A DNA stretch of 64,000 nucleotides from an uncultured Candidatus Peregrinibacteria bacterium (lineage in GTDB: Bacteria > Patescibacteriota > Gracilibacteria > Peribacterales > Peribacteraceae): NCBI GenBank assembly GCA_903854335.1, contig CAINVY010000013.1, positions 1-64,000 of the forward strand. The letters run 5' to 3'. The position numbers and the translations under genes are program-made. Below the pieces are notes generated by a model. The model was not told the DNA's origin and searched no databases. It saw only the letters and a program-made list of their open reading frames with translations. Shown here piece by piece: positions 1 through 64,000 of this stretch (position 1 is the stretch's first letter; every line of letters begins with the position of its first letter).

Positions 1-474
1 CGAGTTCGTGGGAGAATGTGCCAATACCGAAAGCATTCCTTTTTCCGGAGCTTCATCGTCCGCGGCAAATTCCACTTTCAACTTTGCGATTTCGTTTCGT
101 GCCTCATGCATGATGGCCTGTGCGATATCGCCAACATCCATGAGACGTCCTTCTTGTTGCGGGAGTGCTATTTCTTTCAACAGTTCCGTCTTCGCGAACC
201 ACTGTTCCGCAAGGAGTGACACTTCTTTGCTGAATGTCGCAGATTCCAATCTGATGTGTTGAGCACGGAACATCTCCAGCAGCTGGGGAATTTGTTTGGC
301 AGTGACAGCTTGATAATTGATCGATGCACAGCCAGCTTCCACTTTTCCATCATCAGTCACCCACGTGCTTCTTATCGTTGCATGAGCCTTATCAAGAGCA
401 TTGGAAATGGCATCTTGGGCCTCCAGAGCGGAACCAGGCCCAGTGTATTTGCCTCGGATTTCAAGTCCTTTCAT
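1..474 (-). CDS. hypothetical protein, C-terminus outside window
   Basis: The frame is open from an ATG at 474 to the left edge, giving at least 158 residues with no stop seen. It starts 20 bases after the stop of the same-strand gene 495-1127, so the two are probably co-transcribed. The visible protein is a soluble-looking alpha/beta sequence without signal peptide, membrane segment or recognisable catalytic motif. No Shine-Dalgarno sequence precedes the ATG; the bases before it are pyrimidine-rich. I do not recognise the family. Confidence 0.6.
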   Translation of the reverse strand, partial: MKGLEIRGKYTGPGSALEAQDAISNALDKAHATIRSTWVTDDGKVEAGCASINYQAVTAKQIPQLLEMFRAQHIRLESATFSKEVSLLAEQWFAKTELLKEIALPQQEGRLMDVGDIAQAIMHEARNEIAKLKVEFAADDEAPEKGMLSVLAHSPTNS

Positions 475-494
475 AGAGAGAGGGGTGATCGGAA

Positions 495-1127
495 TTAATG
501 CGTTTTTCCCTGCTCCGCAGTGACTTCGGTATCCGAAATTGGACTCGTAATACCGAGCGACGCGAGGGCATGGGTGAGGAGTTCCTGGATGGCATCGCGG
601 TAATGCTGTACCAACTCTTCTGCCACATGAGGAGAGTGAGCTTTTATCGAGAGAATTCTTTCCTCAGGAGCACCCGGTTTCGTTTTCGAAACGATATGGA
701 TATGCGCGAGATTCGAATGTGATTCTTGAGAGATGCTTACCGCAACAGCAGCCGCATCGGGATGATGTGCATCGCCTTTGAGGGGCTGCTTAATCGTTCG
801 TTCCAAGTTCGCTGTTGCATGCCATTTGCCAGGGCTGAGCTTCGGGTGCCCGAATGCCAGGACATTCACTTCGATGGAGGCGCGGTGAAGCATGTTGCTC
901 AAGGCGTTGAGATCGTCGAATGCAATATCAGAGCATTTGGCATGCACACCTCCGTGCGTTCCAATGGATAGATCGTGTCTCACGCCCGCTTTCCTCAGCT
1001 CCTTGCGGAGATTCTTTTCATGCTTCGGTTCAGGCCTCGCTCCTTGGCGCTGACCCCACACTTCTAGCTCAGGCATATGAATGGGAGAAAAGTACGCCAA
1101 TGTACCAATCTTCCCATTTTCCGTCAA
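495..1127 (-). CDS. hypothetical protein, 210 aa
   Basis: A complete frame of 210 residues. It contains a basic stretch near residues 30-50 rich in Lys and Arg, a His/Pro-containing middle part (HPKLSPGKWH) and an acidic C-terminus. No signal peptide or membrane helix is visible. It is the first gene of a two-gene minus-strand unit with the partial gene at 1-474. An internal ATG at about 1076 is an alternative start. No known domain is recognised, so no function is proposed. Confidence 0.55.
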   Translation of the reverse strand: MTENGKIGTLAYFSPIHMPELEVWGQRQGARPEPKHEKNLRKELRKAGVRHDLSIGTHGGVHAKCSDIAFDDLNALSNMLHRASIEVNVLAFGHPKLSPGKWHATANLERTIKQPLKGDAHHPDAAAVAVSISQESHSNLAHIHIVSKTKPGAPEERILSIKAHSPHVAEELVQHYRDAIQELLTHALASLGITSPISDTEVTAEQGKTH

Positions 1128-1200
1128 GAATCCGCACTTTCATGAATTTTGCGTTAGGAGTTCTTTCCATGGCACTTGGAAGCGTTGTGGCACCCTGTGT

Positions 1201-1349
1201 AGCGAGCGTGTCATGGTGAGGTGCTCGCGCGTAGCCTTCATGGCTTTTTGCCACGCAAAAAGCACCTCAGGCTGACACAGTAGGGAACTGGAGGAGGAAG
1301 CGAGCCACAGCCTGCCCTGAGCCTGACGAAGGGAACCATCACGCTCGCT
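1201..1349. repeat. palindromic repeat element, copy 1 (with nested insertion)
   Basis: The conserved core runs from TGTCATGGTGAGGTGC to the matching GCACCTCAGGCTGACA. The outer stem is AGCGAGCGTG (1201-1210) against CACGCTCGCT (1340-1349), a perfect 10-bp match that begins at the secA stop codon. Compared with the other copies the sequence GGTTC/GTGGCTCGC is split by about 24 bases of a second dispersed repeat (about 1310-1334). Orientation is opposite to the copies at 40635 and 60558. Confidence 0.8.
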
Positions 1350-4132
1350 TAGGCATTTTTCCCGTGGCATTTCTTGTACTTCTTTCCGCTGCCGCAGGGG
1401 CAGGGATCATTGCGGCCGACTTTGTCGCTATGCATCGGGGCTTGAGAGCCTGTCGGCGCTTTTGAGCGCTTCGCCATGAGCGGGGTGAGGCCATCGGCGA
1501 GTTGCTCCATCTGTCCTTGCGGGAGCGCGTGGGACTGTGTGGGGACGAATGATGCCGTATCCACGCCGGTCTTCGAGAGCTCTCCCTCGATCTGCGCGGC
1601 ATTCGTCTCGAGCGCCGCCGCGGCCTCCGCTTCCGCTTCCCTCTGCTCCATGAGGCGCACCGCTTCCGGTGAGAATTGTCCGTAGTCGGCTTGGAGTGCG
1701 GCGCGGGTGATGGTGGCGTTGATCGTTTGGAGGAGCTCCTGGAAACGGCGGAAGCCCTGATCCTGATACTCGATCAAAGGATCGCGCTGCGCGTACCCGG
1801 CGAAGGCCACTTGCTCACGCAGATGCGACATGTCGTCGATGTGATCCATCCAGTGTGAGTCGATGGAGCGCAGCGTCACGATGTTCTCGGCGTTCGTCAG
1901 CGTCTGCGGATCGTAGTCGTCGCACTTCTTTGCGTACGCGTCCCGCACGAGCGCGACGAGCGCGTCTCGCAACTTTTCATGGTCATTGAAGGAGAGGACG
2001 AACTTCTCCGTCACGACCCTGGCGAAGTCTTCGTGCAGAGCCGCGAAATTCTCGCACACGCCTTTGACGTTCCACTCTTCGGGATCGATGGAGGAAGCGT
2101 GGACCGCGTAGATATGCTCGGCTTCCTTCTGCATGCCGTCGACGATTTCCTGATGGAGAGGAGAGTCCGTGGCTTCCTCGTTTCGCACCGCCGTCTGCTC
2201 CGCATCGGCGATTTTCTGGAGGATGTTCTGGCGGCGCTTGTAGATGATTTCGCGGTGCTTGTTCATCACGTCGTCGTACTGGAGGACGTGGCGGCGGATA
2301 TCGAAGTTGCGACCTTCCACCTTCTTCTGCGCGCCTTCGATGGAGCGGCTGACCATGCGGCTCTCGAGCGGCACGTCGTCGGGAACTTTCAATCGTTCCA
2401 TCATCGCCTTCAGTCGATCGCCGCCGAAGAGGCGCATGAGATCGTCATCCATCGAGACGAAGAACTGACTCTCGCCGGGATCGCCCTGGCGGCCGGCGCG
2501 TCCGCGCAACTGGTTGTCGATGCGTCTGGCCTCGTGACGTTCCGTGCCGAGGATCGCGAGTCCTCCGAGCTCCGTCACGCCCTCTCCGAGCTTGATGTCG
2601 GTGCCGCGTCCGGCCATGTTCGTGGCGATGGTGACCGTTCCTTTCTGGCCGGCGTTCGCGACGATTTCCGCTTCCTTCTCGTGCTGTTTGGCGTTGAGGA
2701 CTTGGTGGGGGACGGAGAGCTCGTCGAGAAGGAGGCTCATGGCCTCGGACTTTTCCACGGACGTCGTGCCGATCAAAACCGGCTGGCCGCGGTCGTAGCG
2801 CTCCTTCGCCATCTTCGCGACGGCGTGGAACTTCGCGCTCACGGTTTTGTAGATCGCGTCCGTCTTGTCATTGCGGACCATCGATCGGTGCGTGGGGATG
2901 ACGATGGTGCGCAGCTTGTAGATGGATTCGAATTCCTCTTCCTCCGTCTTCGCCGTTCCCGTCATACCGGCGAGCTTCTTGAAGAGGCGGAAGTAATTCT
3001 GGAAGGTGATCGTCGCGAGCGTCTTCGATTCGCGCTGCACTTCCACGCGCTCCTTCGCTTCGATCGCCTGGTGGAGACCGTAGCTATAGCGTCGTCCCGG
3101 CATGAGGCGGCCGGTGAATTCGTCGACGATGATGACCTCGTTGTCCTTCACGATGTAATCGACGTCGCGCTTGAAGATCGCGTGCGCCTTGAGCGACTGC
3201 TCAATGTGGTGGACTTCCTCGAAGCCGCGCTCGGTGTAGATGTTGTCGACGCCGAGCATCTGCTCCATGTGCTTGATGCCTTCCTCCGTCAGGACCGCCG
3301 TGCGCTGCTTCTCATCGACGGTGTAATCCTTCTCGTTCTCCAGCTGCCCTGCGAGCTGCGCGTACTGGTTGTACTTGCTCGTCGATTCGTCCGCCGGTTG
3401 GCTGATGATGAGCGGCGTGCGCGCCTCGTCGATCAAGATGGAGTCCACTTCGTCGACGATCGCGTAGTGGAGACCGCGCTGTACCTGACGCGAGACGGCG
3501 GTCGCCATGTTGTCGCGCAGGTAGTCGAAGCCGAATTCGCTGTTGGTGCCGTATGTGACATCCGCGTCGTAGGCTGCTTTGCGCACGTCGTTGGGGAGCC
3601 CGTGCACGATGACGCCGACCGAGAGGCCGAGCGCTTTGTAGAGCATGCCCATCCATGTCGCGTCGCGTCGCGCGAGGTAGTCGTTGACCGTGACGACGTG
3701 GACGCCTTTTCCTTCGAGCGCATTCAGGTAGACCGGCAGGGTGCAGACGAGCGTCTTTCCTTCTCCCGTTCGCATTTCGGCGATACTCCCTTTGTGCAGC
3801 GCGATGCCGCCCAGGATTTGCACGTCGAAGGGCACCATATCCCAGCCGAATTCCAGCTTCCCCATCGTCTCTTTTCTCCCCGATTCCTTCAGGAGTTCGC
3901 AGGCGCGCACCGCCGTCGCGAAGGCTTCGGGCATCAGGTCATCGGTGGTCTCGCCCTTCTGGATGCGATCGCGAAATTCCTGCGTCTTGGCCGGGAGCGT
4001 TTCCAGGGTCAGGGCGCGGATCGCCGCGTCCTTCTGCGCCTCTTTGACCTTGGCGACGAGAGGTGCGAGCTTGCGCAGCTCCTTCTTGTTGGGGTCTCCG
4101 AGCAGCCGGTTGAGGGAATCCATGACGGACAT
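1349..4132 (-). CDS. secA: preprotein translocase subunit SecA
   Basis: A full-length SecA of 927 residues, the ATPase that drives preproteins through SecYEG at the inner face of the membrane. Visible hallmarks are Walker A (MRTGEGKTLVC, about residues 100-110), the DEAD-type motif in VDEVDSILIDEART, the second helicase half with NMAGRGTDIKLG and QLRGRAGRQGD, and a C-terminal SEC-C zinc motif (CPCGSGKKYKKCHG), which in known SecA binds zinc and SecB or ribosomes. The ATG at 4132 lies 8 bases after a -10 box (TATCCT), so the mRNA is probably leaderless or nearly so. Confidence 0.97.
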   Translation of the reverse strand: MSVMDSLNRLLGDPNKKELRKLAPLVAKVKEAQKDAAIRALTLETLPAKTQEFRDRIQKGETTDDLMPEAFATAVRACELLKESGRKETMGKLEFGWDMVPFDVQILGGIALHKGSIAEMRTGEGKTLVCTLPVYLNALEGKGVHVVTVNDYLARRDATWMGMLYKALGLSVGVIVHGLPNDVRKAAYDADVTYGTNSEFGFDYLRDNMATAVSRQVQRGLHYAIVDEVDSILIDEARTPLIISQPADESTSKYNQYAQLAGQLENEKDYTVDEKQRTAVLTEEGIKHMEQMLGVDNIYTERGFEEVHHIEQSLKAHAIFKRDVDYIVKDNEVIIVDEFTGRLMPGRRYSYGLHQAIEAKERVEVQRESKTLATITFQNYFRLFKKLAGMTGTAKTEEEEFESIYKLRTIVIPTHRSMVRNDKTDAIYKTVSAKFHAVAKMAKERYDRGQPVLIGTTSVEKSEAMSLLLDELSVPHQVLNAKQHEKEAEIVANAGQKGTVTIATNMAGRGTDIKLGEGVTELGGLAILGTERHEARRIDNQLRGRAGRQGDPGESQFFVSMDDDLMRLFGGDRLKAMMERLKVPDDVPLESRMVSRSIEGAQKKVEGRNFDIRRHVLQYDDVMNKHREIIYKRRQNILQKIADAEQTAVRNEEATDSPLHQEIVDGMQKEAEHIYAVHASSIDPEEWNVKGVCENFAALHEDFARVVTEKFVLSFNDHEKLRDALVALVRDAYAKKCDDYDPQTLTNAENIVTLRSIDSHWMDHIDDMSHLREQVAFAGYAQRDPLIEYQDQGFRRFQELLQTINATITRAALQADYGQFSPEAVRLMEQREAEAEAAAALETNAAQIEGELSKTGVDTASFVPTQSHALPQGQMEQLADGLTPLMAKRSKAPTGSQAPMHSDKVGRNDPCPCGSGKKYKKCHGKNA

Positions 4133-4140
4133 TGCGCTTC

Positions 4141-4169
4141 AGGATAGCAGAAATTGCGGTGGGTTTCAG
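4141..4169 (-). promoter_or_regulatory. secA promoter
   Basis: On the minus strand CTGAAA (4164-4169), a 17-base spacer and TATCCT (4141-4146); the secA ATG follows after 8 bases. Confidence 0.6.
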
Positions 4170-4197
4170 GAGAAAGGGGGAGGAGTCCGAGGAGGGC

Positions 4198-4824
4198 TTA
4201 CCAGCCGCGGCCGTACCACGGCAAGAGCGTTTGCTTCTCGTAGTTCAAGGATGCGACGAAATCGGGGAGAATCGCGGCGAGATCTCTCACCTCCGCACGC
4301 ATGCCGCTCGTAGCAGTCACGGCTGCTTCGTGCTCGGGGATGAGCTCGCCGACCCACGGGATTCCCTTCGGGAAATCGGCGATCAAGGTTTCGATTGGCA
4401 GGAGCGTCGCCTCCGGATACTGATGGTGCGCGGTTCCAAATCTCCTCACGAAGAGCTGCGTCTTCTTGGTCGAGTGGAGCCAGAGGAACCCTTCGACAAG
4501 CTCAGGGTGACATCCTCGCACGCGCGTCGCGTAAAGATCGCTCAGATGAATCGCCGCCACCGGAATATCCAATGCGTAGGAGAGCGTGTTGGCGAAGGCG
4601 ACGGCGACGCGCAAGCTCGTGAATCCTCCCGGGCCGATCACGCAGGCTATTCGTTGAATGTCTTCCTGCCGCCATGCCGCATCTTTGATGGCCTCCTCAA
4701 AGAGGGGAACCAACTCTGCATCCGAAATGCGATGGTCGACACCTCGCGAGGAAACGACGCGAGAAGCATCGATGCAGGCGAGGAAGCCTGCGTGTGAGGC
4801 GAGATCGAGGAAAAGGGTGCGCAT
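4198..4824 (-). CDS. tsaB: tRNA threonylcarbamoyladenosine biosynthesis protein TsaB
   Basis: TsaB is the ASKHA-fold partner of TsaD in making t6A37 on ANN-decoding tRNAs. The N-terminus (MRTLFLDLASHAGFLA) and the segment CVIGPGGFTSLRVAVAFANT (about residues 63-82) are the typical TsaB signatures. The start at 4824 gives 208 residues; a longer reading from 4899 would run through an intergenic repeat and is rejected, and a CATACT box stands exactly 6 bases before 4824. Oddity: a short dispersed repeat (4489-4515) is inserted in frame and translates to HPELVEG about two-thirds of the way along. Partners TsaD and TsaE are not in the window. Confidence 0.9.
   Translation of the reverse strand: MRTLFLDLASHAGFLACIDASRVVSSRGVDHRISDAELVPLFEEAIKDAAWRQEDIQRIACVIGPGGFTSLRVAVAFANTLSYALDIPVAAIHLSDLYATRVRGCHPELVEGFLWLHSTKKTQLFVRRFGTAHHQYPEATLLPIETLIADFPKGIPWVGELIPEHEAAVTATSGMRAEVRDLAAILPDFVASLNYEKQTLLPWYGRGW
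4489..4515. repeat. short dispersed repeat inside tsaB
   Basis: The sequence CCCTTCGACAAGCTCAGGG followed by TGACATCC lies in frame in tsaB. A variant (CCCTTCGTCAGGCTCAGGG on the minus strand) is nested in the palindromic element at about 1310-1334. Confidence 0.7.
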
Positions 4825-4837
4825 GAGAAGAGTATGA

Positions 4838-4920
4838 CGTATGAAGTATTCCGTATTTCGTATACTGAAGCCACATACTCTACTGGATACGTAATACATA
4901 ATACGAAATACTGAATACGA
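4838..4920. repeat. heptamer-repeat hairpin H1
   Basis: Left arm CGTATGAAGTATTCCGTATT and a right arm whose complement reads CGTATTCAGTATTTCGTATT. The arms are built of 7-bp units of the type GTATNNN and can fold into a long imperfect stem. It lies between the divergent genes tsaB and the glycosyltransferase at 4923. Confidence 0.75.
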
Positions 4921-4922
4921 TC

Positions 4923-5810
4923 GTGCAGTCTTCCCTCTCCATCATCATTCCCACGTACCGACGTCCGGATATCCTCCGCGAGTGTTTGCGCAGGATCGAA
5001 GCGCAGACGATTCGTGATCGTCTCGAGGTGATCGTCGTGAGCGACGGGGAGGACGCGCGGACGCGATCGCTCTTCGCGGATATTTCGTTCCCCTTTCCGC
5101 TCGATTTTTTCTCGATTCCCAAAAGCCAACAGGGCGTGGCGCGCAATCATGGCGTGGAACGCGCACGTGCTCCGTACATTCTCTTCATCGGCGACGATAT
5201 GTTTCTTGAGCCCGATGCGTGCGGGAAACATCTGAAGGTGCATGAGAGGCAAATGAATAATGGACATTCGACCGCTGTCCTCGGCCACGTCGCTTGGGAT
5301 CCCGCAGTCGGCATCACCCCTGCCATGCGCTGGCTCGATCGCACGGGGTGGCAGTTCGGGTATCGATTCCTCTCTCCGTATGCCCACAAGGAAATTCCCC
5401 GCAAGATCCAACACCGCTTCACCTATACATCCCAAATCAGTCTGCCTACTTCCGTTGCGCGCGGATTCCCCTTCCGCGAAGACGCGGTCCTCTACGGATG
5501 GGAAGATATCGAGTGGGGGATGCGCCTAAGAGACGCGGGCATTCCGCTCTTCTTCGAACCGGATGCCAAAGCGCTCCATCATCACCATCTCTCCGATGAG
5601 GATTCGCTGAGAAGGATGGAGACGCTCGGACGGTCCGCAGTGATCTTCCAGAAATTCAAACCTGAGCTGCATATCGTCCCCACAGGTTTTAAACTCCTCC
5701 TCTATCGTCTCGCGGCGCTTCTGACGACGACGGGTGGAAGGCATCGCAGGGCATTTCTGAAGGGCATGGAGACGTTTACTCGGGAAAAAGGAGGGCAAAA
5801 CATTGCTTGA
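4923..5810 (+). CDS. family 2 glycosyltransferase
   Basis: A 295-residue GT-A-fold glycosyltransferase. The N-terminus reads LSIIIPTYRRPDILRECLRR, with the nucleotide-binding loop VVSDGED near residue 40, GVARNHGVERA near residue 75 and a GDDM motif as the DXD-like metal site near residue 92. A later EDIEWGMRLRDAG segment resembles the ED acidic motif that often holds the catalytic base. The start is GTG at 4923, at the right edge of hairpin H1. No membrane helix is obvious, so it is probably a cytoplasmic transferase acting on lipid-linked or surface glycans. The acceptor sugar cannot be inferred. Confidence 0.88.
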   Translation: MQSSLSIIIPTYRRPDILRECLRRIEAQTIRDRLEVIVVSDGEDARTRSLFADISFPFPLDFFSIPKSQQGVARNHGVERARAPYILFIGDDMFLEPDACGKHLKVHERQMNNGHSTAVLGHVAWDPAVGITPAMRWLDRTGWQFGYRFLSPYAHKEIPRKIQHRFTYTSQISLPTSVARGFPFREDAVLYGWEDIEWGMRLRDAGIPLFFEPDAKALHHHHLSDEDSLRRMETLGRSAVIFQKFKPELHIVPTGFKLLLYRLAALLTTTGGRHRRAFLKGMETFTREKGGQNIA

Positions 5811-5835
5811 AAAAGGCAATAAAGGTGTTTATACT
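5807..5835 (+). promoter_or_regulatory. nusA promoter
   Basis: TTGAAA (5807-5812), 17-base spacer, TATACT (5830-5835). It overlaps the stop codon of the preceding glycosyltransferase. The leader to the nusA ATG is about 60 bases, unlike the many near-leaderless genes here. Confidence 0.75.
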
Positions 5836-5902
5836 GTGTGCAGCGTTCAGTTCTATCCCACACTATTCCGCATGATCGGAATGGTGGCTTCTCCAAGCTC
5901 TC

Positions 5903-7135
5903 ATGCGCGCATCCTTCTTAGCAGCAATCAATCAGATCTGTTCGGACAAGAACGTCTCGCCCGATCAGGTCATCGAAGCCGTCAAACAGGCGATCGCCAC
6001 CGCGTATCGCAAGGATTTCGGCAACAAGGAGCAGGAGATCCGCGTCGATCTCGAAGAGGGCAAGGATATGCCGACGATTCTTCTTGTGAAGGAAGTCGTG
6101 GATGACGTGGAGAATGAGAACTTCGAAATTTCGGTGAAGGACGCGCGGAAGATCAAGCCGAATGCCGAGACCGGCGACGAGATCACGATCGACGTCACGC
6201 CGATCGAGTACGGACGCATTGCCACGCAGGCCGCAAAGCAGGTCATCCTCCAGAAGCTGCAGGAGGCCGAGAAGATGAGTCTCTATCAGATGTTCAAGGA
6301 TCGCGAGGACGAGCTCCTCACCGCGACGGTCACGAAGACGGACCCCAACTGGGTGACGCTCGAGATCGAAGGCATGACGGTGTCGCTGCCGTGGCGGGAG
6401 CAGATTCCCGGCGAGCACTATTACACGGGCAAGAGACTCCGAGTGTATCTCGAAACGGTGGAGATGACGGGGAAGGGGCCGCAGCTGCGCATTTCGCGCA
6501 CACACTCCAATCTCGTGAAGAAGCTTCTGGAGCTGGAAATCCCCGAGGTGCGTAACGGCGACGTCGAGATCAAGGCGATTGCCCGCGATCCGGGATTCCG
6601 CAGCAAGGTCGCAGTTCTCTCGCACGATCCGCGCATCGATCCTATCGGGGCATGCGTCGGGCAGAAGGGTGTGCGTATCCAGGCGGTGATGGAGGAGATT
6701 AACGGCGAGCGCGTCGACATGATCGAGTGGTCGGAGGATCCGATTAAATTGATCTCTCTGGCGCTGCAACCGGCGGCGATCTCCGCGGTGATCATCATCA
6801 ACGACACCGAACACATCGACGATGCCGGACGCAAGATTAAGAAGCGCGCCGCGGTGTTCGTGGAGGAAGCGCAGAGGCCGATGGCCATCGGGAAGAAAGG
6901 ACAGAACATCCGTCTCGCCACCGAACTCACGAGCTACGAGCTCGACATGTACAACTACGAGGAATTGCCCGCATTCAAGGCGAAGCTCTCCGCGCTCAGA
7001 GGAGGAGCACTGTCCGATGAAGTGTCGGTTGACGGCGCACCAGCGGAGGTTGCCGAGGAAGCTACGGCCACCGAAGTACAGGACGAAGCGCCGGTAGTTG
7101 CGACCGAAGAGAAGGTGGAAGACGCGGCAGCCTGA
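5903..7135 (+). CDS. nusA: transcription termination/antitermination factor NusA
   Basis: 410 residues with the standard NusA order: an N-terminal RNA-polymerase-binding domain (about 1-125), an S1 domain (about 130-200, containing the GKRLRVYLETVE strand) and two KH domains (about 205-350, with IGACVGQKGVRIQ and AIGKKGQNIRLA as the two GxxG-type loops). An acidic, alanine-rich tail of about 50 residues replaces the C-terminal repeats of E. coli NusA. It modulates pausing and termination. It has its own strong promoter. It is not followed by infB, the common neighbour in other bacteria. Confidence 0.96.
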   Translation: MRASFLAAINQICSDKNVSPDQVIEAVKQAIATAYRKDFGNKEQEIRVDLEEGKDMPTILLVKEVVDDVENENFEISVKDARKIKPNAETGDEITIDVTPIEYGRIATQAAKQVILQKLQEAEKMSLYQMFKDREDELLTATVTKTDPNWVTLEIEGMTVSLPWREQIPGEHYYTGKRLRVYLETVEMTGKGPQLRISRTHSNLVKKLLELEIPEVRNGDVEIKAIARDPGFRSKVAVLSHDPRIDPIGACVGQKGVRIQAVMEEINGERVDMIEWSEDPIKLISLALQPAAISAVIIINDTEHIDDAGRKIKKRAAVFVEEAQRPMAIGKKGQNIRLATELTSYELDMYNYEELPAFKAKLSALRGGALSDEVSVDGAPAEVAEEATATEVQDEAPVVATEEKVEDAAA

Positions 7136-7156
7136 TTAACCTTTTCACTTTTTACT

Positions 7157-7372
7157 ATGCATGGCCTCAATAATCTCGAACCACTGACCCCTGATCAAAT
7201 TCACGAGATCCACCAGGTCGCACATTTGCCGGAGCAGGAGTTACGAGTGAGAGTGACAAGGTTGCGTTCGCCGCATGGTGTCGTTTCTCTCCCTGATCAA
7301 GAGCAGTTGCTTGATGAGTTTCGCCATTGGTACAGGAAAATTTTCTGTGCGCAGCATCCACAAACCAACTGA
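7157..7372 (+). CDS. small hypothetical protein, 71 aa
   Basis: A 71-residue frame beginning 21 bases after nusA. The sequence is charged and helical (PEQELRVRVTRLRS, a PHGVVSLPDQEQLLDEF segment) and ends in a FRHWYRKIF stretch that could be amphipathic. No family is recognised. Its position suggests read-through expression with nusA. A frame on the opposite strand overlaps it completely, so its reality rests on position and plausible composition only. Confidence 0.4.
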   Translation: MHGLNNLEPLTPDQIHEIHQVAHLPEQELRVRVTRLRSPHGVVSLPDQEQLLDEFRHWYRKIFCAQHPQTN

Positions 7373-7413
7373 GCATGTCTGTTTGATCCGGGAAAGGCAT
7401 GTACAATCACTGC

Positions 7414-9765
7414 GTGCGACTCCCGGACATTCCTCTCATCGTCCTTGATACCGAGACCACCGGGTTCGTTCCGCGCGAGCATGACATCATTGAATTTGCG
7501 TCCGTACGCTGCGAGAAAGGCGAAATCGTCGATACGTACGAACACCTCTTCTTCGCGGAGGAAATTCCTCCGCACGTCGAAGTGCTGACGCGCATCAAGA
7601 CGCCCGATGTGCGCGACGCCCCGCGGTTCGATGACAAGCGCAAAGAAGTCCTGTCGCATCTCGAGGGAGGAGGACTCCTCGTCGGCCAGAACATCCCGTT
7701 CGATTTGGGGATGCTCAAAGGGCACGGGATCGATCTCACCGAGAGGCCGTGGATCGACACGTCGATGCTCGCGTCGCTCGTGTTTCCGGAGTTGGAGAGT
7801 TACTCGCTCGGGTACCTCAGTGAAGTGCTGCACCTGAATCATGCGCCGAAGCATCGCGCACTCGGCGACGTACGCGCCACACTGGAGCTGCTCTCAAAAT
7901 GTTGGGAGCGACTCCTCGAAGCCACGCCATTGATGCAGGAACAAATGGTGGAACTCTTCGAGCGCAGTTCGCCCGGTTACCGCCTCCTCGCTCACGCGTT
8001 GCCCGCGTCGAAGGTGAAGAAGGAACCTGCATGGCTTTCAGCGCTCACTGCGAAAGCCGAGAGCCAAAACATTCCGCGGGGCCAGGCGCTCTTGCGTGCG
8101 AAGAAGGGAGAAATAGCGCTCCAGGAGGAGCCGATTGATCCCGGATTTCTCGCTTCTCTCATCGAGGAATCGACGAAGGAAACGAGCACGCGCACCTGGT
8201 TCGGCGTGAAGAATCTCGATGCTTCGGTCCGAAGGCTCTCGCGCGGGCTGGCCTCCGTTCGCGTCATCTCTCCCCCGAATCACCTCCTCGATACCGAAGC
8301 GGCAAAGGAACTCTTCACGCTCAAGGAATTGCTGTCGGACGAAGCGATTCTCGCGCTCAAGATCGCCTGGTACAAACCTCGCACTCGAAACGACCTCCCC
8401 CTGCACGGAGGCGAGGAGGCGGTGTGGAACGGCAAGGTGGCTTGCACCGACTCGTCGCCCGCCTACCGCGATCAATTCCAGGATCTTCCGTCCGTCGTGC
8501 TCATCGATCATCGACAACTCTTGCACATGCTCGCGGAAGAAGATCATCCGGGGCACGCCGCGCTTAAAGGCGGTCATATCGTCATCGATGACGCGTCCAT
8601 GCTCGAGGATACTGCGACGAAGGCGTATGGATGGACGTGCGTGCTCGATCATCTGCGCGCCGCGAGTCAGGGGATCGAGTTACTCACGCGCTTCACGGAC
8701 ATTCTGCAACTTTGGATCGAAAAAGTGCGCAACACCCAAGACCTCCGTTACATCGTGGCGTCGGATCTCGAAACATCGGATGCGAAAGGGGTGCGGCGGC
8801 AACTGGAAGAATTGAAGAGCATCGAAGGACTGACGCCGCAGGTGATCGCGCAGCTTACGGCTCTCACGCATATTCTTGACCCCAAGGAAGTGGACGGTCG
8901 CCTGGCGTGGATCGAGCTTCGCAAGGACGGCGGCCAGACGATTCAATCCGTGCCGGAGAAAATCGCCCCTCTCCTTCGCACCTCCCTCTACGAACGACAT
9001 CCCACGACGCTTCTCATCCCCCCGGGGAGCAGCGAAACACTGCAGGAAGTCATTCCCAACGATATGCCTTCAGCCCTTTCCCCTGCGCAAAAGGGAGGAT
9101 TGTCCGTGTCATTCCCGAAGCTTCCCCTTACCTCCTTCTTCGACGCGCCGCAGGGCAAGACGATCATTCTCATTGCGGGCCGCGGCACGATCGAAAACTT
9201 CTACGTGCGCTATGCCGAGTCTCTCGAAGAGCGCGGTGTGACGCTCGTGTGCCAAGGAGTCTCGGGCGGGCAGGGACGCATGCGCGCGGAGTTTTTTGCG
9301 GCGAAAAGTCCCGCGCTCTGGCTCATGACACCGTGGATGTTCGAGGGCGTGGAGCTTCCGCCGGACACCGCGGACCGTCTCGTCGTCAGCGCTCTTCCCT
9401 TCGATTACCTTTCCCACCCGGTGCTCAGTCGCCGCGCCGGGCGGTACAGAGATTCCTTTCTCGAGTACGTGTTCCCGCGTCTGCTGCATCGGCTCTTTCG
9501 CATCTGTCGCACGTTTGCCAGATTCCAAACGCAAGCGGGAGAGGTACTACTTACCGACGATCGCATCCATGGCAAGGAGTACGGGAAGAAGGTGATCGAG
9601 TACATGATGGATTTTTCGACAAAGGTCGGAGAGGAGAAAAGCACGACCAAGCCGCAAGCGGTAGGTGCTCCACAGGAAAAACAACAGGAGAAGCCAAAAC
9701 GATCGCCGGGGAAAAAGAAGACGAAGAAGGCCGCGGGTAGCGAGGGGCAACTGACGATGTTTTGA
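7414..9765 (+). CDS. DEDDh 3'-5' exonuclease fused to a degenerate DinG-like helicase module
   Basis: 783 residues from GTG 7414; a TACAAT box (7402-7407) ends 6 bases before that GTG and would lie inside any longer reading from 7399. Residues 1-170 form a DnaQ-like exonuclease with intact residues: DTETTG, QNIPFDLGML and HRALGD. The rest resembles DinG/XPD helicases: ALKIAWYKPRTRNDLPLHGG, VVLIDHRQLLHML, then IDDASMLED where DEAH is expected (about residue 392), and a C-terminal MFEGVELP...SALPF region. No Walker A loop is visible and the usual QxxGRxIR motif is lacking. The nuclease is probably active and the helicase probably dead. The C-terminal tail is Lys-rich. Confidence 0.8.
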   Translation: MRLPDIPLIVLDTETTGFVPREHDIIEFASVRCEKGEIVDTYEHLFFAEEIPPHVEVLTRIKTPDVRDAPRFDDKRKEVLSHLEGGGLLVGQNIPFDLGMLKGHGIDLTERPWIDTSMLASLVFPELESYSLGYLSEVLHLNHAPKHRALGDVRATLELLSKCWERLLEATPLMQEQMVELFERSSPGYRLLAHALPASKVKKEPAWLSALTAKAESQNIPRGQALLRAKKGEIALQEEPIDPGFLASLIEESTKETSTRTWFGVKNLDASVRRLSRGLASVRVISPPNHLLDTEAAKELFTLKELLSDEAILALKIAWYKPRTRNDLPLHGGEEAVWNGKVACTDSSPAYRDQFQDLPSVVLIDHRQLLHMLAEEDHPGHAALKGGHIVIDDASMLEDTATKAYGWTCVLDHLRAASQGIELLTRFTDILQLWIEKVRNTQDLRYIVASDLETSDAKGVRRQLEELKSIEGLTPQVIAQLTALTHILDPKEVDGRLAWIELRKDGGQTIQSVPEKIAPLLRTSLYERHPTTLLIPPGSSETLQEVIPNDMPSALSPAQKGGLSVSFPKLPLTSFFDAPQGKTIILIAGRGTIENFYVRYAESLEERGVTLVCQGVSGGQGRMRAEFFAAKSPALWLMTPWMFEGVELPPDTADRLVVSALPFDYLSHPVLSRRAGRYRDSFLEYVFPRLLHRLFRICRTFARFQTQAGEVLLTDDRIHGKEYGKKVIEYMMDFSTKVGEEKSTTKPQAVGAPQEKQQEKPKRSPGKKKTKKAAGSEGQLTMF

Positions 9766-9853
9766 TTGCCCTTAATTATTTCAAATACATATCGCGAAGC
9801 GCGGGTCTTGCGGGTCCCCGCTGGAGCGATTCCTTTTAGGGAAAAGAGAGTTT

Positions 9854-9884
9854 GTGAGAGAAAAACCGTAGATTTGTCTCTCAC
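9854..9884. terminator. hairpin between convergent genes
   Basis: GTGAGAGA (9854-9861) pairs with TCTCTCAC (9877-9884) around an A-rich/T-rich loop containing AAAACCGTAGATTTG. It sits between the 3' ends of 7414-9765 (+) and 9888-11282 (-), where a bidirectional terminator is expected. Confidence 0.5.
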
Positions 9885-9887
9885 GCC

Positions 9888-11282
9888 TTAATCGGCTCCT
9901 TTTCTACTGAGGACAACGAAGATCGTTCGCCAGAGGATCCAGAGATCGAGGAGCATCGACCATTCTTCGATGTAGCGCAGATCGAGTCTCATCTCTTCGT
10001 CGAAGGAGAGATCCGATCGGCCGGAGACTTGCGCGAGTCCCGTCACCCCCGGCCTCACCGCGAAGACGCGGCGCTGTTCGAGCGAGTAGCGCTCCACTTC
10101 CTGCGTGAGGTGCGGTCGCGGGCCTACGAGCGAGAGCTGACCGAGGAAGACATTCACGAGCTGCGGGAGTTCGTCGAGCGTCCATCGGCGCAGGAATCGA
10201 CCGAAGCGCGTGACGCGCGGATCGTTGTGGATTTTGAAGAGTGGTCCGTCGTTGCGGTGATTTTGCGCGAGGAGCGCGGCCTTCTCTGCTTCGGCATTGC
10301 GCACCATCGAACGGAATTTGATGAGGCCGATCTGGCGTCGCCCCTGCTCGCCGACGCGCGTCGACACGAAGAAGATCGGCCAACCTCCGTCGATCACCAC
10401 GCCGAGAGCGAGGAGGAGGAAGAGCGGTGAGAGCACGATAACCAGGATCGCGCTGATCACGATGTCAAACACGCGTTTCGCCACCCGGCCCCATCCGTCG
10501 AGCGGTGTGGGCTGGAAGCGCATGAGCGGGAGGAGGCCGAGGTGCTCGACTTTGAGCTGGTGCGGCACCTCCACGAGGACCGGCGGCAGGAAACCGTATC
10601 CCACATGATGCGAGCGGCAGTAATTGATGAGCGTGATGGTGTCGCTGCTGCGCGGGTTGGGATCGGTCTGGACCACGAGATCGATGGGGCGCTGGAAGAT
10701 GATGCGCTTGAGCGCTTCGAGATCGGGGAGGTGGCCGAGGTACGCGTAGTGCACGTCGTGCTTTAGTGTCTCCTTCGCGTGCTCCGTGAGCAGCTGCGCT
10801 CCGATGGAGACGACCAAAATTTTCCCGATGCCTTTCTTCAGGAGTGATCGTTGGATGAGTGTCAGAATCGAACGCAGAACAATGGCGAACAGAATGATGA
10901 AGGCGGTTGCTTCGATCAGCAGTGCGCGCGAGAAGAAGAGTTCTTTGAGCACGAGGAAGAACCACGCGTTCACGAGGACGATCCAGAGGAGGGAAGCGAC
11001 GATGATGCGTCCGACTTCCACCCACGCGCTCATCGTCGATCGCAGCGTATAGAGTCGCAGGGCGGCGGCGAGCACGAGGAAGAGGAGGATGCCCGGCGAG
11101 ACGAAGGTCGTGAGATAATACGGGAGTTGCGGGAGGCTTTTTGCGGCTTCCAGAAGCCGCCAACCGGGGACAAAGTCGATGGAAGCGCTGCGGAGGCGAT
11201 AGCTGAAGAGGAGAGCGGCGGCTACAGCCAGCGCGTCGAGCGGGATCCGCAGCACTCCGAAGATCGCCTCGGACTTCTTCAT
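9888..11282 (-). CDS. polyprenyl-phosphate sugar-1-phosphate transferase (WbaP/WcaJ family)
   Basis: 464 residues. The N-terminal half has several membrane helices (for example ILLFLVLAAALRLYTL and LLWIVLVNAWFFLVL) and a CoA-binding-like linker. The C-terminal catalytic half begins at RVFDIVISAILVIVLSPLFL (about residue 265) and carries the signature IKFRSMVRNAE, then DPRVTRFGRFLRRWTLDELP, LSLVGPRP and RPGVTGLAQVSGR. Such enzymes load a sugar phosphate onto undecaprenyl phosphate to start synthesis of an exopolysaccharide or surface glycan. It fits with the glycosyltransferase at 4923, the flippase at 40840 and the GT-C-like proteins in the window, although none is adjacent. Confidence 0.93.
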   Translation of the reverse strand: MKKSEAIFGVLRIPLDALAVAAALLFSYRLRSASIDFVPGWRLLEAAKSLPQLPYYLTTFVSPGILLFLVLAAALRLYTLRSTMSAWVEVGRIIVASLLWIVLVNAWFFLVLKELFFSRALLIEATAFIILFAIVLRSILTLIQRSLLKKGIGKILVVSIGAQLLTEHAKETLKHDVHYAYLGHLPDLEALKRIIFQRPIDLVVQTDPNPRSSDTITLINYCRSHHVGYGFLPPVLVEVPHQLKVEHLGLLPLMRFQPTPLDGWGRVAKRVFDIVISAILVIVLSPLFLLLALGVVIDGGWPIFFVSTRVGEQGRRQIGLIKFRSMVRNAEAEKAALLAQNHRNDGPLFKIHNDPRVTRFGRFLRRWTLDELPQLVNVFLGQLSLVGPRPHLTQEVERYSLEQRRVFAVRPGVTGLAQVSGRSDLSFDEEMRLDLRYIEEWSMLLDLWILWRTIFVVLSRKGAD

Positions 11283-11390
11283 GAGGTCAGTGTACTACGA
11301 ACGCCTGAGAAAAAATCTAGTTTCACCAAGAGAGTGTTGTGAGGAAATGCCTTGAGCATCATCGTAGACATACTCAAACAGCAGTACGTA

Positions 11391-11639
11391 TCACGAGGCT
11401 CCGGCCACTCTGAGGTCATCTTCGGATGTGTAGTCCTGCCAATGAGCAGCGAGTGTCTCCAAGAGCGGCTCCGCCGCAGTTCCATCGAGCTCACCGAAAA
11501 GATCGCCTGCCACCGTCTGCATGGCGCTGGCTCGGCATTGGTCAGTGATTCGCGCGAGCGCATTTTTAAATGCGATTGTCTCAGGTGTTCCTTCGGAGAG
11601 ACTCTCCGCGAATCTGTTCAGGGTGTTCAGGGGATACAT
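11391..11639 (-). CDS. small hypothetical protein downstream of rnpB
   Basis: 82 residues from ATG 11639; the frame stays open to a GTG at 11720, but that start would fall inside the RNase P RNA terminator. A possible promoter (TTGTTG, 17 bases, TACAAT) lies upstream on the minus strand. The protein is mostly helical (FKNALARITDQC, AEPLLETLAAHWQDY) with no signal peptide. I do not recognise it. Confidence 0.4.
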   Translation of the reverse strand: MYPLNTLNRFAESLSEGTPETIAFKNALARITDQCRASAMQTVAGDLFGELDGTAAEPLLETLAAHWQDYTSEDDLRVAGAS

Positions 11640-11712
11640 GAGAGATGAGGAAGAAGGAAGTGAGGAATTGTACGGTCGAAGTGTAGGTACAACAACATTA
11701 TTATTCTTCGCC

Positions 11713-11730
11713 AAAGACACTCCGTGTCTT
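11713..11730 (-). terminator. RNase P RNA terminator
   Basis: AGACAC and GTGTCT pair around GGA immediately after the RNase P RNA 3' end; only a short T run follows on the minus strand. Confidence 0.5.
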
Positions 11731-12127
11731 CAGCGTTCTGCTCCTTCTTACGCCGGGTTCTGTTCCCCGCTTGCGCGGAGTGATGATCATCTCTCTAGGA
11801 TCGCGGTTGCCCGCGACCTCGGGCAGAGGCGTCGAGGGGGTGACGGAACCATCACCGGTTCCCCCGACCCAAATCCTCCTTGCACCACCATGAGTTTACC
11901 GATCCCGCTTGCGCGAGATCCTCGGTCGATCCGAGGCGTTTCACTCCCCATTGCTTGGACTCCTTGCGGAGGCGGATGCGCTGGGTATCGTCTCTGTGGC
12001 ACTTGTCCTGCCGCGCCTTTACCGGATATATGACACGGCGACGGGCGTTACCCGCATGGCGTTCCAGTGGTGCCCGGACGTTCCTCCCCGTACTGTTTGG
12101 GTACAGGGCGATCATCGAAGGAGCAGA
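11731..12127 (-). ncRNA. rnpB: RNase P RNA
   Basis: The catalytic RNA of RNase P, which matures tRNA 5' ends. On the minus strand the 5' part contains GGAGGAACGTCCGGGC (P4 and conserved region I), then GCCACAGAGACGATACC, a GGTAAACTC block and, near the 3' end, ACAGAACCCGGCGTAAG. The 5' segment TCTGCTCCTTC (12117-12127) pairs with GAAGGAGCAGA (11737-11747) as the terminal helix, which fixes the ends. The length is near 390 nt, usual for type A. Apparent protein frames across this stretch are shadows. It has its own promoter and a short terminator. Confidence 0.95.
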
Positions 12128-12132
12128 CGATC

Positions 12133-12161
12133 ATTATCGCTCTTGGTTGCCTTTCGTTCAA
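12133..12161 (-). promoter_or_regulatory. rnpB promoter
   Basis: Minus strand TTGAAC (12156-12161), 17-base spacer, GATAAT (12133-12138). The predicted start near 12127 matches the RNA 5' end. It overlaps the tRNA-Thr promoter on the other strand. Confidence 0.75.
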
Positions 12162-12175
12162 GGAATTCGTACGCT
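12147..12175 (+). promoter_or_regulatory. tRNA-Thr promoter
   Basis: TTGCCT (12147-12152), 17-base spacer, TACGCT (12170-12175); the tRNA starts about 21 bases downstream. Confidence 0.5.
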
Positions 12176-12196
12176 TACCACGGTTGGTTCATTAAA

Positions 12197-12271
12197 GCCG
12201 CTTTAGCTCAGTGGTAGAGCAACGCACTTGTAATGCGTAGGTCCGGGGTTCGAGTCCCCGAAGCGGCTCCA
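12197..12271 (+). tRNA. tRNA-Thr(TGT)
   Basis: Acceptor GCCGCTT pairs with AAGCGGC; D-arm TAGCTCAGTGGTAGAGC; anticodon stem ACGCA/TGCGT with loop CTTGTAA, anticodon TGT; T-arm GGGGTTCGAGTCCCC. CCA is encoded (12269-12271). Confidence 0.97.
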
Positions 12272-12376
12272 TCCATATCTACCGGCAGGTACTGTAGTTA
12301 TAAGCTTTAGCGCAGTGCCCGTCTCCGCTTGGACTTTGTTCCAATATTGCAGAGGAATTGTATTCTTCGCTTATGC

Positions 12377-12493
12377 AAGCGAAAAGGTGACACTTGACAA
12401 AATAGATAAATAATTATAATAACGCTGATGAAAAATCATTCCACATCAACGGCCACACCATCGGCTTCCCCGGAACTTTCGAAAGTTCCTGCC
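12377..12493 (+). repeat. 117-bp promoter and N-terminus cassette, copy 1
   Basis: Identical to 13657-13773. It contains the promoter and the first 22 codons of the gene at 12428, including the perfect 18-bp palindrome GGAACTTTCGAAAGTTCC. The sequences diverge abruptly on the 3' side. Confidence 0.85.
12394..12420 (+). promoter_or_regulatory. promoter of 12428 gene, leaderless layout
   Basis: TTGACA (12394-12399) and TATAAT (12415-12420, 15-base spacer) or TAATAA two bases later (17-base spacer). The ATG is 5-7 bases downstream. Confidence 0.75.
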
Positions 12494-12880
12494 CAAAGAG
12501 AGGTCTCGATCAAGCGCGCGATCGGCGATGTGTGCACGCTCACAAAGAACGGTGTTAGAGGTGTATTGAAAATTGGCGCTGCTGCCCCAGGAAAGATTTG
12601 TCTAGCAACTCTCTTTTCAATGGGAATAATGAATGCTTCTGAACCAACGCTTTCGAGCTCAGTGGCAGCAATTATGGCTGGGGGTCTCTCAATTAGAGCG
12701 TTAGGTGATTGGCTTGATTATCGTCGGAAAGAGCGTCGGCTAAAAGCTGAGGGGGTTAATACCAATGATCGATTCTTCCCTTATAGTGATGGCACACTCG
12801 CAAACAAGATATCGGAAGTCTATTATGCGAAGAGGGAGGGGACGGAATTTTCGCCAAAGGTAAAGGAGGTTAAGAAATGA
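12428..12880 (+). CDS. small membrane protein, accessory island
   Basis: 150 residues. A Ser/Pro/Thr-rich N-terminus (about 1-25) is followed by a basic segment, one or two hydrophobic stretches (about 55-95, with LATLFSMGIMNA and VAAIMAGGLSIRAL) and a charged tail (LDYRRKERRLKAEG). The late motif NDRFFPYSDGTL matches DDRFLPHSRGWL in the neighbour at 13223, and the first 22 residues match those of 13708-14049, so it shares parts with both. The transcript is probably leaderless and a good terminator follows. Function unknown; the genes sit between a tRNA-Thr and its broken copy, which suggests acquired DNA. Confidence 0.65.
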   Translation: MKNHSTSTATPSASPELSKVPAQREVSIKRAIGDVCTLTKNGVRGVLKIGAAAPGKICLATLFSMGIMNASEPTLSSSVAAIMAGGLSIRALGDWLDYRRKERRLKAEGVNTNDRFFPYSDGTLANKISEVYYAKREGTEFSPKVKEVKK

Positions 12881-12902
12881 GTAATCGTTGTTGCAATCCA
12901 GT

Positions 12903-12931
12903 AAAGCCTCCTTCAGAGCAGGGGGCTTTTT
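12903..12931 (+). terminator. intrinsic terminator after 12428 gene
   Basis: AAAGCCTCCTTC...GCAGGGGGCTTTTT forms a stem with a T run. Confidence 0.8.
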
Positions 12932-12991
12932 GGTAGTAGTTCCGTGCCGCATTCTTTTTCGCTTCATCCCTTGTGATTGGCAAATGCGCGG

Positions 12992-13091
12992 CGGTAGAGC
13001 AACGCACTTGCCTGTCCGGCGAAGCCCTGCGCATGCAGGGCGAAGACGGATAATGCGTAGGTCCGGGGTTCGAGTCCCCGAAGCGGCTCCA
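12992..13091 (+). pseudogene. broken tRNA-Thr copy with 40-bp insertion in the anticodon loop
   Basis: GGTAGAGCAACGCACTTG and, after an insertion, TAATGCG plus the complete T-arm, acceptor 3' strand and CCA are identical to tRNA-Thr 12197-12271. The first 16 bases (acceptor 5' strand and part of the D-arm) are missing. The 40-bp insert (13011-13050) splits the loop between anticodon bases G35 and T36. It carries a hairpin (CCCTGC/GCAGGG) between two CGAAG copies, bounded by TCCG and CGGA. It cannot fold as a tRNA. Confidence 0.85.
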
Positions 13092-13180
13092 TCCGTTTCC
13101 GCCCCCTTAGAAACACGCCGAGATGTGTCACGAAAGGAAACTCTCAAAATGGAGAAATGCTATTTGTATTTCTTGAAGGA

Positions 13181-13208
13181 TTGACAAAATTAGATATATT
13201 TCTATAAT
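13181..13208 (+). promoter_or_regulatory. promoter of 13223 gene
   Basis: TTGACA (13181-13186), 16-base spacer, TATAAT (13203-13208); the ATG is 14 bases downstream, leaving a leader of about 8 bases. Confidence 0.75.
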
Positions 13209-13222
13209 CACGCACATTGCTC

Positions 13223-13606
13223 ATGGAAATCAACCCTTATGAACCACCGGCCTCACAATCGGATTCCCCTGACATCTGGCCCAAGAGCACTATTGGTACT
13301 ATCTGCACAATCACCGGGGATCAAATGAGAGATGTCTTGGAATACGTAGCATGTTCTCCTTGCAGAGTGATCATTGGAGCAGGAGCGGGAATTGCATCGA
13401 TGGCGATGGCACCCGAATCGGGCCCGCAAATCATCGCTGGCTCTACTGCCATATACTTGCTGGTGAAAGCCTTCCGCGAATACTGTTTCGGTCAAAATGA
13501 TAAGGATACATTGAAGGAGCTTGGAGGAAATCCCGATGATCGTTTCCTCCCTCATTCGAGGGGGTGGCTCCAAAAAGAAATTGAGAATCGGAGGAATGGT
13601 CAATGA
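13223..13606 (+). CDS. small membrane protein, accessory island
   Basis: 127 residues from ATG 13223 (an in-frame TTG lies two codons earlier). The N-terminus is Pro/Ser-rich, and the centre has a hydrophobic region (about 45-80, VIIGAGAGIASMAMA and IIAGSTAIYLLVKA), compatible with two membrane helices. The C-terminal NPDDRFLPHSRGWLQKEI matches the end of the neighbour at 12428, so the two are distant paralogs. It has its own strong promoter. Function unknown. Confidence 0.6.
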   Translation: MEINPYEPPASQSDSPDIWPKSTIGTICTITGDQMRDVLEYVACSPCRVIIGAGAGIASMAMAPESGPQIIAGSTAIYLLVKAFREYCFGQNDKDTLKELGGNPDDRFLPHSRGWLQKEIENRRNGQ

Positions 13607-13656
13607 ATTTGCGATGGCACAAAATGCTATGCTGGTTATTTCATTTTCGCTACCCT

Positions 13657-13773
13657 AAGCGAAAAGGTGACACTTGACAAAATAGATAAATAATTATAAT
13701 AACGCTGATGAAAAATCATTCCACATCAACGGCCACACCATCGGCTTCCCCGGAACTTTCGAAAGTTCCTGCC
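13657..13773 (+). repeat. 117-bp promoter and N-terminus cassette, copy 2
   Basis: Identical to 12377-12493, offset 1280 bp; it provides the promoter and first 22 codons of the gene at 13708. Confidence 0.85.
13674..13700 (+). promoter_or_regulatory. promoter of 13708 gene, leaderless layout
   Basis: TTGACA (13674-13679) and TATAAT (13695-13700), same sequence as at 12394; ATG 7 bases later. Confidence 0.75.
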
Positions 13774-14049
13774 GGTAAAGAGCAGAAAGAGACCTGGATC
13801 TCTCGCACGATCAACGACTTGCGCACTCACACAAAGGGTTTGGTCAATGCTGTACTAGAAAATGACGTTCTCGATGTTACTAAGGCGGCTGTCGGCTCCG
13901 CTTTGCTCACACCGATTTGTCCAATATTCGCTCCAATTGCGCTATTTGCCAGCGTAGGGGTAGCCGCCCTTTCTTTAGAAGCCATTATGGATTATGAGAT
14001 CGACAGAAAGCGAGAGAAGGAAAAGAAAAAAGTAGATACTGCAAAGTAA
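13708..14049 (+). CDS. small membrane protein, accessory island
   Basis: 113 residues. The first 22 are identical in DNA and protein to those of 12428-12880, then the sequence differs. A hydrophobic region (about 70-95, LLTPICPIFAPIALFASVGVAAL) could form one long or two short membrane helices. The C-terminus is highly charged (DRKREKEKKK). It ends just before a strong terminator and converges with the caspase-like gene at 14119. Function unknown. Confidence 0.6.
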   Translation: MKNHSTSTATPSASPELSKVPAGKEQKETWISRTINDLRTHTKGLVNAVLENDVLDVTKAAVGSALLTPICPIFAPIALFASVGVAALSLEAIMDYEIDRKREKEKKKVDTAK

Positions 14050-14081
14050 TCAGTTCCCAGGGAAGCATCCAATTCATCAAT

Positions 14082-14108
14082 GCCCCCCTTAAAGTAGGGG
14101 GCTTTTTT
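14082..14108 (+). terminator. intrinsic terminator between 13708 gene and caspase-like gene
   Basis: GCCCCCCTT and a complementary AGGGGGC pair around TAAAGT and are followed by six T. The stop codon of the convergent gene lies 11 bases further. Confidence 0.85.
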
Positions 14109-14118
14109 GTTGTGATGT

Positions 14119-16257
14119 TTATGCCGCTTTTCTCTCTGGCGTATCCGTATTTCCCTTCTCCTTTTCCGGAAGCTGAGTTATCTGCTCTAAGATCGTCTCT
14201 TCTATTGGTTTGTCTTTCCTCGGAATGAAGATCGACACGTTCGAGTCGCCTTCGTCCTGCCTTCGCATGATGTCTCCCAAAGTGATGGTCTGTTTTTTCG
14301 CTTCCTTGAGTCCGAGAACATTTGCCGAGAATTTACTTCCCGTTGCCTGTTCAAGATCAGTGAACCCTACTTGTCCATATTCGTTCGTTGCGATGAAGAT
14401 GGGGCGATAGTCCGTTCCCTTCAGCGCCGCGTCGGTATTCATGGTGAGGTTCGTGGAGTAACAAGATTCGAAAATGAATACATCTTTCTGTAGAAGCGGA
14501 GACTGCGTTTTGAATTTTTCATAACGATTTCGTAACGCTTTTGCAAAATATTTGTAATGGAGTGCTCCCGCATCGGTTGCTGGTGCGTTTCCCTTTTTCC
14601 TATCTCCTCCGCTTCCAAGAAAGAATGTGTCGTCGAGTCCGTGTCCGTCAAAGATGAACGTATGGGGAGGAGGCACGGACACCATCTCTTGAAATACTTG
14701 ATCTTTCTTTCTCAAAATATCCGCCTTTGCTTCTGCCGTAATTTCTCCAAACTTTTTCTTGTAAGAATTATTCGCCATTTCCAAATCATTGGTAATGGGG
14801 CGGATGACGTGTAGCGGTCCTCCTGCAGCCTTGAGGCGTTCAACGTATGCAGGAGTCCCGAAACGCGGCACCCGCTCAAAGTCTTCTAGTTTTGCCTCCT
14901 TCATAAGCATCTTCCTTTGCAATGTGGATTGCATTACAAAATCTCCAGTCTTTTTGTTTTTGTAAGCACTTTCATTGTTTGCCACAAGGGTTACAGCTCT
15001 GTCCGGTCCTAGAACGGGGGTGTCTTTCATCGTTCTCCGGAACGCCTCGATATCCTCTCGCTCCCTGTCCACCGATTCGCGAGTCACGGGAGTGCCTTTG
15101 CGATGCAAGTTACGTCCTATCATAATTGGGTATTTTGGATTATCGCGAAATGCAGTTTGCGGAATGAATGCGATGACATCCTGAATGTTGCCCATGGAGG
15201 GGTCGCTGAGGAACTTGAGCAGATCAAGTTCAGTGGAGTGATCGTACGTCTTTTCAGCACGGTTTTTCTTAATCAAGGCCATCAGCAATGGGTTGAGCCG
15301 CTCACAACTCTTTTCGTCGCGGAATACATTTTTCACGATGTCTTTAATTTCGTTTGTGGTGCTTTTTTCCAAGAAAAATATGGAGAATCTGTCTTGGACT
15401 GCCTCGAAAGAGTCATCCTCTGTGCTGATCAGCATGAGGAGTTCATCCGTTATGGCAGTGAGTACATTGACCGAAAGGCTTTCGATACGAATGTTGTATT
15501 TGCGCAGGATGCTGACGCCAGCCATCTCTTTTCCTGGCGGAAACCTTAGAATATCCAGCTTTATTAAGAGTTGATTCACGTCTTCAAGAGTATGCATTGG
15601 TATTCCTGCCTGTTTCATCTGACGAATCCATCCGATCGCATCGGTCGATCGTTTCTCCCCTATGGTATCGAGTGTCCCAATAAAGTTTCCCGATGCATTC
15701 ACGCCAAGAGCGCGCAGCTCATCGGATAATGTTTTCGCTGTCGTCAGTTCTTTATCGGCTTCCTCCGGGTGAAATTTCCAACGTTGAGAAGAATGATCGA
15801 ATTCCGTCAGATTTTTTTTGTAGAGTTCAAGAGCAGCGACATCGGGCTCTTGGCGTGGAATTTGCAGTTTCCCGTACTGCGTATACCACCGAGAAAAATT
15901 CTCGCCGACATCTGCCTGATTTTTACAAACTTCGATGAATCCTCTATCAATCCATCGCCAATATTTTCCACTTACGAAATCCTTGGCCATACTGTCTTCC
16001 GTTGAGGGATCCAGTCGCCATGATCCGCCAATATTCGATGCGATGCGCAGGATATTCGTGCGCAAATTTCTTTCTGCCTGTTTGCTCTTTTCTTCGTCTT
16101 TGATACCGCCCTTTCCCATGACCGAGGCAGCAGCGGTAAGAATGTCGGTTGTATCTTTTTCGAAGTGGAGTGCCGTGAGAACCTCCTTCAAAGGTTTGTC
16201 TTTGAGCGCGTCCAGGTTGGGCTCGAGAGAGGGTTTTTCTGTATGTTGATCGGGCAC
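14119..16257 (-). CDS. caspase-like (clan CD) protein, large paralog
   Basis: 712 residues, no signal peptide or membrane helix. The C-terminal third has a caspase-fold pattern: HTFIFDGHGLDD with the candidate catalytic His near residue 536, then DVFIFESCYSTN with the candidate Cys near residue 597, each after a hydrophobic strand, as in caspases, C11/C25 peptidases and CHAT proteins. The N-terminal two-thirds is helical and charged, without a known domain. The first 20 residues match the paralog at 16306. The start is GTG, 7 bases after TATAAT, so the mRNA is probably leaderless. Inference: a cytoplasmic regulated protease or a derived non-protease; substrate unknown. Confidence 0.7.
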   Translation of the reverse strand: MPDQHTEKPSLEPNLDALKDKPLKEVLTALHFEKDTTDILTAAASVMGKGGIKDEEKSKQAERNLRTNILRIASNIGGSWRLDPSTEDSMAKDFVSGKYWRWIDRGFIEVCKNQADVGENFSRWYTQYGKLQIPRQEPDVAALELYKKNLTEFDHSSQRWKFHPEEADKELTTAKTLSDELRALGVNASGNFIGTLDTIGEKRSTDAIGWIRQMKQAGIPMHTLEDVNQLLIKLDILRFPPGKEMAGVSILRKYNIRIESLSVNVLTAITDELLMLISTEDDSFEAVQDRFSIFFLEKSTTNEIKDIVKNVFRDEKSCERLNPLLMALIKKNRAEKTYDHSTELDLLKFLSDPSMGNIQDVIAFIPQTAFRDNPKYPIMIGRNLHRKGTPVTRESVDREREDIEAFRRTMKDTPVLGPDRAVTLVANNESAYKNKKTGDFVMQSTLQRKMLMKEAKLEDFERVPRFGTPAYVERLKAAGGPLHVIRPITNDLEMANNSYKKKFGEITAEAKADILRKKDQVFQEMVSVPPPHTFIFDGHGLDDTFFLGSGGDRKKGNAPATDAGALHYKYFAKALRNRYEKFKTQSPLLQKDVFIFESCYSTNLTMNTDAALKGTDYRPIFIATNEYGQVGFTDLEQATGSKFSANVLGLKEAKKQTITLGDIMRRQDEGDSNVSIFIPRKDKPIEETILEQITQLPEKEKGNTDTPERKAA

Positions 16258-16264
16258 GAATAGT

Positions 16265-16270
16265 ATTATA
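16265..16270 (-). promoter_or_regulatory. -10 box of large caspase-like gene
   Basis: TATAAT on the minus strand, GTG start 7 bases downstream; flanking sequence nearly identical to that of the paralog at 17927. Confidence 0.65.
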
Positions 16271-16305
16271 CTCTTATTTGTTCAAATTGGCCATATTTCG
16301 AATGC

Positions 16306-17919
16306 CTATGCCGCTTCTCTCTGCGGCGCATTCATATTTCCCTTCTCCTTCTCCGGAAGCTGAGAAATCTGCTCCAGGATCGTCTCGTCCTTCGGCTTGT
16401 CCTTTCTCGGAATGAAGATCGAGACATCGGCATCGCCCTTATCCTGCCTGCGCATGATGTCTCCCAAGGTAATGGTCTGGGGCTTGGCTTCGGAGATGCC
16501 GAGGACATGCTCCAAAAACTTACTTCCTGTTTTGAGTTCAGGATCTCCATATCCGACCTGTCCATATTCGTTCGTTGCGATGAAGATGGGGCGGTAGTCC
16601 GTTCCTTTCAGCGCTGCATCGGTATTCATGGTGAGATTCGTGGAGTAGCAAGATCCGAAGATGAAAACATCTTTCTGCAGGAGCGGAGATTGCCCTTTGA
16701 ATTTTTCGTAGCGCTTACGGAGTGCTGTCGCGAAACCTGTGTAACTGATTTTGTCAGAGTTGGTGAGAGCGAAAGAATCCGGTAAGCCATGCCCGGAAAA
16801 GATGAACGTGTGCGGAGGGGGTGAAAATTCAATATCTTTGTACACTTGCTGCCGTTTCTCATCGATATCCGCGATCAGTTTTTTCATATAGGCCTCGTAC
16901 TTTGTCTGCCCCTGAGCGTTCTTCACCCCGCCACGCTCTATCTGCGAGGCATCCTCCATCACCTGAATGACGTTCAACGGGCCGCCCGCAACCTTGAGTC
17001 CATCCAAAGTTGCTTCCCTGGCGAAGAACGGAACTCTCTCAAAATCTTTCACATCAGCCTTTCCCGTAGCGATGGTTGCTTTCTGCGCTTCTTCACTGAA
17101 GAGTCGTCCGGTCTTCTTGTCCAAGAAATAATATTCATTGTTTGCAACGAACGTGACGGCACGATCCGGTCCCACAACGAGAATGTCTTTCATGGTTCTT
17201 TGAAATTCCTCGATGGACTCTTGTTCTTCTTCCACCAATATGCGCGTCACGGGGGCTTCTTTGCGATGCAGGTTGCGTCCGATCATGAGCGCCAGCTTCG
17301 GATTGTCGTGATAAACTTTCTGGGGGAGAAACGTGATGACATTATGGACGCTGGCTAAGGCAGGGTCTTGGAAGAATTTGAACAGATCGAGACTTCCTTT
17401 TTTTCTTGATCCCTTTCCCCCCAAAGTGGGAACATTCCACCTATTTCTTTCCACCAATGCTCTCAAGAGAGGATCGAGGCGTCGACAACTCTGTTCATCG
17501 CGGAATGCGTTATCCACGGCATTGTCGATTTCGTGAGGATCCATCTCCTGCAGCAGGTTATTCGATTGCTCTTCTGCGGCTGAGCCGTCGTATTCGTCGC
17601 TGAGAATTTTTATGAGCCTTGGTTTCATTGCAGAGACGACGGAGCTCGAGAGGTCCTCGATGTGAATGTTGAGATGGCAGAGGATTTGGAGGCCCTTGAT
17701 CTCATGTTCTTTGGGCAGATGAAGGATACGCAGGTTCTCTCTTGCTTTGGCTGCCTCCTGAGGAGTCTTGATCGCAACTCCCGCGTCGTTGGCGCGGTGC
17801 ATCCATTCGAGGGTATCGGTGTCGTTGCCATCTTGAATAGGAGATGCATCCAATGATGTATCTTTAAGCGCGTCCAGGTTGGGCTCGAGTGAAGGTTTTT
17901 CTGTATGTTGATCTGGCAC
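16306..17919 (-). CDS. caspase-like (clan CD) protein, smaller paralog
   Basis: 537 residues, paralogous to the gene at 14119 and 48 bases from it. It keeps the N-terminal 20 residues and the C-terminal domain (HTFIFSGHGLPDS with His near residue 375, DVFIFGSCYSTN with Cys near residue 423) but lacks about 170 residues of the N-terminal helical region. The residue two before the Cys is Gly here and Glu in the paralog, so activity may differ. After the Cys both share YRPIFIATNEYGQVG and LGDIMRRQD. The start is GTG, 7 bases after TATAAT. The tandem pair converges with the small membrane-protein genes. Function unknown. Confidence 0.7.
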   Translation of the reverse strand: MPDQHTEKPSLEPNLDALKDTSLDASPIQDGNDTDTLEWMHRANDAGVAIKTPQEAAKARENLRILHLPKEHEIKGLQILCHLNIHIEDLSSSVVSAMKPRLIKILSDEYDGSAAEEQSNNLLQEMDPHEIDNAVDNAFRDEQSCRRLDPLLRALVERNRWNVPTLGGKGSRKKGSLDLFKFFQDPALASVHNVITFLPQKVYHDNPKLALMIGRNLHRKEAPVTRILVEEEQESIEEFQRTMKDILVVGPDRAVTFVANNEYYFLDKKTGRLFSEEAQKATIATGKADVKDFERVPFFAREATLDGLKVAGGPLNVIQVMEDASQIERGGVKNAQGQTKYEAYMKKLIADIDEKRQQVYKDIEFSPPPHTFIFSGHGLPDSFALTNSDKISYTGFATALRKRYEKFKGQSPLLQKDVFIFGSCYSTNLTMNTDAALKGTDYRPIFIATNEYGQVGYGDPELKTGSKFLEHVLGISEAKPQTITLGDIMRRQDKGDADVSIFIPRKDKPKDETILEQISQLPEKEKGNMNAPQREAA

Positions 17920-17926
17920 GAATAGT

Positions 17927-17932
17927 ATTATA
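17927..17932 (-). promoter_or_regulatory. -10 box of smaller caspase-like gene
   Basis: TATAAT on the minus strand, GTG 7 bases later; duplicated with the gene start. Confidence 0.65.
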
Positions 17933-18013
17933 CTCTTATTTATTCAAATTGGCCATAATTCGACGCATCGCTTCCCTTTCATCTTTTTCACAGGGTAAAG
18001 CGTCAGAAATCCC

Positions 18014-18042
18014 CTGACAAACATGAAAAAAGAAGGTAGGCT
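18014..18042 (+). promoter_or_regulatory. purH promoter
   Basis: CTGACA (18014-18019), 17-base spacer, TAGGCT (18037-18042); ATG 14 bases downstream. Confidence 0.55.
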
Positions 18043-18056
18043 TTCTTCGCCCCTGC

Positions 18057-19583
18057 ATGAAACGCCGCGCCCTCATTTCCGTGTCGGACAAAACGGGTCT
18101 CCTCCCGTTGGCGCGTCGGCTGAAGGATCTTTCTTTTGAGATTATTTCGACGGGGGGGACGAAGAAGGCGCTCGAAGATGCTGGAGTGGAGGTGATCGGC
18201 GTTGAGGATGTCACGAAGTTTCCGGAGTGTTTCGGTGGCAGAGTGAAGACGCTGCATCCGGCCATCGCCGGCGGGATCCTCTTTCGCAGGGAAGCGGCGG
18301 CGGATGTGAGTGAGGCGAAGAAACTTCAAATTGATCCGATCGATCTCGTCGTCGTGAATCTCTATCCGTTCAAGCAGGCACTCGAAGCGAAGAAACCGGA
18401 TGACGAGATGATCGAGCAGATCGATATCGGAGGGCCGACGTTGCTGCGCGGCGCCGCGAAGAACCACGCGTCGGTAACGGTGGTATGTGATGCGGCAGAT
18501 TACGATCGCGTCCTCGCGGAGATGTCGAACGGCGACACGACGCCTGCGCTTCGCCGTGAACTCGCTGCGAAAGTGTTTTTCCATGTGTCGGCTTATGATG
18601 CGATGATTGCCGAGTATTTGTCCGGGGGATTGTATCGAGGCGTGATGCTGACGGGAGGCCAGACGCTACGCTACGGCGAGAATCCGCATCAGTGGGGCAA
18701 GTATTACTCGCTCTACGAAGAGGGAAAGCCCGACACACACGAGGCGTCGTGGGGAACGCTTTGCCAGGGCAAGCCCCTTTCCTATCTCAACATTCTCGAC
18801 GCGAACGGCGCGTGGGAAGCGGTGCATGAGTTTGATGAGCCGACCGCAGTCTTTGTAAAACATGCGACTCCATCGGGCATCGCATCCCATGCGGATATCG
18901 AGGAGGCGTTCCAACGTGCCTACGATGCCGACCGCCTCTCCGCGTTCGGTGTAGTCATCGCGCTCAATCGTCCCTGCACCGCGGGTATTATGCAGAAAAT
19001 TCTCGATCAGAAGATCTTCGTCGAAGTGATCGTTGCCCCAAGCTACGAGGAGAATGCATTGGAATTAATCAAGCAGAAGCCGAATCTTCGCGTCATCATT
19101 CAGCATAACGGCGAAGCTGTGAGCAGACAGATTCTCTATCGATCGGTGATGGACGGACTGCTCGTGCAGGATCACGACAATCGCGTGTTGCATGAGTCCG
19201 ATCTCACGCCGGTGACGGACAAGCAGCCCACCCCCGCTCAAGTGAGAGATCTCCTCTTCGCGTGGCGTGCCGTGAAGCACGCGAAATCGAACGCGATTGT
19301 GTTCGCGAAAGACTCCATCACAATCGGGATTGGCTCAGGTCAGACGAGCAGGGTCGATGCGACGTGGATTGCGGCGAAGCGCGCGGGCGACAAGGCGAGG
19401 GGGGCGGTGATGGCTTCGGACGCGTTCTTTCCATTTCCCGACTCCGTGGAGGAGGCCGCAAAGCACGGCATTGCGGCCATCGTGCAGCCGGGAGGATCTA
19501 TTCGGGATGCGGATGTGTTCAAGAGAGCGAACGAACTCGGACTGGCGATGGTGGTGACGGGGGTGAGGGGATTTCGGCACTAA
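18057..19583 (+). CDS. purH: bifunctional AICAR formyltransferase / IMP cyclohydrolase
   Basis: 508 residues, the normal length. PurH performs the last two steps of IMP synthesis: formyl transfer from 10-formyl-THF to AICAR and ring closure. The N-terminal MGS-like cyclohydrolase domain shows LISVSDKTGL, STGGTKKAL, GGRVKTLHPAIAGGIL and DLVVVNLYPF. The formyltransferase domain contains LRYGENPHQ, NILDANGAWE, KHATPSGIAS and, near the end, AIVQPGGSIRDADV. No other purine gene is in the window, so the locus is not a pur operon. The stop is 9 bases before the next gene. Confidence 0.96.
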   Translation: MKRRALISVSDKTGLLPLARRLKDLSFEIISTGGTKKALEDAGVEVIGVEDVTKFPECFGGRVKTLHPAIAGGILFRREAAADVSEAKKLQIDPIDLVVVNLYPFKQALEAKKPDDEMIEQIDIGGPTLLRGAAKNHASVTVVCDAADYDRVLAEMSNGDTTPALRRELAAKVFFHVSAYDAMIAEYLSGGLYRGVMLTGGQTLRYGENPHQWGKYYSLYEEGKPDTHEASWGTLCQGKPLSYLNILDANGAWEAVHEFDEPTAVFVKHATPSGIASHADIEEAFQRAYDADRLSAFGVVIALNRPCTAGIMQKILDQKIFVEVIVAPSYEENALELIKQKPNLRVIIQHNGEAVSRQILYRSVMDGLLVQDHDNRVLHESDLTPVTDKQPTPAQVRDLLFAWRAVKHAKSNAIVFAKDSITIGIGSGQTSRVDATWIAAKRAGDKARGAVMASDAFFPFPDSVEEAAKHGIAAIVQPGGSIRDADVFKRANELGLAMVVTGVRGFRH

Positions 19584-19592
19584 TGCATTCAC

Positions 19593-20924
19593 ATGTTCTC
19601 TCCTCTCATGAAACTTTGGAATCGGTTTGCTCCTCGCAGGGCAGATCCGACTCTTGTCCGCTGGGAGAAGGGGCTCTGCCTGTTGTTTTTCACTACGAGC
19701 TTTGCTCAGATATGGATTCGGTGGAATCAGGAGTGTGGATACGATGCAGTGCTGCATCTATCGATGCTTACGCAGCTGAGGTGGCTCTCTCCTATTATCG
19801 GATTGCATGCATCTTTCTACGCGTACCATCCTCCGCTCGGTTTCTTGCTTGCGAGGAGTATTTTTCTCCTCGGTGTTCCGCGCACGGGAAGTGTCCAACT
19901 CCTCTCGCTTGTTGCCTCGCTCCTCGCGTTTCTTTGTCTGAGGGAATCTCTGAGGCATATGCAGATCCTTTCCACTTCCACAGGTGTTACATTTCTCTAT
20001 GCAGTCGCAGCGATCCCGATGCAGCGATTTCTCCAGAGATGCGTGAATCTTGATGTCCTCATTCTCGCGGTAGCGAGCATGTCACTTCTTCTCTCTCTCC
20101 GCTTGTTTAAGCCAAGAAACCCTGCTTCACGCCTGAAGAGATGGACTTCATTCTCGCTGATATTCGTGCTCCTTTGCGGCATGATGATTAAATACTCGGG
20201 AGTCGTATCCCTCTCGATTCCTATTCTGACGGTACTTTTTATATCGGAGAAGAATACTAGGAGAGGCGCCTTACGGCATGCGTTTATCATCGCGATTGTT
20301 GCGGGTGCACTTGCATTTCCATACTATTTCCTGCGGTACTTTGTCCCCACACACACATTCTTTCCTCAAAATGTTACCTGGCTCATTGGCGGGTGGGAGA
20401 GGGGCGCGCGGCATTGGCGCGCGGTTCACCCCTTTCTCTTTCTCCTCAATTTATTTTTCGGCACTCCTCTCTGGACTCATGCGATTGTCTCGCACTCACT
20501 CACGGAGACGCGATTGTGGGATACGTTTCGCAATTTTTGGGTTCTCGGATTCTCCGGACATTTTTTCAGGGTTCTCAGTCGTCCGCCTTATGTCTTCACC
20601 ATGACGTTCCTCATGGCGATAGGGGGCTTCGCTTTCATTCGCAATGTCAACGAAGAGACCCATGAATGGCGTCGTTTTGCATGGCTCCTTTGCACGATTT
20701 CTGCGGTCTTTCTCGTCGCACTCTTTGCTTTCGTCTTCCGGTATCCGTATTCCGGATGGGGACCGATGAAGGGGATATACATTGCACCTGCACTTTGGGG
20801 CATGGGTGTTCTCTTTTGCGAATTCCTCCTTCTGCTTCGACGGCGCCTCCATCTCCCTTCTCATAGTCTGTTCGTCTTCCTTGCCATTCTCATAGCGTTG
20901 CAGACGGTGCTGCTTCTCCCATAA
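19593..20924 (+). CDS. multi-pass membrane glycosyltransferase-like protein (GT-C type)
   Basis: 443 residues with about ten hydrophobic segments (for example LLSLVASLLAFLCL, WTSFSLIFVLLCGMMIKYSG). The first loop holds YDAVLHLSMLTQ, and YHPPLGFLLARSIFLLG follows, a layout like PMT/ArnT-type GT-C enzymes, where an acidic residue in the first extracytoplasmic loop is catalytic; here the candidate is the Asp of GYDAVLH. Such enzymes move sugars from polyprenyl phosphate to lipids or proteins outside the membrane. It starts 9 bases after purH, probably on the same transcript. The substrate is unknown. Confidence 0.7.
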   Translation: MFSPLMKLWNRFAPRRADPTLVRWEKGLCLLFFTTSFAQIWIRWNQECGYDAVLHLSMLTQLRWLSPIIGLHASFYAYHPPLGFLLARSIFLLGVPRTGSVQLLSLVASLLAFLCLRESLRHMQILSTSTGVTFLYAVAAIPMQRFLQRCVNLDVLILAVASMSLLLSLRLFKPRNPASRLKRWTSFSLIFVLLCGMMIKYSGVVSLSIPILTVLFISEKNTRRGALRHAFIIAIVAGALAFPYYFLRYFVPTHTFFPQNVTWLIGGWERGARHWRAVHPFLFLLNLFFGTPLWTHAIVSHSLTETRLWDTFRNFWVLGFSGHFFRVLSRPPYVFTMTFLMAIGGFAFIRNVNEETHEWRRFAWLLCTISAVFLVALFAFVFRYPYSGWGPMKGIYIAPALWGMGVLFCEFLLLLRRRLHLPSHSLFVFLAILIALQTVLLLP

Positions 20925-21467
20925 TCACTCCCAGCAACAATCGATCGCTTTCTTCACGAGCACGCCAAGCTTTCCCATGAAGCCGGACTTCTCCTTGTCG
21001 TTCGTGTCGAGTGCTTGGTCGTCGATCTTGCGGATGCCTTCCACGGGAATGAGTTTCATATTGAGTCCCCAGAAGAGCGAGTAGAGCTGGTACGCTTTCG
21101 AGAAGAGATCCTGTGCATCTTCCTTCTTCCCGGCCGAGAGTGCTTTCGTCCCCACTTCCATCAGGCGCATTGAAGCGGCGAGGAGGTGCTTCGAAATACA
21201 CCAGACTTCGCCCTCGTACTCCTTGATGATTTTTTTGAGGAGAACTTTGCGCATCTCGCGGACATCGTGAATGAGATCGTAGTACTCGGGCTTGCCCGTC
21301 TTCGCGCCCGTGAAGAAAAAGTGTTCCTCAATCGAAACAAGATTCATGATGGCGATGGAGAGATCCTGATCCGAGGAGAGATCCATCTTCTCCTGTTTCT
21401 TCATGGAATCGACGCGATCGATGAACGCGTTGAGCTTGTCCATGGAAATATCTTGATCCTGTGCCAT
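20925..21467 (-). CDS. conserved-looking helical protein of unknown function, 180 aa
   Basis: 180 residues from ATG 21467 (MAQDQDISMDKL); the frame is open further upstream, but that part overlaps the preceding gene. The stop of the 21469 gene and this ATG are one base apart, so translation is probably coupled. The protein is all-helical and acidic-basic mixed (IMNLVSIEEHFFFTGAKTG, LHDVREMRKVLLKKI-like segments), without signal peptide or membrane helix, and ends ...DCCWE. I do not recognise the family. Its stop codon abuts that of the convergent gene at 19593-20924. Confidence 0.7.
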   Translation of the reverse strand: MAQDQDISMDKLNAFIDRVDSMKKQEKMDLSSDQDLSIAIMNLVSIEEHFFFTGAKTGKPEYYDLIHDVREMRKVLLKKIIKEYEGEVWCISKHLLAASMRLMEVGTKALSAGKKEDAQDLFSKAYQLYSLFWGLNMKLIPVEGIRKIDDQALDTNDKEKSGFMGKLGVLVKKAIDCCWE

Positions 21468-21468
21468 A

Positions 21469-21990
21469 TCAGAATGGGGGAAAACGCTTGGCGATGAAGA
21501 AGAGCGCGATGCTGAGGAGGAGGAGCGAGCCGACGGGCCACACCACTTTCTGGAGCGGAAACCATGCATGACCTCCATTGCGCTTCTTGAGAGCGACGTA
21601 GCGGTTGTGTGCGCCGTAGAAGACGATGGAGCCGAAGACCATGCCGACGAGGAGGCGGTCGTAGCCGAAGATCGTATTGAGCGGATGGCCGATGAATCCC
21701 ATCCACTGGAGTGGCAGAATCATCATGGCATACCACGCGAGGACCGTGAGGAGATCGCGTCCGCGGAATCGGATCTTGCGCTTCTCCAGCCAGCTGATCG
21801 TCCATGCGACGAGCGCGACGGTGAATGCGCCGACCCATGCTCCCGTCACAAGGTCATCGATGCCGAATTTCTTGGCGATGCCAATGCCGGCTCCGGCGGC
21901 CAGCGCGCACAGCGGACACTGCGCGGATGCACTGGGGGCAGCTGCGAGCAGGGCGAGAGAAGAGGCAGAGAGGAGGAGACGTCGGTTCAT
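21469..21990 (-). CDS. membrane protein with signal peptide and CPLC motif
   Basis: 173 residues. A cleavable signal peptide (MNRRLLLSASSLALLAAAPSA) ends just before QCPLCALAAGAGIGIAKKFG, so a Cys-x-x-Cys pair would sit at the mature N-terminus. Four hydrophobic segments follow, including LVTGAWVGAFTVALVAWTI and VGSLLLLSIALFFIAKRF. The CPLC could be redox-active or metal-binding. A TATAAT box 12 bases before the ATG leaves a very short leader. It is translationally linked to the helical protein at 20925. Function unknown. Confidence 0.7.
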   Translation of the reverse strand: MNRRLLLSASSLALLAAAPSASAQCPLCALAAGAGIGIAKKFGIDDLVTGAWVGAFTVALVAWTISWLEKRKIRFRGRDLLTVLAWYAMMILPLQWMGFIGHPLNTIFGYDRLLVGMVFGSIVFYGAHNRYVALKKRNGGHAWFPLQKVVWPVGSLLLLSIALFFIAKRFPPF

Positions 21991-22050
21991 GAGAGCTTGG
22001 GGATTATAGGGAGAAGCGGAGGAAGGAGGAAGGGAGCCTGAGCTCAGAAT

Positions 22051-22644
22051 TCAGAGATTTCGTCGTCCTTCCAGAGCTTCACGGAGCGTCACCTGGTCGG
22101 CGAATTCGATGTCCGCCCCCATCGGGAGGCCGTGGGCCAGACGGGTGACGCGCGCCTTCTCTCCGATCTGCGAGCGGATGTAGGAAGCGGTGGCGTCTCC
22201 TTCGACATCGGGGTTCGTCGCGATGATCACTTCCTTGATGCCTCCGGCGTCCATGCGCGCGATGAGCTCGCGGAGCTTCAGTTGCTCCGGCCCCATTCCG
22301 TCGATCGGCGAGAGCACGCCGTGGAGCACATGGTAGACGCCACGGTACGATGTCTTCTCGAATGCAACTACCTCCAGCGGATCTTCCACGACGAGAATCG
22401 TCGCATGATCCCGCGCGGGGTCGGCGCAGATTTGGCAGGTTTCAGTCAGCGTCACCATTTGGCAGGCGTTGCAGTACTTAAGCTCATTGCGAAGATTTTG
22501 CAGTGCGTCTCCCAGGGATTCCGGCGATGCCTTCTGGCTGCGCAGGAGATAGAACGTCAGTCGCTCCGCGGACTTGGGTCCGATGCCGGGAAGCTTCTGG
22601 AATTCTTCGATGACGTTGAGGATTTGCGGCGGAAGGAGAGACAT
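22051..22644 (-). CDS. recR: recombination mediator RecR
   Basis: 197 residues, typical for RecR, which with RecO/RecF loads RecA on gapped DNA. Visible are the helix-hairpin-helix FQKLPGIGPKSAERLTFYLL (residues about 15-34), the four-Cys zinc site CNACQ...CQICAD (about 57-72) and the Toprim domain with ILVVEDPLEVVAFEKT and ATNPDVEGDATA. A CATACT box, supplied by the left arm of hairpin H2, ends 6 bases before the ATG. recO is not in the window. Confidence 0.96.
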   Translation of the reverse strand: MSLLPPQILNVIEEFQKLPGIGPKSAERLTFYLLRSQKASPESLGDALQNLRNELKYCNACQMVTLTETCQICADPARDHATILVVEDPLEVVAFEKTSYRGVYHVLHGVLSPIDGMGPEQLKLRELIARMDAGGIKEVIIATNPDVEGDATASYIRSQIGEKARVTRLAHGLPMGADIEFADQVTLREALEGRRNL

Positions 22645-22650
22645 AGGAAG

Positions 22651-22739
22651 AGTATGCAGTATGTAGTATCGAGTATGGAGAAAGTAATTCTCCCTGGATA
22701 CTAAATACTCAATACTTAATACTCAATACTCAATACTCA
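22651..22739. repeat. heptamer-repeat hairpin H2
   Basis: Left arm of AGTATNN units (AGTATGCAGTATGTAGTAT...), inner stem GGAGAA/TTCTCC, right arm of ATACTNA units. It lies between recR and smpB; the last codons and stop of smpB lie inside the right arm. Confidence 0.8.
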
Positions 22740-23167
22740 CCTCCTTCCCGTATCTTCCTCCCGATTTCCCGCTCCTTGATCTTCTGTCTCTTGTCGATTT
22801 TCTTACGACCGCGGCCGATGCCGATGAGCACCTTGATGAACCGGCCGGCGCGCACTTCGAGCGGCAGAATGCTCATGCCTTTCTCCGAGGTGATGGCTGC
22901 GAGTTTCTCCAGTTCATGCTTCTTCAAGAGGAGGGGGCGATCCCGCTCGGGTTCGTAATCGCTGACGGTGGCAAACGGGTAGGGAGCGATCTTCACATGC
23001 TTCAGCAGGGGTTTTCCATTGAGAAAGGAGACATACGCTCCGGCGAGATTCACCTGTCCCATGCGGCAGGACTTGGCTTCCTGCCCCGTGAGCATCACGC
23101 CCGCTTCGAGGGTTTCCGTGATATCGAAGTCGAAGCGCGCTCGCCGATTCTGTGCCACGAGTTTCAT
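22730..23167 (-). CDS. smpB: SsrA-binding protein SmpB
   Basis: 145 residues from ATG 23167 (MKLVAQNRRARFDFDI). SmpB carries tmRNA to stalled ribosomes for trans-translation. Conserved segments are LEAGVMLTGQEAKSCRMGQVNLAGAY (given here in parts: GVMLTGQEAKS, VNLAGAYVSF), KPLLKHVKIAPY and RPLLLKKHELEKLA, followed by the basic C-terminal tail (GRGRKKIDKRQKIKERE) that enters the mRNA channel. A CATACT box ends 6 bases before this start, so the longer frame (from 23194) is not used. The extreme C-terminus and stop come from hairpin H2. No tmRNA gene was found in the window. Confidence 0.93.
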   Translation of the reverse strand: MKLVAQNRRARFDFDITETLEAGVMLTGQEAKSCRMGQVNLAGAYVSFLNGKPLLKHVKIAPYPFATVSDYEPERDRPLLLKKHELEKLAAITSEKGMSILPLEVRAGRFIKVLIGIGRGRKKIDKRQKIKEREIGRKIREGGEY

Positions 23168-23173
23168 GACGCA

Positions 23174-23202
23174 AGTATGGGCAAATCGCGGCAAAAGGCA
23201 AA
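23174..23202 (-). promoter_or_regulatory. smpB promoter, leaderless layout
   Basis: Minus strand TTTGCC (23197-23202), 17-base spacer, CATACT (23174-23179), then 6 bases to ATG. Confidence 0.6.
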
Positions 23203-23234
23203 GACGAAGCCACGGGGAGTGCTGTCAAAGGAAT

Positions 23235-23262
23235 TTGACAGGTAGCAAAACTTGCGTATGAT
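23235..23262 (+). promoter_or_regulatory. promoter without an obvious protein gene
   Basis: TTGACA (23235-23240), 16-base spacer, TATGAT (23257-23262) on the plus strand, reading into a region with no convincing plus-strand gene. Confidence 0.55.
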
Positions 23263-23268
23263 ACCCCC

Positions 23269-23400
23269 GTCGACATCTTTTTCCCCTGTTTCTCCTCGTA
23301 CTCTTTGCGAGTATGGAGAGAAGCAGCGGGAACTCCATATGGAGCCGAGATGTTGGCTCCATCGGGGGCTTCGCTGTTATCAGCTAGAAAGTCCCCTTTC
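23269..23400 (+). ncRNA. candidate small RNA, unknown
   Basis: About 130 nt downstream of a good plus-strand promoter. It contains hairpins TACTC/GAGTA, the palindrome CTCCATATGGAG and GGAGCC/GGCTCC, and ends at AGAAAG/CTTTCT next to the stop of the convergent gene at 23401. It matches no RNA family I know; SRP, 6S and tmRNA signatures are absent. Confidence 0.3.
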
Positions 23401-23850
23401 TTAAATGTGCGCGAGAAGCGAGGGCCCAAACACGAATGCGACAATTGCTCCGAGAGCGAGGAATGGTATGAAGGCGATGGAATCCTCCTTCCTTTTCACA
23501 TGCGCGAGAAGTAGGACTGTGCCGACAATACTGCCGCACAGATATGCGATCATCAGAGAGAGGACTTCCAGCCTCCAATCAAGGAAGAAGAAACCGAGCG
23601 CGGCTGCGACGATGATGTCGGCGCCGCCGATCCATTTCTCTTTCCCAAGGATTCTCTGCAGAGCAAAGAAGGCGAAGCCGATAAGCGGAGAGAGTGGTGA
23701 GAATGGCGGCGAAAGGAATGCGTGGACGATGCCAAGCGCGAGCAGCGGCAACGAGAGAAAATCCGTAACGAAGCCCGTGCACACGTCCGTGCATGTGATG
23801 GCAAGGAGGAGAACGAGAGCGCCGATAAGGATGACGGCGGAGAAGGTCAT
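23401..23850 (-). CDS. type IV prepilin peptidase, catalytic core only
   Basis: 149 residues, about half the length of PilD/TcpJ proteins: the N-terminal methyltransferase and zinc domain is absent and the protein begins in the membrane core. The two catalytic Asp motifs of A24 aspartyl proteases can be matched: TCTDVCTGFVTDFLSLPLL (first Asp) and GGADIIVAAALGFFF (the GxGD motif, here GGAD). At least four hydrophobic segments are present. It would cleave prepilin-type leader peptides at the membrane. No pilin or pilus ATPase is in the window. Confidence 0.8.
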   Translation of the reverse strand: MTFSAVILIGALVLLLAITCTDVCTGFVTDFLSLPLLALGIVHAFLSPPFSPLSPLIGFAFFALQRILGKEKWIGGADIIVAAALGFFFLDWRLEVLSLMIAYLCGSIVGTVLLLAHVKRKEDSIAFIPFLALGAIVAFVFGPSLLAHI

Positions 23851-24000
23851 GGGGGGGGAGAGAAGACGCGGAGAAAGCGAACCGCGATGCCGCGATTCAC
23901 TTCCTCCGATCGATACCTTGTGATGCGCTCAAGCGCGCTTTGGATTTTCCAGAATGGTCAGAATGAGCTTCGCGGGGAGAGAAAATAGATGAACGAACTA

Positions 24001-25155
24001 TCAATCTTCAATGAACTTTGGCCGGCCATTAGCGAGCTTCATGAGATATGCCTTCCATTTATTTGTATGTCTGAAATAGTGCATCTGTGCGTCCCACAAA
24101 TCTTTGCTTCTGCGTCCCAGAATCAACATGTACCAAAAATGCAGAATACTAACGACAATAAACCAGAGTCCCCACACCATTAACACCCAACACTCGATAA
24201 ATAACCATAGCGATCGGAAAATAAACCAACGAGAAATTCGATCTTCGAAGGCAATGGAATATGCCACCGATGAACTCGTTGAGGAAGTACGGGAGCCATG
24301 ACCAAAGCCTAGTTTTGGATTATCGAGAATTGTCTGTGCAATTTTGGTGCAAAAAATAACAATAAACGCTCCAAAGAGAGTTGAAATGATCAACAGGAGA
24401 AACGATCCGACACTGGATGTTTTCAGAAGCGAAGCAATCGCGCCAGGAACAATCATAAATATGATGCCGACAGTTAAGAGATTTCCTATGAGTTTCCCCC
24501 AATAGCCTGCCGATAGTTCCCAGCTTTGTTTGATACTTCTGATAATCCCACCATCTCTTTTTTTTATGAGAATAATGGGAGAAAGGATGAGGCGAGAACT
24601 GATAATAATTCCGATAACAATATTAATTCCTGGTATCGGTATCCATATGAAACTCACAATTATCGCTATAACAGCCAAGCCAAGAAGTGGCAGATACAAG
24701 CTTTTTAAGCGCTCGAGTGTTTCTTTTGTAGATTTGTTTTCCAAGACGAGCAACAAGATAAAGAACTGAAAAGCAAATAAGATTAGTCCTACAACGATAC
24801 CTACGACAGATGCGATAGCTCCGATACGGAAGAAGTTATGGGGAAGAGTTTTAGCTGCTTCCTGTGGGTTTTGGGGAATATTTTTCGCAGCATTTTCTGT
24901 TGCCTTTTGCAATTCCTGGAGTGCGTTCATGTCCCCCCGCTGTACGCGCTGTTGGAGTTCTTGAACGCGTCCTATGTCGAACCCGGTGGAATTAATTGCG
25001 TCCTGTGCATATGGTCTCACGTTGCTGGCGAAGGCGAATTGAATTACTGCGATGATAATGCCGACAACGATTGATGAGGCAACGATCACGCCGATGCGCT
25101 TAACAAAAAATTCCCAACTCTTGGAGAGGAGTGACGAGAGGGTTGCGGCTGCCAT
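24001..25155 (-). CDS. multi-pass membrane protein of unknown function
   Basis: 384 residues with about seven hydrophobic segments. A first helix (VGIIIAVIQFAF) is followed by an extracytoplasmic-looking helical loop rich in Gln and Asn (about 45-100), then further helices separated by the basic loop ILIKKRDGGIIRSIKQSWELSAGY (in parts), a layout resembling glycerophosphoryl-diester-phosphodiesterase membrane-domain or DUF975-like proteins. The last 80 residues hold two more helices (WCVLMVWGLWFIV-like) and a charged tail. No catalytic motif is seen. Base composition is more AT-rich than its neighbours. Confidence 0.65.
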   Translation of the reverse strand: MAAATLSSLLSKSWEFFVKRIGVIVASSIVVGIIIAVIQFAFASNVRPYAQDAINSTGFDIGRVQELQQRVQRGDMNALQELQKATENAAKNIPQNPQEAAKTLPHNFFRIGAIASVVGIVVGLILFAFQFFILLLVLENKSTKETLERLKSLYLPLLGLAVIAIIVSFIWIPIPGINIVIGIIISSRLILSPIILIKKRDGGIIRSIKQSWELSAGYWGKLIGNLLTVGIIFMIVPGAIASLLKTSSVGSFLLLIISTLFGAFIVIFCTKIAQTILDNPKLGFGHGSRTSSTSSSVAYSIAFEDRISRWFIFRSLWLFIECWVLMVWGLWFIVVSILHFWYMLILGRRSKDLWDAQMHYFRHTNKWKAYLMKLANGRPKFIED

Positions 25156-25221
25156 GGCAAGGGTGGGAAGGAATACATAAAAAGCTACCGATTTCCAAAG
25201 CTTCCCACAAGAGATGGTTTT

Positions 25222-25458
25222 TCAGTTCCCCTGCAAACGACTCAGGTTCTCTTTCGCGACTTCCGCGATGCGGTCGAGACGATCATTGCGCGTTTCATCC
25301 GTGAACTGTGCCGCATCACTCGAAGCGTTCCCTTTGAAGAGCATGGCTTGGAGAGGAGGAGAAACGACGGCATAGCCTTCGTAGATGAGCAGGGCGATCA
25401 TCGCTCCGCCGACTGCGCCCAGGATCTGCCGCAAGAAAGGAACTTTGAGAATGTGCAT
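25222..25458 (-). CDS. small single-pass membrane protein, 78 aa
   Basis: 78 residues: a short basic N-terminus, one hydrophobic segment (LGAVGGAMIALLIYEGYAVV, about 12-31) and a charged helical C-terminal half (RNDRLDRIAEVAKENLSRL). A TACAAT box lies 14 bases before the ATG. Not recognised; its length and single helix suggest an accessory subunit or anchor. Confidence 0.55.
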   Translation of the reverse strand: MHILKVPFLRQILGAVGGAMIALLIYEGYAVVSPPLQAMLFKGNASSDAAQFTDETRNDRLDRIAEVAKENLSRLQGN

Positions 25459-25506
25459 ATGTGTTTCTCGATATTGTATCAGATTTTCTTCTTTTTTGCC
25501 ACCTCC

Positions 25507-25908
25507 TTATTCCGGGTCTCTGCGAAGGCTGCTCTTGTATTTGTCGGGTGCGAAAGCCGCAAGACGCTCAACGGTGATTCCCATGTCGTGAAGGATCTCC
25601 TCCGTGATTGAGCCCGGGAGACGTTGGTCGTAGCCGAGCAGGATGAGATCCGGTCGGATCGTGCGGACGGGATCAAGGAAGTCGCTCTCGTGCCCGAGGA
25701 TCACGTGCGCTTCGGGGAAGAGACTCGCCACGATGCCGCGCCGCGTTTCTTCGTCTTGGTCCGGCAGTCGTCCTTTGATCCGACGGACGTTCGCATCTCT
25801 TGCGACGATGATTGTCACATTGCCTCTCTTCAACGCTTCTCGAACCACGAACTCATGACCAAGATGGAAGTGATCGAACGTGCCGAAGAGGAGGATGGTT
25901 GGGGGCAC
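25507..25908 (-). CDS. cytidylyltransferase-like nucleotidyltransferase
   Basis: 133 residues with the nucleotidyltransferase signature FGTFDHFHLGH (HxGH at about residues 14-17) and a later DLILLGYDQR. It resembles TagD glycerol-3-phosphate cytidylyltransferase, archaeal FAD synthetase RibL and CoaD-like enzymes; length and GTFDHFHLGH favour the TagD/RibL group. Expected chemistry is transfer of a nucleotide to a phosphorylated acceptor, in the cytoplasm. The start is GTG, exactly 6 bases after TATCAT. The substrate cannot be fixed from sequence. Confidence 0.82.
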   Translation of the reverse strand: MPPTILLFGTFDHFHLGHEFVVREALKRGNVTIIVARDANVRRIKGRLPDQDEETRRGIVASLFPEAHVILGHESDFLDPVRTIRPDLILLGYDQRLPGSITEEILHDMGITVERLAAFAPDKYKSSLRRDPE

Positions 25909-25935
25909 GAGGGAATGATAGGGGGAAGGTATAAA

Positions 25936-26028
25936 AGACGTAAGATGTTAGACGTAAGATATACGTGAGGATTGAAAACGGCGCTCACATCTTAAGTCTT
26001 ACGTCTTATATCTCACATCTTGCGTCTT
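25936..26028. repeat. heptamer-repeat hairpin H3
   Basis: Left arm AGACGTAAGATGTTAGACGT, right arm whose complement starts AGACGCAAGATGTGAGATAT. The units are 7 bp (AAGATGT, AAGACGT). It lies between the gene starting at 25908 and the 3' end of the gene at 26033. Confidence 0.75.
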
Positions 26029-26032
26029 TCCC

Positions 26033-28012
26033 TCACTTCACCAGATCCACCACATACAACCTCTTTTCGTCCGAGACGTACAAGTGACTCTCGTCGCTGT
26101 CGACGTAGAGGTCTTGAAGTTTGCCGAGCTGATCGCCTTCGAGCACGTACTGCTTGAGGTACGTCGCATTGCCCGTCGTTCCGCCGTCGGAAATGACGAT
26201 GACGCGGCTGTGCGTGGGATCGAGGAGGAAGATGTCGCGATCGGTGACCTTGAAGATCTTCGTGGCGGTCGTGAGTGCGTCCTTGGGGCCGTGACTGACC
26301 GAGAAGGGCTTCGACTCGCCGCGGAAGAGTCGCATAATTGTCCCGCCGGTCTTGAGAACGAAGATGTTGGAGTCGATGGTCATATCGAGTGATCCCGTGA
26401 GGTCGCCGGTGACGTTGTACTGCACGGCGGCGCTGTAGCGGTTTGTGAGGCGCTCGTACTTCTCGATCTTGTCGTCCGAGGTGAGGACGTAGAGATAGCG
26501 AAGATAGCTCTCGATGTCCTTCCCCGTCATCCACCCCGCCGGATCATCCGTTTTCATCGAGATGGGTTGATTGCCCTGCAGCTCGACGACGCTATTGCCG
26601 GTCGTGAGGAACACTTGCGACTTGTACCGCGGGAAGTTCGTGCCGTCGATGATGAAGCCGTCACTGGAGAGGCTGCGCGGATCATCGACGCTGTTGAGGA
26701 GAATGTGGTAGGTATTCTGGCGGTCGTACGCGAGGAACTCGCCGTCCGCGATGCCGAGGAAACCCTGTGCCGAAACGGAGGGCGTCTTGGAGGCGAGGTT
26801 CACGACAACGCGGGGGTTCACGCGGAAGATGTTGTTGATCTCCTCGCGCTTGGAACGAATGCTATCGAGAAGATTGAGCGCCTCCACGCGGAAGTATCCG
26901 CTCTCGTTATCCACCACTTGCTTCGCCTCCGCATCGGCTTTCTCGAGGATAGCGTTGGCCGCATCCGTGTCTCCCGCGAGCTTCCGGTTGTCCGCCGTTT
27001 GCAATTCCTGCGTGACCTGTTGGATGAGGGCGCCAAGCTCGGTTTTGGTTTTGCTGCGCTGACTGACGGTCGTGAGCTTCACGATGGCGAAGATGATGAG
27101 GAAGAGCGCGACGGAGATGGCCAGGATGATGAAGTGCGAACGTTTCTTGCGAACGGGATGCTTCAAATCCGCGAAGAACTCCGTGACGCGGTCACGGAAC
27201 CGCTCGAAGAATTGCGAGGATTCCGTCGCTTTGCGCGTCCACTGAATTCCCCGTTTTGTCGTCGCGACGGCGAGCGGCAGGAGCAGACTCGAGAGTCGTT
27301 TGGCTTGCGAGACGAGGACATTCCCTCCCTGCTTCACTCGCCCTGCTTCTGAACGCCTGCTCGCCAGAGCCGGCTTCGCCACCGGAGCGGCGGAGAGCTG
27401 AGGCGGTCCTCCCACCTGCAGGACGGCGATGGCCGCGGTCTCGCGATCGTCATTGAGTCGCTGGACGATCTCCTCCGCGGCATCGTCGCTCTGTTCCGTC
27501 ACTTGGGAGAGCTGTGCGGGCGTGAGCGAGCGCAGGATGCGTTGCGTGGAGAAGACGATGCTGTCCTGCGGATCGAGCGTCCCGCTCGAGATGTGCACGA
27601 AGGCAGAGAGAGGCTTCCCGCGGGTGAACTCCGTGATCTGGCTGGCCGTTCCCCCTCGCACCAAATACGCCTCGCCCCTTCCGGCGGAGGAGACGTGCAA
27701 ATTCGTTCCTTCGATGAGCGCGACGATCGCGTGCACGTCACTCACGGCTTCCGCCGCCATCAATCCCTTCATGAGCCCGTTCAATTCCTTCAACGTGCCG
27801 TCGAGGCGCATCCACGATTCGCCCTGCGTTTCGAGCAGCGCGCTTTGGATGATGGCGGTGCACTCCTCCTCAAGCGTCTTCGCATCCTTGGGACTCGACT
27901 CCACCTGGAGACACAGAATAACCCGCTCCTTCTCTTTTGACGTCAGCGAGAGGGACACAAGTGACATACCACTTACGTTCTTCGTCACCCCTGTTTGGAC
28001 TGTGACGTCCAT
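26033..28012 (-). CDS. PP2C-like domain protein with membrane helix and extracytoplasmic domain
   Basis: 659 residues. Residues about 1-205 look like a PP2C/SpoIIE phosphatase fold: LHVSSAGRGEAYLVRGG (108-121) parallels the family's GDSR-containing strand and DDRETAAIAVL the last DDxT motif, but key Asp residues are replaced, so catalysis is doubtful. A basic linker follows, then one membrane helix (about 293-313, FIILAISVALFLIIFAIV) and a large outer part: a coiled coil (about 320-380), then repeated beta-strand segments suggesting a propeller (for example DKIEKYERLTN, ITDRDIFLLDPTHSR-like repeats). Probably a membrane sensor or scaffold linking an inner pseudo-phosphatase to an outer binding domain. 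Confidence 0.65.
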   Translation of the reverse strand: MDVTVQTGVTKNVSGMSLVSLSLTSKEKERVILCLQVESSPKDAKTLEEECTAIIQSALLETQGESWMRLDGTLKELNGLMKGLMAAEAVSDVHAIVALIEGTNLHVSSAGRGEAYLVRGGTASQITEFTRGKPLSAFVHISSGTLDPQDSIVFSTQRILRSLTPAQLSQVTEQSDDAAEEIVQRLNDDRETAAIAVLQVGGPPQLSAAPVAKPALASRRSEAGRVKQGGNVLVSQAKRLSSLLLPLAVATTKRGIQWTRKATESSQFFERFRDRVTEFFADLKHPVRKKRSHFIILAISVALFLIIFAIVKLTTVSQRSKTKTELGALIQQVTQELQTADNRKLAGDTDAANAILEKADAEAKQVVDNESGYFRVEALNLLDSIRSKREEINNIFRVNPRVVVNLASKTPSVSAQGFLGIADGEFLAYDRQNTYHILLNSVDDPRSLSSDGFIIDGTNFPRYKSQVFLTTGNSVVELQGNQPISMKTDDPAGWMTGKDIESYLRYLYVLTSDDKIEKYERLTNRYSAAVQYNVTGDLTGSLDMTIDSNIFVLKTGGTIMRLFRGESKPFSVSHGPKDALTTATKIFKVTDRDIFLLDPTHSRVIVISDGGTTGNATYLKQYVLEGDQLGKLQDLYVDSDESHLYVSDEKRLYVVDLVK

Positions 28013-28058
28013 CAGTGGGAAAGGCTACCGTAGAGGGTAGGCAAGGAGCAAGAAAAGA

Positions 28059-28337
28059 TTAGCGCGGGGGTTTCCTATTATAAAGATCATATCCCTCACG
28101 CTTAATATTCGAGGGTCTATATGGATTACCCAGGTGTTCCAACGCACCACTTCGCATCTGATCTTGCAGCAAAGTCCTGATTCGATCGAGTGTTTCTTTG
28201 GTATTCGCGGAGACAGTGACACTGCCATCGGCTGCGACATTACTGACGTCAATAGTATCGAGTTCATCATGTACCAGGCGTATGAGAGCAATACGAAATG
28301 ATGCACCGAGTGTCCTGTCAGTGGGGCGGATATTCAT
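28059..28337 (-). CDS. small hypothetical protein, array copy A
   Basis: 92 residues, soluble, starting MNIRPTDR. A predicted alpha/beta unit contains the motif ADGSVTVSANTKETLDRIRTLL (given in parts) and GALEHLGNPYRP. The next two minus-strand frames upstream (28424-28718 and 28748-29038) share this pattern, so this is one of three tandem paralogs. No family is recognised. Confidence 0.6.
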   Translation of the reverse strand: MNIRPTDRTLGASFRIALIRLVHDELDTIDVSNVAADGSVTVSANTKETLDRIRTLLQDQMRSGALEHLGNPYRPSNIKREGYDLYNRKPPR

Positions 28338-28423
28338 TTTTCAGTCATTCTTTGATGCTTCGTGTGTAGGCATGGGAGGTGGGGAAGTGTAGGAGGCGAA
28401 AGAAGTTTTTGGCGAAAAGTAGC

Positions 28424-28718
28424 TTAGAACCAATCCAGCCCATCCAGTCTTCTAGGCTTTTCAGGCTTTGGTTTGAATGGAGTCCCCAGGTGTTCCACTG
28501 CACCATTTCGCACCTGATTCGAAAACAGAGCACGGAGCTGATTCAGGCTTTCTTCCTTCTCCGCATAGACGGTGACACTGCCATCCAAATCAACTTCTTC
28601 GATGCGAAGTTGATCTTTGATAGCAGGGAGTTCGCGTTGTATTCGTCTCCTGAGACGAAAACGAAATCTCTCAGCTACAGTTCCGTCCTCAATGCCCCCC
28701 CCTGGGACGAATATTCAT
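28424..28718 (-). pseudogene. array copy B, frameshifted at a G8 tract
   Basis: Starting at ATG 28718 the frame reads MNIRPRGGH and stops; with one G fewer in the eight-base G run (28695-28702) it continues for 97 residues, including DLDGSVTVYAEKEESLNQL and GAVEHLGTPFKP, matching copy A, to a TAA at 28424. The rest is undamaged, so this is a phase-variable or programmed frameshift, a recent mutation, or an assembly error. Confidence 0.7.
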
Positions 28719-28747
28719 TTGCCAGTCATTCTCCGGTGTATCGGTTG

Positions 28748-29038
28748 TTAGCATGTGAAGAGAGGGGGAAGAGGATAGGTGCCAAGGAGGATTTTTCCTG
28801 GTTCGCATAGTGTTCGTGAAATTCCAAGCAACATGCGAAGGGCTGTCATCGCTGCTTTCGATGTAGCGGAGATGCGGAGACTGCCATCTGATTCGGGAGT
28901 ATGGACAGAAATGGAAGGCGCAAGATCGGGGATCATCTCTTCGATGATTGCCTGCAATTGAGACGGGAGTGTCGGGGGGATTCCGTTTGTGGGGCGGATG
29001 AGTATCTGCCGATCTTCCTTTGGATGCGTTGCCGCCAT
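28748..29038 (-). CDS. small hypothetical protein, array copy C
   Basis: 96 residues from ATG 29038. The segment ILIRPTNGIP, then SDGSLRISATSKAAMTALRML, parallels the MNIRPTDR and DGSVTVSANTKETLDRI parts of copy A, so it is the most diverged of the three tandem paralogs. An open extension to 29122 is possible. The C-terminus differs from copies A and B. Function unknown. Confidence 0.5.
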   Translation of the reverse strand: MAATHPKEDRQILIRPTNGIPPTLPSQLQAIIEEMIPDLAPSISVHTPESDGSLRISATSKAAMTALRMLLGISRTLCEPGKILLGTYPLPPLFTC

Positions 29039-29110
29039 AGGAGGGATTATTTTTCTCCAATTCTTCGAGGAGTCAATGTTTGTAGTGAGTATCCCATCAA
29101 AGCTAGGACG

Positions 29111-29220
29111 CCTAGGTGTCATGGTGAGGTGCGAACAGCGTGTATGGATTCGTGGCTTTTTGCTGCGGCAAGAAGCTCCTCACCATGACACGCTGTGAGC
29201 CACGAACCATTACCTAGGCT
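29111..29220. repeat. palindromic repeat element, copy 2
   Basis: Core TGTCATGGTGAGGTGC to CTCCTCACCATGACA, with CCACGAACCAT on the right. Outer stem GCCTAGGT (29111-29118) with ACCTAGGC (29213-29220), a perfect match that is unrelated to the outer stems of the other copies. Most of the 300 bases between array copy C and RNase J is this element. Confidence 0.8.
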
Positions 29221-29419
29221 TCAGGGGCGAGTCACCATGTTGGTTGTCAGCGTATTTGCTGTTCCCGACGCGACAAAATCACAGTCATTTCCAAAAATTC
29301 AATATAAAAATCCATTGATCTGAAGCCAAAAACTAAGGTACATGACATCTGTATACTTGCTATATGATTCCCGAGGGAGTACACTGGTGACAGTTTCAAT
29401 TTCTTACCAATGTACAGAC

Positions 29420-31306
29420 ATGACCGGACAAGAAAACCCGCAGAGTCCCCCAGCTCCCAAGCCGGCGGGACCACTTCCACCGTCCCCGAAACCGTTTCAA
29501 CGGCCGATGGGACAACAGAGAGGACGCCACCGTCACTTTCGACCCCCTCACGCAGGCCAGCCCCTTAAGGGACAACCCCAAAAAGGGCAACAGCCGCAGC
29601 CGCAGAGGATGATTCCCAGCACGCCGGACACCAATCGTAAGGTGGGGCTGCGTCTCTACCCGCTCGGAGGATTCGATCAGATCGGTCGCAACTGCTTCGT
29701 CATCGAAGTGGACAGCGACATTTATCTGATCGACCTTGGCCTCCAATTTCCCGACGAGGATATGCTCGGGATCGACTACCTGATTCCCGATATTTCTTCG
29801 CTTCGAGGAAAGGAGAATCGGATCAAGGCCGTCCTCTTCACGCACGGACACTTGGACCACATCGGCGCCGCGCAGCATTTGCTGCCCGCATTGCATTTTC
29901 CGCCGTGCTACGCGACGCGTCTCACGTCGGCATTTATCAAGAAGCGCCTCGATGAGGATCATCTGACTGCCAAGGTGCAGCTCCACACCGTGAACTTCCG
30001 CGAGAAGATCCGCATCGGCAAAGTCGAAGTGGAATTCCTTCGTGTCACGCACTCGATCCCGGACTCGGCCGCCATTGCGGTCCACACGCCGTACGGAACG
30101 ATCGTGCACACGGGAGATTTCAAATTCGATCTTACGCCGATGAACGAACCTCCCGCCGACTTCTCGCGCCTCGCGGAAATCGGAGACAAGGGTGTGCTCG
30201 CGATCATCGCGGACTCCACCAACGCCCTCAAGCCGGGTAACGCCAAGAGCGAGAAGGAAATTTCCGAGACGCTCCACGGCCTCATCCGCGACGCATCGGG
30301 TCGTATCATCATCTCGACCTTCAGCTCGCTCATCAACCGTTTGCAGCAGATCGTCGAGCACGCGCGGAAGTACAATCGCAAAATCTTCATCTCCGGAAGG
30401 AGCATGGAGACGAACCTCGAAATCGCGCAGGAGCTCGGTTACCTCCGCATTCCCCGCGGCCTCATCCGCAAGGTCAATCCGTCGATGGATCGGCTTCCCG
30501 ACAAGGAAGTCCTCATCCTCACGACGGGAAGTCAAGGAGAGGAAATGGCGGGACTCGCGCGCATCGGGCTCGGCACGCATCGGCACATCGCCATCAAGCG
30601 CGGTGACACGGTGGTGCTCAGCAGCAATCCGATTATTGGCAACGAACGCGCCGTCGCGAAGGTCGTGAATAATCTCTACCTCCAAGGCGCCATCGTGAAG
30701 ACAAGTCAGGAGCTTGCGCTTCACACCACGGGGCATGGATACCAGAACGATCTTCTCCTCATGCATCGTCTTGTGCGCGCCAAGCACGTGATCCCGGAAC
30801 ACGGCGAACCGCACATGCGCGCCGCGCACGCGAACATCGTCCGCTCGATCGGCTATCCCGAGAACCAAGTGCACTTGATCGTGAACGGCGAAATCCTTGA
30901 GTTCGATCAGAAGGGCGACGCGCGCAAGAGCAAGACCAAGCTTCCGTTCCACGACGTCATCATCGACGGACGGGGTGCGGCGGGCGAAGGTCAGCGCGTT
31001 CTCGACGACCGCAAGGTTATGAGCGAGAACGGCGTCATCCTCGTCCTCTTCAAGGTCTACACGGAGTCCAAGAGGCTCGTGTCGGATCCCGATATCATCT
31101 CCCGCGGCCTCATCTACGGATCCGAGCAGCAAGAGATCTCCCGCGAATTGATTGCGGCATCACGCAAAGCGTACGAAGACGAATTGAATCGCGGCGAGAA
31201 AGATCGCAAGGTGCTCAAGCGTGCCGTTACCAGCGCGCTCTTCCGCTACTTCGATCGCAAACTGGATCGTGAACCGATGGTGATACCGTTGATGGTGGAG
31301 GTTTAA
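29420..31306 (+). CDS. rnj: ribonuclease J
   Basis: 628 residues from ATG 29420. RNase J is a metallo-beta-lactamase/beta-CASP 5'-exo- and endoribonuclease for mRNA decay and rRNA maturation. Seen: the metal site THGHLDHIG (about residue 140), HTGDFKFD, the beta-CASP region with the STFSSLINRLQQI and GRSMETN segments, TTGSQGE and HTTGHG (motif C region) and PEHGEPHMR, then the C-terminal domain. The first 75 residues are a Pro/Gln/Arg-rich disordered extension absent from standard RNase J. An upstream in-frame start (29342) cannot be excluded. Confidence 0.93.
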   Translation: MTGQENPQSPPAPKPAGPLPPSPKPFQRPMGQQRGRHRHFRPPHAGQPLKGQPQKGQQPQPQRMIPSTPDTNRKVGLRLYPLGGFDQIGRNCFVIEVDSDIYLIDLGLQFPDEDMLGIDYLIPDISSLRGKENRIKAVLFTHGHLDHIGAAQHLLPALHFPPCYATRLTSAFIKKRLDEDHLTAKVQLHTVNFREKIRIGKVEVEFLRVTHSIPDSAAIAVHTPYGTIVHTGDFKFDLTPMNEPPADFSRLAEIGDKGVLAIIADSTNALKPGNAKSEKEISETLHGLIRDASGRIIISTFSSLINRLQQIVEHARKYNRKIFISGRSMETNLEIAQELGYLRIPRGLIRKVNPSMDRLPDKEVLILTTGSQGEEMAGLARIGLGTHRHIAIKRGDTVVLSSNPIIGNERAVAKVVNNLYLQGAIVKTSQELALHTTGHGYQNDLLLMHRLVRAKHVIPEHGEPHMRAAHANIVRSIGYPENQVHLIVNGEILEFDQKGDARKSKTKLPFHDVIIDGRGAAGEGQRVLDDRKVMSENGVILVLFKVYTESKRLVSDPDIISRGLIYGSEQQEISRELIAASRKAYEDELNRGEKDRKVLKRAVTSALFRYFDRKLDREPMVIPLMVEV

Positions 31307-31408
31307 GCGCGAAAGGCAAACCTACGGTTTTCCTTCCGCGAGCCATCCTTTCTCTCAGAGGTATCGCTTCAGCAGCGGGGCCCACAAGACCCGCTGCTTC
31401 GCGATGTA

Positions 31409-31437
31409 TTGTTTCATTGAGCGAGATTCATTAGCCT
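31409..31437 (+). promoter_or_regulatory. promoter of HAD hydrolase, leaderless layout
   Basis: TTGTTT (31409-31414), 17-base spacer, TAGCCT (31432-31437), then exactly 6 bases to ATG. Confidence 0.55.
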
Positions 31438-31443
31438 TCTTCC

Positions 31444-32091
31444 ATGAAGTACGTTGCGCTTCTCTTCGATCTCGACGGCACCCTCGTGAATTCCATCGAT
31501 CTCTACGGCGAGGCGGTGATCGCTTCCATGAAGGAGATCGGGGATGATCTTTCGCAGGAGGCGTATCGCGATTGGTACATTCGCGGACAGCACTTGCGGC
31601 AGATGCTCGAGAAGTTCGGCAAGACGGAAGAGGGATGGCCGGGCGTGCGCGGCGACCGGGACCGACGCTACATTGCATTACTTAAGGAGAAGGTCGCGTG
31701 GTGCGTGGGGGCGAAAGAAACTTTGGAATATTTTTTCGGGAAGATCCCGATGGCGCTCGTGACGGGATCGTGGATGAAGTACGTGGATGCGATCGATGCC
31801 ACACTCGATCTGAAAAAATATTTCCAGGAACTCGTGACGGTCGATGACATCGGCAAGATGACCAAGCCCCATCCGCACAGTTTGCTTCTCGCCGCAGATA
31901 GGCTCGGCGTTGATCCCAAAGATTGTCTCTTCATCGGCGATCAACTTTTCGATGCCGTTGCGAGCAAGGCGGCCGGGATGCCGTGTTGTATTGTGAAGGG
32001 GGCGTATACGCCGGAAGAGGCGATGGATCAGGCGGATTTCGTACTGAAGAGCCTGGAAGAATTGAAAGCATTGGTGGGAATGCCTTCCTAG
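31444..32091 (+). CDS. HAD-superfamily hydrolase (phosphoglycolate-phosphatase-like)
   Basis: 215 residues with the HAD motifs in order: LLFDLDGTLVNS (motif I, nucleophile Asp near residue 9), ALVTGSWMK (motif II Thr), then KPHPHSLLLAADRLG with the motif III Lys and CLFIGDQLFDA (motif IV). The helical cap between motifs I and II marks subfamily IA, like phosphoglycolate phosphatase or beta-phosphoglucomutase. Motif IV is GDQLFD rather than GDSxxD, a tolerated variant. Substrate unknown; cytoplasmic. Confidence 0.88.
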   Translation: MKYVALLFDLDGTLVNSIDLYGEAVIASMKEIGDDLSQEAYRDWYIRGQHLRQMLEKFGKTEEGWPGVRGDRDRRYIALLKEKVAWCVGAKETLEYFFGKIPMALVTGSWMKYVDAIDATLDLKKYFQELVTVDDIGKMTKPHPHSLLLAADRLGVDPKDCLFIGDQLFDAVASKAAGMPCCIVKGAYTPEEAMDQADFVLKSLEELKALVGMPS

Positions 32092-32098
32092 CGGAATC

Positions 32099-32127
32099 TT
32101 GTTCGAATGCGCGAAACGGTGTATAAT
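32099..32127 (+). promoter_or_regulatory. promoter of surface protein 1
   Basis: TTGTTC (32099-32104), 17-base spacer, TATAAT (32122-32127). The region from the -10 box on is similar to that before surface protein 2. Confidence 0.7.
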
Positions 32128-32182
32128 TTAGAGAATACCAACACTCTCTCTGCCAAAACGAAAACACATCATTCTCCGCGGC

Positions 32183-35083
32183 ATGCTGAAGTGCTTCATT
32201 GCCCTCGGATTGTTTGGCGCGGTGGCATTGATTATCTCAGATCGGATCCGAAGTTCGCATTCTCTCCCTGCACAACTGGAAGGGAATGAGGAGTTCCTCA
32301 CAAATCTCTCCGATCCGTACAATTACAAAGACACTCTGATTGTGGAGAACACGAACTCTCCCGACTCCGTCGCGATCGTCAATTATTTTCTTCAGGCGCG
32401 AGCGGGAATTCCCGGGATCGGCTCCGGGAATGTCGTGCACATTACGACCGGCACGGGCGAGCGCATCTCCATGGAGGATTACATCGCGACTATCAAACAT
32501 CCTCTCGAAGCGACTATCAAAAATCACGATGACTCCGACTCCGATCATCCCATCAACTACATCATGCTCACCAAAGGCATTCCGATCTACGCCTCCCTTG
32601 AGCCCGATGATTATCCCTACTCCATAGACGATTTCTACGACGGCATCTTCCCTTCCGTGGATTCGTTGCTTGCGGCCTGTCTCGGGAAGCCCGATACGGG
32701 ATCCTGCGATCCCTCGTATTCCTACTACGGTAAAGAGCTGTACGGAAGATACGTTCACTTCCCCTATTCCGTCCTCAACCCGTACTTCCACTCCAGCGCT
32801 CCCTTCTCGCACGCGGCATATAATATGTATCTCGTCACGCATCTCACTGGATACACCGTGCAAGATGTGGAACGTCTCATCGATCGTTCCGCTGGTACCG
32901 CCGTCGGTTCGGGGGAGACACTCAAACAGAACGGACTCTTCGTGCTCGATGGAAGGGGAAGAGGGGAAGATGACGGCTTTGAAACCGTCTATCAGACACT
33001 CCTCGTTAAGGGGTTCCGTGCGATGTATGACCTAGTGGCAGCGCCCATACTGGGTCAACACAATGTGATTGGATATTGGAGCTGGGGGAGCAATGCATTC
33101 GATATGAGCACGTTGACCTACCCTCCGTGGCCCCCCGGCAATACCTGGGGTAGCGGCTCCATCGCGGAAACAGCAGTATCCACCTCGGCCAGAACATTCG
33201 TTTTCGATAAGGATTCTCGTATTTACAATGATCCTCAATCTCTCATTGCCGATCTCATTCATGAGGGTGTCGCGGCAGTGAAGGGATATGTATCGGAGCC
33301 ATCATCGACCGCCCTCGCATGGCCCGCAGATCTTTTTGGTCACTACACCGATGGCTACAACATGGCGGAGAGTTTCTATGCGGCATCGCAGTTGATTCAT
33401 TGGAGTGACATCATTGTGGGCGATCCGAAGATGTTCATCGTTCCTTCTTTGCCACCAACGAACACCTCTCCCGCGCGCACCGAACCAACGACCACGAATC
33501 CCACCTTTAGCTGGCAACGTGCGAGAAGCTACTTCGGAGGAAACATCGATCACTACGAGCTCTGGGTAGATGGGGTGAAACAAGGCGCCAATATTCCTGC
33601 CGATACCACATCAGTCCAACCCTCCATGCATTATCAGAAGGCATCTTCGACAGCACGGAACACGCCGCATACCTGGTACGTTAAGGCGATCGACAGCAAC
33701 GGCGGGGTGCTCACCAGCTCCGGTACGACATTCTTCGTTGCTACAATCGTTACTCCCGTCGTTCACCGGAGACTCTTCTTCGGCAGTACTGTGATCGGCC
33801 AACCGACACTGACCATCAAGTGGAGTCCCGCGCAGAGTGAATTTGGAATTGCCAAGTATCAGCTCTTTATCAATAACGCCGACGCGCCATACCTTGATGA
33901 CATCACCGGCACGGGTGTGACGATCCAAAATACTCTGCCCGTCGGCAGACTTCCGTTGTTTGTGAGGGCCGTCGACAATCAGGGAAACACGGCCGACAGC
34001 ACGCCCGCGTACATCAATCTCATTGATCACGTCCCCTCTTATCCCCCGAATCCTTCAGTGGAAACCACGCTCTCGCCGACGTTCTATTGGGCAAAGAGCG
34101 ATGGATGTACTTCTGGGCAAAACAATCTCGCCATCGATTGCGTTTCGGGGAATCCTTGCGATGTATCCAATCCAGCTGCCACATGCCAGTTTTTCACCGT
34201 GGATTGTGATCGGTCGTTCATGCTTCCCGTTCCATCGTCCCTCATGCATGGAACGTGGAGCACGTGCACTTGGGGGAATGGTAAATATTTTTATCTTGTT
34301 CCATCTATTCCTCCGATCTCCCTCAATGCTCCTTCCTCCGGCTCTCTGGTTACGACGGCCACTCCCACATTTTCTTGGGAACCGACGGATGGATATTCGA
34401 ACTACAGGTTCTACATCGATGGCTCCCTGGCAAAGGGGTATATCCCCGATACCAGGTCCGTTACACCTTCCATGTCCCTCACAAACGGTACACATACATG
34501 GTTTGTGACAGCTACTGATAGTCATTCTCAGGCGCAAGGAGGAGATGAGGATTATTTGGTCGTCACGAGTTCGCTCTTCGCTTTTACAGTCGCTGTTCCC
34601 GAACTTCCGGAATCGAGTTCTTCCTCAAGTATTTCTTCCACTCCCATTCGCAGGAGTGGTGGAGGAGGAGGTGGTGGAACATCAACTCCTCTCAAGAGAG
34701 CTGCCGGTAGTTCATCTTCCGCCTCTTCGTCCTCCTCCTCGTCCTCGGTGCAAATACCTTCTTTGCCAAAGACCAAGACTGTGGATAGTTGTTCTCATCT
34801 GCCGCCACTCCGGCAAAGAGTGTGCGAACGGCAACGCAAACGTAACCATTCATTTTCATCAAGCTCCTCCTCGGCTAACGCTATGCTCTATCGCGTCCGG
34901 GCGGAGATTCTGAATCTTCGCACAGATCCAACTATCACCGCTGCAGTGCGTAGTGTGCTGTTAAAAGGAGAGACATTCACCGTTCTTCGCTTCGTGCAGA
35001 ACAATCAATGGGCGCAAGTCCGGCTTTCCAATGGGAGAGAGGGATACGTCTTTGCACCGTATATCGAGAAGGTGAATCCTTAA
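32183..35083 (+). CDS. large surface protein, TIGR03790-like, C-terminal SH3b domain
   Basis: 966 residues. An N-terminal signal or anchor (FIALGLFGAVALIIS) is followed by a domain like TIGR03790 proteins (about 35-425; YKDTLIVENTNSPDSVAIVN, ARAGIPGIGSGNVV). Next come three to four Ig/fibronectin-like repeats (about 425-800), each with a segment such as TPTFSWEP and HTWFVTATDS, then a Ser-rich linker with Gly runs and finally a bacterial SH3 domain (about 902-966; LNLRTDPTI, GYVFAPYIEK), which in other proteins binds cell wall. The protein is probably exported and wall-attached. Its paralog at 35243 has a different wall-binding end. Confidence 0.7.
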   Translation: MLKCFIALGLFGAVALIISDRIRSSHSLPAQLEGNEEFLTNLSDPYNYKDTLIVENTNSPDSVAIVNYFLQARAGIPGIGSGNVVHITTGTGERISMEDYIATIKHPLEATIKNHDDSDSDHPINYIMLTKGIPIYASLEPDDYPYSIDDFYDGIFPSVDSLLAACLGKPDTGSCDPSYSYYGKELYGRYVHFPYSVLNPYFHSSAPFSHAAYNMYLVTHLTGYTVQDVERLIDRSAGTAVGSGETLKQNGLFVLDGRGRGEDDGFETVYQTLLVKGFRAMYDLVAAPILGQHNVIGYWSWGSNAFDMSTLTYPPWPPGNTWGSGSIAETAVSTSARTFVFDKDSRIYNDPQSLIADLIHEGVAAVKGYVSEPSSTALAWPADLFGHYTDGYNMAESFYAASQLIHWSDIIVGDPKMFIVPSLPPTNTSPARTEPTTTNPTFSWQRARSYFGGNIDHYELWVDGVKQGANIPADTTSVQPSMHYQKASSTARNTPHTWYVKAIDSNGGVLTSSGTTFFVATIVTPVVHRRLFFGSTVIGQPTLTIKWSPAQSEFGIAKYQLFINNADAPYLDDITGTGVTIQNTLPVGRLPLFVRAVDNQGNTADSTPAYINLIDHVPSYPPNPSVETTLSPTFYWAKSDGCTSGQNNLAIDCVSGNPCDVSNPAATCQFFTVDCDRSFMLPVPSSLMHGTWSTCTWGNGKYFYLVPSIPPISLNAPSSGSLVTTATPTFSWEPTDGYSNYRFYIDGSLAKGYIPDTRSVTPSMSLTNGTHTWFVTATDSHSQAQGGDEDYLVVTSSLFAFTVAVPELPESSSSSSISSTPIRRSGGGGGGGTSTPLKRAAGSSSSASSSSSSSSVQIPSLPKTKTVDSCSHLPPLRQRVCERQRKRNHSFSSSSSSANAMLYRVRAEILNLRTDPTITAAVRSVLLKGETFTVLRFVQNNQWAQVRLSNGREGYVFAPYIEKVNP

Positions 35084-35134
35084 GAGCAGAATCAGCTCAT
35101 CAAGGGGTGAGAGATATTTGCTCTCTAGGGAATA

Positions 35135-35163
35135 TTGCAGCAATACGCGAAATGGCGTATAAT
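35135..35163 (+). promoter_or_regulatory. promoter of surface protein 2
   Basis: TTGCAG (35135-35140), 17-base spacer, TATAAT (35158-35163); the segment from the -10 box (TATAATTTAGAGAATACC) repeats the one before surface protein 1. Confidence 0.7.
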
Positions 35164-35242
35164 TTAGAGAATACCCATATTCTCTCTGCCAAGCCCAAAA
35201 CACACCAATCGCCGGGACACTCTGAAATACCTGCTCGCGTTT

Positions 35243-38200
35243 GTGCTCTGCATGGCGGCGTTGATTGTGATGAGTCGCATGCATGGTTCTTTTTCCTTCT
35301 CCGCACAGGCGGGAGAAGATGATTCTTCGAGTGGCAGCGGAGAGGTGATTTCTTCCGAGAGCTCTTCGCAATCATCGGCAGATGCACGCTCACAATTCCT
35401 CTCCACTCTCTCCGATTCGTACAATTACAAAGACACTCTGATTGTGGAGAACACGAACTCTCCCGACTCCGTCGCGATCGTCAATTATTTTCTTCAGGCG
35501 CGAGCGGGAATTCCCGGGATCGGCTCCGGGAATGTCGTGCACATCCAAACCGGCTCGGGCGAGAGCATCTCCATGACGCAGTACATCGCAACCATCAAGG
35601 ATCCGCTCGATGCGGCCATCGCATCCCACGATGCCGCTAATCCTGATCATCCCATCAACTACATCATCCTCACCAAGGGCACTCCCATCTACGTCTTCTT
35701 CGATGGCGACCCGCTGAACTATTTCTATTATTCCATCTACCCCTCCGTAGATTCCCTGCTTGCGGCCTGTCTCGGGAAGGCCGATACGGGAAGCTGCGAT
35801 CCTTCACCCGCACGTTCCGGTCAGGTCGGAAGCGTTACTATTCACTACTACAATGCCATGAATAATCCGTACTTCCACTCCAACGCTCCCTTCTCTCACG
35901 CGGCATATAATATGTATCTCGTCACGCATCTCACGGGATACACAGTTGAGGATGTTGAACACCTCATCGATCATGCGTCGGGTACTGCCGTTGGCTCTGG
36001 AGAGGCGCTCAAGCAGAACGGACTCTTTGTGCTCGATGGGAGGGGGAGGGGGGTTGAACAGTACATCGAGTCTGCCTATCAACTACTCCTCGCCAAGGGG
36101 TTCAATGCCATTAAGGATCAAGTGGCAGCTCCCATATTGAGCCAGCACAATGTGCTCGGTTATTGGAGCTGGGGGAGCAATGCGTACGATATGAACACGA
36201 ACACCTACCCCCCGTGGCTCACGGGCAATACCTGGGGCAGCGGCTCAATTGCGGAAACGGCCGTTTCCACCTCCGCCAGAACATTCGATCCGAATTCTCC
36301 CTATGCAGTCCGTCCTCAGACTCTCATTGCCGATCTCATTGTCGAGGGTGTGGCGGGAGTGAAGGGGTATGTTTCGGAGCCATATTTAAGTGCTGTTGCG
36401 ATGCCCGACCATCTCTTCGATCACTACGCCGATGGCTACAACATGGCGGAGAGTTTCTATGCGGCATCGGAAATGATTCATTGGAGTGACCTCATTGTAG
36501 GCGATCCGAAAATGTTCGTTGTTCCTCATCTCCCGCCTCTGAACACTTCTCCGGCGCGCAATGAACTCGTGGATACGTTTCCCATTTTTAGCTGGCAGGG
36601 TGCGAGGAATTATCTAGGCGGGATCGATCACTACGAGCTCTGGGTGGATGGTGTGAAACAGGGCAATGATATTCCCGGCAATACGACATCAGTCTCCCCC
36701 GCGCATTTTCAGAGCGGCTCCTCGCATTCCTGGTACGTAAAAGCAGTGGATGGAGAAGGCGGCGTTTTGACCAGCTCCGGAAGCACGTTTTCCGTTGCTA
36801 CGGTCGTATCCCCATCGCTGCTCACCGATCTCAGTGAGACGTACGACAATCAAACATTAACTTTCAAGTGGACTCCTGCCAAGAGCGAGTTTGGTATCGC
36901 CAAGTATCAGCTCTTTCTTGATGATTCCTGTACACCGATTCTCGACGACCTTCACGGCACGGGGGCGACTCTCTTAAACATGCTGACATTCGGTGATCAT
37001 TACTGGTTCGTGCGTGCAGTAGATGGTAACGGAAATATCGGTTCAAGCGACGTAGCGCCCTTTTCTGTCACTCGTGAAGTAGCGATTCCCTATCCCCCGG
37101 ACGGCTCGATTGTTACGACTCTCACACCGACGTTCTTCTATGCTCAGAATTGCATTCGGGGATCGTACAACTTCATAATCGCTAACTATTTCGGCGGTCA
37201 GCCCGTATCTATTACCGTCGATTGCACTCGGCCCTTCTCGGTCTCAATGCCACTCCTGCTGTACAATCATGCTTCTTACATGTGGTTGGCTGGAGGACTA
37301 TCATATATTTTCACCATTGATACTGACGCTCATTCTATTGTTGTCAATTCTCCTTCTTCTGGCTCCACTTTGCTTACAGCAACACCGACATTTTCTTGGG
37401 AACCGCTGGAAGGCCTCTTGCGTTACCAGATCTACATCGATGGCTCTTCAGTGATGGTGTACAAAACCAGCGACACGTCAGTCACGCCTTCCATTGCCCT
37501 ATCGAATGGTACCCATTCATGGTTCGTTTCGGGCTGGGACAATTTTGGCAATGTTGTGATTAGTTCTCTCAACACGTTCACTGTCGCTGCGCCCCTCTCT
37601 GGCTCTTCTTCCAGTTTTTCCTCTGCTTCTGCTGTTTGTTCCCTCTCATCATCGAGCTCGTTGTCATCATCAGCATCTGTCCCAGATACTCCTCTCGGAG
37701 CATCATCCTTTTCCAGCGTACCTGCCCGCAGGAGTGGTGGAGGTGGCGGTGCAATATTAACGCCGCTTCGTGGAGCGGCCAGTGCATCTTCCTCCGCTCC
37801 CGCAGCGAGGACACTGCATACCGGCATGAAGGGATCGGACGTCTCTGCACTTCAGAACATCCTCCTCAAACAGAAGATCTTCACCGGCCCCGTCACGGGA
37901 ACGTACGATGCGAATACAGTGAAAGCGATCTTTAAATTTCAGCAGACTGTCGGCATCAAGCCCACGGGCATCGCCGATGTTTCGACCCAGCAGAAGCTCC
38001 AAGCGCTTTCCGTTCCAGCAGTCGCTCCAAAAGTCACCGCTCCCGCCATCAAATCCTTTACACGAACACTCTCTATTGGCATGCAGGGCACGGATGTCTC
38101 CGCTCTCCAGGCCTACCTCTCTGCGCAAAAATTCCTCTCTGGGACATTCAAGAACGGCACGTTCGATCAGGCAACCAAGACTGCGCTCATCGCCTTCCAG

Positions 38201-38278
38201 AAGAAGAACAAGCTGCGCCAAAGCGGCATGGTGGATAGTGCGACGAAGCTGGTGCTCAATAGACTCATCAAGGGGTGA
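35243..38278 (+). CDS. large surface protein, TIGR03790-like, two C-terminal peptidoglycan-binding domains
   Basis: 1011 residues from GTG 35243, paralogous to 32183-35083 (same signal, TIGR03790-like and Ig-like organisation). The end differs: after a Ser/Gly-rich linker there are two peptidoglycan-binding type 1 domains (about 855-925 and 935-1011; each with GSDVSALQN or GTDVSALQA and TVKAIFKFQ or TKTALIAFQ). 127 bases (35418-35544) are identical to surface protein 1. The signal peptide is better formed if translation starts at CTG 35222, since no ATG/GTG/TTG lies earlier in frame. Its last 11 bases overlap the 3' end of pyrC on the other strand. Confidence 0.72.
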   Translation: MLCMAALIVMSRMHGSFSFSAQAGEDDSSSGSGEVISSESSSQSSADARSQFLSTLSDSYNYKDTLIVENTNSPDSVAIVNYFLQARAGIPGIGSGNVVHIQTGSGESISMTQYIATIKDPLDAAIASHDAANPDHPINYIILTKGTPIYVFFDGDPLNYFYYSIYPSVDSLLAACLGKADTGSCDPSPARSGQVGSVTIHYYNAMNNPYFHSNAPFSHAAYNMYLVTHLTGYTVEDVEHLIDHASGTAVGSGEALKQNGLFVLDGRGRGVEQYIESAYQLLLAKGFNAIKDQVAAPILSQHNVLGYWSWGSNAYDMNTNTYPPWLTGNTWGSGSIAETAVSTSARTFDPNSPYAVRPQTLIADLIVEGVAGVKGYVSEPYLSAVAMPDHLFDHYADGYNMAESFYAASEMIHWSDLIVGDPKMFVVPHLPPLNTSPARNELVDTFPIFSWQGARNYLGGIDHYELWVDGVKQGNDIPGNTTSVSPAHFQSGSSHSWYVKAVDGEGGVLTSSGSTFSVATVVSPSLLTDLSETYDNQTLTFKWTPAKSEFGIAKYQLFLDDSCTPILDDLHGTGATLLNMLTFGDHYWFVRAVDGNGNIGSSDVAPFSVTREVAIPYPPDGSIVTTLTPTFFYAQNCIRGSYNFIIANYFGGQPVSITVDCTRPFSVSMPLLLYNHASYMWLAGGLSYIFTIDTDAHSIVVNSPSSGSTLLTATPTFSWEPLEGLLRYQIYIDGSSVMVYKTSDTSVTPSIALSNGTHSWFVSGWDNFGNVVISSLNTFTVAAPLSGSSSSFSSASAVCSLSSSSSLSSSASVPDTPLGASSFSSVPARRSGGGGGAILTPLRGAASASSSAPAARTLHTGMKGSDVSALQNILLKQKIFTGPVTGTYDANTVKAIFKFQQTVGIKPTGIADVSTQQKLQALSVPAVAPKVTAPAIKSFTRTLSIGMQGTDVSALQAYLSAQKFLSGTFKNGTFDQATKTALIAFQKKNKLRQSGMVDSATKLVLNRLIKG

Positions 38279-39437
38279 GCGTGATCTTCCCGATCACCTT
38301 CCATCCCTCGTACGGCGTCCAGCCGCATTTGCTGTGAAGATCTTTCTCGCGAATCGTCCATGTCTCATCGAGATCGGCGGTCACACTGCCCGCGTTTGTC
38401 GGAGTTTTTCCAAGCGCGAAGATACGGTTGGGATTGTCGAAGCAGAGACGGGTGATGTCGGAGTGGGACAGTGAGCAGTGGGCAGTGGGCAGTGAAGAGT
38501 GGGGATTGGGCCAGCCACCTGCTGCGACCGTTAGGAGTAGGGGAAGCATCGTCTCCACTCCCGGCACGCCGCTTGGAGCACGAAGAGGATCGTCGATATG
38601 TTTCTCGGCGAACGTGTGCGGCGCGTGATCCGTCGCGATGCAGTCGATCGTCCCGTCCGCGATGGCGGCCCAGAGTGCGTCACGGTGCTCGATCGATCGC
38701 AGAGGCGGATTCATCTTCGCGAGCGCGCCGAGTGATGCGTAGTCGTCGGTCGTGAGGAAGAGATGATGCGGAGCCACCTCACATGTGACGTTCACTCCTT
38801 CGGCTTTCGCCTGTCTCACCTTCTCCGCCCCGCCCCGCGTCGAGAGGTGCGCGATGTGCAATTTCGCTCCGGTCTTTCGTGCCAGTTCGATGGCATAGGC
38901 GACGGATTTCTCCTCGCTCTCCGGCGGGCGCATGCTGGAGTAGGCATCGATGGTTTTGGCTTCAGAGAGTCGGTTTTTCGCTTCGTCATTGATGACGGAA
39001 TCCTCGCAGTGGCAGACGGCGACTTGGTCGAGCTTCGTGCACAGTGCCAATGCCTTCGTCAGGATTTGGTCGCTCGCTTTCTGATCGCCCGTCGAGTGGT
39101 CGAGGTAGAGCTTGAGGCCGCAACATTTCCCGCGTAGATCCGCGAGTGACGGATCGGTGAAGAGTCGTTCGAATTCCTGGAGATGCTGCTCCTCCGTTGC
39201 GCCGAAGAAAAAGCGGATGTCGCAATCGGGAATCTTTTCCGCGCGCTCCACTTTGTCGCGAAGCGCCTCGATCGTCACCGTCGGGGGAATCGAATTCGGC
39301 ATGTCGCACACGGTGGTGACGCCACCGCCGAGCGCCGCTCTCGTCTCGCTCATCATGTCTCCCTTCTGTGTGAGCCCGGGCTCGCGCAAATGCACATGGC
39401 AGTCGATGAGGCCGGGGAGGACGAAGATTCGGGGCAC
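38268..39437 (-). CDS. pyrC: dihydroorotase
   Basis: 389 residues, an amidohydrolase of class I type that closes carbamoyl-aspartate to dihydroorotate in pyrimidine synthesis. It opens directly at the metal motif (GLIDCHVHLREPG), so most of the usual N-terminal beta-sandwich is missing. Later sites are CDMPNS, HIAHLSTRGG and the catalytic ATDHAPHT. The start is GTG, exactly 6 bases after TATCAT. Between the barrel and the C-terminal SDITRLCFDNPNRIFALG an in-frame heptamer-repeat tract adds about 15 Ser/His/Pro-rich residues (near residues 310-325). pyrB lies 112 bases downstream on the same strand. Confidence 0.95.
   Translation of the reverse strand: MPRIFVLPGLIDCHVHLREPGLTQKGDMMSETRAALGGGVTTVCDMPNSIPPTVTIEALRDKVERAEKIPDCDIRFFFGATEEQHLQEFERLFTDPSLADLRGKCCGLKLYLDHSTGDQKASDQILTKALALCTKLDQVAVCHCEDSVINDEAKNRLSEAKTIDAYSSMRPPESEEKSVAYAIELARKTGAKLHIAHLSTRGGAEKVRQAKAEGVNVTCEVAPHHLFLTTDDYASLGALAKMNPPLRSIEHRDALWAAIADGTIDCIATDHAPHTFAEKHIDDPLRAPSGVPGVETMLPLLLTVAAGGWPNPHSSLPTAHCSLSHSDITRLCFDNPNRIFALGKTPTNAGSVTADLDETWTIREKDLHSKCGWTPYEGWKVIGKITLTP
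38465..38508. repeat. heptamer-repeat tract inside pyrC
   Basis: Five near-identical 7-bp units on the plus strand (CAGTGAG, CAGTGGG, CAGTGGG, CAGTGAA, GAGTGGG), read through in frame by pyrC. Confidence 0.8.
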
Positions 39438-39479
39438 GGGGAAATGATAGTGGAATTTGGAGTGAACGGGGAAGAAATT

Positions 39480-39552
39480 AGATGTGAGACATTAGGATAG
39501 AAGGAAGATGGAAAACTCCAACTTCCATCTCACATCTTACGTCTTACATCTA
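39480..39552. repeat. heptamer-repeat hairpin H4
   Basis: Right-arm complement reads AGATGTAAGACGTAAGATGT with 7-bp period; left arm AGATGTGAGACATTAGGA; inner stem GGAAGATGGA against TCCATCT. It lies between pyrC and pyrB and includes the pyrB stop codon. Confidence 0.75.
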
Positions 39553-40467
39553 TCCCCCCACCATCAAATCAATCACCGCCATGCGCATCAGCAAGCCATT
39601 CTTCGCCTGTCGGAAGTATGCGGCGTTCGGGAGCGCGTCCACGTCCGTTTCGATCTCGCCAACGCGCGGAAGTGGATGGAGGATCGTCACGTTCTTTCCC
39701 TTCAGTTGGTCGGCGCGCAGCACGTAGACGAGCTTGAGGCGCTCGTACTCCGAGCGGTCCGTGAATCGCTCCTGCTGGATGCGCGTCATGTAGGCAACGT
39801 CGCAATCGAGCGCGGCGGCGAAGTCCGTCGTCTCCTCAAACTGCATGCCCTTCTCCTTCATGAAGCTCGTCACCTTTTCCGGCATCTTGAGTTCCTTTGG
39901 TGACACGAGCGTGAAGCGCAGATTGTTGAAGAGGCCGAGGAGGTACGTGAGCGAGTGCACCGTGCGGCCGAAGCGCAGGTCGCCAACCATGGCGATGTGC
40001 AGACCGTCGATCTTCCCGCGCTCTTTCTGAATCGTGAGGAGATCGAGGAGCGCTTGCGTGGGATGTTGGCCGGGGCCGTCGCCCGCGTTGATGAAGGGGA
40101 CGGGGCACACGGTGATGGCGCGATCCGCCGAGCCCTGCTCCGGATGACGCATGGCGATGATGTCGGCGTACTGTCCGACCATCATCATCGTGTCTTCGAT
40201 CGTCTCTCCTTTGTAGAGCGAGCTGAATTGAAATCCGTCGGCGGTGATCACCGATCCCCCGAGCCGAAGCATCGCCGTTTCGAAGGAGAGGCGCGTGCGG
40301 GTGGAGGGTTCGTAGAAGAGCGCGGCGAGAACTTTTCCCTTGAGCCGTTCATCCTGCTTGGGATTCTTCACGACCCCTTCCATCTCATAGGCATGTTTCA
40401 AAATGGCGTCCGTATCGGCTCTCGAGAGCTGTCTCGTGGACGTGAGGTGTCGGAAGGAGAGTGACAT
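39550..40467 (-). CDS. pyrB: aspartate carbamoyltransferase catalytic subunit
   Basis: 305 residues from ATG 40467 (MSLSFRHLTS); an N-terminal extension open to 40665 would run through the small RNA locus and a repeat and is rejected. PyrB joins carbamoyl phosphate to aspartate. Seen: the carbamoyl-phosphate loop FYEPSTRTRLSFE (about residues 50-62), the KGET segment (about 78), GDGPGQHPTQALLD (about 130) and HPLPRVGE. No pyrI regulatory subunit is nearby. Together with pyrC it supports at least partial de novo UMP synthesis. A TACAAT box precedes the ATG by 11 bases. Confidence 0.95.
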   Translation of the reverse strand: MSLSFRHLTSTRQLSRADTDAILKHAYEMEGVVKNPKQDERLKGKVLAALFYEPSTRTRLSFETAMLRLGGSVITADGFQFSSLYKGETIEDTMMMVGQYADIIAMRHPEQGSADRAITVCPVPFINAGDGPGQHPTQALLDLLTIQKERGKIDGLHIAMVGDLRFGRTVHSLTYLLGLFNNLRFTLVSPKELKMPEKVTSFMKEKGMQFEETTDFAAALDCDVAYMTRIQQERFTDRSEYERLKLVYVLRADQLKGKNVTILHPLPRVGEIETDVDALPNAAYFRQAKNGLLMRMAVIDLMVGG

Positions 40468-40512
40468 GCTTTGTCGGCATTGTAGGGAATGTTCGGAAGA
40501 AATCCAGTGCCC

Positions 40513-40541
40513 TTGACAGAGAATAGAGCCGGGGTTATAAG
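40513..40541 (+). promoter_or_regulatory. promoter of small RNA
   Basis: TTGACA (40513-40518), 17-base spacer, TATAAG (40536-40541), plus strand, divergent from pyrB. Confidence 0.7.
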
Positions 40542-40546
40542 AAGCG

Positions 40547-40608
40547 CTCCTCGGGGCGCAGGTTTCGCTCACGCGAAACCCAACCAGCGGCGCTCCGAGG
40601 AATTTTTT
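40547..40608 (+). ncRNA. compact structured small RNA with terminator
   Basis: About 62 nt between a strong promoter and a T6 run. The outer stem CCTCGGGGCGC (40549-40559) pairs with GCGCTCCGAGG (40590-40600), 11 bp with one G-T pair. It encloses a perfect inner hairpin GGTTTCGC/GCGAAACC with loop TCAC and a single-stranded CAACCA segment. The outer stem with the T run (40603-40608) is an intrinsic terminator. The next plus-strand gene starts 230 bases further, so it is either an independent RNA or an attenuator. It matches no family I know. Confidence 0.55.
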
Positions 40609-40634
40609 GTGTAACGTGCGCGGCGAAGGCGAGA

Positions 40635-40764
40635 GCGTTTCCGCTCGATGGTTCGTGGCTCGCACCCCCCTTAATTTCTTACCGTGTCAGCCTGAGGTGC
40701 TTTTTGCACAGCAAAAAGCCACGAAGGCGAAAGCGCGAGCACCTCACCATGACACGCGGAAACG
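40635..40764. repeat. palindromic repeat element, copy 3
   Basis: ATGGTTCGTGGCTCGC, then TGTCAGCCTGAGGTGC, TTTTTGC/GCAAAAA, GCGAGCACCTCACCATGACA. Outer stem CGTTTCCGC (40635-40643) with GCGGAAACG (40756-40764), different from the other copies but perfectly paired. Confidence 0.85.
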
Positions 40765-40802
40765 TGAAGAGCAATAAAATAGCTTCTTGCCGAAATGCTT
40801 CA

Positions 40803-40831
40803 TTGTCAACTTTGGCAATTTTTCATATACA
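40803..40831 (+). promoter_or_regulatory. flippase promoter, leaderless layout
   Basis: TTGTCA (40803-40808), 17-base spacer, TATACA (40826-40831), 8 bases to ATG 40840. Confidence 0.65.
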
Positions 40832-40839
40832 CTCGCCTC

Positions 40840-42348
40840 ATGCAGTTGGCGGACGACATCATGGCTGAAGATGCGACGGGGGTTGCGGCCGAGGAATCGC
40901 ACAGTGGTCGCTCCATTGCCGTGTCCACGCTCTGGCAGGTCGCCAGCCAATTTGTCATGGCGGTGCTCTCGGTGGTGACGGTGAAGTTCGTGACGGTGGG
41001 ACTGAGCAAGGAACTCGTCGGGTATTACAACTCCGCGTACGGATTTCTGCAGACCTTTGCCATCCTCGCCGATTTCGGCCTCTACGCAGTGTCGGTCCGT
41101 GAGATCGCGAAGGCGAAGGATCAAGCGCGGGTGTTCGGGGTCTTCCTCCTTCTGCGATGTCTGATCGTCGCCATCTCTTTCGGCGCGGCAATTGCGCTCG
41201 TCTGGGCTCTGCCGCTGTGGCAGGGAACGCCGTTCCCGATCGGCGTCACGATCGCCGCGTTCGTGCCGGTCTTCACGCTGCTCGCGGGGACGATTCGCAC
41301 GATCTTTCAGGTGAAGTACAAGATGCACTTCGTCTTCGTCGCCGAGGTATTGCAGCGGATCATTACGACGGTCGGCATCGGCCTCTTCGTGTTCTACGGC
41401 ACGCGCCTCTCCTCCAGCCTCTCCGTGTACGAGTGGTTCCTCGGGATCGGGGGGATCGGAGCTTTCGCGCTCTTCCTCGTCTCCTATTTCTACGCTCTGC
41501 GATTTTTGCGCGTGCGCCTCTGCTTCGATCTCTCTCTGCTGAAGAACATGTTTTTGCTCGCAGCACCTTACGGCGTGGCGTACCTCCTCCTCACGATGTA
41601 TCGGCAGGTCGACGTGATATTCATCGCATTGCTGAGACCGGATTTTGCGCTACAGAATGCGGTCTATGGACTCGCGGGGAGAGTGGAAGACATGGCGTTT
41701 TTGCTCCCGACGTTCCTCCTCAATTCCGTGCTGCCGGTCCTGAGTCAGGATCAGGCGCCCGCGGAGAGAAAGAAATTATTGAGCCGCACGTTCTCACTTC
41801 TCCTACTCTCCGGAATGATTATGTTTCTGTTTTCCTTTCTCCTCGCGCGACCGCTCACGCTTCTCTTCGCGTCGCATGCGTATTTGAGCGTGGCCGGCCA
41901 CCCGGGTGCGGACGTGGCGTTTCGTCTCATGGCGATACCGATGTTTCTCAACGGCATCGTCCTCTACTGTTTTTACGTCTTCCTCGCGCGTCATCAATGG
42001 CGTCGTCTCATGCTGAGCTTCGGCGCGGGTGTTGTGCTGACGGTCATCTTCAATCTCCTCTGGACGCCATCGCTCGGATTTGTCGGTGCCGGGGCGGCGC
42101 TCATTATTGTGCATTTCCTCCTCGCGGCCACGCTCCTCCCGCAAGCACTCAAGGAGGCGCCCATTCGTTTCGGGTTCGATGAGATTTCCCGCTTACTTCT
42201 CTTCGCGCTCCTCCTCGGTGGCACCCTCTTCTTCGCCGAACCCATCCTCACAAGCGCAATTCGCATGGTCCTCTTCGGAGCGGTTTCCTGCGTCTGGATC
42301 GCGATTCTGCTATGGATGACGGGGCTCTATCGCCTACTTCGCAGGTGA
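40840..42348 (+). CDS. polysaccharide/lipid-linked oligosaccharide flippase (MOP superfamily)
   Basis: 502 residues from ATG 40840, chosen because a TTGTCA-17-TATACA promoter ends 8 bases before it. About 12-14 membrane helices. The N-terminal ISTLWQVASQF-like segment (here VSTLWQVASQFVMAVLSVV), the Tyr/Asn-rich first loop (KELVGYYNSAYGFLQTFAIL) and the paired helices suit Wzx/MurJ-like flippases that move undecaprenyl-linked sugars outward. Together with the sugar-phosphate transferase at 9888 and the glycosyltransferases it suggests a surface-polysaccharide route scattered over the genome. It is not MurJ itself as far as I can tell. Confidence 0.82.
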   Translation: MQLADDIMAEDATGVAAEESHSGRSIAVSTLWQVASQFVMAVLSVVTVKFVTVGLSKELVGYYNSAYGFLQTFAILADFGLYAVSVREIAKAKDQARVFGVFLLLRCLIVAISFGAAIALVWALPLWQGTPFPIGVTIAAFVPVFTLLAGTIRTIFQVKYKMHFVFVAEVLQRIITTVGIGLFVFYGTRLSSSLSVYEWFLGIGGIGAFALFLVSYFYALRFLRVRLCFDLSLLKNMFLLAAPYGVAYLLLTMYRQVDVIFIALLRPDFALQNAVYGLAGRVEDMAFLLPTFLLNSVLPVLSQDQAPAERKKLLSRTFSLLLLSGMIMFLFSFLLARPLTLLFASHAYLSVAGHPGADVAFRLMAIPMFLNGIVLYCFYVFLARHQWRRLMLSFGAGVVLTVIFNLLWTPSLGFVGAGAALIIVHFLLAATLLPQALKEAPIRFGFDEISRLLLFALLLGGTLFFAEPILTSAIRMVLFGAVSCVWIAILLWMTGLYRLLRR

Positions 42349-42380
42349 TGCGCGGCTTGGAGAAGCCATGATGTATCGTA

Positions 42381-42410
42381 TTGCCGATTTGCAGCAAAAT
42401 ATGCTATAAT
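42381..42410 (+). promoter_or_regulatory. promoter of five-gene operon
   Basis: TTGCCG (42381-42386), 18-base spacer, TATAAT (42405-42410). The five genes from 42437 to 47164 follow with short gaps. Confidence 0.65.
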
Positions 42411-42436
42411 AAATAAGAAATACCAAACAAACATTC

Positions 42437-43186
42437 ATGCCGACACCCGAAGTCCCCAAGGCTCCCGACACGCCCAAAACTCTTGACCAAATCAAGGCGG
42501 ATGTTGAGCAGAAGTTGACTGCGCTCAAAGCGGAGATTGATGGGAAGAAGGACAAGGGTGAGAAGCTCGGCAAAGAGGACATCACGAAGTATCGCGCAGG
42601 AATCAAGGAATTGAAAAATGCCAAGACGCTTTCTTCCGATCAGGAAGAGATTGTGAAGGGGATCGAGGATTGGTTGAACGCGAATGAGAAGATGTCCGGC
42701 GAGCAGACGGATGGGAAGCTCGATGCATGGAGGGGGAAAGCGAATACCTATCTTTCCTTCGCGAAGGGGTACGGATCGTGGATGCTCAAGCAGCTTGCGG
42801 ATCTCTGCGAGGACAAAGGAATGCTCGGCGTATTCAAGAAACTCCTCGTCGGGCTCTCGCATTCCAAAGAGGCGGAGATTGCCGGACTGAATACGATTGC
42901 GGCCTTGAAGGATCTTCCTGATGCGAGACTCGAGGATATTCGTACGACGCTCAATCAGAAGGCGGCGGAGATCGCGAAGGCGCGAACGGCGCGCGGGGCA
43001 GGGCTGCCGGAGTACGACCTCGTCTCATTGATCGATGAAGTCGGCAAGGATTCCATCACGGACGACAAAGCGCTCCTCGCAAGAGTCGACGATCTTGCCA
43101 AAACAGAAAACACGAACGCTGAGAATTTTCAGAAGGCCAAGGCCGCACAAGCTGCTTCTGGTGTTCCACCTCCCGCCAAATCCTAA
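42437..43186 (+). CDS. hypothetical Lys/Ala-rich protein, operon gene 1
   Basis: 249 residues, soluble, very rich in Lys, Ala, Glu and Asp. A Pro-rich N-terminus (about 1-15) leads into a coiled-coil-like stretch (KADVEQKLTALKAEIDGKK). The middle has a more hydrophobic segment (GYGSWMLKQLADLCEDKGMLGVF, in parts) and the end a disordered Ala/Pro tail. No recognisable domain. It starts the operon; the next gene begins 7 bases after its stop. The start codon has a pyrimidine/AT-rich lead (ACATTC) and no Shine-Dalgarno. Confidence 0.65.
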   Translation: MPTPEVPKAPDTPKTLDQIKADVEQKLTALKAEIDGKKDKGEKLGKEDITKYRAGIKELKNAKTLSSDQEEIVKGIEDWLNANEKMSGEQTDGKLDAWRGKANTYLSFAKGYGSWMLKQLADLCEDKGMLGVFKKLLVGLSHSKEAEIAGLNTIAALKDLPDARLEDIRTTLNQKAAEIAKARTARGAGLPEYDLVSLIDEVGKDSITDDKALLARVDDLAKTENTNAENFQKAKAAQAASGVPPPAKS

Positions 43187-43192
43187 TATTCC

Positions 43193-44779
43193 ATGGTTGA
43201 AGTTCGCCCTGATTCACCGGCACCCGAGACGAAACCTCAGGAGCCCGTGCAGAAGCACAGTCCTGAGAAAGACACGGCTAAGCCCGAGGCGCCAAAGAGG
43301 TCGCTTCTCGATGAAGCCGTGGAGGCGCTGCAGACTCCAATTGAAAAAGTAGCGATTGCCAAATTCGCCGACGTTGTTGCAAAGACGAAAGATCTCGACG
43401 AACTCAATGTGCTTGCACAGGGTCTTCTGGATAAGCAGGAACGCAAGGAGATCTCCATCGGACTTCTCGCGCGCAACGTTTGTTGGGAGCGCGTCACATA
43501 CTTTAAAATCCAGTACGAGAAGATGCAGGCGGAGGAGAAAGAGAAAGAAGAGACGAAGAATAAATTCGTCCGGTTGGACACGCACGTTCATCTTCATAAA
43601 CTCATGGGGCAAACCGTGTTCCACGATGTCCCATCCATGGTGGAGGATCCCGCGAAGAAAGTGGGCAGCGCGCTCGTGGGATGGATGGATAAAGCCGAGT
43701 CATGGACACATGAGAAATCTCCGAAAGTGAGTGCCTTCATCCATGAAATGCGTTACTTCTTCGGCGAATCCGCTCCGGAGGCCGCGAAGAATATCGGTCA
43801 TGTCATCGCGGGGTGGGCCGAGCGGGGATGGTACTATCTCTGGTCCGTGCCGGAGACCCTTGGCATGAGCGAAACAACGCCGTTCATTGGCGGGATTGTC
43901 AATAACGCTCGCGATCAGCTCAAACGGATTGACGCAGAGGGGAAGATCGAGGAAGCGGTCAGCGCCGAAAAAGAGAACAATCCGACCGTGGTGACGTTCG
44001 ATAAGAAAGGAGACAAGACATTCTGGAAGGGATTGAAGGACGCCGAAAAGTCTATGAATTGGACGGATCAGACGCAGCAGCTCATTGCCGCCGAACTCAA
44101 GAGTGGCAACGGAAAGACGACCGAGAAGCCGATCGTCGTGACGTTGGCCAAATTGCGCAATCTCACGGAGACGACGAAGAACGCGGAGACAAACGCGGCG
44201 ATGGAACGAGGAGAGAAGGTGAAGGCAAAGTGGGGACTTGCGAAGGAGACAACGGTGAAATTCGAGGGAGACAAAACAAAGGTGAATCGAGAGGGGGAGA
44301 AACTCATGTTAACCTTTCCGAACAAGGATGCAGTCAATGAAGCCGGAGAGCCGGTGGCACCGGAAGCGAAGAAGTTGAAGGATGTCATCAAGTCTTTGGA
44401 GGATGTGCAGGAAATCGTTATCGGAGGGAAGAACTGGGAGATGAAAAAAATCGATGCGGGAATTGGCGTCACGTTTCCTGCTGTCGGCTCCGACGCCTCG
44501 CTCCCCGCATCAATCAATATCATTGCGATGAGCTTCAAGAATCAAGAGCGAGCAAATCTCTTTAAGATTGATACGCATGAATTGATTGCTGATCAGACAG
44601 CGCGCCTGAAGTACACGAAGGTTGGCGGAGAGTACGCACTCCTGTGGAATGGTTCGGGCATCGGGAATGTGGATGTCTTCCTGGTGAAGAAGGATGTTCT
44701 CGCGAAGGCAAAGCTTGAGACGGAGTGGGAATTCGACGGAACCGGATGGAAAGTTTCCGCACCCAATCCGACGACCTGA
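43193..44779 (+). CDS. hypothetical protein, operon gene 2
   Basis: 528 residues. A Pro/Glu/Lys-rich disordered start (about 1-45), a helical region (about 45-130, LLDEAVEALQTPIEKVAIAKF) then a charged core with VTYFKIQYEKMQAEEKEKEE, a weakly hydrophobic middle (GHVIAGWAERGWYYLWSVPE) and a C-terminal beta-rich part (about 400-528, EFDGTGWKVSAP). No signal peptide, membrane helix or known motif. It overlaps nothing, and the next gene starts 24 bases after its stop. Function unknown. Confidence 0.65.
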   Translation: MVEVRPDSPAPETKPQEPVQKHSPEKDTAKPEAPKRSLLDEAVEALQTPIEKVAIAKFADVVAKTKDLDELNVLAQGLLDKQERKEISIGLLARNVCWERVTYFKIQYEKMQAEEKEKEETKNKFVRLDTHVHLHKLMGQTVFHDVPSMVEDPAKKVGSALVGWMDKAESWTHEKSPKVSAFIHEMRYFFGESAPEAAKNIGHVIAGWAERGWYYLWSVPETLGMSETTPFIGGIVNNARDQLKRIDAEGKIEEAVSAEKENNPTVVTFDKKGDKTFWKGLKDAEKSMNWTDQTQQLIAAELKSGNGKTTEKPIVVTLAKLRNLTETTKNAETNAAMERGEKVKAKWGLAKETTVKFEGDKTKVNREGEKLMLTFPNKDAVNEAGEPVAPEAKKLKDVIKSLEDVQEIVIGGKNWEMKKIDAGIGVTFPAVGSDASLPASINIIAMSFKNQERANLFKIDTHELIADQTARLKYTKVGGEYALLWNGSGIGNVDVFLVKKDVLAKAKLETEWEFDGTGWKVSAPNPTT

Positions 44780-44802
44780 TTTCCCATTTCCCCACCCCTT
44801 CC

Positions 44803-45324
44803 ATGTCAACGATCCCCGCAAACGAGAAATTGCCTGAGCATCCCTCCGCTGCTCCGAGTCAGAAACCAATCGAACATTTTTCTCCCGTCAGCGACGCTCT
44901 CAATGAGGGCAAAAAACAAGCCGTAAGCGCAGTAAAGTATGCGCAGAGCGGAGAAGAAGGGCTCTACCACGATTTCATGGATGGCGGGAAGGACAAGAAA
45001 ACGGATTGGAAGGCGGTCGGCGGACATGCGATGCAGGTCGCGCCGATGGGTGCGGCCGCGATCATCGGGTTCCCCATGCTCGCGGAGAAGTGGGGGAGCA
45101 TCCTCGAGAGTAACAAGGGGAAATCTCCGTCCCAGAAGGTCGGGTTCTTCGGAAGAATCGGACGTCTCTTCTCCGCTCTCCTCTGGACGGGCGGCGTCTG
45201 TGTCGGTGCTGTAGCCCTTACGAATCTCATGAAGGACTGGCGTGAGAAGAAGCAAGAGGAACAGAAGAAGAAACTCCCGAAGACGATGCCCGCAAAGAAA
45301 CCCATTTCATCTCCCGCCTCTTAA
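44803..45324 (+). CDS. hypothetical two-helix membrane protein, operon gene 3
   Basis: 173 residues from ATG 44803, preceded by a C/T-rich tract and lying 24 bases after gene 2. A polar N-terminal region (about 1-80) is followed by a first membrane helix (MGAAAIIGFPMLAEKWG), a basic loop (NKGKSPSQKVGFFGRIGRLF), a second helix (LLWTGGVCVGAVALTNLM) and a Lys/Glu-rich tail. Genes 4 and 5 share this helix, basic loop, helix layout, so the three are probably paralogous in their C-terminal module. Function unknown. Confidence 0.65.
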   Translation: MSTIPANEKLPEHPSAAPSQKPIEHFSPVSDALNEGKKQAVSAVKYAQSGEEGLYHDFMDGGKDKKTDWKAVGGHAMQVAPMGAAAIIGFPMLAEKWGSILESNKGKSPSQKVGFFGRIGRLFSALLWTGGVCVGAVALTNLMKDWREKKQEEQKKKLPKTMPAKKPISSPAS

Positions 45325-45340
45325 AACAAAAACATTTCCC

Positions 45341-46003
45341 ATGGGAAACCCAGAGATCATCGGCACGAACGCCCCGCAGGAGAACGGCACAGAAACGCCG
45401 GCTGTCGATGGCAGTCTCGAAGGATTGGTGAACGCCAGAAACGAGACGGAGGCTGAGCAAAGCTCGAAGGAATTCGTTGCTGCCTATAAGGCGGCAGATT
45501 CGAAGGAGCAGCAGAAGATGGTTACGCAGATCGACAAGAAGCTTGAGAAACAAGATCAACACGGAGCCGCGTGGAACCGTTTGCATGGTCTCAAAAAGTC
45601 CATCGGAGAGTTTTCTGCGGCGGTGCAGAAGCAAGGAGAGAAGGTCATCGATCAGGGAGCAAAAGCCCTCAGCGGCAGCACGGATGCCGTGAAAAAAGAG
45701 GCGCAAGAACTCTCGGAAAAACCTGCGGTTAAAACGGCGATCAATACGACCTTGGTCGGCGTTCCTTTCGCTGCCACCGCGTTTGGAGTCGTGTGGCTGA
45801 CACAGGTGTGGAGAAACGCATTGAAGAAGCAGGAGGAAAGCAAGGACGGAAAGAAGATTTCCGCCGTGAAAGGATTCTTTCAGAAAATGGGGAAGATTCT
45901 CTTCGCGGTGGGTTGCACGGTCATCACCATTCCGGACGTTATCGCCCTGCTCTGGGCGAAGAACGCCGTTTCATCTTCTCCTCCTTCTTCTCACGCTTCC
46001 TAA
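45341..46003 (+). CDS. hypothetical two-helix membrane protein, operon gene 4
   Basis: 220 residues from ATG 45341 (MGNPEIIGTN), 17 bases after gene 3. The N-terminal part (about 25-90) contains SSKEFVAAYKAADSKEQQKM, closely parallel to KQTFVADYKAANKTEQERVK in gene 5. The membrane module has PFAATAFGVVWLTQVW, a basic loop and ILFAVGCTVITIPDVIALLWAKNA (in parts). It ends in a Ser/Pro tail. Function unknown; shares both modules with gene 5. Confidence 0.65.
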   Translation: MGNPEIIGTNAPQENGTETPAVDGSLEGLVNARNETEAEQSSKEFVAAYKAADSKEQQKMVTQIDKKLEKQDQHGAAWNRLHGLKKSIGEFSAAVQKQGEKVIDQGAKALSGSTDAVKKEAQELSEKPAVKTAINTTLVGVPFAATAFGVVWLTQVWRNALKKQEESKDGKKISAVKGFFQKMGKILFAVGCTVITIPDVIALLWAKNAVSSSPPSSHAS

Positions 46004-46021
46004 TCACTACCAATCTTTTCC

Positions 46022-47164
46022 ATGGCGCCAGATTTCAATACAAATATCAATGGAGTAGCAACCGCGGCGAACGAAGTGGAAGCTGCAAAGCAGAAGCAGA
46101 CATTCGTCGCCGATTACAAGGCCGCCAACAAGACGGAGCAGGAGAGGGTGAAAGCCGATATCGATAAGAGGCTCGCTCGTCTTGATAAGGAGACCGATCA
46201 GTATAAGCGCTTACAAAATCTCAAGGAATCCATAACCGACAAAAAGACGACGATTGGCGAGGATCTGAAATCGGCAGGCATTGCGGCAGTCGAAGCTGTG
46301 GGGGCCGGAGTGGGGACGGGAATCAATGCAGCGAAATATGTGGGCAATCAGCTCAATACGTACGGGGCTCCCGCGGTGCAAGAATTGCGCAACGATTTAC
46401 GTGAAGCCGCGAATGATGTGCACGAAAAGAAATGGGGAAGCGCAGCTATGAACATCGCTCCCGTCGCCGCAACCGGCCTTGGTGTCGTTTGGGCAATGAA
46501 AATGTTGAAGGAAGCATTTATGGATCCGATCCCGGAGGAGCCCGGGAAGAAAAAGCAGGGAAGGCTGGGGAAGATCCTCAGGGCACTTGGTTGCGCATTG
46601 GCCGTGGTAACGGGCGTCATCGGTGTCACCAATGGCGTGAAGTGGGCGAAGAATGCCATCGCCAACTCGGGCAAGACTCCAGCAGAAACTCCCGCCAAAA
46701 CTCCCACAGATGCTTCTCCCGATGCGAAAGCACCGGCTACCAAACCGGCAGAGAATAAGGAAGAAGGACAAACGCAAAAAGAACCTTCAGCGGAAGAGAA
46801 AGTCGCTTCCCAACTGAAGCAGTCGCAAGGCAAAGATCTTTACACTTCGTCTGAGATTACAACGCTCAGCATCAATGGAAAAAAAGTGGATATCGGAAAT
46901 AAGAAAATCCTCATTGATGGGAAGCCCATCACAATTTCGACGAAAGTTGGTTGGGGCAAGTATAGTGTGGATTGGGACATTCCCCTGCTCAATGCAGTTG
47001 CTGCAGACAATGGAGAGTTGAACTTCACGTTCCAAAATCCATTTACTCGTAAGAATGTTCCATATCCCGCGACACCGGGGGATCTGTTGAAACTCGTTGT
47101 CAGTTTGCCGCAAGAAATGAAAGTGAAAGACGGTAAAGTAAAAAGAACGATCAAGATAAGCTGA
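46022..47164 (+). CDS. hypothetical membrane protein, operon gene 5
   Basis: 380 residues, 19 bases after gene 4. Same N-terminal coiled-coil module (about 10-75) and two-helix membrane module (about 145-220, APVAATGLGVVWAMKML and LGCALAVVTGVIGVTNGV) as gene 4. After these it has a Pro/Ala/Lys/Thr-rich linker (about 220-265) and an added C-terminal beta-rich domain (about 280-380, SINGKKVDIGNKKILIDGKP). With both helices crossing the membrane, the N- and C-terminal domains would lie on the same side. No catalytic motif. The operon ends here; the next gene has its own -10 box. Confidence 0.65.
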   Translation: MAPDFNTNINGVATAANEVEAAKQKQTFVADYKAANKTEQERVKADIDKRLARLDKETDQYKRLQNLKESITDKKTTIGEDLKSAGIAAVEAVGAGVGTGINAAKYVGNQLNTYGAPAVQELRNDLREAANDVHEKKWGSAAMNIAPVAATGLGVVWAMKMLKEAFMDPIPEEPGKKKQGRLGKILRALGCALAVVTGVIGVTNGVKWAKNAIANSGKTPAETPAKTPTDASPDAKAPATKPAENKEEGQTQKEPSAEEKVASQLKQSQGKDLYTSSEITTLSINGKKVDIGNKKILIDGKPITISTKVGWGKYSVDWDIPLLNAVAADNGELNFTFQNPFTRKNVPYPATPGDLLKLVVSLPQEMKVKDGKVKRTIKIS

Positions 47165-47203
47165 GGTTGAATTTTCAAGAGATACTTTCTGTATACTTAG
47201 CCC

Positions 47204-47623
47204 ATGCACCCCTTTCTGATTCTCAGGACCTACCCCTTTCTGATTCCGCTCGTCGTTCTCATCCTCACTGAGATTACGAAGATGCTCGTCGAGCAGATGA
47301 AGACGGGGAGTTGGCACGCGCGGCTCTTCCATCCGGGTGGCATGCCGAGTTCGCATTCGGCGTTCGTCATGTCCCTCTTGATCATCGTCGCACGCAAGCT
47401 CGGGATGGGCTCCGTGGAATTCGCCATCGCGTTCGTCTTCGCGGCGATCACGTGGTACGACGCGATGAGTTCGCGGCGCGCCATCGGGGATCAGGCGAAG
47501 GTTCTCAATCGTCTCCAGCACTGGCAGCACTTCACCGAGCAGCTCGGACATTCCTTCATGGAAGTCCTCGGCGGGGTGATCTTCGGCGCGGCGATCACCT
47601 TCCTCGGCATTTGGTTGAGCTAA
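47204..47623 (+). CDS. divergent PAP2-family (DUF212/YuiD-like) membrane protein
   Basis: 139 residues with three to four hydrophobic segments. It carries the DUF212 signatures HPGGMPSSHSAFVMSLL (about 42-58) and FVFAAITWYDAMSSRR with GDQAKVLN, i.e. the PAP2-like Ser-His-Ser region of a lipid-phosphatase relative. Whether it dephosphorylates a lipid (for example undecaprenyl diphosphate) is not established for this family. A TATACT box ends exactly 6 bases before the ATG, so it is probably leaderless and separate from the operon upstream. Confidence 0.85.
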   Translation: MHPFLILRTYPFLIPLVVLILTEITKMLVEQMKTGSWHARLFHPGGMPSSHSAFVMSLLIIVARKLGMGSVEFAIAFVFAAITWYDAMSSRRAIGDQAKVLNRLQHWQHFTEQLGHSFMEVLGGVIFGAAITFLGIWLS

Positions 47624-47664
47624 AAGGCTATCCACGGAGCGGGGAATTTTGCTAGCATGCCCCC

Positions 47665-49089
47665 ATGCCGCGTATTGCCGATCAACGGAAAGACTTCTCG
47701 CAGTGGTACCTCGACGTGATCGCTCAGGCGGATTTGGCGGAGTATGCCGATGTCAAAGGGTGCATCATCTTCAAGCCCTACGGCTACGCGCTGTGGGAAG
47801 CGATGCAACGCGACCTCGATCGGCGCATTAAGGCGCTCGGCGTGGAGAACGCGTACTTCCCGCTCCTGATTCCCGCATCCATCCTCGCGAAGGAGAAAGA
47901 TCACGTGGAGGGATTCGCACCGGAGTGCGCGGTGGTCACGGAAGGCGGAGGGAAGAAACTCACGGAGCCGCTCTACATCCGTCCGACGAGCGAGACGATC
48001 ATCTACGCGACGTTCAAGAAATGGATCGCCTCGCACCGCGATCTTCCCCTGAAGATCAATCAGTGGGCGAACATCGTGCGCTGGGAGATGCGCACGCGTC
48101 CGTTCCTCCGCACGTTGGAATTCCTCTGGCAGGAGGGACACACGGCGCATGCGACGAAGGAGGATGCCGATGCGATGGCGGAGTCGGTGCTCAAGATGTA
48201 CACGGATTTCGATCGGGAGATGCTCGCGCTTCCCATCCTCACCGGACGCAAACCCGATCACGAGAAATTCGCGGGAGCGCTCTACACGCTCACCACCGAG
48301 GCGCTCGCGCGCGACGGCAAGGCGATCCAGGCGGGGACGTCGCACAATCTCGGTCAGGGATTCTCCGAAGCCTACGATGTGAGTTTCGTGGATGCCGATC
48401 GGCAGATCAAGCGTCCGTGGATGACGAGTTGGGGAGTCTCGACGCGATTGATCGGCACCGTCATCGTCGTGCACGGAGACGAGAAGGGGCTGCGCTTGCC
48501 GCCGACCCTCGCGCCGATTCAGGCCGTTATCGTGCCGATCTACAAGACCGACGAAGAGAAGGAGGCCGTCCTCGCGGCTGCGGCGAAGCTGCGCGAAAGT
48601 CTGCTGCCGCTGATCCGTATTCGGTTGGATGACCGCGACGAAAAGTCTCCGGGATTCAAATTCAACGAGTGGGAAGTGAAGGGCGTGCCGCTGCGCATCG
48701 AGCTCGGACCGAAGGATCTCGAGAAGCAGCAGGTCATGCTCGTGCGAAGAGATACGGGGGCGAAGACGCCGATGCCGCTCACTCATTGCACGGGCGAAGC
48801 CATGGTGACGCTTATGGCGGAGATTCAGCAGACGCTGCTCTCGCAGGCGGAGGAATTCCTCAAGAGCCACACGTTCACCGTCGAGACGTTGGCGCAGATG
48901 CAGGAGAAGCTTGAGGGAGAGGGAGGCGTGGTGTGGGCACCGTGGGATGGGACGGCGGCGAGCGCGAACACCATTAAAGAGAAGACGAAGGCGACGATCC
49001 GTCTCCTCGGCGAGGAGGTGAAGAAGGGTACGGATCTCGTGAGCGGCAAGCCCGCGACGGTGATGGCACTCTTCGCGAAGGCGTACTGA
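47665..49089 (+). CDS. proS: prolyl-tRNA synthetase, archaeal/eukaryote-like (type 3)
   Basis: 474 residues, the compact form without the bacterial editing insertion. Class II motifs: YIRPTSETIIYATFKKW, motif 2 WEMRTRPFLRTLEFLWQEGH (about 134-153), motif 3 TSWGVSTRLIGTVIVVHGDE (in parts). An anticodon-binding domain follows (VPIYKTDEEKEAVL) and a C-terminal zinc-type domain is reduced. It charges tRNA-Pro. The ATG stands exactly 6 bases after TAGCAT, which has a TG one base upstream (extended -10). Confidence 0.95.
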   Translation: MPRIADQRKDFSQWYLDVIAQADLAEYADVKGCIIFKPYGYALWEAMQRDLDRRIKALGVENAYFPLLIPASILAKEKDHVEGFAPECAVVTEGGGKKLTEPLYIRPTSETIIYATFKKWIASHRDLPLKINQWANIVRWEMRTRPFLRTLEFLWQEGHTAHATKEDADAMAESVLKMYTDFDREMLALPILTGRKPDHEKFAGALYTLTTEALARDGKAIQAGTSHNLGQGFSEAYDVSFVDADRQIKRPWMTSWGVSTRLIGTVIVVHGDEKGLRLPPTLAPIQAVIVPIYKTDEEKEAVLAAAAKLRESLLPLIRIRLDDRDEKSPGFKFNEWEVKGVPLRIELGPKDLEKQQVMLVRRDTGAKTPMPLTHCTGEAMVTLMAEIQQTLLSQAEEFLKSHTFTVETLAQMQEKLEGEGGVVWAPWDGTAASANTIKEKTKATIRLLGEEVKKGTDLVSGKPATVMALFAKAY

Positions 49090-49154
49090 AGAAAGCGATG
49101 TGGATGTGTGGCTGACCCTGTAGAGCGTTATAAGATGGGACCTCTCAGCGTTTA

Positions 49155-50918
49155 TTAATTTGCATGACCCGGATGGCTTGATTTGCTTCCCCTAAGGAAC
49201 AACAGGGATGCCAAAGCGAGGACGAGGCTGATTAAGCTCATTCCATCAGCAATATGCTGTGAGACGGAAAGCTTCCATGTGACAGGTTCACCCTTGATGA
49301 AGTGCTCGAAATTAGCCGAATCAGCGACGGAAATGTTTTCGCCAGGATAACAGTGATTCTCTTGCGGATATTGTAAGCAAGCGGGATTGTGCATGTTATA
49401 ATATCCGTTCTGGACATCAGAAGTTGCCCCTACTCGCAGCGACCTCTGATACTTCTTCCTCTCTTGCCGGAAATAATCGTCACGGCAATACACAGCCGTC
49501 GTATCAAGAGCGTTCCAGAGCTTCTGATCCGCGACCGTAACGTGATCAACAGAATCCTGCAGGTCTGAAGAATGGAGAGAGGTAGGAAGTATGTGATTGT
49601 AAAATTTCAGGCTCTCCATGCTCGAGAATGCGTTCACCCAGAACGCGACAATCGTGATCACGAAAGAGAAGCCACAAAGCAACGTGGTTCTTTTTGGCAA
49701 ATATCTTTCGAAGAATACGGAAAGTCCAACAACTCCAGCAGCGGCTGCAAGTAGAGAAAAAACATACACGAAACGCGCTGTGACACGGAGAGAGGAGAAG
49801 AGAGGCAGCGCATGGATCAACTGTGTCCATTCTCCCCCTCCTTCCAACTGAACGAAGAAAAGTATGAGAAAGAAAACATAGCCGACGAAAAGGAGCACAT
49901 TCTTCGACATTTTTTTGTCTCGCATGTTCTTGAGAAGCAGCCAGGCGCCCAATGCAGTCCCGACGAGTGTGACGGGAGAAAGAAAATTGCTCAGTTCCCA
50001 GAGACGCGACCAACGGAAGCTGACGGGATAGATGGCCAAACTCTGAGGAAGACCCCAGAGACTTGTGCTTATTTCTCGCAGAACGACGACCGGATATTGC
50101 GTGTAATAATTGAGAGGACGGAATACGGGAACCGCATGAAGGAAGCTGAGCATTGCGATTAATTTGCTTGAACAGAGAAGAGTTGCGGCAACTGCAAATA
50201 TGGAAGCACGGAGCACGAGTGCCGGATACTGTTCCCGCGGGATGCGGAACAGATGCACGGGGAGAATCAGGAGGGAACCCAGAGCGAAGAATAGCAGTAT
50301 TGTGTAGCCTCCCGAGTAGAATATTGAGGCGGCAACGAGTGAAAATACTCCAGCGAACATGACGTCGGATTTCAAAGAGGTACGCGGACGAAAGAGAAAC
50401 CAGAATAGCCATCCGAGGAATGGTGTCGAAAGGTAAGGAACATGGCCGCCGACGAGATGAAGAAAATAGAAACCGTCAGCTATGACGATCAATGCGAAGA
50501 GATGTGCCCAAGGTCTTTTCAGAGAGAGGAGATCCCCCCCAACGAGATACCAACCGATGTATCCAACACTCATGCTGATGACAGCGGAAATCAGCATCGC
50601 AGTCCAAGGATTGAATGCAAAGGTGAGCCACTGTACGAGAGAGTAGTACATGTCTGCTTGATCGCCATAAAGAGGGATTCCACCGCAGAACTGTGGAGCA
50701 AAGCGAAATGGAGAAAGTCCTTCATGCATAAAATGCCATTTTCCTGCAACGAGGATCCTGAACATGAATGAGGAATCCCCGCCAATCCACGGATATCGCA
50801 AAGTAAATGCCGACACAAAAAGCACCAGGAAAAACACAAACGGAATCATCCAGAGAAATGCATGCAAATGGATTCGCGTCACATGTTTCCTTTCCGTACG
50901 TCTTTGTTTTTTCCACAT
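49155..50918 (-). CDS. large multi-pass membrane protein, GT-C-like
   Basis: 587 residues with about 12 membrane helices (for example MIPFVFFLVLFVSAFTL, LVGTALGAWLLLKNM) and a final helix (LVLALASLLFLRG). The first outer loop contains RYPWIGGDSSFMFRILVAG and later QFCGGIPLYGDQADMYY, with acidic residues placed as in GT-C glycosyltransferases or YfhO-like proteins. A soluble outer domain (about 430-560) lies before the last helix. A promoter (TTGAAG, 16 bases, TACCAT) ends exactly 6 bases before the ATG. Substrate unknown. Confidence 0.72.
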   Translation of the reverse strand: MWKKQRRTERKHVTRIHLHAFLWMIPFVFFLVLFVSAFTLRYPWIGGDSSFMFRILVAGKWHFMHEGLSPFRFAPQFCGGIPLYGDQADMYYSLVQWLTFAFNPWTAMLISAVISMSVGYIGWYLVGGDLLSLKRPWAHLFALIVIADGFYFLHLVGGHVPYLSTPFLGWLFWFLFRPRTSLKSDVMFAGVFSLVAASIFYSGGYTILLFFALGSLLILPVHLFRIPREQYPALVLRASIFAVAATLLCSSKLIAMLSFLHAVPVFRPLNYYTQYPVVVLREISTSLWGLPQSLAIYPVSFRWSRLWELSNFLSPVTLVGTALGAWLLLKNMRDKKMSKNVLLFVGYVFFLILFFVQLEGGGEWTQLIHALPLFSSLRVTARFVYVFSLLAAAAGVVGLSVFFERYLPKRTTLLCGFSFVITIVAFWVNAFSSMESLKFYNHILPTSLHSSDLQDSVDHVTVADQKLWNALDTTAVYCRDDYFRQERKKYQRSLRVGATSDVQNGYYNMHNPACLQYPQENHCYPGENISVADSANFEHFIKGEPVTWKLSVSQHIADGMSLISLVLALASLLFLRGSKSSHPGHAN

Positions 50919-50924
50919 GGGGTG

Positions 50925-50952
50925 ATGGTATCAATACTGATCTCGACTTCAA
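50925..50952 (-). promoter_or_regulatory. promoter of GT-C-like gene, leaderless layout
   Basis: Minus strand TTGAAG (50947-50952), 16-base spacer, TACCAT (50925-50930), 6 bases to ATG 50918. Confidence 0.6.
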
Positions 50953-51035
50953 AGTACAACAAGAGTTGGTCTCTTGGAACAATGGAATATCAGCGTGTAT
51001 GGGATATTGTTAAAACAAAGATCATCATGTCCACT

Positions 51036-51051
51036 ATGGCAGGCGCGGCAG
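51036..51051. repeat. duplicate of the tRNA-Trp 3' end
   Basis: ATGGCAGGCGCGGCAG repeats exactly the 3' end of tRNA-Trp (51118-51133, CCA included) 82 bases downstream of it in the tRNA's reading direction. The DNA between holds hairpins such as GTTCTTC/GAAGAAC. The layout resembles an attachment-site duplication or a tandem copy. Confidence 0.7.
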
Positions 51052-51118
51052 TTCTTCTCCGCAAGCTACGAAGAACGTGGGATCGTTGTGTGTATTCTGC
51101 GAAGCTTGCGAAGCGGAA

Positions 51119-51194
51119 TGGCAGGCGCGGCAGGGATCGAACCTGCGACCCCAGGTTTTGGAGACCTGTGCTCTACCAACTGAGCTACGCGCCT
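51119..51194 (-). tRNA. tRNA-Trp(CCA)
   Basis: Minus strand AGGCGCG acceptor, TAGCTCAGTTGGTAGAGC D-arm, anticodon stem CAGGT/ACCTG with loop CTCCAAA (anticodon CCA), T-arm GCAGGTTCGATCCCTGC, acceptor CGCGCCT, discriminator G and encoded CCA (51119-51121). Confidence 0.96.
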
Positions 51195-51234
51195 ATGAGA
51201 TGAATGATGATGAAAGGATCAGGTGATTTTACTG

Positions 51235-51370
51235 CAACCCAGGTTTTGTCCACTTCGCTCACTTCGTTCGCTCCGGGGATCGCATGCTCTCGGCTTCGCG
51301 CTGCACTGCGCTTGCGCTCAGCTCGAGATCATCCGAGAGACCTGTGCTCTACCAACTGAGCTACGCGCCT
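51235..51370 (-). pseudogene. broken tRNA-Trp copy with 88-bp insertion in the anticodon loop
   Basis: 51337-51370 is identical to the 5' half of tRNA-Trp up to the anticodon. After an 88-bp insert (51249-51336) the copy resumes with CAAAACCTGGG, the 3' side of the anticodon arm, then loses similarity. The T-arm and acceptor 3' strand are missing, so it cannot be a tRNA. The insert contains hairpin-forming GC-rich sequence (CGCTGCACTGCG, GCTTGCGCTC). A CATAAT box upstream (51387-51392 region) may be the original tRNA promoter. Confidence 0.8.
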
Positions 51371-51452
51371 ACGATCTGGAAATTATGAAAGAAAAGAGCG
51401 GCTTGCGAGGACATCTTACTGAGTTCTCTTGTCCCAGGAAACAGATTAGCTC

Positions 51453-52007
51453 TCACTCGCTCTTGCCGTGGAAGCCCTTGCGGCGCTGGAGGGTGTAGGC
51501 GTGCAGCGCTTGTTCGATCACGGGGAAGGCGGTTGCCGCCGGCTGGAAATCATCGACTTCCACGGATTTCCCTTCGAGAGCTTTGTAGTCCTGGAAGAAC
51601 CGCCGCAGCATGTTCAGCCACGGGAGGGGAAGATCCGACACTTCCGTGTACACCGCGTACATGGGATCGTCGGGGCAGATCGCGACGATCTTGTGATCGC
51701 GCTTGCCGCTGTCGAGCATCGTCATGAGCCCGATGGCTCGCGCATTGATGATCGTGAGCGGAGCGACCGGCTCCTGGCAGAGAACCATGATGTCGAGGGG
51801 GTCGCCGTCTTCGGCGAGTGTCTGGGGGATGAATCCGTAGTTTGCGGGATAGTAGACGGCCGAGTACAGCATGCGGTCGACCTTCAACATGCCCGTCACC
51901 TTGTCGAGTTCGTACTTCACTTTCGAGCCCATGGGGATCTCGATGACGGCTGCGAATTGCTGCGGGAGGTCGTGACCGGGGGTGATGTCGTGCCAGGCGT
52001 GCGTCAT
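51453..52007 (-). CDS. ppa: inorganic pyrophosphatase (family I)
   Basis: 184 residues. Hydrolyses pyrophosphate released by nucleotide and tRNA-charging reactions. Motifs: VIEIPMGSKVKYELDK, YPANYGFIPQTLAEDGDPLD with the family signature DGDPLDIMV (about residues 67-75) and the metal-binding KRDHKIVAI region. Length and motifs are normal for the soluble bacterial enzyme. It lies between the tRNA-Trp fragments and topA on the same strand as both. Confidence 0.96.
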   Translation of the reverse strand: MTHAWHDITPGHDLPQQFAAVIEIPMGSKVKYELDKVTGMLKVDRMLYSAVYYPANYGFIPQTLAEDGDPLDIMVLCQEPVAPLTIINARAIGLMTMLDSGKRDHKIVAICPDDPMYAVYTEVSDLPLPWLNMLRRFFQDYKALEGKSVEVDDFQPAATAFPVIEQALHAYTLQRRKGFHGKSE

Positions 52008-52097
52008 AGTGGATGGATTGGAAGAGCCGCCATCCTATGCGAAATCCATGGCAGGATCAAGCGAACGCCCATCTTATAAGTAGGTTTAGCGAGGGGA

Positions 52098-54461
52098 TCA
52101 GGCTCGCCCCTTCCACCGGTTCGGTCCTCGTTCGCGTTTCTTTGTAAGCATGTCGATCGCTTCTTCGAGCGTGAGCGTGTCCGGCGTGCGCTTCTTGCCC
52201 AGCGATGCATTCGTCTTGCCGTCGGTGATGTACGGGCCGTAACGACCGTCTTTGATGAGGATCGTGCCGCCGGAGGTCGGATCTTCCCCGAGGGTTTTCA
52301 GCGACTCGCCCGCGCGTTTCTTCTGTTCTGCAGATTCTTTGAGCATCGCGCGCGCCTCTTCCAAAGTCAGCAGCACAGGGTCTTTATCCTTCACACTGAC
52401 CGTTGCCTCGCCGCACCGCAGGTACGGTCCGAAGCGGCCGAGTGCGAGGGTCACGTTCTTCCCCTCGAACGTTCCGAGTTCTCGGGGGAACGACAGGAGG
52501 CCGATGGCTTGCTCGAAGGTGACGGCATCAATGGAGAGGGTCTTAGGGAGGGAGGCGCTCTTGAGTTTCACCTTCGGCTTCTTGTCCTTTCCCTTCTTCC
52601 CTTTTTCCTGTGGGGCCTCCTCGAAGCGGCCGAGCTGCACGTAGGGTCCGAAGCGCCCGAGGCGCGCGATGACGGGGAGGTGCGTGTGCGGATCCACGCC
52701 GAGCTCGCGTTCCTTGAGGACATCTTTCTTCGAGATCTCTTTCGTCTTCTCTTTGACGAGCGAAGAGAAAGGAACGAAGAAGGCACGGAGGAATTCCGCA
52801 CTCGTTTCTTCGCCTTCTGCGATATTATCGAGAGACTGTTCCATCTTCGCCGTGAAGGCGAGATCGACGATATCCTTGAAGTGCTCGGCCAGAAGATCGG
52901 TGACGGCGAACGCCACATCCGCGGGGGCGAGCTGCTTCCCCTCCTTATTAATGTAGCCGCGCTGTTGGATGGTGGAGATGGTCGGCGCGTAGGTGCTCGG
53001 GCGACCGATGCCTTCCTCCTCAAGTTTCTTCACGAGACTCGCTTCCGTGTAGCGCGGTGGCGGCTTGGTGAAGTGCTGTTCGTGCTTGAGATCGAGGAGC
53101 GAAAGCGGATCACCTTTGGCGAGCGGTGGCAGGAGCTTCTCGCCCGGTTCTACATCCTCTTCCTTGCGCGCGTCGCCCTCATCTTTCCCTTCCTGATACA
53201 CGCGGAGGAAGCCGTCGAAGAGGATGGTCTGACCCGTGGCGCGGAAGGTGTAGCGATCGGCGGTGATGTCCGCTCCCACGCGCTTGAGTTCGGCGGCGGC
53301 CATCTGTGTCGCGATCGTGCGATTCCAGATGAGGGTGTAGAGCTTCAGTTGTTGGTGATCGAGGATATCGGAGACGGAAGCGGGCGTGCGATTCATCTCG
53401 GTGGGACGAATGGCTTCGTGCGCCTCCTGTGCGCCCTTGCTCTTCGTCTTGTACTTTCTCACCTCACTGAGGACGTACTCGCGACCGAACTGGTGTTCGA
53501 TCTGCGCGCGGCAATCGTCGAGCGCCTTCTGGCTCAAATTCACGGAATCCGTTCGCATGTACGTAATGAGACCCACGTGGCCGGTCCCCTTGCCGAGGTG
53601 GATGCCTTCGTAGAGTTGCTGGGCGACCACCATGGTTTGCTTCACGGAGAACCCGAGTTTGCGCGCGGCTTCCTGTTGCAGGGTTGAGGTGGTGAAGGGC
53701 GGTGGCGGCGTTTTCTTCAATTCTTTCTCGTCCGTGGCGCCGACGGCGAAGGTGGCATTGTCCAGTTCGCTCAATATGGTTTCGGCTTCCGTCTGCGTCG
53801 TAGGAATGAATTTCTTGCCGTCGCGCTTCGAGAGTTCGGCGGTGAATTGTTCCTTCTTCTGCGTCTCGAGATCCGCCTCCATCGTCCAGTACTCCTCCGG
53901 TTTGAACGCGCGAATCTCGCGCTCGCGATCCACGATGATCTTCACCGCGACCGATTGCACGCGTCCGGCGGAGAGACCGCGGTAGACTTTTTTCCAGAGG
54001 AAAGGGGACAGCGTGTAGCCGACGAGACGGTCGAGCACGCGCCGCGCCTGCTGCGCTTCCACCAGCTTCATGTCGAGCGTGCGCGGATGTGCGACCGCTT
54101 CCTGAATCGCGCTCTCCGTAATTTCGTGGAAGACGATGCGCTTCACGGTTGTGGGATCTTTCATCTTGAGGATCTGCGTGAGGTGCCAGCCGATGGCTTC
54201 TCCTTCGCGGTCCTCATCAGTCGCGATCCACAGATCTTTGGCTTCCTTGAGCGATTGTTTGAGCTTCTTCACCACGGCCTGTTTCTCTTTGGGGACTTCG
54301 TACTCCGGTTCGAAATCATGCTCCGTGTCCACCGCGAGCGTGTTCGACGGCAGGTCGCGCACGTGTCCCATGCTCGCTTCCACGATGAAATCTTTTCCGA
54401 GAAAACGCTTAATGGTTCTTGCCTTCGCGGGGCTTTCGACGATGACGAGATGCTGTGGCAT
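52098..54461 (-). CDS. topA: DNA topoisomerase I
   Basis: 787 residues from ATG 54461 (MPQHLVIVES). Type IA topoisomerase that relaxes negative supercoils. Seen: Toprim (VIVESPAKARTIKRFLG; TDEDREGEAIGWHL, about residues 100-113), GLSAGRVQSVA, and the active Tyr in LITYMRTDSVNLS (about residue 310). The C-terminus has no zinc ribbons but three Toprim_C-type repeats marked by GRFGPYVQLG, LGRFGPYLRCG and DGRYGPYITDG. A promoter (TTGACA, 18 bases, TAGGCT) lies just upstream and is incompatible with the longer frame from 54500. Confidence 0.95.
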   Translation of the reverse strand: MPQHLVIVESPAKARTIKRFLGKDFIVEASMGHVRDLPSNTLAVDTEHDFEPEYEVPKEKQAVVKKLKQSLKEAKDLWIATDEDREGEAIGWHLTQILKMKDPTTVKRIVFHEITESAIQEAVAHPRTLDMKLVEAQQARRVLDRLVGYTLSPFLWKKVYRGLSAGRVQSVAVKIIVDREREIRAFKPEEYWTMEADLETQKKEQFTAELSKRDGKKFIPTTQTEAETILSELDNATFAVGATDEKELKKTPPPPFTTSTLQQEAARKLGFSVKQTMVVAQQLYEGIHLGKGTGHVGLITYMRTDSVNLSQKALDDCRAQIEHQFGREYVLSEVRKYKTKSKGAQEAHEAIRPTEMNRTPASVSDILDHQQLKLYTLIWNRTIATQMAAAELKRVGADITADRYTFRATGQTILFDGFLRVYQEGKDEGDARKEEDVEPGEKLLPPLAKGDPLSLLDLKHEQHFTKPPPRYTEASLVKKLEEEGIGRPSTYAPTISTIQQRGYINKEGKQLAPADVAFAVTDLLAEHFKDIVDLAFTAKMEQSLDNIAEGEETSAEFLRAFFVPFSSLVKEKTKEISKKDVLKERELGVDPHTHLPVIARLGRFGPYVQLGRFEEAPQEKGKKGKDKKPKVKLKSASLPKTLSIDAVTFEQAIGLLSFPRELGTFEGKNVTLALGRFGPYLRCGEATVSVKDKDPVLLTLEEARAMLKESAEQKKRAGESLKTLGEDPTSGGTILIKDGRYGPYITDGKTNASLGKKRTPDTLTLEEAIDMLTKKRERGPNRWKGRA

Positions 54462-54500
54462 GAGGTTTCGAGGGCGAAGCCTAGTGGTGTGCGAGAGCAC

Positions 54501-54826
54501 CTGTCAAAAGGAAACGGACACGTCACGACGATGTGCGCAGGAGTTTGCAGAAGTATTTTCCGGATCATCACGCAGGGATTTTTTGTTTGTCACGGAGAGA
54601 GAGCGCGTGATTGTTGGTAAGGGAATCTGCAGGGAAGAGGACACTTCTAGTACGGAGAAAAGGAGCAAAAGACAGCGTTGACAAAGATTCTAGACATAGA
54701 CGGAGTAGATGATTGGATTGTCGCGGAAACAAGCGGTGAATAGGGTCTTTGATCGATGTATTTGGCTTCCGTAAGCCATTTCTCTAAATCGTCCCTTTCC
54801 CAAGCCGAAAACTGTGCTTTCACGGC
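54501..54826. other. intergenic region, nothing convincing
   Basis: Between topA and the HU gene. It contains an isolated TTGACA (about 54682) without a good -10 box and a 61-codon minus-strand frame (54647-54832) of uncertain reality. No RNA structure or repeat recognised. Confidence 0.4.
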
Positions 54827-54854
54827 TTGCACAAGCGCAACCCCAGCGTAGACT
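54827..54854 (+). promoter_or_regulatory. possible HU promoter
   Basis: TTGCAC (54827-54832), 16-base spacer, TAGACT (54849-54854). GTAGAC/GTCTAC forms a small palindrome over the -10 region. Confidence 0.45.
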
Positions 54855-54887
54855 CCAGGCGTCTACTTCCTTTCCCCCCTTACCCTT

Positions 54888-55163
54888 ATGTCCAAGCAGG
54901 ATCTCATCGCCGCCATCGCGGACGCTGCGGGCATCACGAAGCGCGCCTCCGCGGATGCGCTTCAGGCAATTATCAATATCGTGATCAAGAATTTGAAGAA
55001 GGGACAGCCGGTTACAGTCACGGGTTTTGGAACGTTCAAGCTCAGCCACCGTGCTGCGCGCATGGGCGTCAATCCTCGCAACCCGACACAGAAGATCTCC
55101 ATCCCGGCGATGAAGGTTCCGTCCTTCAAGGCAGGGAAGACACTGAAGGACGCGGTCCGATGA
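54888..55163 (+). CDS. HU-family DNA-binding protein
   Basis: 91 residues, standard HU/IHF length. MSKQDLIAAIADAAGITK, then VTVTGFGTFKLSHRAARMG leading into the DNA-clasping arm (RNPTQKISIPAMKVPSFKAG, with the conserved RNP and Pro). A nucleoid protein that binds and bends DNA as a dimer. The gene stands alone between a promoter and a strong terminator. Preceded by a pyrimidine-rich tract rather than a Shine-Dalgarno. Confidence 0.96.
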   Translation: MSKQDLIAAIADAAGITKRASADALQAIINIVIKNLKKGQPVTVTGFGTFKLSHRAARMGVNPRNPTQKISIPAMKVPSFKAGKTLKDAVR

Positions 55164-55185
55164 TTGAAGTCGAGCTTTGTCATTC

Positions 55186-55216
55186 AAAAAGCCTCCATGA
55201 TGAATGGGGGCTTTTT
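55186..55216 (+). terminator. HU gene terminator
   Basis: AAAAAGCCTCCAT, loop GATGA, ATGGGGGCTTTTT: a strong stem with flanking A and T runs, usable in both directions. Confidence 0.9.
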
Positions 55217-55218
55217 CC

Positions 55219-55304
55219 AGTATTTAGTATCGAGTATTAAGTATTAAGTATGAGGAAGGCAGATTTTGCTTAATACTGAATACTTAATACTTGATACTTC
55301 TCAG
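55219..55304. repeat. heptamer-repeat hairpin H5
   Basis: Left arm AGTATTTAGTATCGAGTATT, right-arm complement AGTATCAAGTATTAAGTATT, 7-bp period AGTATNN. It lies between the HU terminator and the Jag-like gene. Confidence 0.8.
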
Positions 55305-55346
55305 TTTCCTCATCTCCTCCTCTCCGCTACAATCCTACCACTCACC

Positions 55347-55886
55347 ATGGATGATTCGATGATCAAAGACATCCTCGGCGGACTCGTGACCTTCCTTCCG
55401 TTCGACGTGACGGAGATCAAAGTGCAGGAGGAGAAGGATGGCGTCACGCGAGTGGAAATCGTGTCTCCGGAGGCGAGCCGCGTCATCGGATGGCACGGGG
55501 AGACGCTCAACGCGGTGCAGCATCTGCTGAAATCGATTGCACGGTCGAAGGCGAAATTGGATCGCAGTCCTTTCCTCGTTCTCGACGTCGACGGCTACCG
55601 TCGTTCGCAGGAGGAGAAGGTGTGCAAGATCGCCGAGCAGAAGGCGGACTTCGTGCGCCGCACCGGCTCGCGCCTCGCGTTGCCGCCCATGAGTCCGTAC
55701 TTCCGCCGCATCGTGCACATGCATGTTGCGAGCTCTTCGACGCTCCAAGATCTCACCACCGAGAGCGTGGGCGAGGGCGAGTATCGGCAGATCGTGTTGC
55801 GTTTGAAGGACGAGAAAGAGGGGGATGGCGGCGAGCTTTCTCCGGTCATGGCGGAAGAAACGGGGCTAGAGAATCTTGATGTGTAA
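55347..55886 (+). CDS. Jag/KhpB-like KH-R3H RNA-binding protein
   Basis: 179 residues from ATG 55347 (MDDSMIKDILGG); a TACAAT box 13 bases upstream supports it. A KH-type domain (about 20-80) contains EASRVIGWHGETLNAVQHLL, with GWHG as the GxxG loop. An R3H domain follows (about 85-150; RRSQEEKVCKIAEQKADFV, then PYFRRIVHMHVAS with the RxxxH motif). The Jag N-terminal domain is absent. In other bacteria these proteins bind RNA and influence cell elongation; yidC, its usual neighbour, is not here. Confidence 0.85.
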   Translation: MDDSMIKDILGGLVTFLPFDVTEIKVQEEKDGVTRVEIVSPEASRVIGWHGETLNAVQHLLKSIARSKAKLDRSPFLVLDVDGYRRSQEEKVCKIAEQKADFVRRTGSRLALPPMSPYFRRIVHMHVASSSTLQDLTTESVGEGEYRQIVLRLKDEKEGDGGELSPVMAEETGLENLDV

Positions 55887-55888
55887 GA

Positions 55889-56018
55889 AAATGGAGAATG
55901 GATAATGGCAAAATTTACGATGACTTGATTTGGGCTTGAGAAAGACGAAAATTGATAATTGGATTTGGGCGGCTCGAACTTCATTATCCATTATCCATTA
56001 ATCATTTTCCATTGTTCC
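55889..56018. repeat. heptamer-repeat hairpin H6
   Basis: Left arm AATGGAGAATGGATAATGG, right-arm complement AATGGATAATGGATAATGA, 7-bp period AATGGAT. It lies between the convergent Jag-like and dnaJ genes; the last four codons and stop of dnaJ lie inside the right arm. Confidence 0.8.
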
Positions 56019-57073
56019 AATATCTTCCTCTCCTGTTTGCCGAGCCTTGTCGGCACTTTTACTTTCACTGTCACATAGTGGTCGCCGCTGCGGCTCGTGT
56101 TGAGGATCGGCATGCCTTTCCCTTTGATGCGAAACGTTTGATCCGGTTGGGTGCCCTCCGGAATTTTCAGGGAAACATTTCCGTGGACGGTGGGGACGGA
56201 GATCGTCGTGCCGAGGATCGCATCGACTGCGGGAAGTTCCACCGTGGCGAGGATGGCGTCGCCGTCCCGCACGAAGCGCGGATCGGGACGGACGTTGATG
56301 CGGATGTAGAGATCCCCGCCACCCGTTCCCCTGCGTCCCGCTTCCCCCTGGCCCCGCAGCTTCAGCGACTGACCGTTGCTGATGCCGGCGGGAATGTCCG
56401 CCGTGACGTTCTTCGTCTGAGACATCCGGCCTTCGCCGTCGCAGCGTGAGCACTTCTTCTCGGGAACTTTTCCCGATCCCCGACAGGTTCCGCACATCGT
56501 TCGCTGTTGCACGGCACCGAAGATGGATTGCGCCACCCGTGTCACCTGTCCCGTCCCTCCGCACTCCGTGCAGGTCTTCACGCCCGAGCCGGGCGCGGCG
56601 CCCGATCCCTTGCAGAGATCGCAGGCCGCAAGCGTTCGAATGTGGACGTCCTTGCGAACGCCCGTCACGGTCTCCATGAAATCAATCGTGAGTTCCGTCT
56701 CGATGTCGCGCCCCTCCTGCTGCGCCGCGCGATTTCTGTTCCCGCCGAAGAATCCTTCGAAGAGGTCGCCCAAATCTCCGAAGCCACCTTGTCCCGCACC
56801 GGAGAAATCGAATCCTTCGAACCCGCGGAACCCTCCGCCTCCCGCGCCGCCGTTCACTCCCGCTTCCCCGAACTGATCGTAGGCTTGTTTCTTCTGCGGA
56901 TTACTGAGAACTTCGTACGCTTCATTTACTTCCTTGAAGCGGCGCTCCGCCGAGGCGTCGCCTTTGTGCTTGTCGGGGTGGAGTTGCTTCGACAGGCGAC
57001 GGTAGGTCTTCTTGATGTCGTCCGCCGATGCGCCTCTCTGCAAGCCGAGAATGTCATAGTAATCCTTCGCCAT
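55991..57073 (-). CDS. dnaJ: chaperone protein DnaJ
   Basis: 360 residues from ATG 57073; the frame is open much further upstream only because it is antisense to the gene at 57137. J domain (1-70) with the HPD motif in [11 protein letters not shown], a Gly/Phe-rich region (about 75-110), four CxxCxGxG zinc repeats ([32 protein letters not shown]) and two C-terminal substrate domains. It stimulates DnaK. TATGCT ends 7 bases before the ATG. The final residues (MING) are encoded by hairpin H6. dnaK and grpE are not in the window. Confidence 0.96.
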
Positions 57074-57122
57074 TGGCTTCAGCATAGCGAAAACACCCCT
57101 GGGAACGAAGGCCCAAATTTGG

Positions 57123-57128
57123 TATAAT
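57123..57128 (+). promoter_or_regulatory. -10 box of TSP3-type surface protein gene
   Basis: TATAAT, 8 bases before ATG 57137; divergent from the dnaJ -10 box (57081-57086) with about 36 bases between. Confidence 0.6.
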
Positions 57129-57136
57129 GATACGAT

Positions 57137-58222
57137 ATGTCTCCGAAGAGAAAACACACACACAGACGGCACCGGATCCTCTTCCTCCTCGCGGTCGTCG
57201 TGATGATCTGCGCGACGTTCCTGCGGATGGGAAGCGGAAGCACGGTCAGCGCAATGATGCTCAACCGATCGCCGATGTCGTATCCGTGGGTGGTCTTCAG
57301 CGCGCAGGACATGGAGAGAGGCGTGGTGGCAATGAAGGACACGAACATCGTTTTCCATCTTCCGATCTCCATGGTTGATACGTTCCGTGAAGATCTTCTC
57401 GGATACCGTGGAGATAAAGTGCGGTACTGGGGATACTGTTTCGCCGATCCCGGGAACACCGGACGCCCGCCCAATTCGGTGGGGCTCCCCGGCAATCTCT
57501 TCCTCTCGGAGGCGGAACGCGCGGCGAGAGGGGAACTGGATCCACACGCAACGCAGCAATACTCGCTGACGCATCTCCCGAGTGCGCGGGACTTGGCGAT
57601 CTACGGGCAGGGCAACAATCAGCACGGAGCGATTCATCACTCGCTCGATACCTTTCACGGCGGAGACACGTGCTACCTCATGACGGCGGATAATCTCGAT
57701 ATCGGCATCGACAGCGATATGGACGGTCTCAATAATTCTCTGGAGAAGAAGTTCGGCACGGATCCGAACAATGGCGATACGGACGGAGACGGTCTTATGG
57801 ACGGCGTGGAAGTCTTCAATTTCCAGACCGACCCGCTCAATCCCGATACGGACGGTGATGGCATTCCCGATGGCGTGGAGGTGCATGGGCACGATCACAT
57901 TCAGATCGGTGATACCGATCCGAGGAATCCCGATACCGATAGAGACGGACTCTGCGACGGATGGTGCCAAATGGATCGATCGGGACAGTTTTGCAATGTC
58001 CTTCTGGACGGCTCCATGAACGGTCGCTTCCACTGCATCTCGACAGCCAGGTGGGCCGGTGAGGACAAGAACCTCAACGGGAAGGTCGATCCGGGAGAGA
58101 CAGATCCCACGAGGTTTTCGACGGCGGGCAACGGCATCTCCGACGGAGCCGTGTTCTACCAGCAACTTCTCCAGCAGCAATATCCCAACGCTTCTTCCTC
58201 ATCCTCGTCTTCTTTCCACTAA
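57137..58222 (+). CDS. exported protein with calcium-binding TSP3-type repeats
   Basis: 361 residues. A basic start and one hydrophobic helix ([16 protein letters not shown], about 14-30) act as a signal or anchor. A region without a recognised domain (about 40-190) is followed by thrombospondin type 3-like Asp-rich repeats (about 190-280; [47 protein letters not shown]), which bind calcium in known proteins. The end is a poly-Ser tail. It is probably a cell-surface protein. The following gene starts 5 bases after its stop, so the two are likely co-expressed. Confidence 0.75.
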
Positions 58223-58227
58223 GCCGT

Positions 58228-58755
58228 ATGCTTACTCTTCTCTCCCTCTTCTTCCTGCACTCGTCCGTGCAACCTGCGCTCGCATACCTCACGCCTGAGG
58301 AAATGTTTCTGCAGGATCAGAGCCAGTTTTACGGAACGGCCGGAGTGGCGCTCCCCATCAACCCCAGACGGGCACAGGCGAATGCGCAGGCCGACGCCGC
58401 TTCTCGTCAAGCTACCGCCTCTTCCCAGTCGGCTGCCTATCAGGCGGTTGTACACTCGTCGTCTTCCGTTTCTTCGGATGATCATCATGCGCAGAACAAC
58501 CAAGCGAATTTCTGGAACCCCTCGACGGATGCCAGTAACACCAACCTCGATCCGGAGACAATACGCATGCTCAAGCAGCTTGAGTATCAGAGTCATCTCC
58601 AGTCGATGCAGTTGACGGAGCCACCGCCGTCCGGTTCGCGGCCTCTTGCCTCGAGCGGTCCCGGGATGGTCGTTGCGTTTGGCGCCACGATTCTCGCGGT
58701 CGGTGTGACGACGTTCGTCGCATGGAAGCGCAAGATACGTGGCATGTCCTTCTGA
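58228..58755 (+). CDS. exported single-pass protein, partner of the TSP3 gene
   Basis: 175 residues: a signal peptide (MLTLLSLFFLHSSVQPALA), a polar Gln/Ala/Ser-rich body (about 22-140) and a C-terminal membrane helix (GMVVAFGATILAVGVTTFVA, about 145-164) with a short basic end (WKRKIRGMSF). Topology would place the body outside and the C-terminus inside. It is 5 bases from the TSP3-type gene. The signal plus C-terminal helix and basic tail recalls sorting-signal layouts, but no LPxTG-like motif is present. Function unknown. Confidence 0.65.
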   Translation: MLTLLSLFFLHSSVQPALAYLTPEEMFLQDQSQFYGTAGVALPINPRRAQANAQADAASRQATASSQSAAYQAVVHSSSSVSSDDHHAQNNQANFWNPSTDASNTNLDPETIRMLKQLEYQSHLQSMQLTEPPPSGSRPLASSGPGMVVAFGATILAVGVTTFVAWKRKIRGMSF

Positions 58756-58872
58756 GGATCCGCTACCGAAAAGAACGTCTTCCAGGCCTTACGGAGGCGC
58801 AAAATCGATCTGCAATTCCTCGGGGAAATTGCTCGGAGAGAGACGGGTACGGAATCTGCTACTGTAGCGGTC

Positions 58873-60561
58873 ATGGAGGGCTTGTCGATCACGGGCAAAC
58901 GCTGGGTTATCGAAGATGATTTTCGACGATTCCCGGGAGATGAGAAAGACTACGCCGCATCTCTGCTCTCGCATTTTCGCAGCCACCGCGGACTCGATAC
59001 CAAGTTTGCGCTGCCTTTCGCTGAGCCCGGGAGCGAGCCGTTTGATATGGGAAAAGCATTGGAGCGCACACAGCAGGCGATCGTGCAGAATGAACGCGTG
59101 GCGATCTTCGGAGATTTTGATTGTGACGGCATCACATCCGTGTGTCAGCTCTCTCGTGCTTTCGAACGACGCGGACTGCAGCCGCTCTTGCGTCTGCCCC
59201 AACGGGTGACGGAAGGGTATGGACTCCGTCTGTCTCAGGTCGAAGAGTTTGCCCGTGCGGGAGTGACACTCCTCTTCCTGCTCGATACGGGGATCGTGGC
59301 GCACACGGAGATCGATGCGGCTGCTCATGCGGGGATGGATGTCATCATTCTCGATCACCATCGTCTTCCGCAGAAGTTGCCCAATGCGTTTGCCATTCTC
59401 CATCCGTCTCTCGCCGCGCATCCCGGGATTGCTCTGGCAGCGGCGGGTGTTGTGTTCGGGTTTGTTTCCGCGCTCGAAGCGAAGGAAGGCACCAAGGAGT
59501 GGAACGGCAGAGAGGAGGATCTTGCGCTGGCTGCGATCGGTACCGTCGCGGATCTCGTGAAGCTCCAGGGAGAGAATCGTGAGCTCGTGCAGGCGGGGAT
59601 TGCGGCACTCGAACGTGCGCAAGAAGGCCCAATCTTCGAGCTGCGTCGCGCGGCGGGTATCGTCGGCACGCTCACGAGCAGAGATATCGGTTTTCGCATC
59701 GCGCCGCGACTCAACGCCGCTGGCCGGATGGATGATCCGATGATCGCGCTGAAGGCGCTTCGCGGTGATAGGGAATCCTTGCTGCTCCTCGATCATCTCA
59801 ACACGCTTCGTCAGGACAGCGTCCGCGGTATTCTCTCGCGCCTTGGTCGCGAACCGGCGGGGGAAGAGACGGCCTTTCTCTGCCTCGCCTCCCGAGAGTA
59901 TCCCGCCGGAGTGGTGGGGCTTGTTGCCGGGAAACTTGTCGAGACGCATGGGAGACCCTGTCTCGTGGCGCACATTCATGGCGAGAGGTGCACGGCTTCG
60001 CTACGCAGCATTCCGGGATACGACGTGACGGAAGCGATTCGTTCCTGCAGCGATCTCCTCCTGACGTTCGGCGGACACAGTGCCGCGGCGGGTTGCACGT
60101 TCCTTCTCTCCGAGTTTCCGCAACTCTCCGCTCGCCTAAACGCGCACGCGCGTGAGCGTCTTACCCCTGAGCGCCTCTGCCCAATCCTTGCGATCGATGG
60201 AGTGCTCGATCCCGATCGCATCTCACTCTCCCTCTGCGCGGCACTCTCCTCCCTCGAGCCGTTCGGAGAGGGGAACAAGGAACCGCGTTTCCTTCTGCCC
60301 GGGGTGCAATTTTCCGCGCTCAAGAGAGTCGGACGCGACTTCTCTCATTTGCAGGGCATGATTCATTCGTTCAAATTGGTGGGATTCGGACTCGGATCCT
60401 TCTTCGAGCGCATGCCGCAGATCGCCGATGTCGCCTGTCGTCTCTCCATCGATGCGTGGAATGGCACGCAAAAAGCGCAACTCATCGTCGAGGACGTACG
60501 CGCGGCATCTTCAGTTTCCTTGGTAGAGTCTGAAAAACAAGTTGGAGCTGTGAAGACATAA
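58873..60561 (+). CDS. recJ: single-stranded-DNA exonuclease RecJ
   Basis: 562 residues, the usual RecJ size. 5'-3' exonuclease of recombination and mismatch repair. DHH motifs: IFGDFDCDGITS (motif I), LLDTGIVAH, the DHH of IILDHHRLP (about residue 160), and IGTVADLVKL. The DHHA1 domain has the GGHSAAAGCTF motif (about residue 400), and the C-terminal OB-fold follows. A TACTGT box ends 7 bases before the ATG. With recR in the same window this supports a RecFOR-type repair route. Confidence 0.93.
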   Translation: MEGLSITGKRWVIEDDFRRFPGDEKDYAASLLSHFRSHRGLDTKFALPFAEPGSEPFDMGKALERTQQAIVQNERVAIFGDFDCDGITSVCQLSRAFERRGLQPLLRLPQRVTEGYGLRLSQVEEFARAGVTLLFLLDTGIVAHTEIDAAAHAGMDVIILDHHRLPQKLPNAFAILHPSLAAHPGIALAAAGVVFGFVSALEAKEGTKEWNGREEDLALAAIGTVADLVKLQGENRELVQAGIAALERAQEGPIFELRRAAGIVGTLTSRDIGFRIAPRLNAAGRMDDPMIALKALRGDRESLLLLDHLNTLRQDSVRGILSRLGREPAGEETAFLCLASREYPAGVVGLVAGKLVETHGRPCLVAHIHGERCTASLRSIPGYDVTEAIRSCSDLLLTFGGHSAAAGCTFLLSEFPQLSARLNAHARERLTPERLCPILAIDGVLDPDRISLSLCAALSSLEPFGEGNKEPRFLLPGVQFSALKRVGRDFSHLQGMIHSFKLVGFGLGSFFERMPQIADVACRLSIDAWNGTQKAQLIVEDVRAASSVSLVESEKQVGAVKT

Positions 60562-60677
60562 AGTATGGTTCGTGGCTCGCTTCTTCCTTCAGAAAATTAT
60601 CCTGTCAGCCTGAGGTGCTTTTTGCATAGCAAAAAGCCACGAAGGCAACGTGCGAGCACCTCACCATGACACTTTAT
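60558..60677. repeat. palindromic repeat element, copy 4
   Basis: ATGGTTCGTGGCTCGC, TGTCAGCCTGAGGTGC, TTTTTGC/GCAAAAA, GCGAGCACCTCACCATGACA. Outer stem ATAAAG (60558-60563) with CTTTAT (60672-60677). The stop codons of recJ and of the convergent XRE gene lie in or at the outer stem. Confidence 0.85.
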
Positions 60678-60898
60678 ACTGGGGCCAGCTTTCCTTCCAT
60701 CGAGAAGACTTCCGTGAGCGGCACGGTGAGTGCGGAAGCGATCTTGTAGGCGAGGAGGACGGAGGGATTCGTGCGGCCGCGTTCGATCGACATGATCGTC
60801 TGACGACTCACCCCCGTGCGTAGCGCCAGCTCTTCCTGCGTCATACTCCTCTCGAATCTCAGGCGGCGGATGGCGTTCTTGAGGATGACGGTCGACAT
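60674..60898 (-). CDS. XRE-family helix-turn-helix transcriptional regulator
   Basis: 74 residues, a single Cro/C1-type HTH: RLRFERSMTQEELALRTGVS (given in parts: MTQEELALRTGVSRQTIMSIERG) with the recognition helix SRQTIMSIERGRTNPS, as in small YgzD-like regulators. It is too short for a ligand domain. Not adjacent to a toxin gene; the neighbour on the other side is hsp20, divergently transcribed 190 bases away, a possible target. Confidence 0.9.
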   Translation of the reverse strand: MSTVILKNAIRRLRFERSMTQEELALRTGVSRQTIMSIERGRTNPSVLLAYKIASALTVPLTEVFSMEGKLAPV

Positions 60899-61088
60899 AG
60901 GCGGGAGGAGGGGAGCGAAACGACTTCACATCATGCGATGGATGTCTCTACCGCCGCATTGTACTGATGGATGTCGTGTGGGCAAGTTCGAATTTCGAAA
61001 CACGCAAGCGGCCAAGAGCAGAAACCGATACTCGTGACAACTGATCTTCTTTGCGGGAATGAACGCATTTTTGATACGATAAGAGGCC

Positions 61089-61529
61089 ATGGGATCGTCT
61101 CCCTTTCACGGGATCTTCAGCGCGCTTAACCATGGGACGGATGATGCCGATGACGGCGTTGCCCTGCCCCAGGAAGACAAAGGCAAACGCAGTGCGGCGG
61201 AGCCGGGGAAAGTCGCAGTGGATATTTTCGAGCAGGATGATTACTACATCATCAAGGCGCCGATTGCCGGTGTCAGACTGGCCGATCTCGATATCGAAGT
61301 GAATGACAATGTCCTGACGGTGCGGGGCTTTCGTAAGCAGACCGATGCCGTCGAGAGCGATCAGTACTATCTACAGGAGTGTTTCTACGGGCCTTTCTCG
61401 CGCAGCGTCACGCTTCCCTTCCCGATCGATCCACGGAAGGTGCGTGCGACCTTCAACAAAGAGTGCATCCTGAAGATCCTCGTGCAGAAGGAGGAGAAGG
61501 TGAAGATCGTGAAGATCAACGAGGGATGA
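61089..61529 (+). CDS. small heat-shock protein Hsp20
   Basis: 146 residues: a polar acidic N-terminus (about 1-40), the alpha-crystallin domain (about 42-135; VDIFEQDDYYIIKAPIAG, NVLTVRGFRKQ, ECFYGPFSRSVTLPFPID, KECILKILVQKEE) and a short C-terminal tail without a clear IxI motif (VKIVKINEG). It is an ATP-independent holdase for unfolded proteins. TACGAT stands 8 bases before the ATG. No CIRCE-like operator seen. Confidence 0.93.
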   Translation: MGSSPFHGIFSALNHGTDDADDGVALPQEDKGKRSAAEPGKVAVDIFEQDDYYIIKAPIAGVRLADLDIEVNDNVLTVRGFRKQTDAVESDQYYLQECFYGPFSRSVTLPFPIDPRKVRATFNKECILKILVQKEEKVKIVKINEG

Positions 61530-61567
61530 GCGGTGATTGTTGCACAAAGAGGTACAATACCTCCTCT

Positions 61568-62107
61568 ATGAGTATTGTGACGAAGACGGGCGACGACGGA
61601 GAGACGGGACTTGCCGATGGCAGCCGCCTTCCCAAGTCGGACAGTCGCTTTCATGCCGTTGGGACGGTGGATGAATTGAATGCGGTGATCGGGGAAGTCC
61701 TTGCGGAGGATAAAGCGATGCCCGAACGCCAGCATCTGGAACGACTCCAGCATCTGCTCTTTCGTCTCGGTGCGGATCTCTCGATGCCGCTTGATGGGAA
61801 GGTTGCGACGAAGCGGATAGAGGAGGGGCACATTCAGGAAATCGAAACGCGGATCAGCGAAATCGAAGCGGAGATCATTCCCCTTTCACAGTTTATCCTT
61901 CCCGGAGGAACGCTGGCGGCATCTCGCCTCCACGTCGCGCGAACAGTGTGTCGTAGGGCGGAACGATGGGCGGTCACCCTTTCGGAATTCGAACCCGTGA
62001 GCAAGCGAGCCTTGACCTTCCTCAACCGCGTCGGCGACTATCTCTTTCTCGCGGCACGCCGAACGAACCGCGCGGCGGGAGCGGCTGAAGTGCAGACGAC
62101 GTACTGA
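61568..62107 (+). CDS. PduO-type cob(I)alamin adenosyltransferase
   Basis: 179 residues from ATG 61568 (MSIVTKTGDDGETGL); a TACAAT box ends 9 bases upstream, so a frame open from 61379 over hsp20 is not used. It transfers adenosyl from ATP to Co(I) to make adenosylcobalamin. Motifs: TKTGDDGETGLADGSR (ATP site, residues 5-20), VDELNAVIGEV, RLGADLSMP, ILPGGTLAASRLHVARTVCRRAER and FLNRVGDYLF. No cobalamin-dependent enzyme is in the window, so the use of the cofactor is unknown. Confidence 0.92.
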   Translation: MSIVTKTGDDGETGLADGSRLPKSDSRFHAVGTVDELNAVIGEVLAEDKAMPERQHLERLQHLLFRLGADLSMPLDGKVATKRIEEGHIQEIETRISEIEAEIIPLSQFILPGGTLAASRLHVARTVCRRAERWAVTLSEFEPVSKRALTFLNRVGDYLFLAARRTNRAAGAAEVQTTY

Positions 62108-62108
62108 C

Positions 62109-62435
62109 TCACCGGGTCCAGAATTTCAGGAAGACGAGGAGCAGGAAGAATGACGAGAGGGGAATCGCGACGCTGTACGCCAGGGCAACGGATTTCTTTT
62201 CCTGTGTTTGCATGCTTAGAAAGAAGCTAAGTCCTCCGTAGAGGATCGCCGTCAGCGCCAATGGGAGGTCGGCGATCTGCATCCAGTACGCCGGCCAGGG
62301 GGTCGCGATGTCGTTTCGCAGCAAGACAAACGCCGCGAAGAACGTCGTTCCCAGGATGAAGAAGATGACGGCTGAGAGTTGATGCAGAAATCGCAACACG
62401 GGAAGAAGTATATCCCAAATGGAGATTTCCATCAT
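62109..62435 (-). CDS. small membrane protein, three helices
   Basis: 108 residues with three hydrophobic segments (LLPVLRFLHQLSAVIFFILGTTFF in parts, LPLALTAILYGGLSFFL, AYSVAIPLSSFFLLLVFLKF). The first has a His that could bind haem or a quinone, as in DUF420/DUF2269-like proteins, but this is only a resemblance. It converges with the adenosyltransferase gene (stops one base apart). Function unknown. Confidence 0.65.
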   Translation of the reverse strand: MMEISIWDILLPVLRFLHQLSAVIFFILGTTFFAAFVLLRNDIATPWPAYWMQIADLPLALTAILYGGLSFFLSMQTQEKKSVALAYSVAIPLSSFFLLLVFLKFWTR

Positions 62436-62488
62436 CCGACTTCACAAAACCAGGCTCGTCACGAAGAAGGAATAGCAAACCCCGGGGT

Positions 62489-62644
62489 TTAAAGGCTCCT
62501 CTTCTTTTTCTTGTGCTGCACGGTCAGTCGCTTGCGGCCGACTCTGCGTCGGTTCGCGAGGACCTTTCGGCCATCGGCGGTCTTGCTGCGCTTAAGGTAT
62601 CCGTGGGTGCGTAGCCGTCTGCGCCATCGAAGCTTGTTCAACAT
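62489..62644 (-). CDS. rpmH: 50S ribosomal protein bL34
   Basis: A 51-residue basic protein with the conserved bL34 pattern: RRRLRTHGYLKRSKTADGRK and VLANRRRVGRKRLTV. The N-terminus MLNKLRWRR lacks the usual KRTFQPS start but the rest is clear. It sits in the large ribosomal subunit. A possible promoter (TTGCCT, 17 bases, TACCCT) ends 9 bases before the ATG. It is not followed by rnpA, its near-universal neighbour. Confidence 0.93.
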   Translation of the reverse strand: MLNKLRWRRRLRTHGYLKRSKTADGRKVLANRRRVGRKRLTVQHKKKKRSL

Positions 62645-62840
62645 AGCTGGGGCAGGGTAGCGGGTTCGAGCGGGGAAGGCAAACCCACGGTTTTGCTTCT
62701 ACGGGCCATTCATTTCCCTCCAATGGGTTGCTTTGGACATACGGATCCCGCGTTCGCGACATTTTTCTCTCTCGTGCGTCGCCGTGTCACAAAGGAGAAG
62801 AGATCTCCACTCTTCGCTGTCTGGATCGAAAAGGAAAAGC

Positions 62841-62846
62841 TATACT
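62841..62846 (+). promoter_or_regulatory. -10 box of M16 peptidase gene
   Basis: TATACT, 8 bases before ATG 62855. Confidence 0.5.
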
Positions 62847-62854
62847 GCGGCACC

Positions 62855-64000
62855 ATGTTCTCCGTCTCCACGCTCCCCACAGGTCTTCGTGTCCTCACCG
62901 TCCCGCTCGAGAGCACGGCGGCCGTTACCGTTCTCGTTTTCGTCGGAGCCGGCTCGCGTTACGAAGTGGAGAAGGAGCGCGGCATCAGTCACTTCCTCGA
63001 GCACATGTTTTTCAAGGGCGGGAAGAAGTACCTGAGCACAAAGGCGGTGAGCGCTGCGATCGACGGAGTCGGCGGAGAATTTAACGCATTCACCGGAAAG
63101 GAATACGCGGGGTACTACGTGAAGGTGGCCAAAGAGGAGAAGGAACTCGCCTGCGATGTCCTCAGTGACATGCTCCTCCATGCCACATTCCCTCCCGAGG
63201 AAATCGAGAAGGAACGCGGTGTGATTATGGAGGAGGAGCGGATGTACCAGGACACGCCGATGTATCGGGCCGGGTGGGATTTTGAAGAACTCATTCTTGG
63301 GAACACGCCGCTCGGATGGGACACGATCGGGAAGGAGGAGGTGATTCGCACCGTGACGCAGGAGGATTTTGTTAGGCACAAGCAGGCGCTTTACACGCCG
63401 CACAATACCGTCATTGCGTTTGCGGGAAACATCACCCACGAGACGGCGGTCTCTCTTGCGCAGCAGTACTTCGGCGGACTCAGCGGCTCGACGAGTCGGG
63501 GGTTCGAAACATTCTCTGGCTATGGAGAGAAGCGCGTGTTTCTCCGGACGAAGAATACCGAGCAGGCGCACCTCGTCCTCGGCGTCCCCGGTGTGTCGTC
63601 GCTTCACGATGATTACTTCGCGCAGAAGCTCCTCTCGATCATCCTCGGCGGCAACATGAGCTCGCGCATGTTCTTGAACATTCGCGAAGCGAAGGGGCTG
63701 TGCTACTACATCTCGACGGATGCGGACAGCTACCTCGATGCCGGCGCCATTTCCACGCGGGCGGGCGTCGATCAATCGCGGCTGCCCGAAGCCATTTCCG
63801 CCATCTTCGCCGAGTACGTTTCTTGCGCGGAACAGGGGGTGACGCAGGAGGAGGTGGAACGGGCGAAGGCGTACTTCAAGGGGAAGGTCACGCTGTCGCT
63901 CGAGGACAGCGAAGAGTGCGCGCACTTCTACGGGAAGCAGCAGTTGCTCTATCCACTGACGCGGGATCTCCCCGCGTACTTCGGCGAGATCGATAAGGTA
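62855..64000 (+). CDS. M16-family zinc metallopeptidase, N-terminal part
   Basis: The frame is open from ATG 62855 to the window end (382 residues), so the C-terminus is missing; M16B enzymes are about 410-430 residues. The inverted zinc motif HFLEH (HxxEH, about residues 49-53) is followed about 75 residues later by the third ligand region EKERGVIMEEERM. The opening TLPTGLRVLTVPLESTAAVT and GVGGEFNAFTGKEYAGYY are typical. It degrades peptides or processed leader sequences. TATACT ends 8 bases before the ATG. Confidence 0.93.
   Translation, partial: MFSVSTLPTGLRVLTVPLESTAAVTVLVFVGAGSRYEVEKERGISHFLEHMFFKGGKKYLSTKAVSAAIDGVGGEFNAFTGKEYAGYYVKVAKEEKELACDVLSDMLLHATFPPEEIEKERGVIMEEERMYQDTPMYRAGWDFEELILGNTPLGWDTIGKEEVIRTVTQEDFVRHKQALYTPHNTVIAFAGNITHETAVSLAQQYFGGLSGSTSRGFETFSGYGEKRVFLRTKNTEQAHLVLGVPGVSSLHDDYFAQKLLSIILGGNMSSRMFLNIREAKGLCYYISTDADSYLDAGAISTRAGVDQSRLPEAISAIFAEYVSCAEQGVTQEEVERAKAYFKGKVTLSLEDSEECAHFYGKQQLLYPLTRDLPAYFGEIDKV

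Follow-up and report, generated by a model that had tools for sequence, protein, structure and literature searches.

What do two adjoining genes of an uncultured, ultra-small Candidatus Peregrinibacteria bacterium encode, and what might their products do in the cell? The genes lie on the minus strand of a stretch of 64,000 nucleotides, analyzed as a whole and called the window below; both begin with GTG and are placed as in the first-pass annotation, P1 at 14119..16257 (712 amino acids) and P2 at 16306..17919 (537 amino acids). That annotation had read the products as caspase-like proteins, lying in an accessory island and possibly acting together with neighboring small membrane proteins. Fold, phylogenetic distribution and gene neighborhoods are considered here in turn.

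The caspase-like domain and its predicted active site

P1 and P2 are 54% identical in alignment, indicating tandem paralogues, and they have a 5′ cassette in common: 113 nucleotides of promoter-like region and first codons (minus strand; 16189..16301 for P1 and 17851..17963 for P2, where a TATAAT lies 7 nucleotides before the GTG) are 91% identical. A synonymous-codon test for gene conversion between the two was not significant (p ~0.15), so only the likeness of both ends is reported. At the locus of another homologue (L056), a 475-amino-acid non-caspase gene and the caspase gene share a near-identical promoter, leader and first 24 codons (1407-1560 and 2923-3076), and nothing beyond.

P1, P2 and their relatives share one layout: the N-terminal region varies and is mostly helical, a conserved linker (DPAL...RNL) follows, and the protease domain lies at the C-terminal end. 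The catalytic domain of P2 covers approximately residues 251-505 (16405..17169, minus strand), the range that aligns to legumain; that of P1, approximately residues 421-690 (14188..14997, minus strand), has boundaries carried over from P2 via the alignment. Each protein has one GHG motif after a hydrophobic strand and one SCYSTN motif after a later strand. The predicted catalytic residues, all encoded on the minus strand, are His539 (codon 14641..14643) and Cys599 (14461..14463, within ESCYSTN) in P1, 60 residues apart, and His377 (16789..16791) and Cys424 (16648..16650) in P2, 47 residues apart. The first-pass annotation had seen in these motifs the His/Cys pattern of clan CD peptidases, and the alignment of the C-terminal regions of 31 homologues bears this out: the only invariant columns are the His of GHG and the Cys of SCY, a pattern far beyond chance at a mean column identity of 19%.

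Structure prediction, which had been proposed as a check on the caspase-like reading, agrees. In an AlphaFold2 model of P2 (pLDDT 85, pTM 0.84), H377 follows strand 370-375 and C424 follows strand 418-422; the model has a six-stranded sheet of the caspase type, as judged on the overall structural alignment, and model and alignment together put the conserved His and Cys at the C-terminal ends of neighboring strands, the clan CD arrangement. VIA-align matched the model over residues 251-504 to legumain (Z 14.9; 192 residues, 4.0 A), PIG-K (Z 14.1) and caspase-6 and -7 (Z ~12.5); PIG-K, caspases and plant legumains were also the best matches in Foldseek, with SAVED-CHAT at E 0.019 ranked below legumain and the caspases. 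Gingipain (C25) was not among the fold matches listed by either program, and no secretion signal was seen. A viral fold library gave weak matches at most, to large-DNA-virus proteins that resemble caspases or clostripain, and a sequence search of solved structures (PDB) with P1 and P2 gave nothing meaningful. An hhalign comparison of the family with a profile built from six C14 caspases gave a probability of 95 and E 2.1e-8; GHG fell on GHG and SC on DCC, aligning both catalytic residues. Fold, His/Cys invariance and the Peptidase C14 profile comparison thus all support the caspase-like reading: there is good support, at the level of sequence and model, for P1 and P2 as caspase-fold (clan CD) proteins with an intact predicted His-Cys dyad, and they would be expected to be proteolytically active.

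Among the scores seen, none of the homologues passed a curated cut-off. P1 and P2 had no match to PF00656 (Peptidase C14) at E 1, nor did any of the 31 members at E 0.01, the best C14 score seen being 12.4 bits (L055; Pfam cut-off 21.4). Matches to Pfam Peptidase_C13 (E 0.0025; not among the matches of P1 and P2), to the NCBIfam model “caspase, EACC1-associated” (E 0.0092) and to the PADLOC “caspase” model (E 3.6e-4) each occurred in one of the 31 members, no Pfam family being matched by two or more of them. The family also departs from the orthocaspase motif DxCxSG, since Asp stands at C-2 in five of 31 members (six of six in the compared C14 set) and the residues common at C+3 do not include Gly.

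What might such a protease cut? E451 of P2 lies after strand 5, 27 residues past the Cys, in a column that is Glu in 28 of 31 members. In PmC11, the S1-loop residue Asp207 is 28 residues after the Cys and superposes on Glu500 of MALT1 (PMC4850288). Because E451 is placed like these two residues, cleavage after Arg or Lys can be guessed for the P1/P2 family, a guess drawn from one column and from a position counted along the sequence rather than from superposition.

A patchy family with variable N-terminal regions

With a search profile seeded with two proteins from the same genus and one from the same family, homologues were found in 33 of 353 genomes of the class (~9%; 30 before the alignment was improved), distributed over 28 of 208 genera. 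Two of the genomes are themselves recorded as Candidatus Peregrinibacteria. A sample of 380 genomes from the phylum contained no convincing match outside the class, the one weak match there covering the linker region only. It is well supported that the family is confined to the class holding Candidatus Peregrinibacteria, patchy within it and variable in front; it is described in no database searched. Start codons of the homologues were assigned mechanically, and three members give a clean reading only if TGA encodes glycine. One homologue (L057, 4862-7507) is interrupted by an in-frame TAG and is probably a decaying copy. Spread by phages or plasmids was considered and is unsupported: one homologue, used as the query, matched nothing in phage and plasmid collections, and P2 matched nothing in viral contigs.

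P1 and P2 are 44-54% identical, over the aligned parts, to proteins of another genome of the same genus (G001), compared with 87% for the neighboring sugar transferase; at the sequence level, the family evolves fast, P1 and P2 diverging much quicker than this adjoining housekeeping gene. Such divergence bears on the possibility that P1 and P2 are ordinary maturation or turnover proteases with cellular substrates and no role in conflict. The closest fold, legumain, is indeed that of a processing enzyme, but roughly nine in ten genomes of the class, two from the same genus included, lack the protease, and both the rate of divergence and the variability of the N-termini count against a maturation or turnover role, which we regard as improbable.

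The N-terminal regions had been described as large, helical and unlike known domains. This stands for P1 and P2, where they are predicted to be helical and match nothing in Pfam or NCBIfam, with the qualification that in relatives the region is often of a helical-repeat type. A segment of ~180 residues in P1 (helical; approximately residues 21-180, 15718..16197, minus strand) is absent from P2 and common to P1 and the G001 homologue. A separate model of the P1 N-terminal region (pLDDT 57) is too poor for its fold to be judged, and matches of this model to mTERF- and TAL-type helical repeats (Z <5) were set aside as weak. Self-alignment scored against 25 shuffles detected no N-terminal repeats in P1 or P2 (z <1); seven relatives gave z values of 36 (L046), 33 (L049), 14 (L061), 12 (L064), 10 (L069), 8.5 (L062) and 6 (L048). 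The N-terminal part of the first of these is encoded by five in-frame tandem DNA repeats of 114 bp, 81-86% alike (945-1484), which suggests recent expansion.

Neither P1, P2 nor most homologues have a strongly hydrophobic segment, as scored with a simple window rather than a signal-peptide program. Surface processing, one of the roles suggested at first pass, is for this reason unlikely, and P1 and P2 are most likely cytosolic. Another possibility is that they are effectors that an epibiotic bacterium delivers into host or prey cells, where the protease would cut a host target bound by the N-terminal region. Such a role would fit the fast evolution, the patchy distribution and the variability of the N-termini, and related bacteria of the same radiation live on other cells (PMC8080830). 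However, there is no strongly hydrophobic segment suggestive of a signal peptide, and no secretion genes were recognized beside the loci, where the neighbors are mostly housekeeping genes; delivery into another cell therefore seems unlikely to us.

Genomic context of the proteases

The protease genes sit between tRNA-Thr and purH, and G+C content at 12000-18000 is 0.46-0.49, compared with mostly 0.52-0.60 elsewhere in the window. In two genomes of the same genus, the tRNA-Thr and the flanking sugar transferase are retained and the protease is missing. Both observations support the accessory island proposed at first pass. The protease gene of G001 adjoins two tRNA-Thr genes, and the sugar transferase and exonuclease genes beside it match those of the window. 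A partial tRNA-Thr-like copy in the window (12986-13099) has a 40-nucleotide insert near the anticodon with a 36-nucleotide palindrome, a pattern present once in the genome; the two tRNA-Thr genes at the matching site of G001 are in tandem and both are called by ARAGORN.

Three small membrane proteins are encoded beside the proteases (12428-12880, 13217-13606 and 13708-14049), in convergent orientation. Two small genes of the window have a 5′ part in common (12366-12502 and 13646-13782, 93%), in the manner of P1/P2 and of the L056 pair. Do the small membrane proteins and the proteases form a functional set, as the first-pass annotation supposed? A specific version would be a caspase plus pore-former unit with gasdermin-like logic: the two sets of genes lie side by side and both have leaderless-type promoters, and a long hydrophobic stretch is present in one or more of the small proteins. 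The leaderless style is real, but it is common in this genome (38 matches genome-wide vs. six for a reversed control pattern) and so marks out no particular gene set. The small proteins themselves, moreover, occur in the window's genome only, in four copies (96 related genomes searched; none in the other 95), and the fourth copy (G000:C13:178520-178891) is ~160 kb away, without a protease; they were not found in G001, the same-genus genome with the proteases; and, being convergent, they are not co-transcribed with the proteases. The idea of a functional set fails on these grounds, and a pore-forming partnership appears very improbable.

Across the loci of the homologues, apart from the class of upstream ORFs described below, there is no widely recurring neighbor family. 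Most neighbors are housekeeping genes, and they vary from locus to locus, so that context lends no direct support to a role in defense. A defense island was likewise considered and is not supported: the neighbors share no defense genes, and PADLOC matches among 73 of them are scattered and generic.

The exception is a short ORF of 50-119 amino acids ending at or near the protease start, found at 12 of 30 testable homologues and at nine of 153 control genes (p = 5e-6), an enrichment noticed before being tested on the same genomes. These ORFs are weakly similar to one another and form small clusters, one of which, compared with 341 genomes of the class, had a single strong match, beside a protease. 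One interpretation is that they encode dedicated inhibitors, part of the family then being toxin-antitoxin-like with the protease as toxin. The coupling of such ORFs to the protease and the specificity of that one cluster speak for inhibitors; the ORF is, however, absent at P1/P2 and at many relatives, and the weak likeness among the ORFs is also unfavorable, leaving this interpretation doubtful.

A proposed sensor-protease model and known systems

A protease that is conserved while the helical regions in front of it differ greatly is what would be expected of a sensor-triggered cutting enzyme. On balance, we lean toward the view that P1 and P2 are cytosolic sensor-protease proteins of an undescribed caspase-fold family of the class, acting in regulated proteolysis and perhaps in self-killing defense. 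In this model, the protease domain would be held inactive until the N-terminal region recognized a trigger; the freed protease would then cut a few cellular proteins, and the outcome would be regulated proteolysis in conflict or stress, with self-killing defense as one possible form. The upstream ORF of ~40% of the relatives, though not of P1/P2, could encode a partner or an inhibitor. We infer regulated activation, its trigger, inhibition, the partner function and the role in conflict; a part in defense or cell death is possible for P1 and P2. A more far-reaching proposal, which we put forward tentatively, is that these are class-specific sensor-proteases in which a caspase-fold effector is combined with exchangeable helical-repeat sensors and, in many members, is restrained by a tiny co-translated partner; they would act as an immune or suicide system of one or two genes that existing models do not find.

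If the proteins are triggered proteases, streamlined and probably symbiotic bacteria would possess regulated proteolysis of the caspase type whose recognition modules can be exchanged, and the paired upstream ORFs of the relatives would open the way to a direct test for a partner or inhibitor. In the literature searched, nothing linked caspases to Peregrinibacteria, nor, in any relevant way, to Gracilibacteria, and classical caspase homologues are rare in the phylum (PF00656 in two of 362 genomes).

How do P1 and P2 compare with known systems? Legumain (C13) and PIG-K are the best structural matches of the P2 catalytic domain, and legumain likewise has its His and Cys at the ends of neighboring strands; identity over the aligned part is, however, ~10%, and in P1 and P2 no secretion signal was seen and no legumain-type C-terminal domain was identified. 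Orthocaspases and metacaspases (C14, PF00656) are distant homologues by the profile comparison, with the catalytic residues aligned, and bacterial caspases linked to repeats have been described (PMC3501461, PMC8195603); P1 and P2 differ in having no C14 match, no conserved DxCxSG and a C-terminal protease. With PmC11 and clostripain (C11), the family has in common an acidic residue 27-28 positions past the Cys, by sequence counting (PMC4850288), whereas the primary S1 Asp of PmC11, two positions before the Cys, is not conserved. From SAVED-CHAT and the caspase systems of PMC8195603, P1 and P2 differ in that no second-messenger or guide-RNA component and no shared neighborhood was seen here; what they would have in common with these systems is the joining of a recognition module to a caspase-fold protease.
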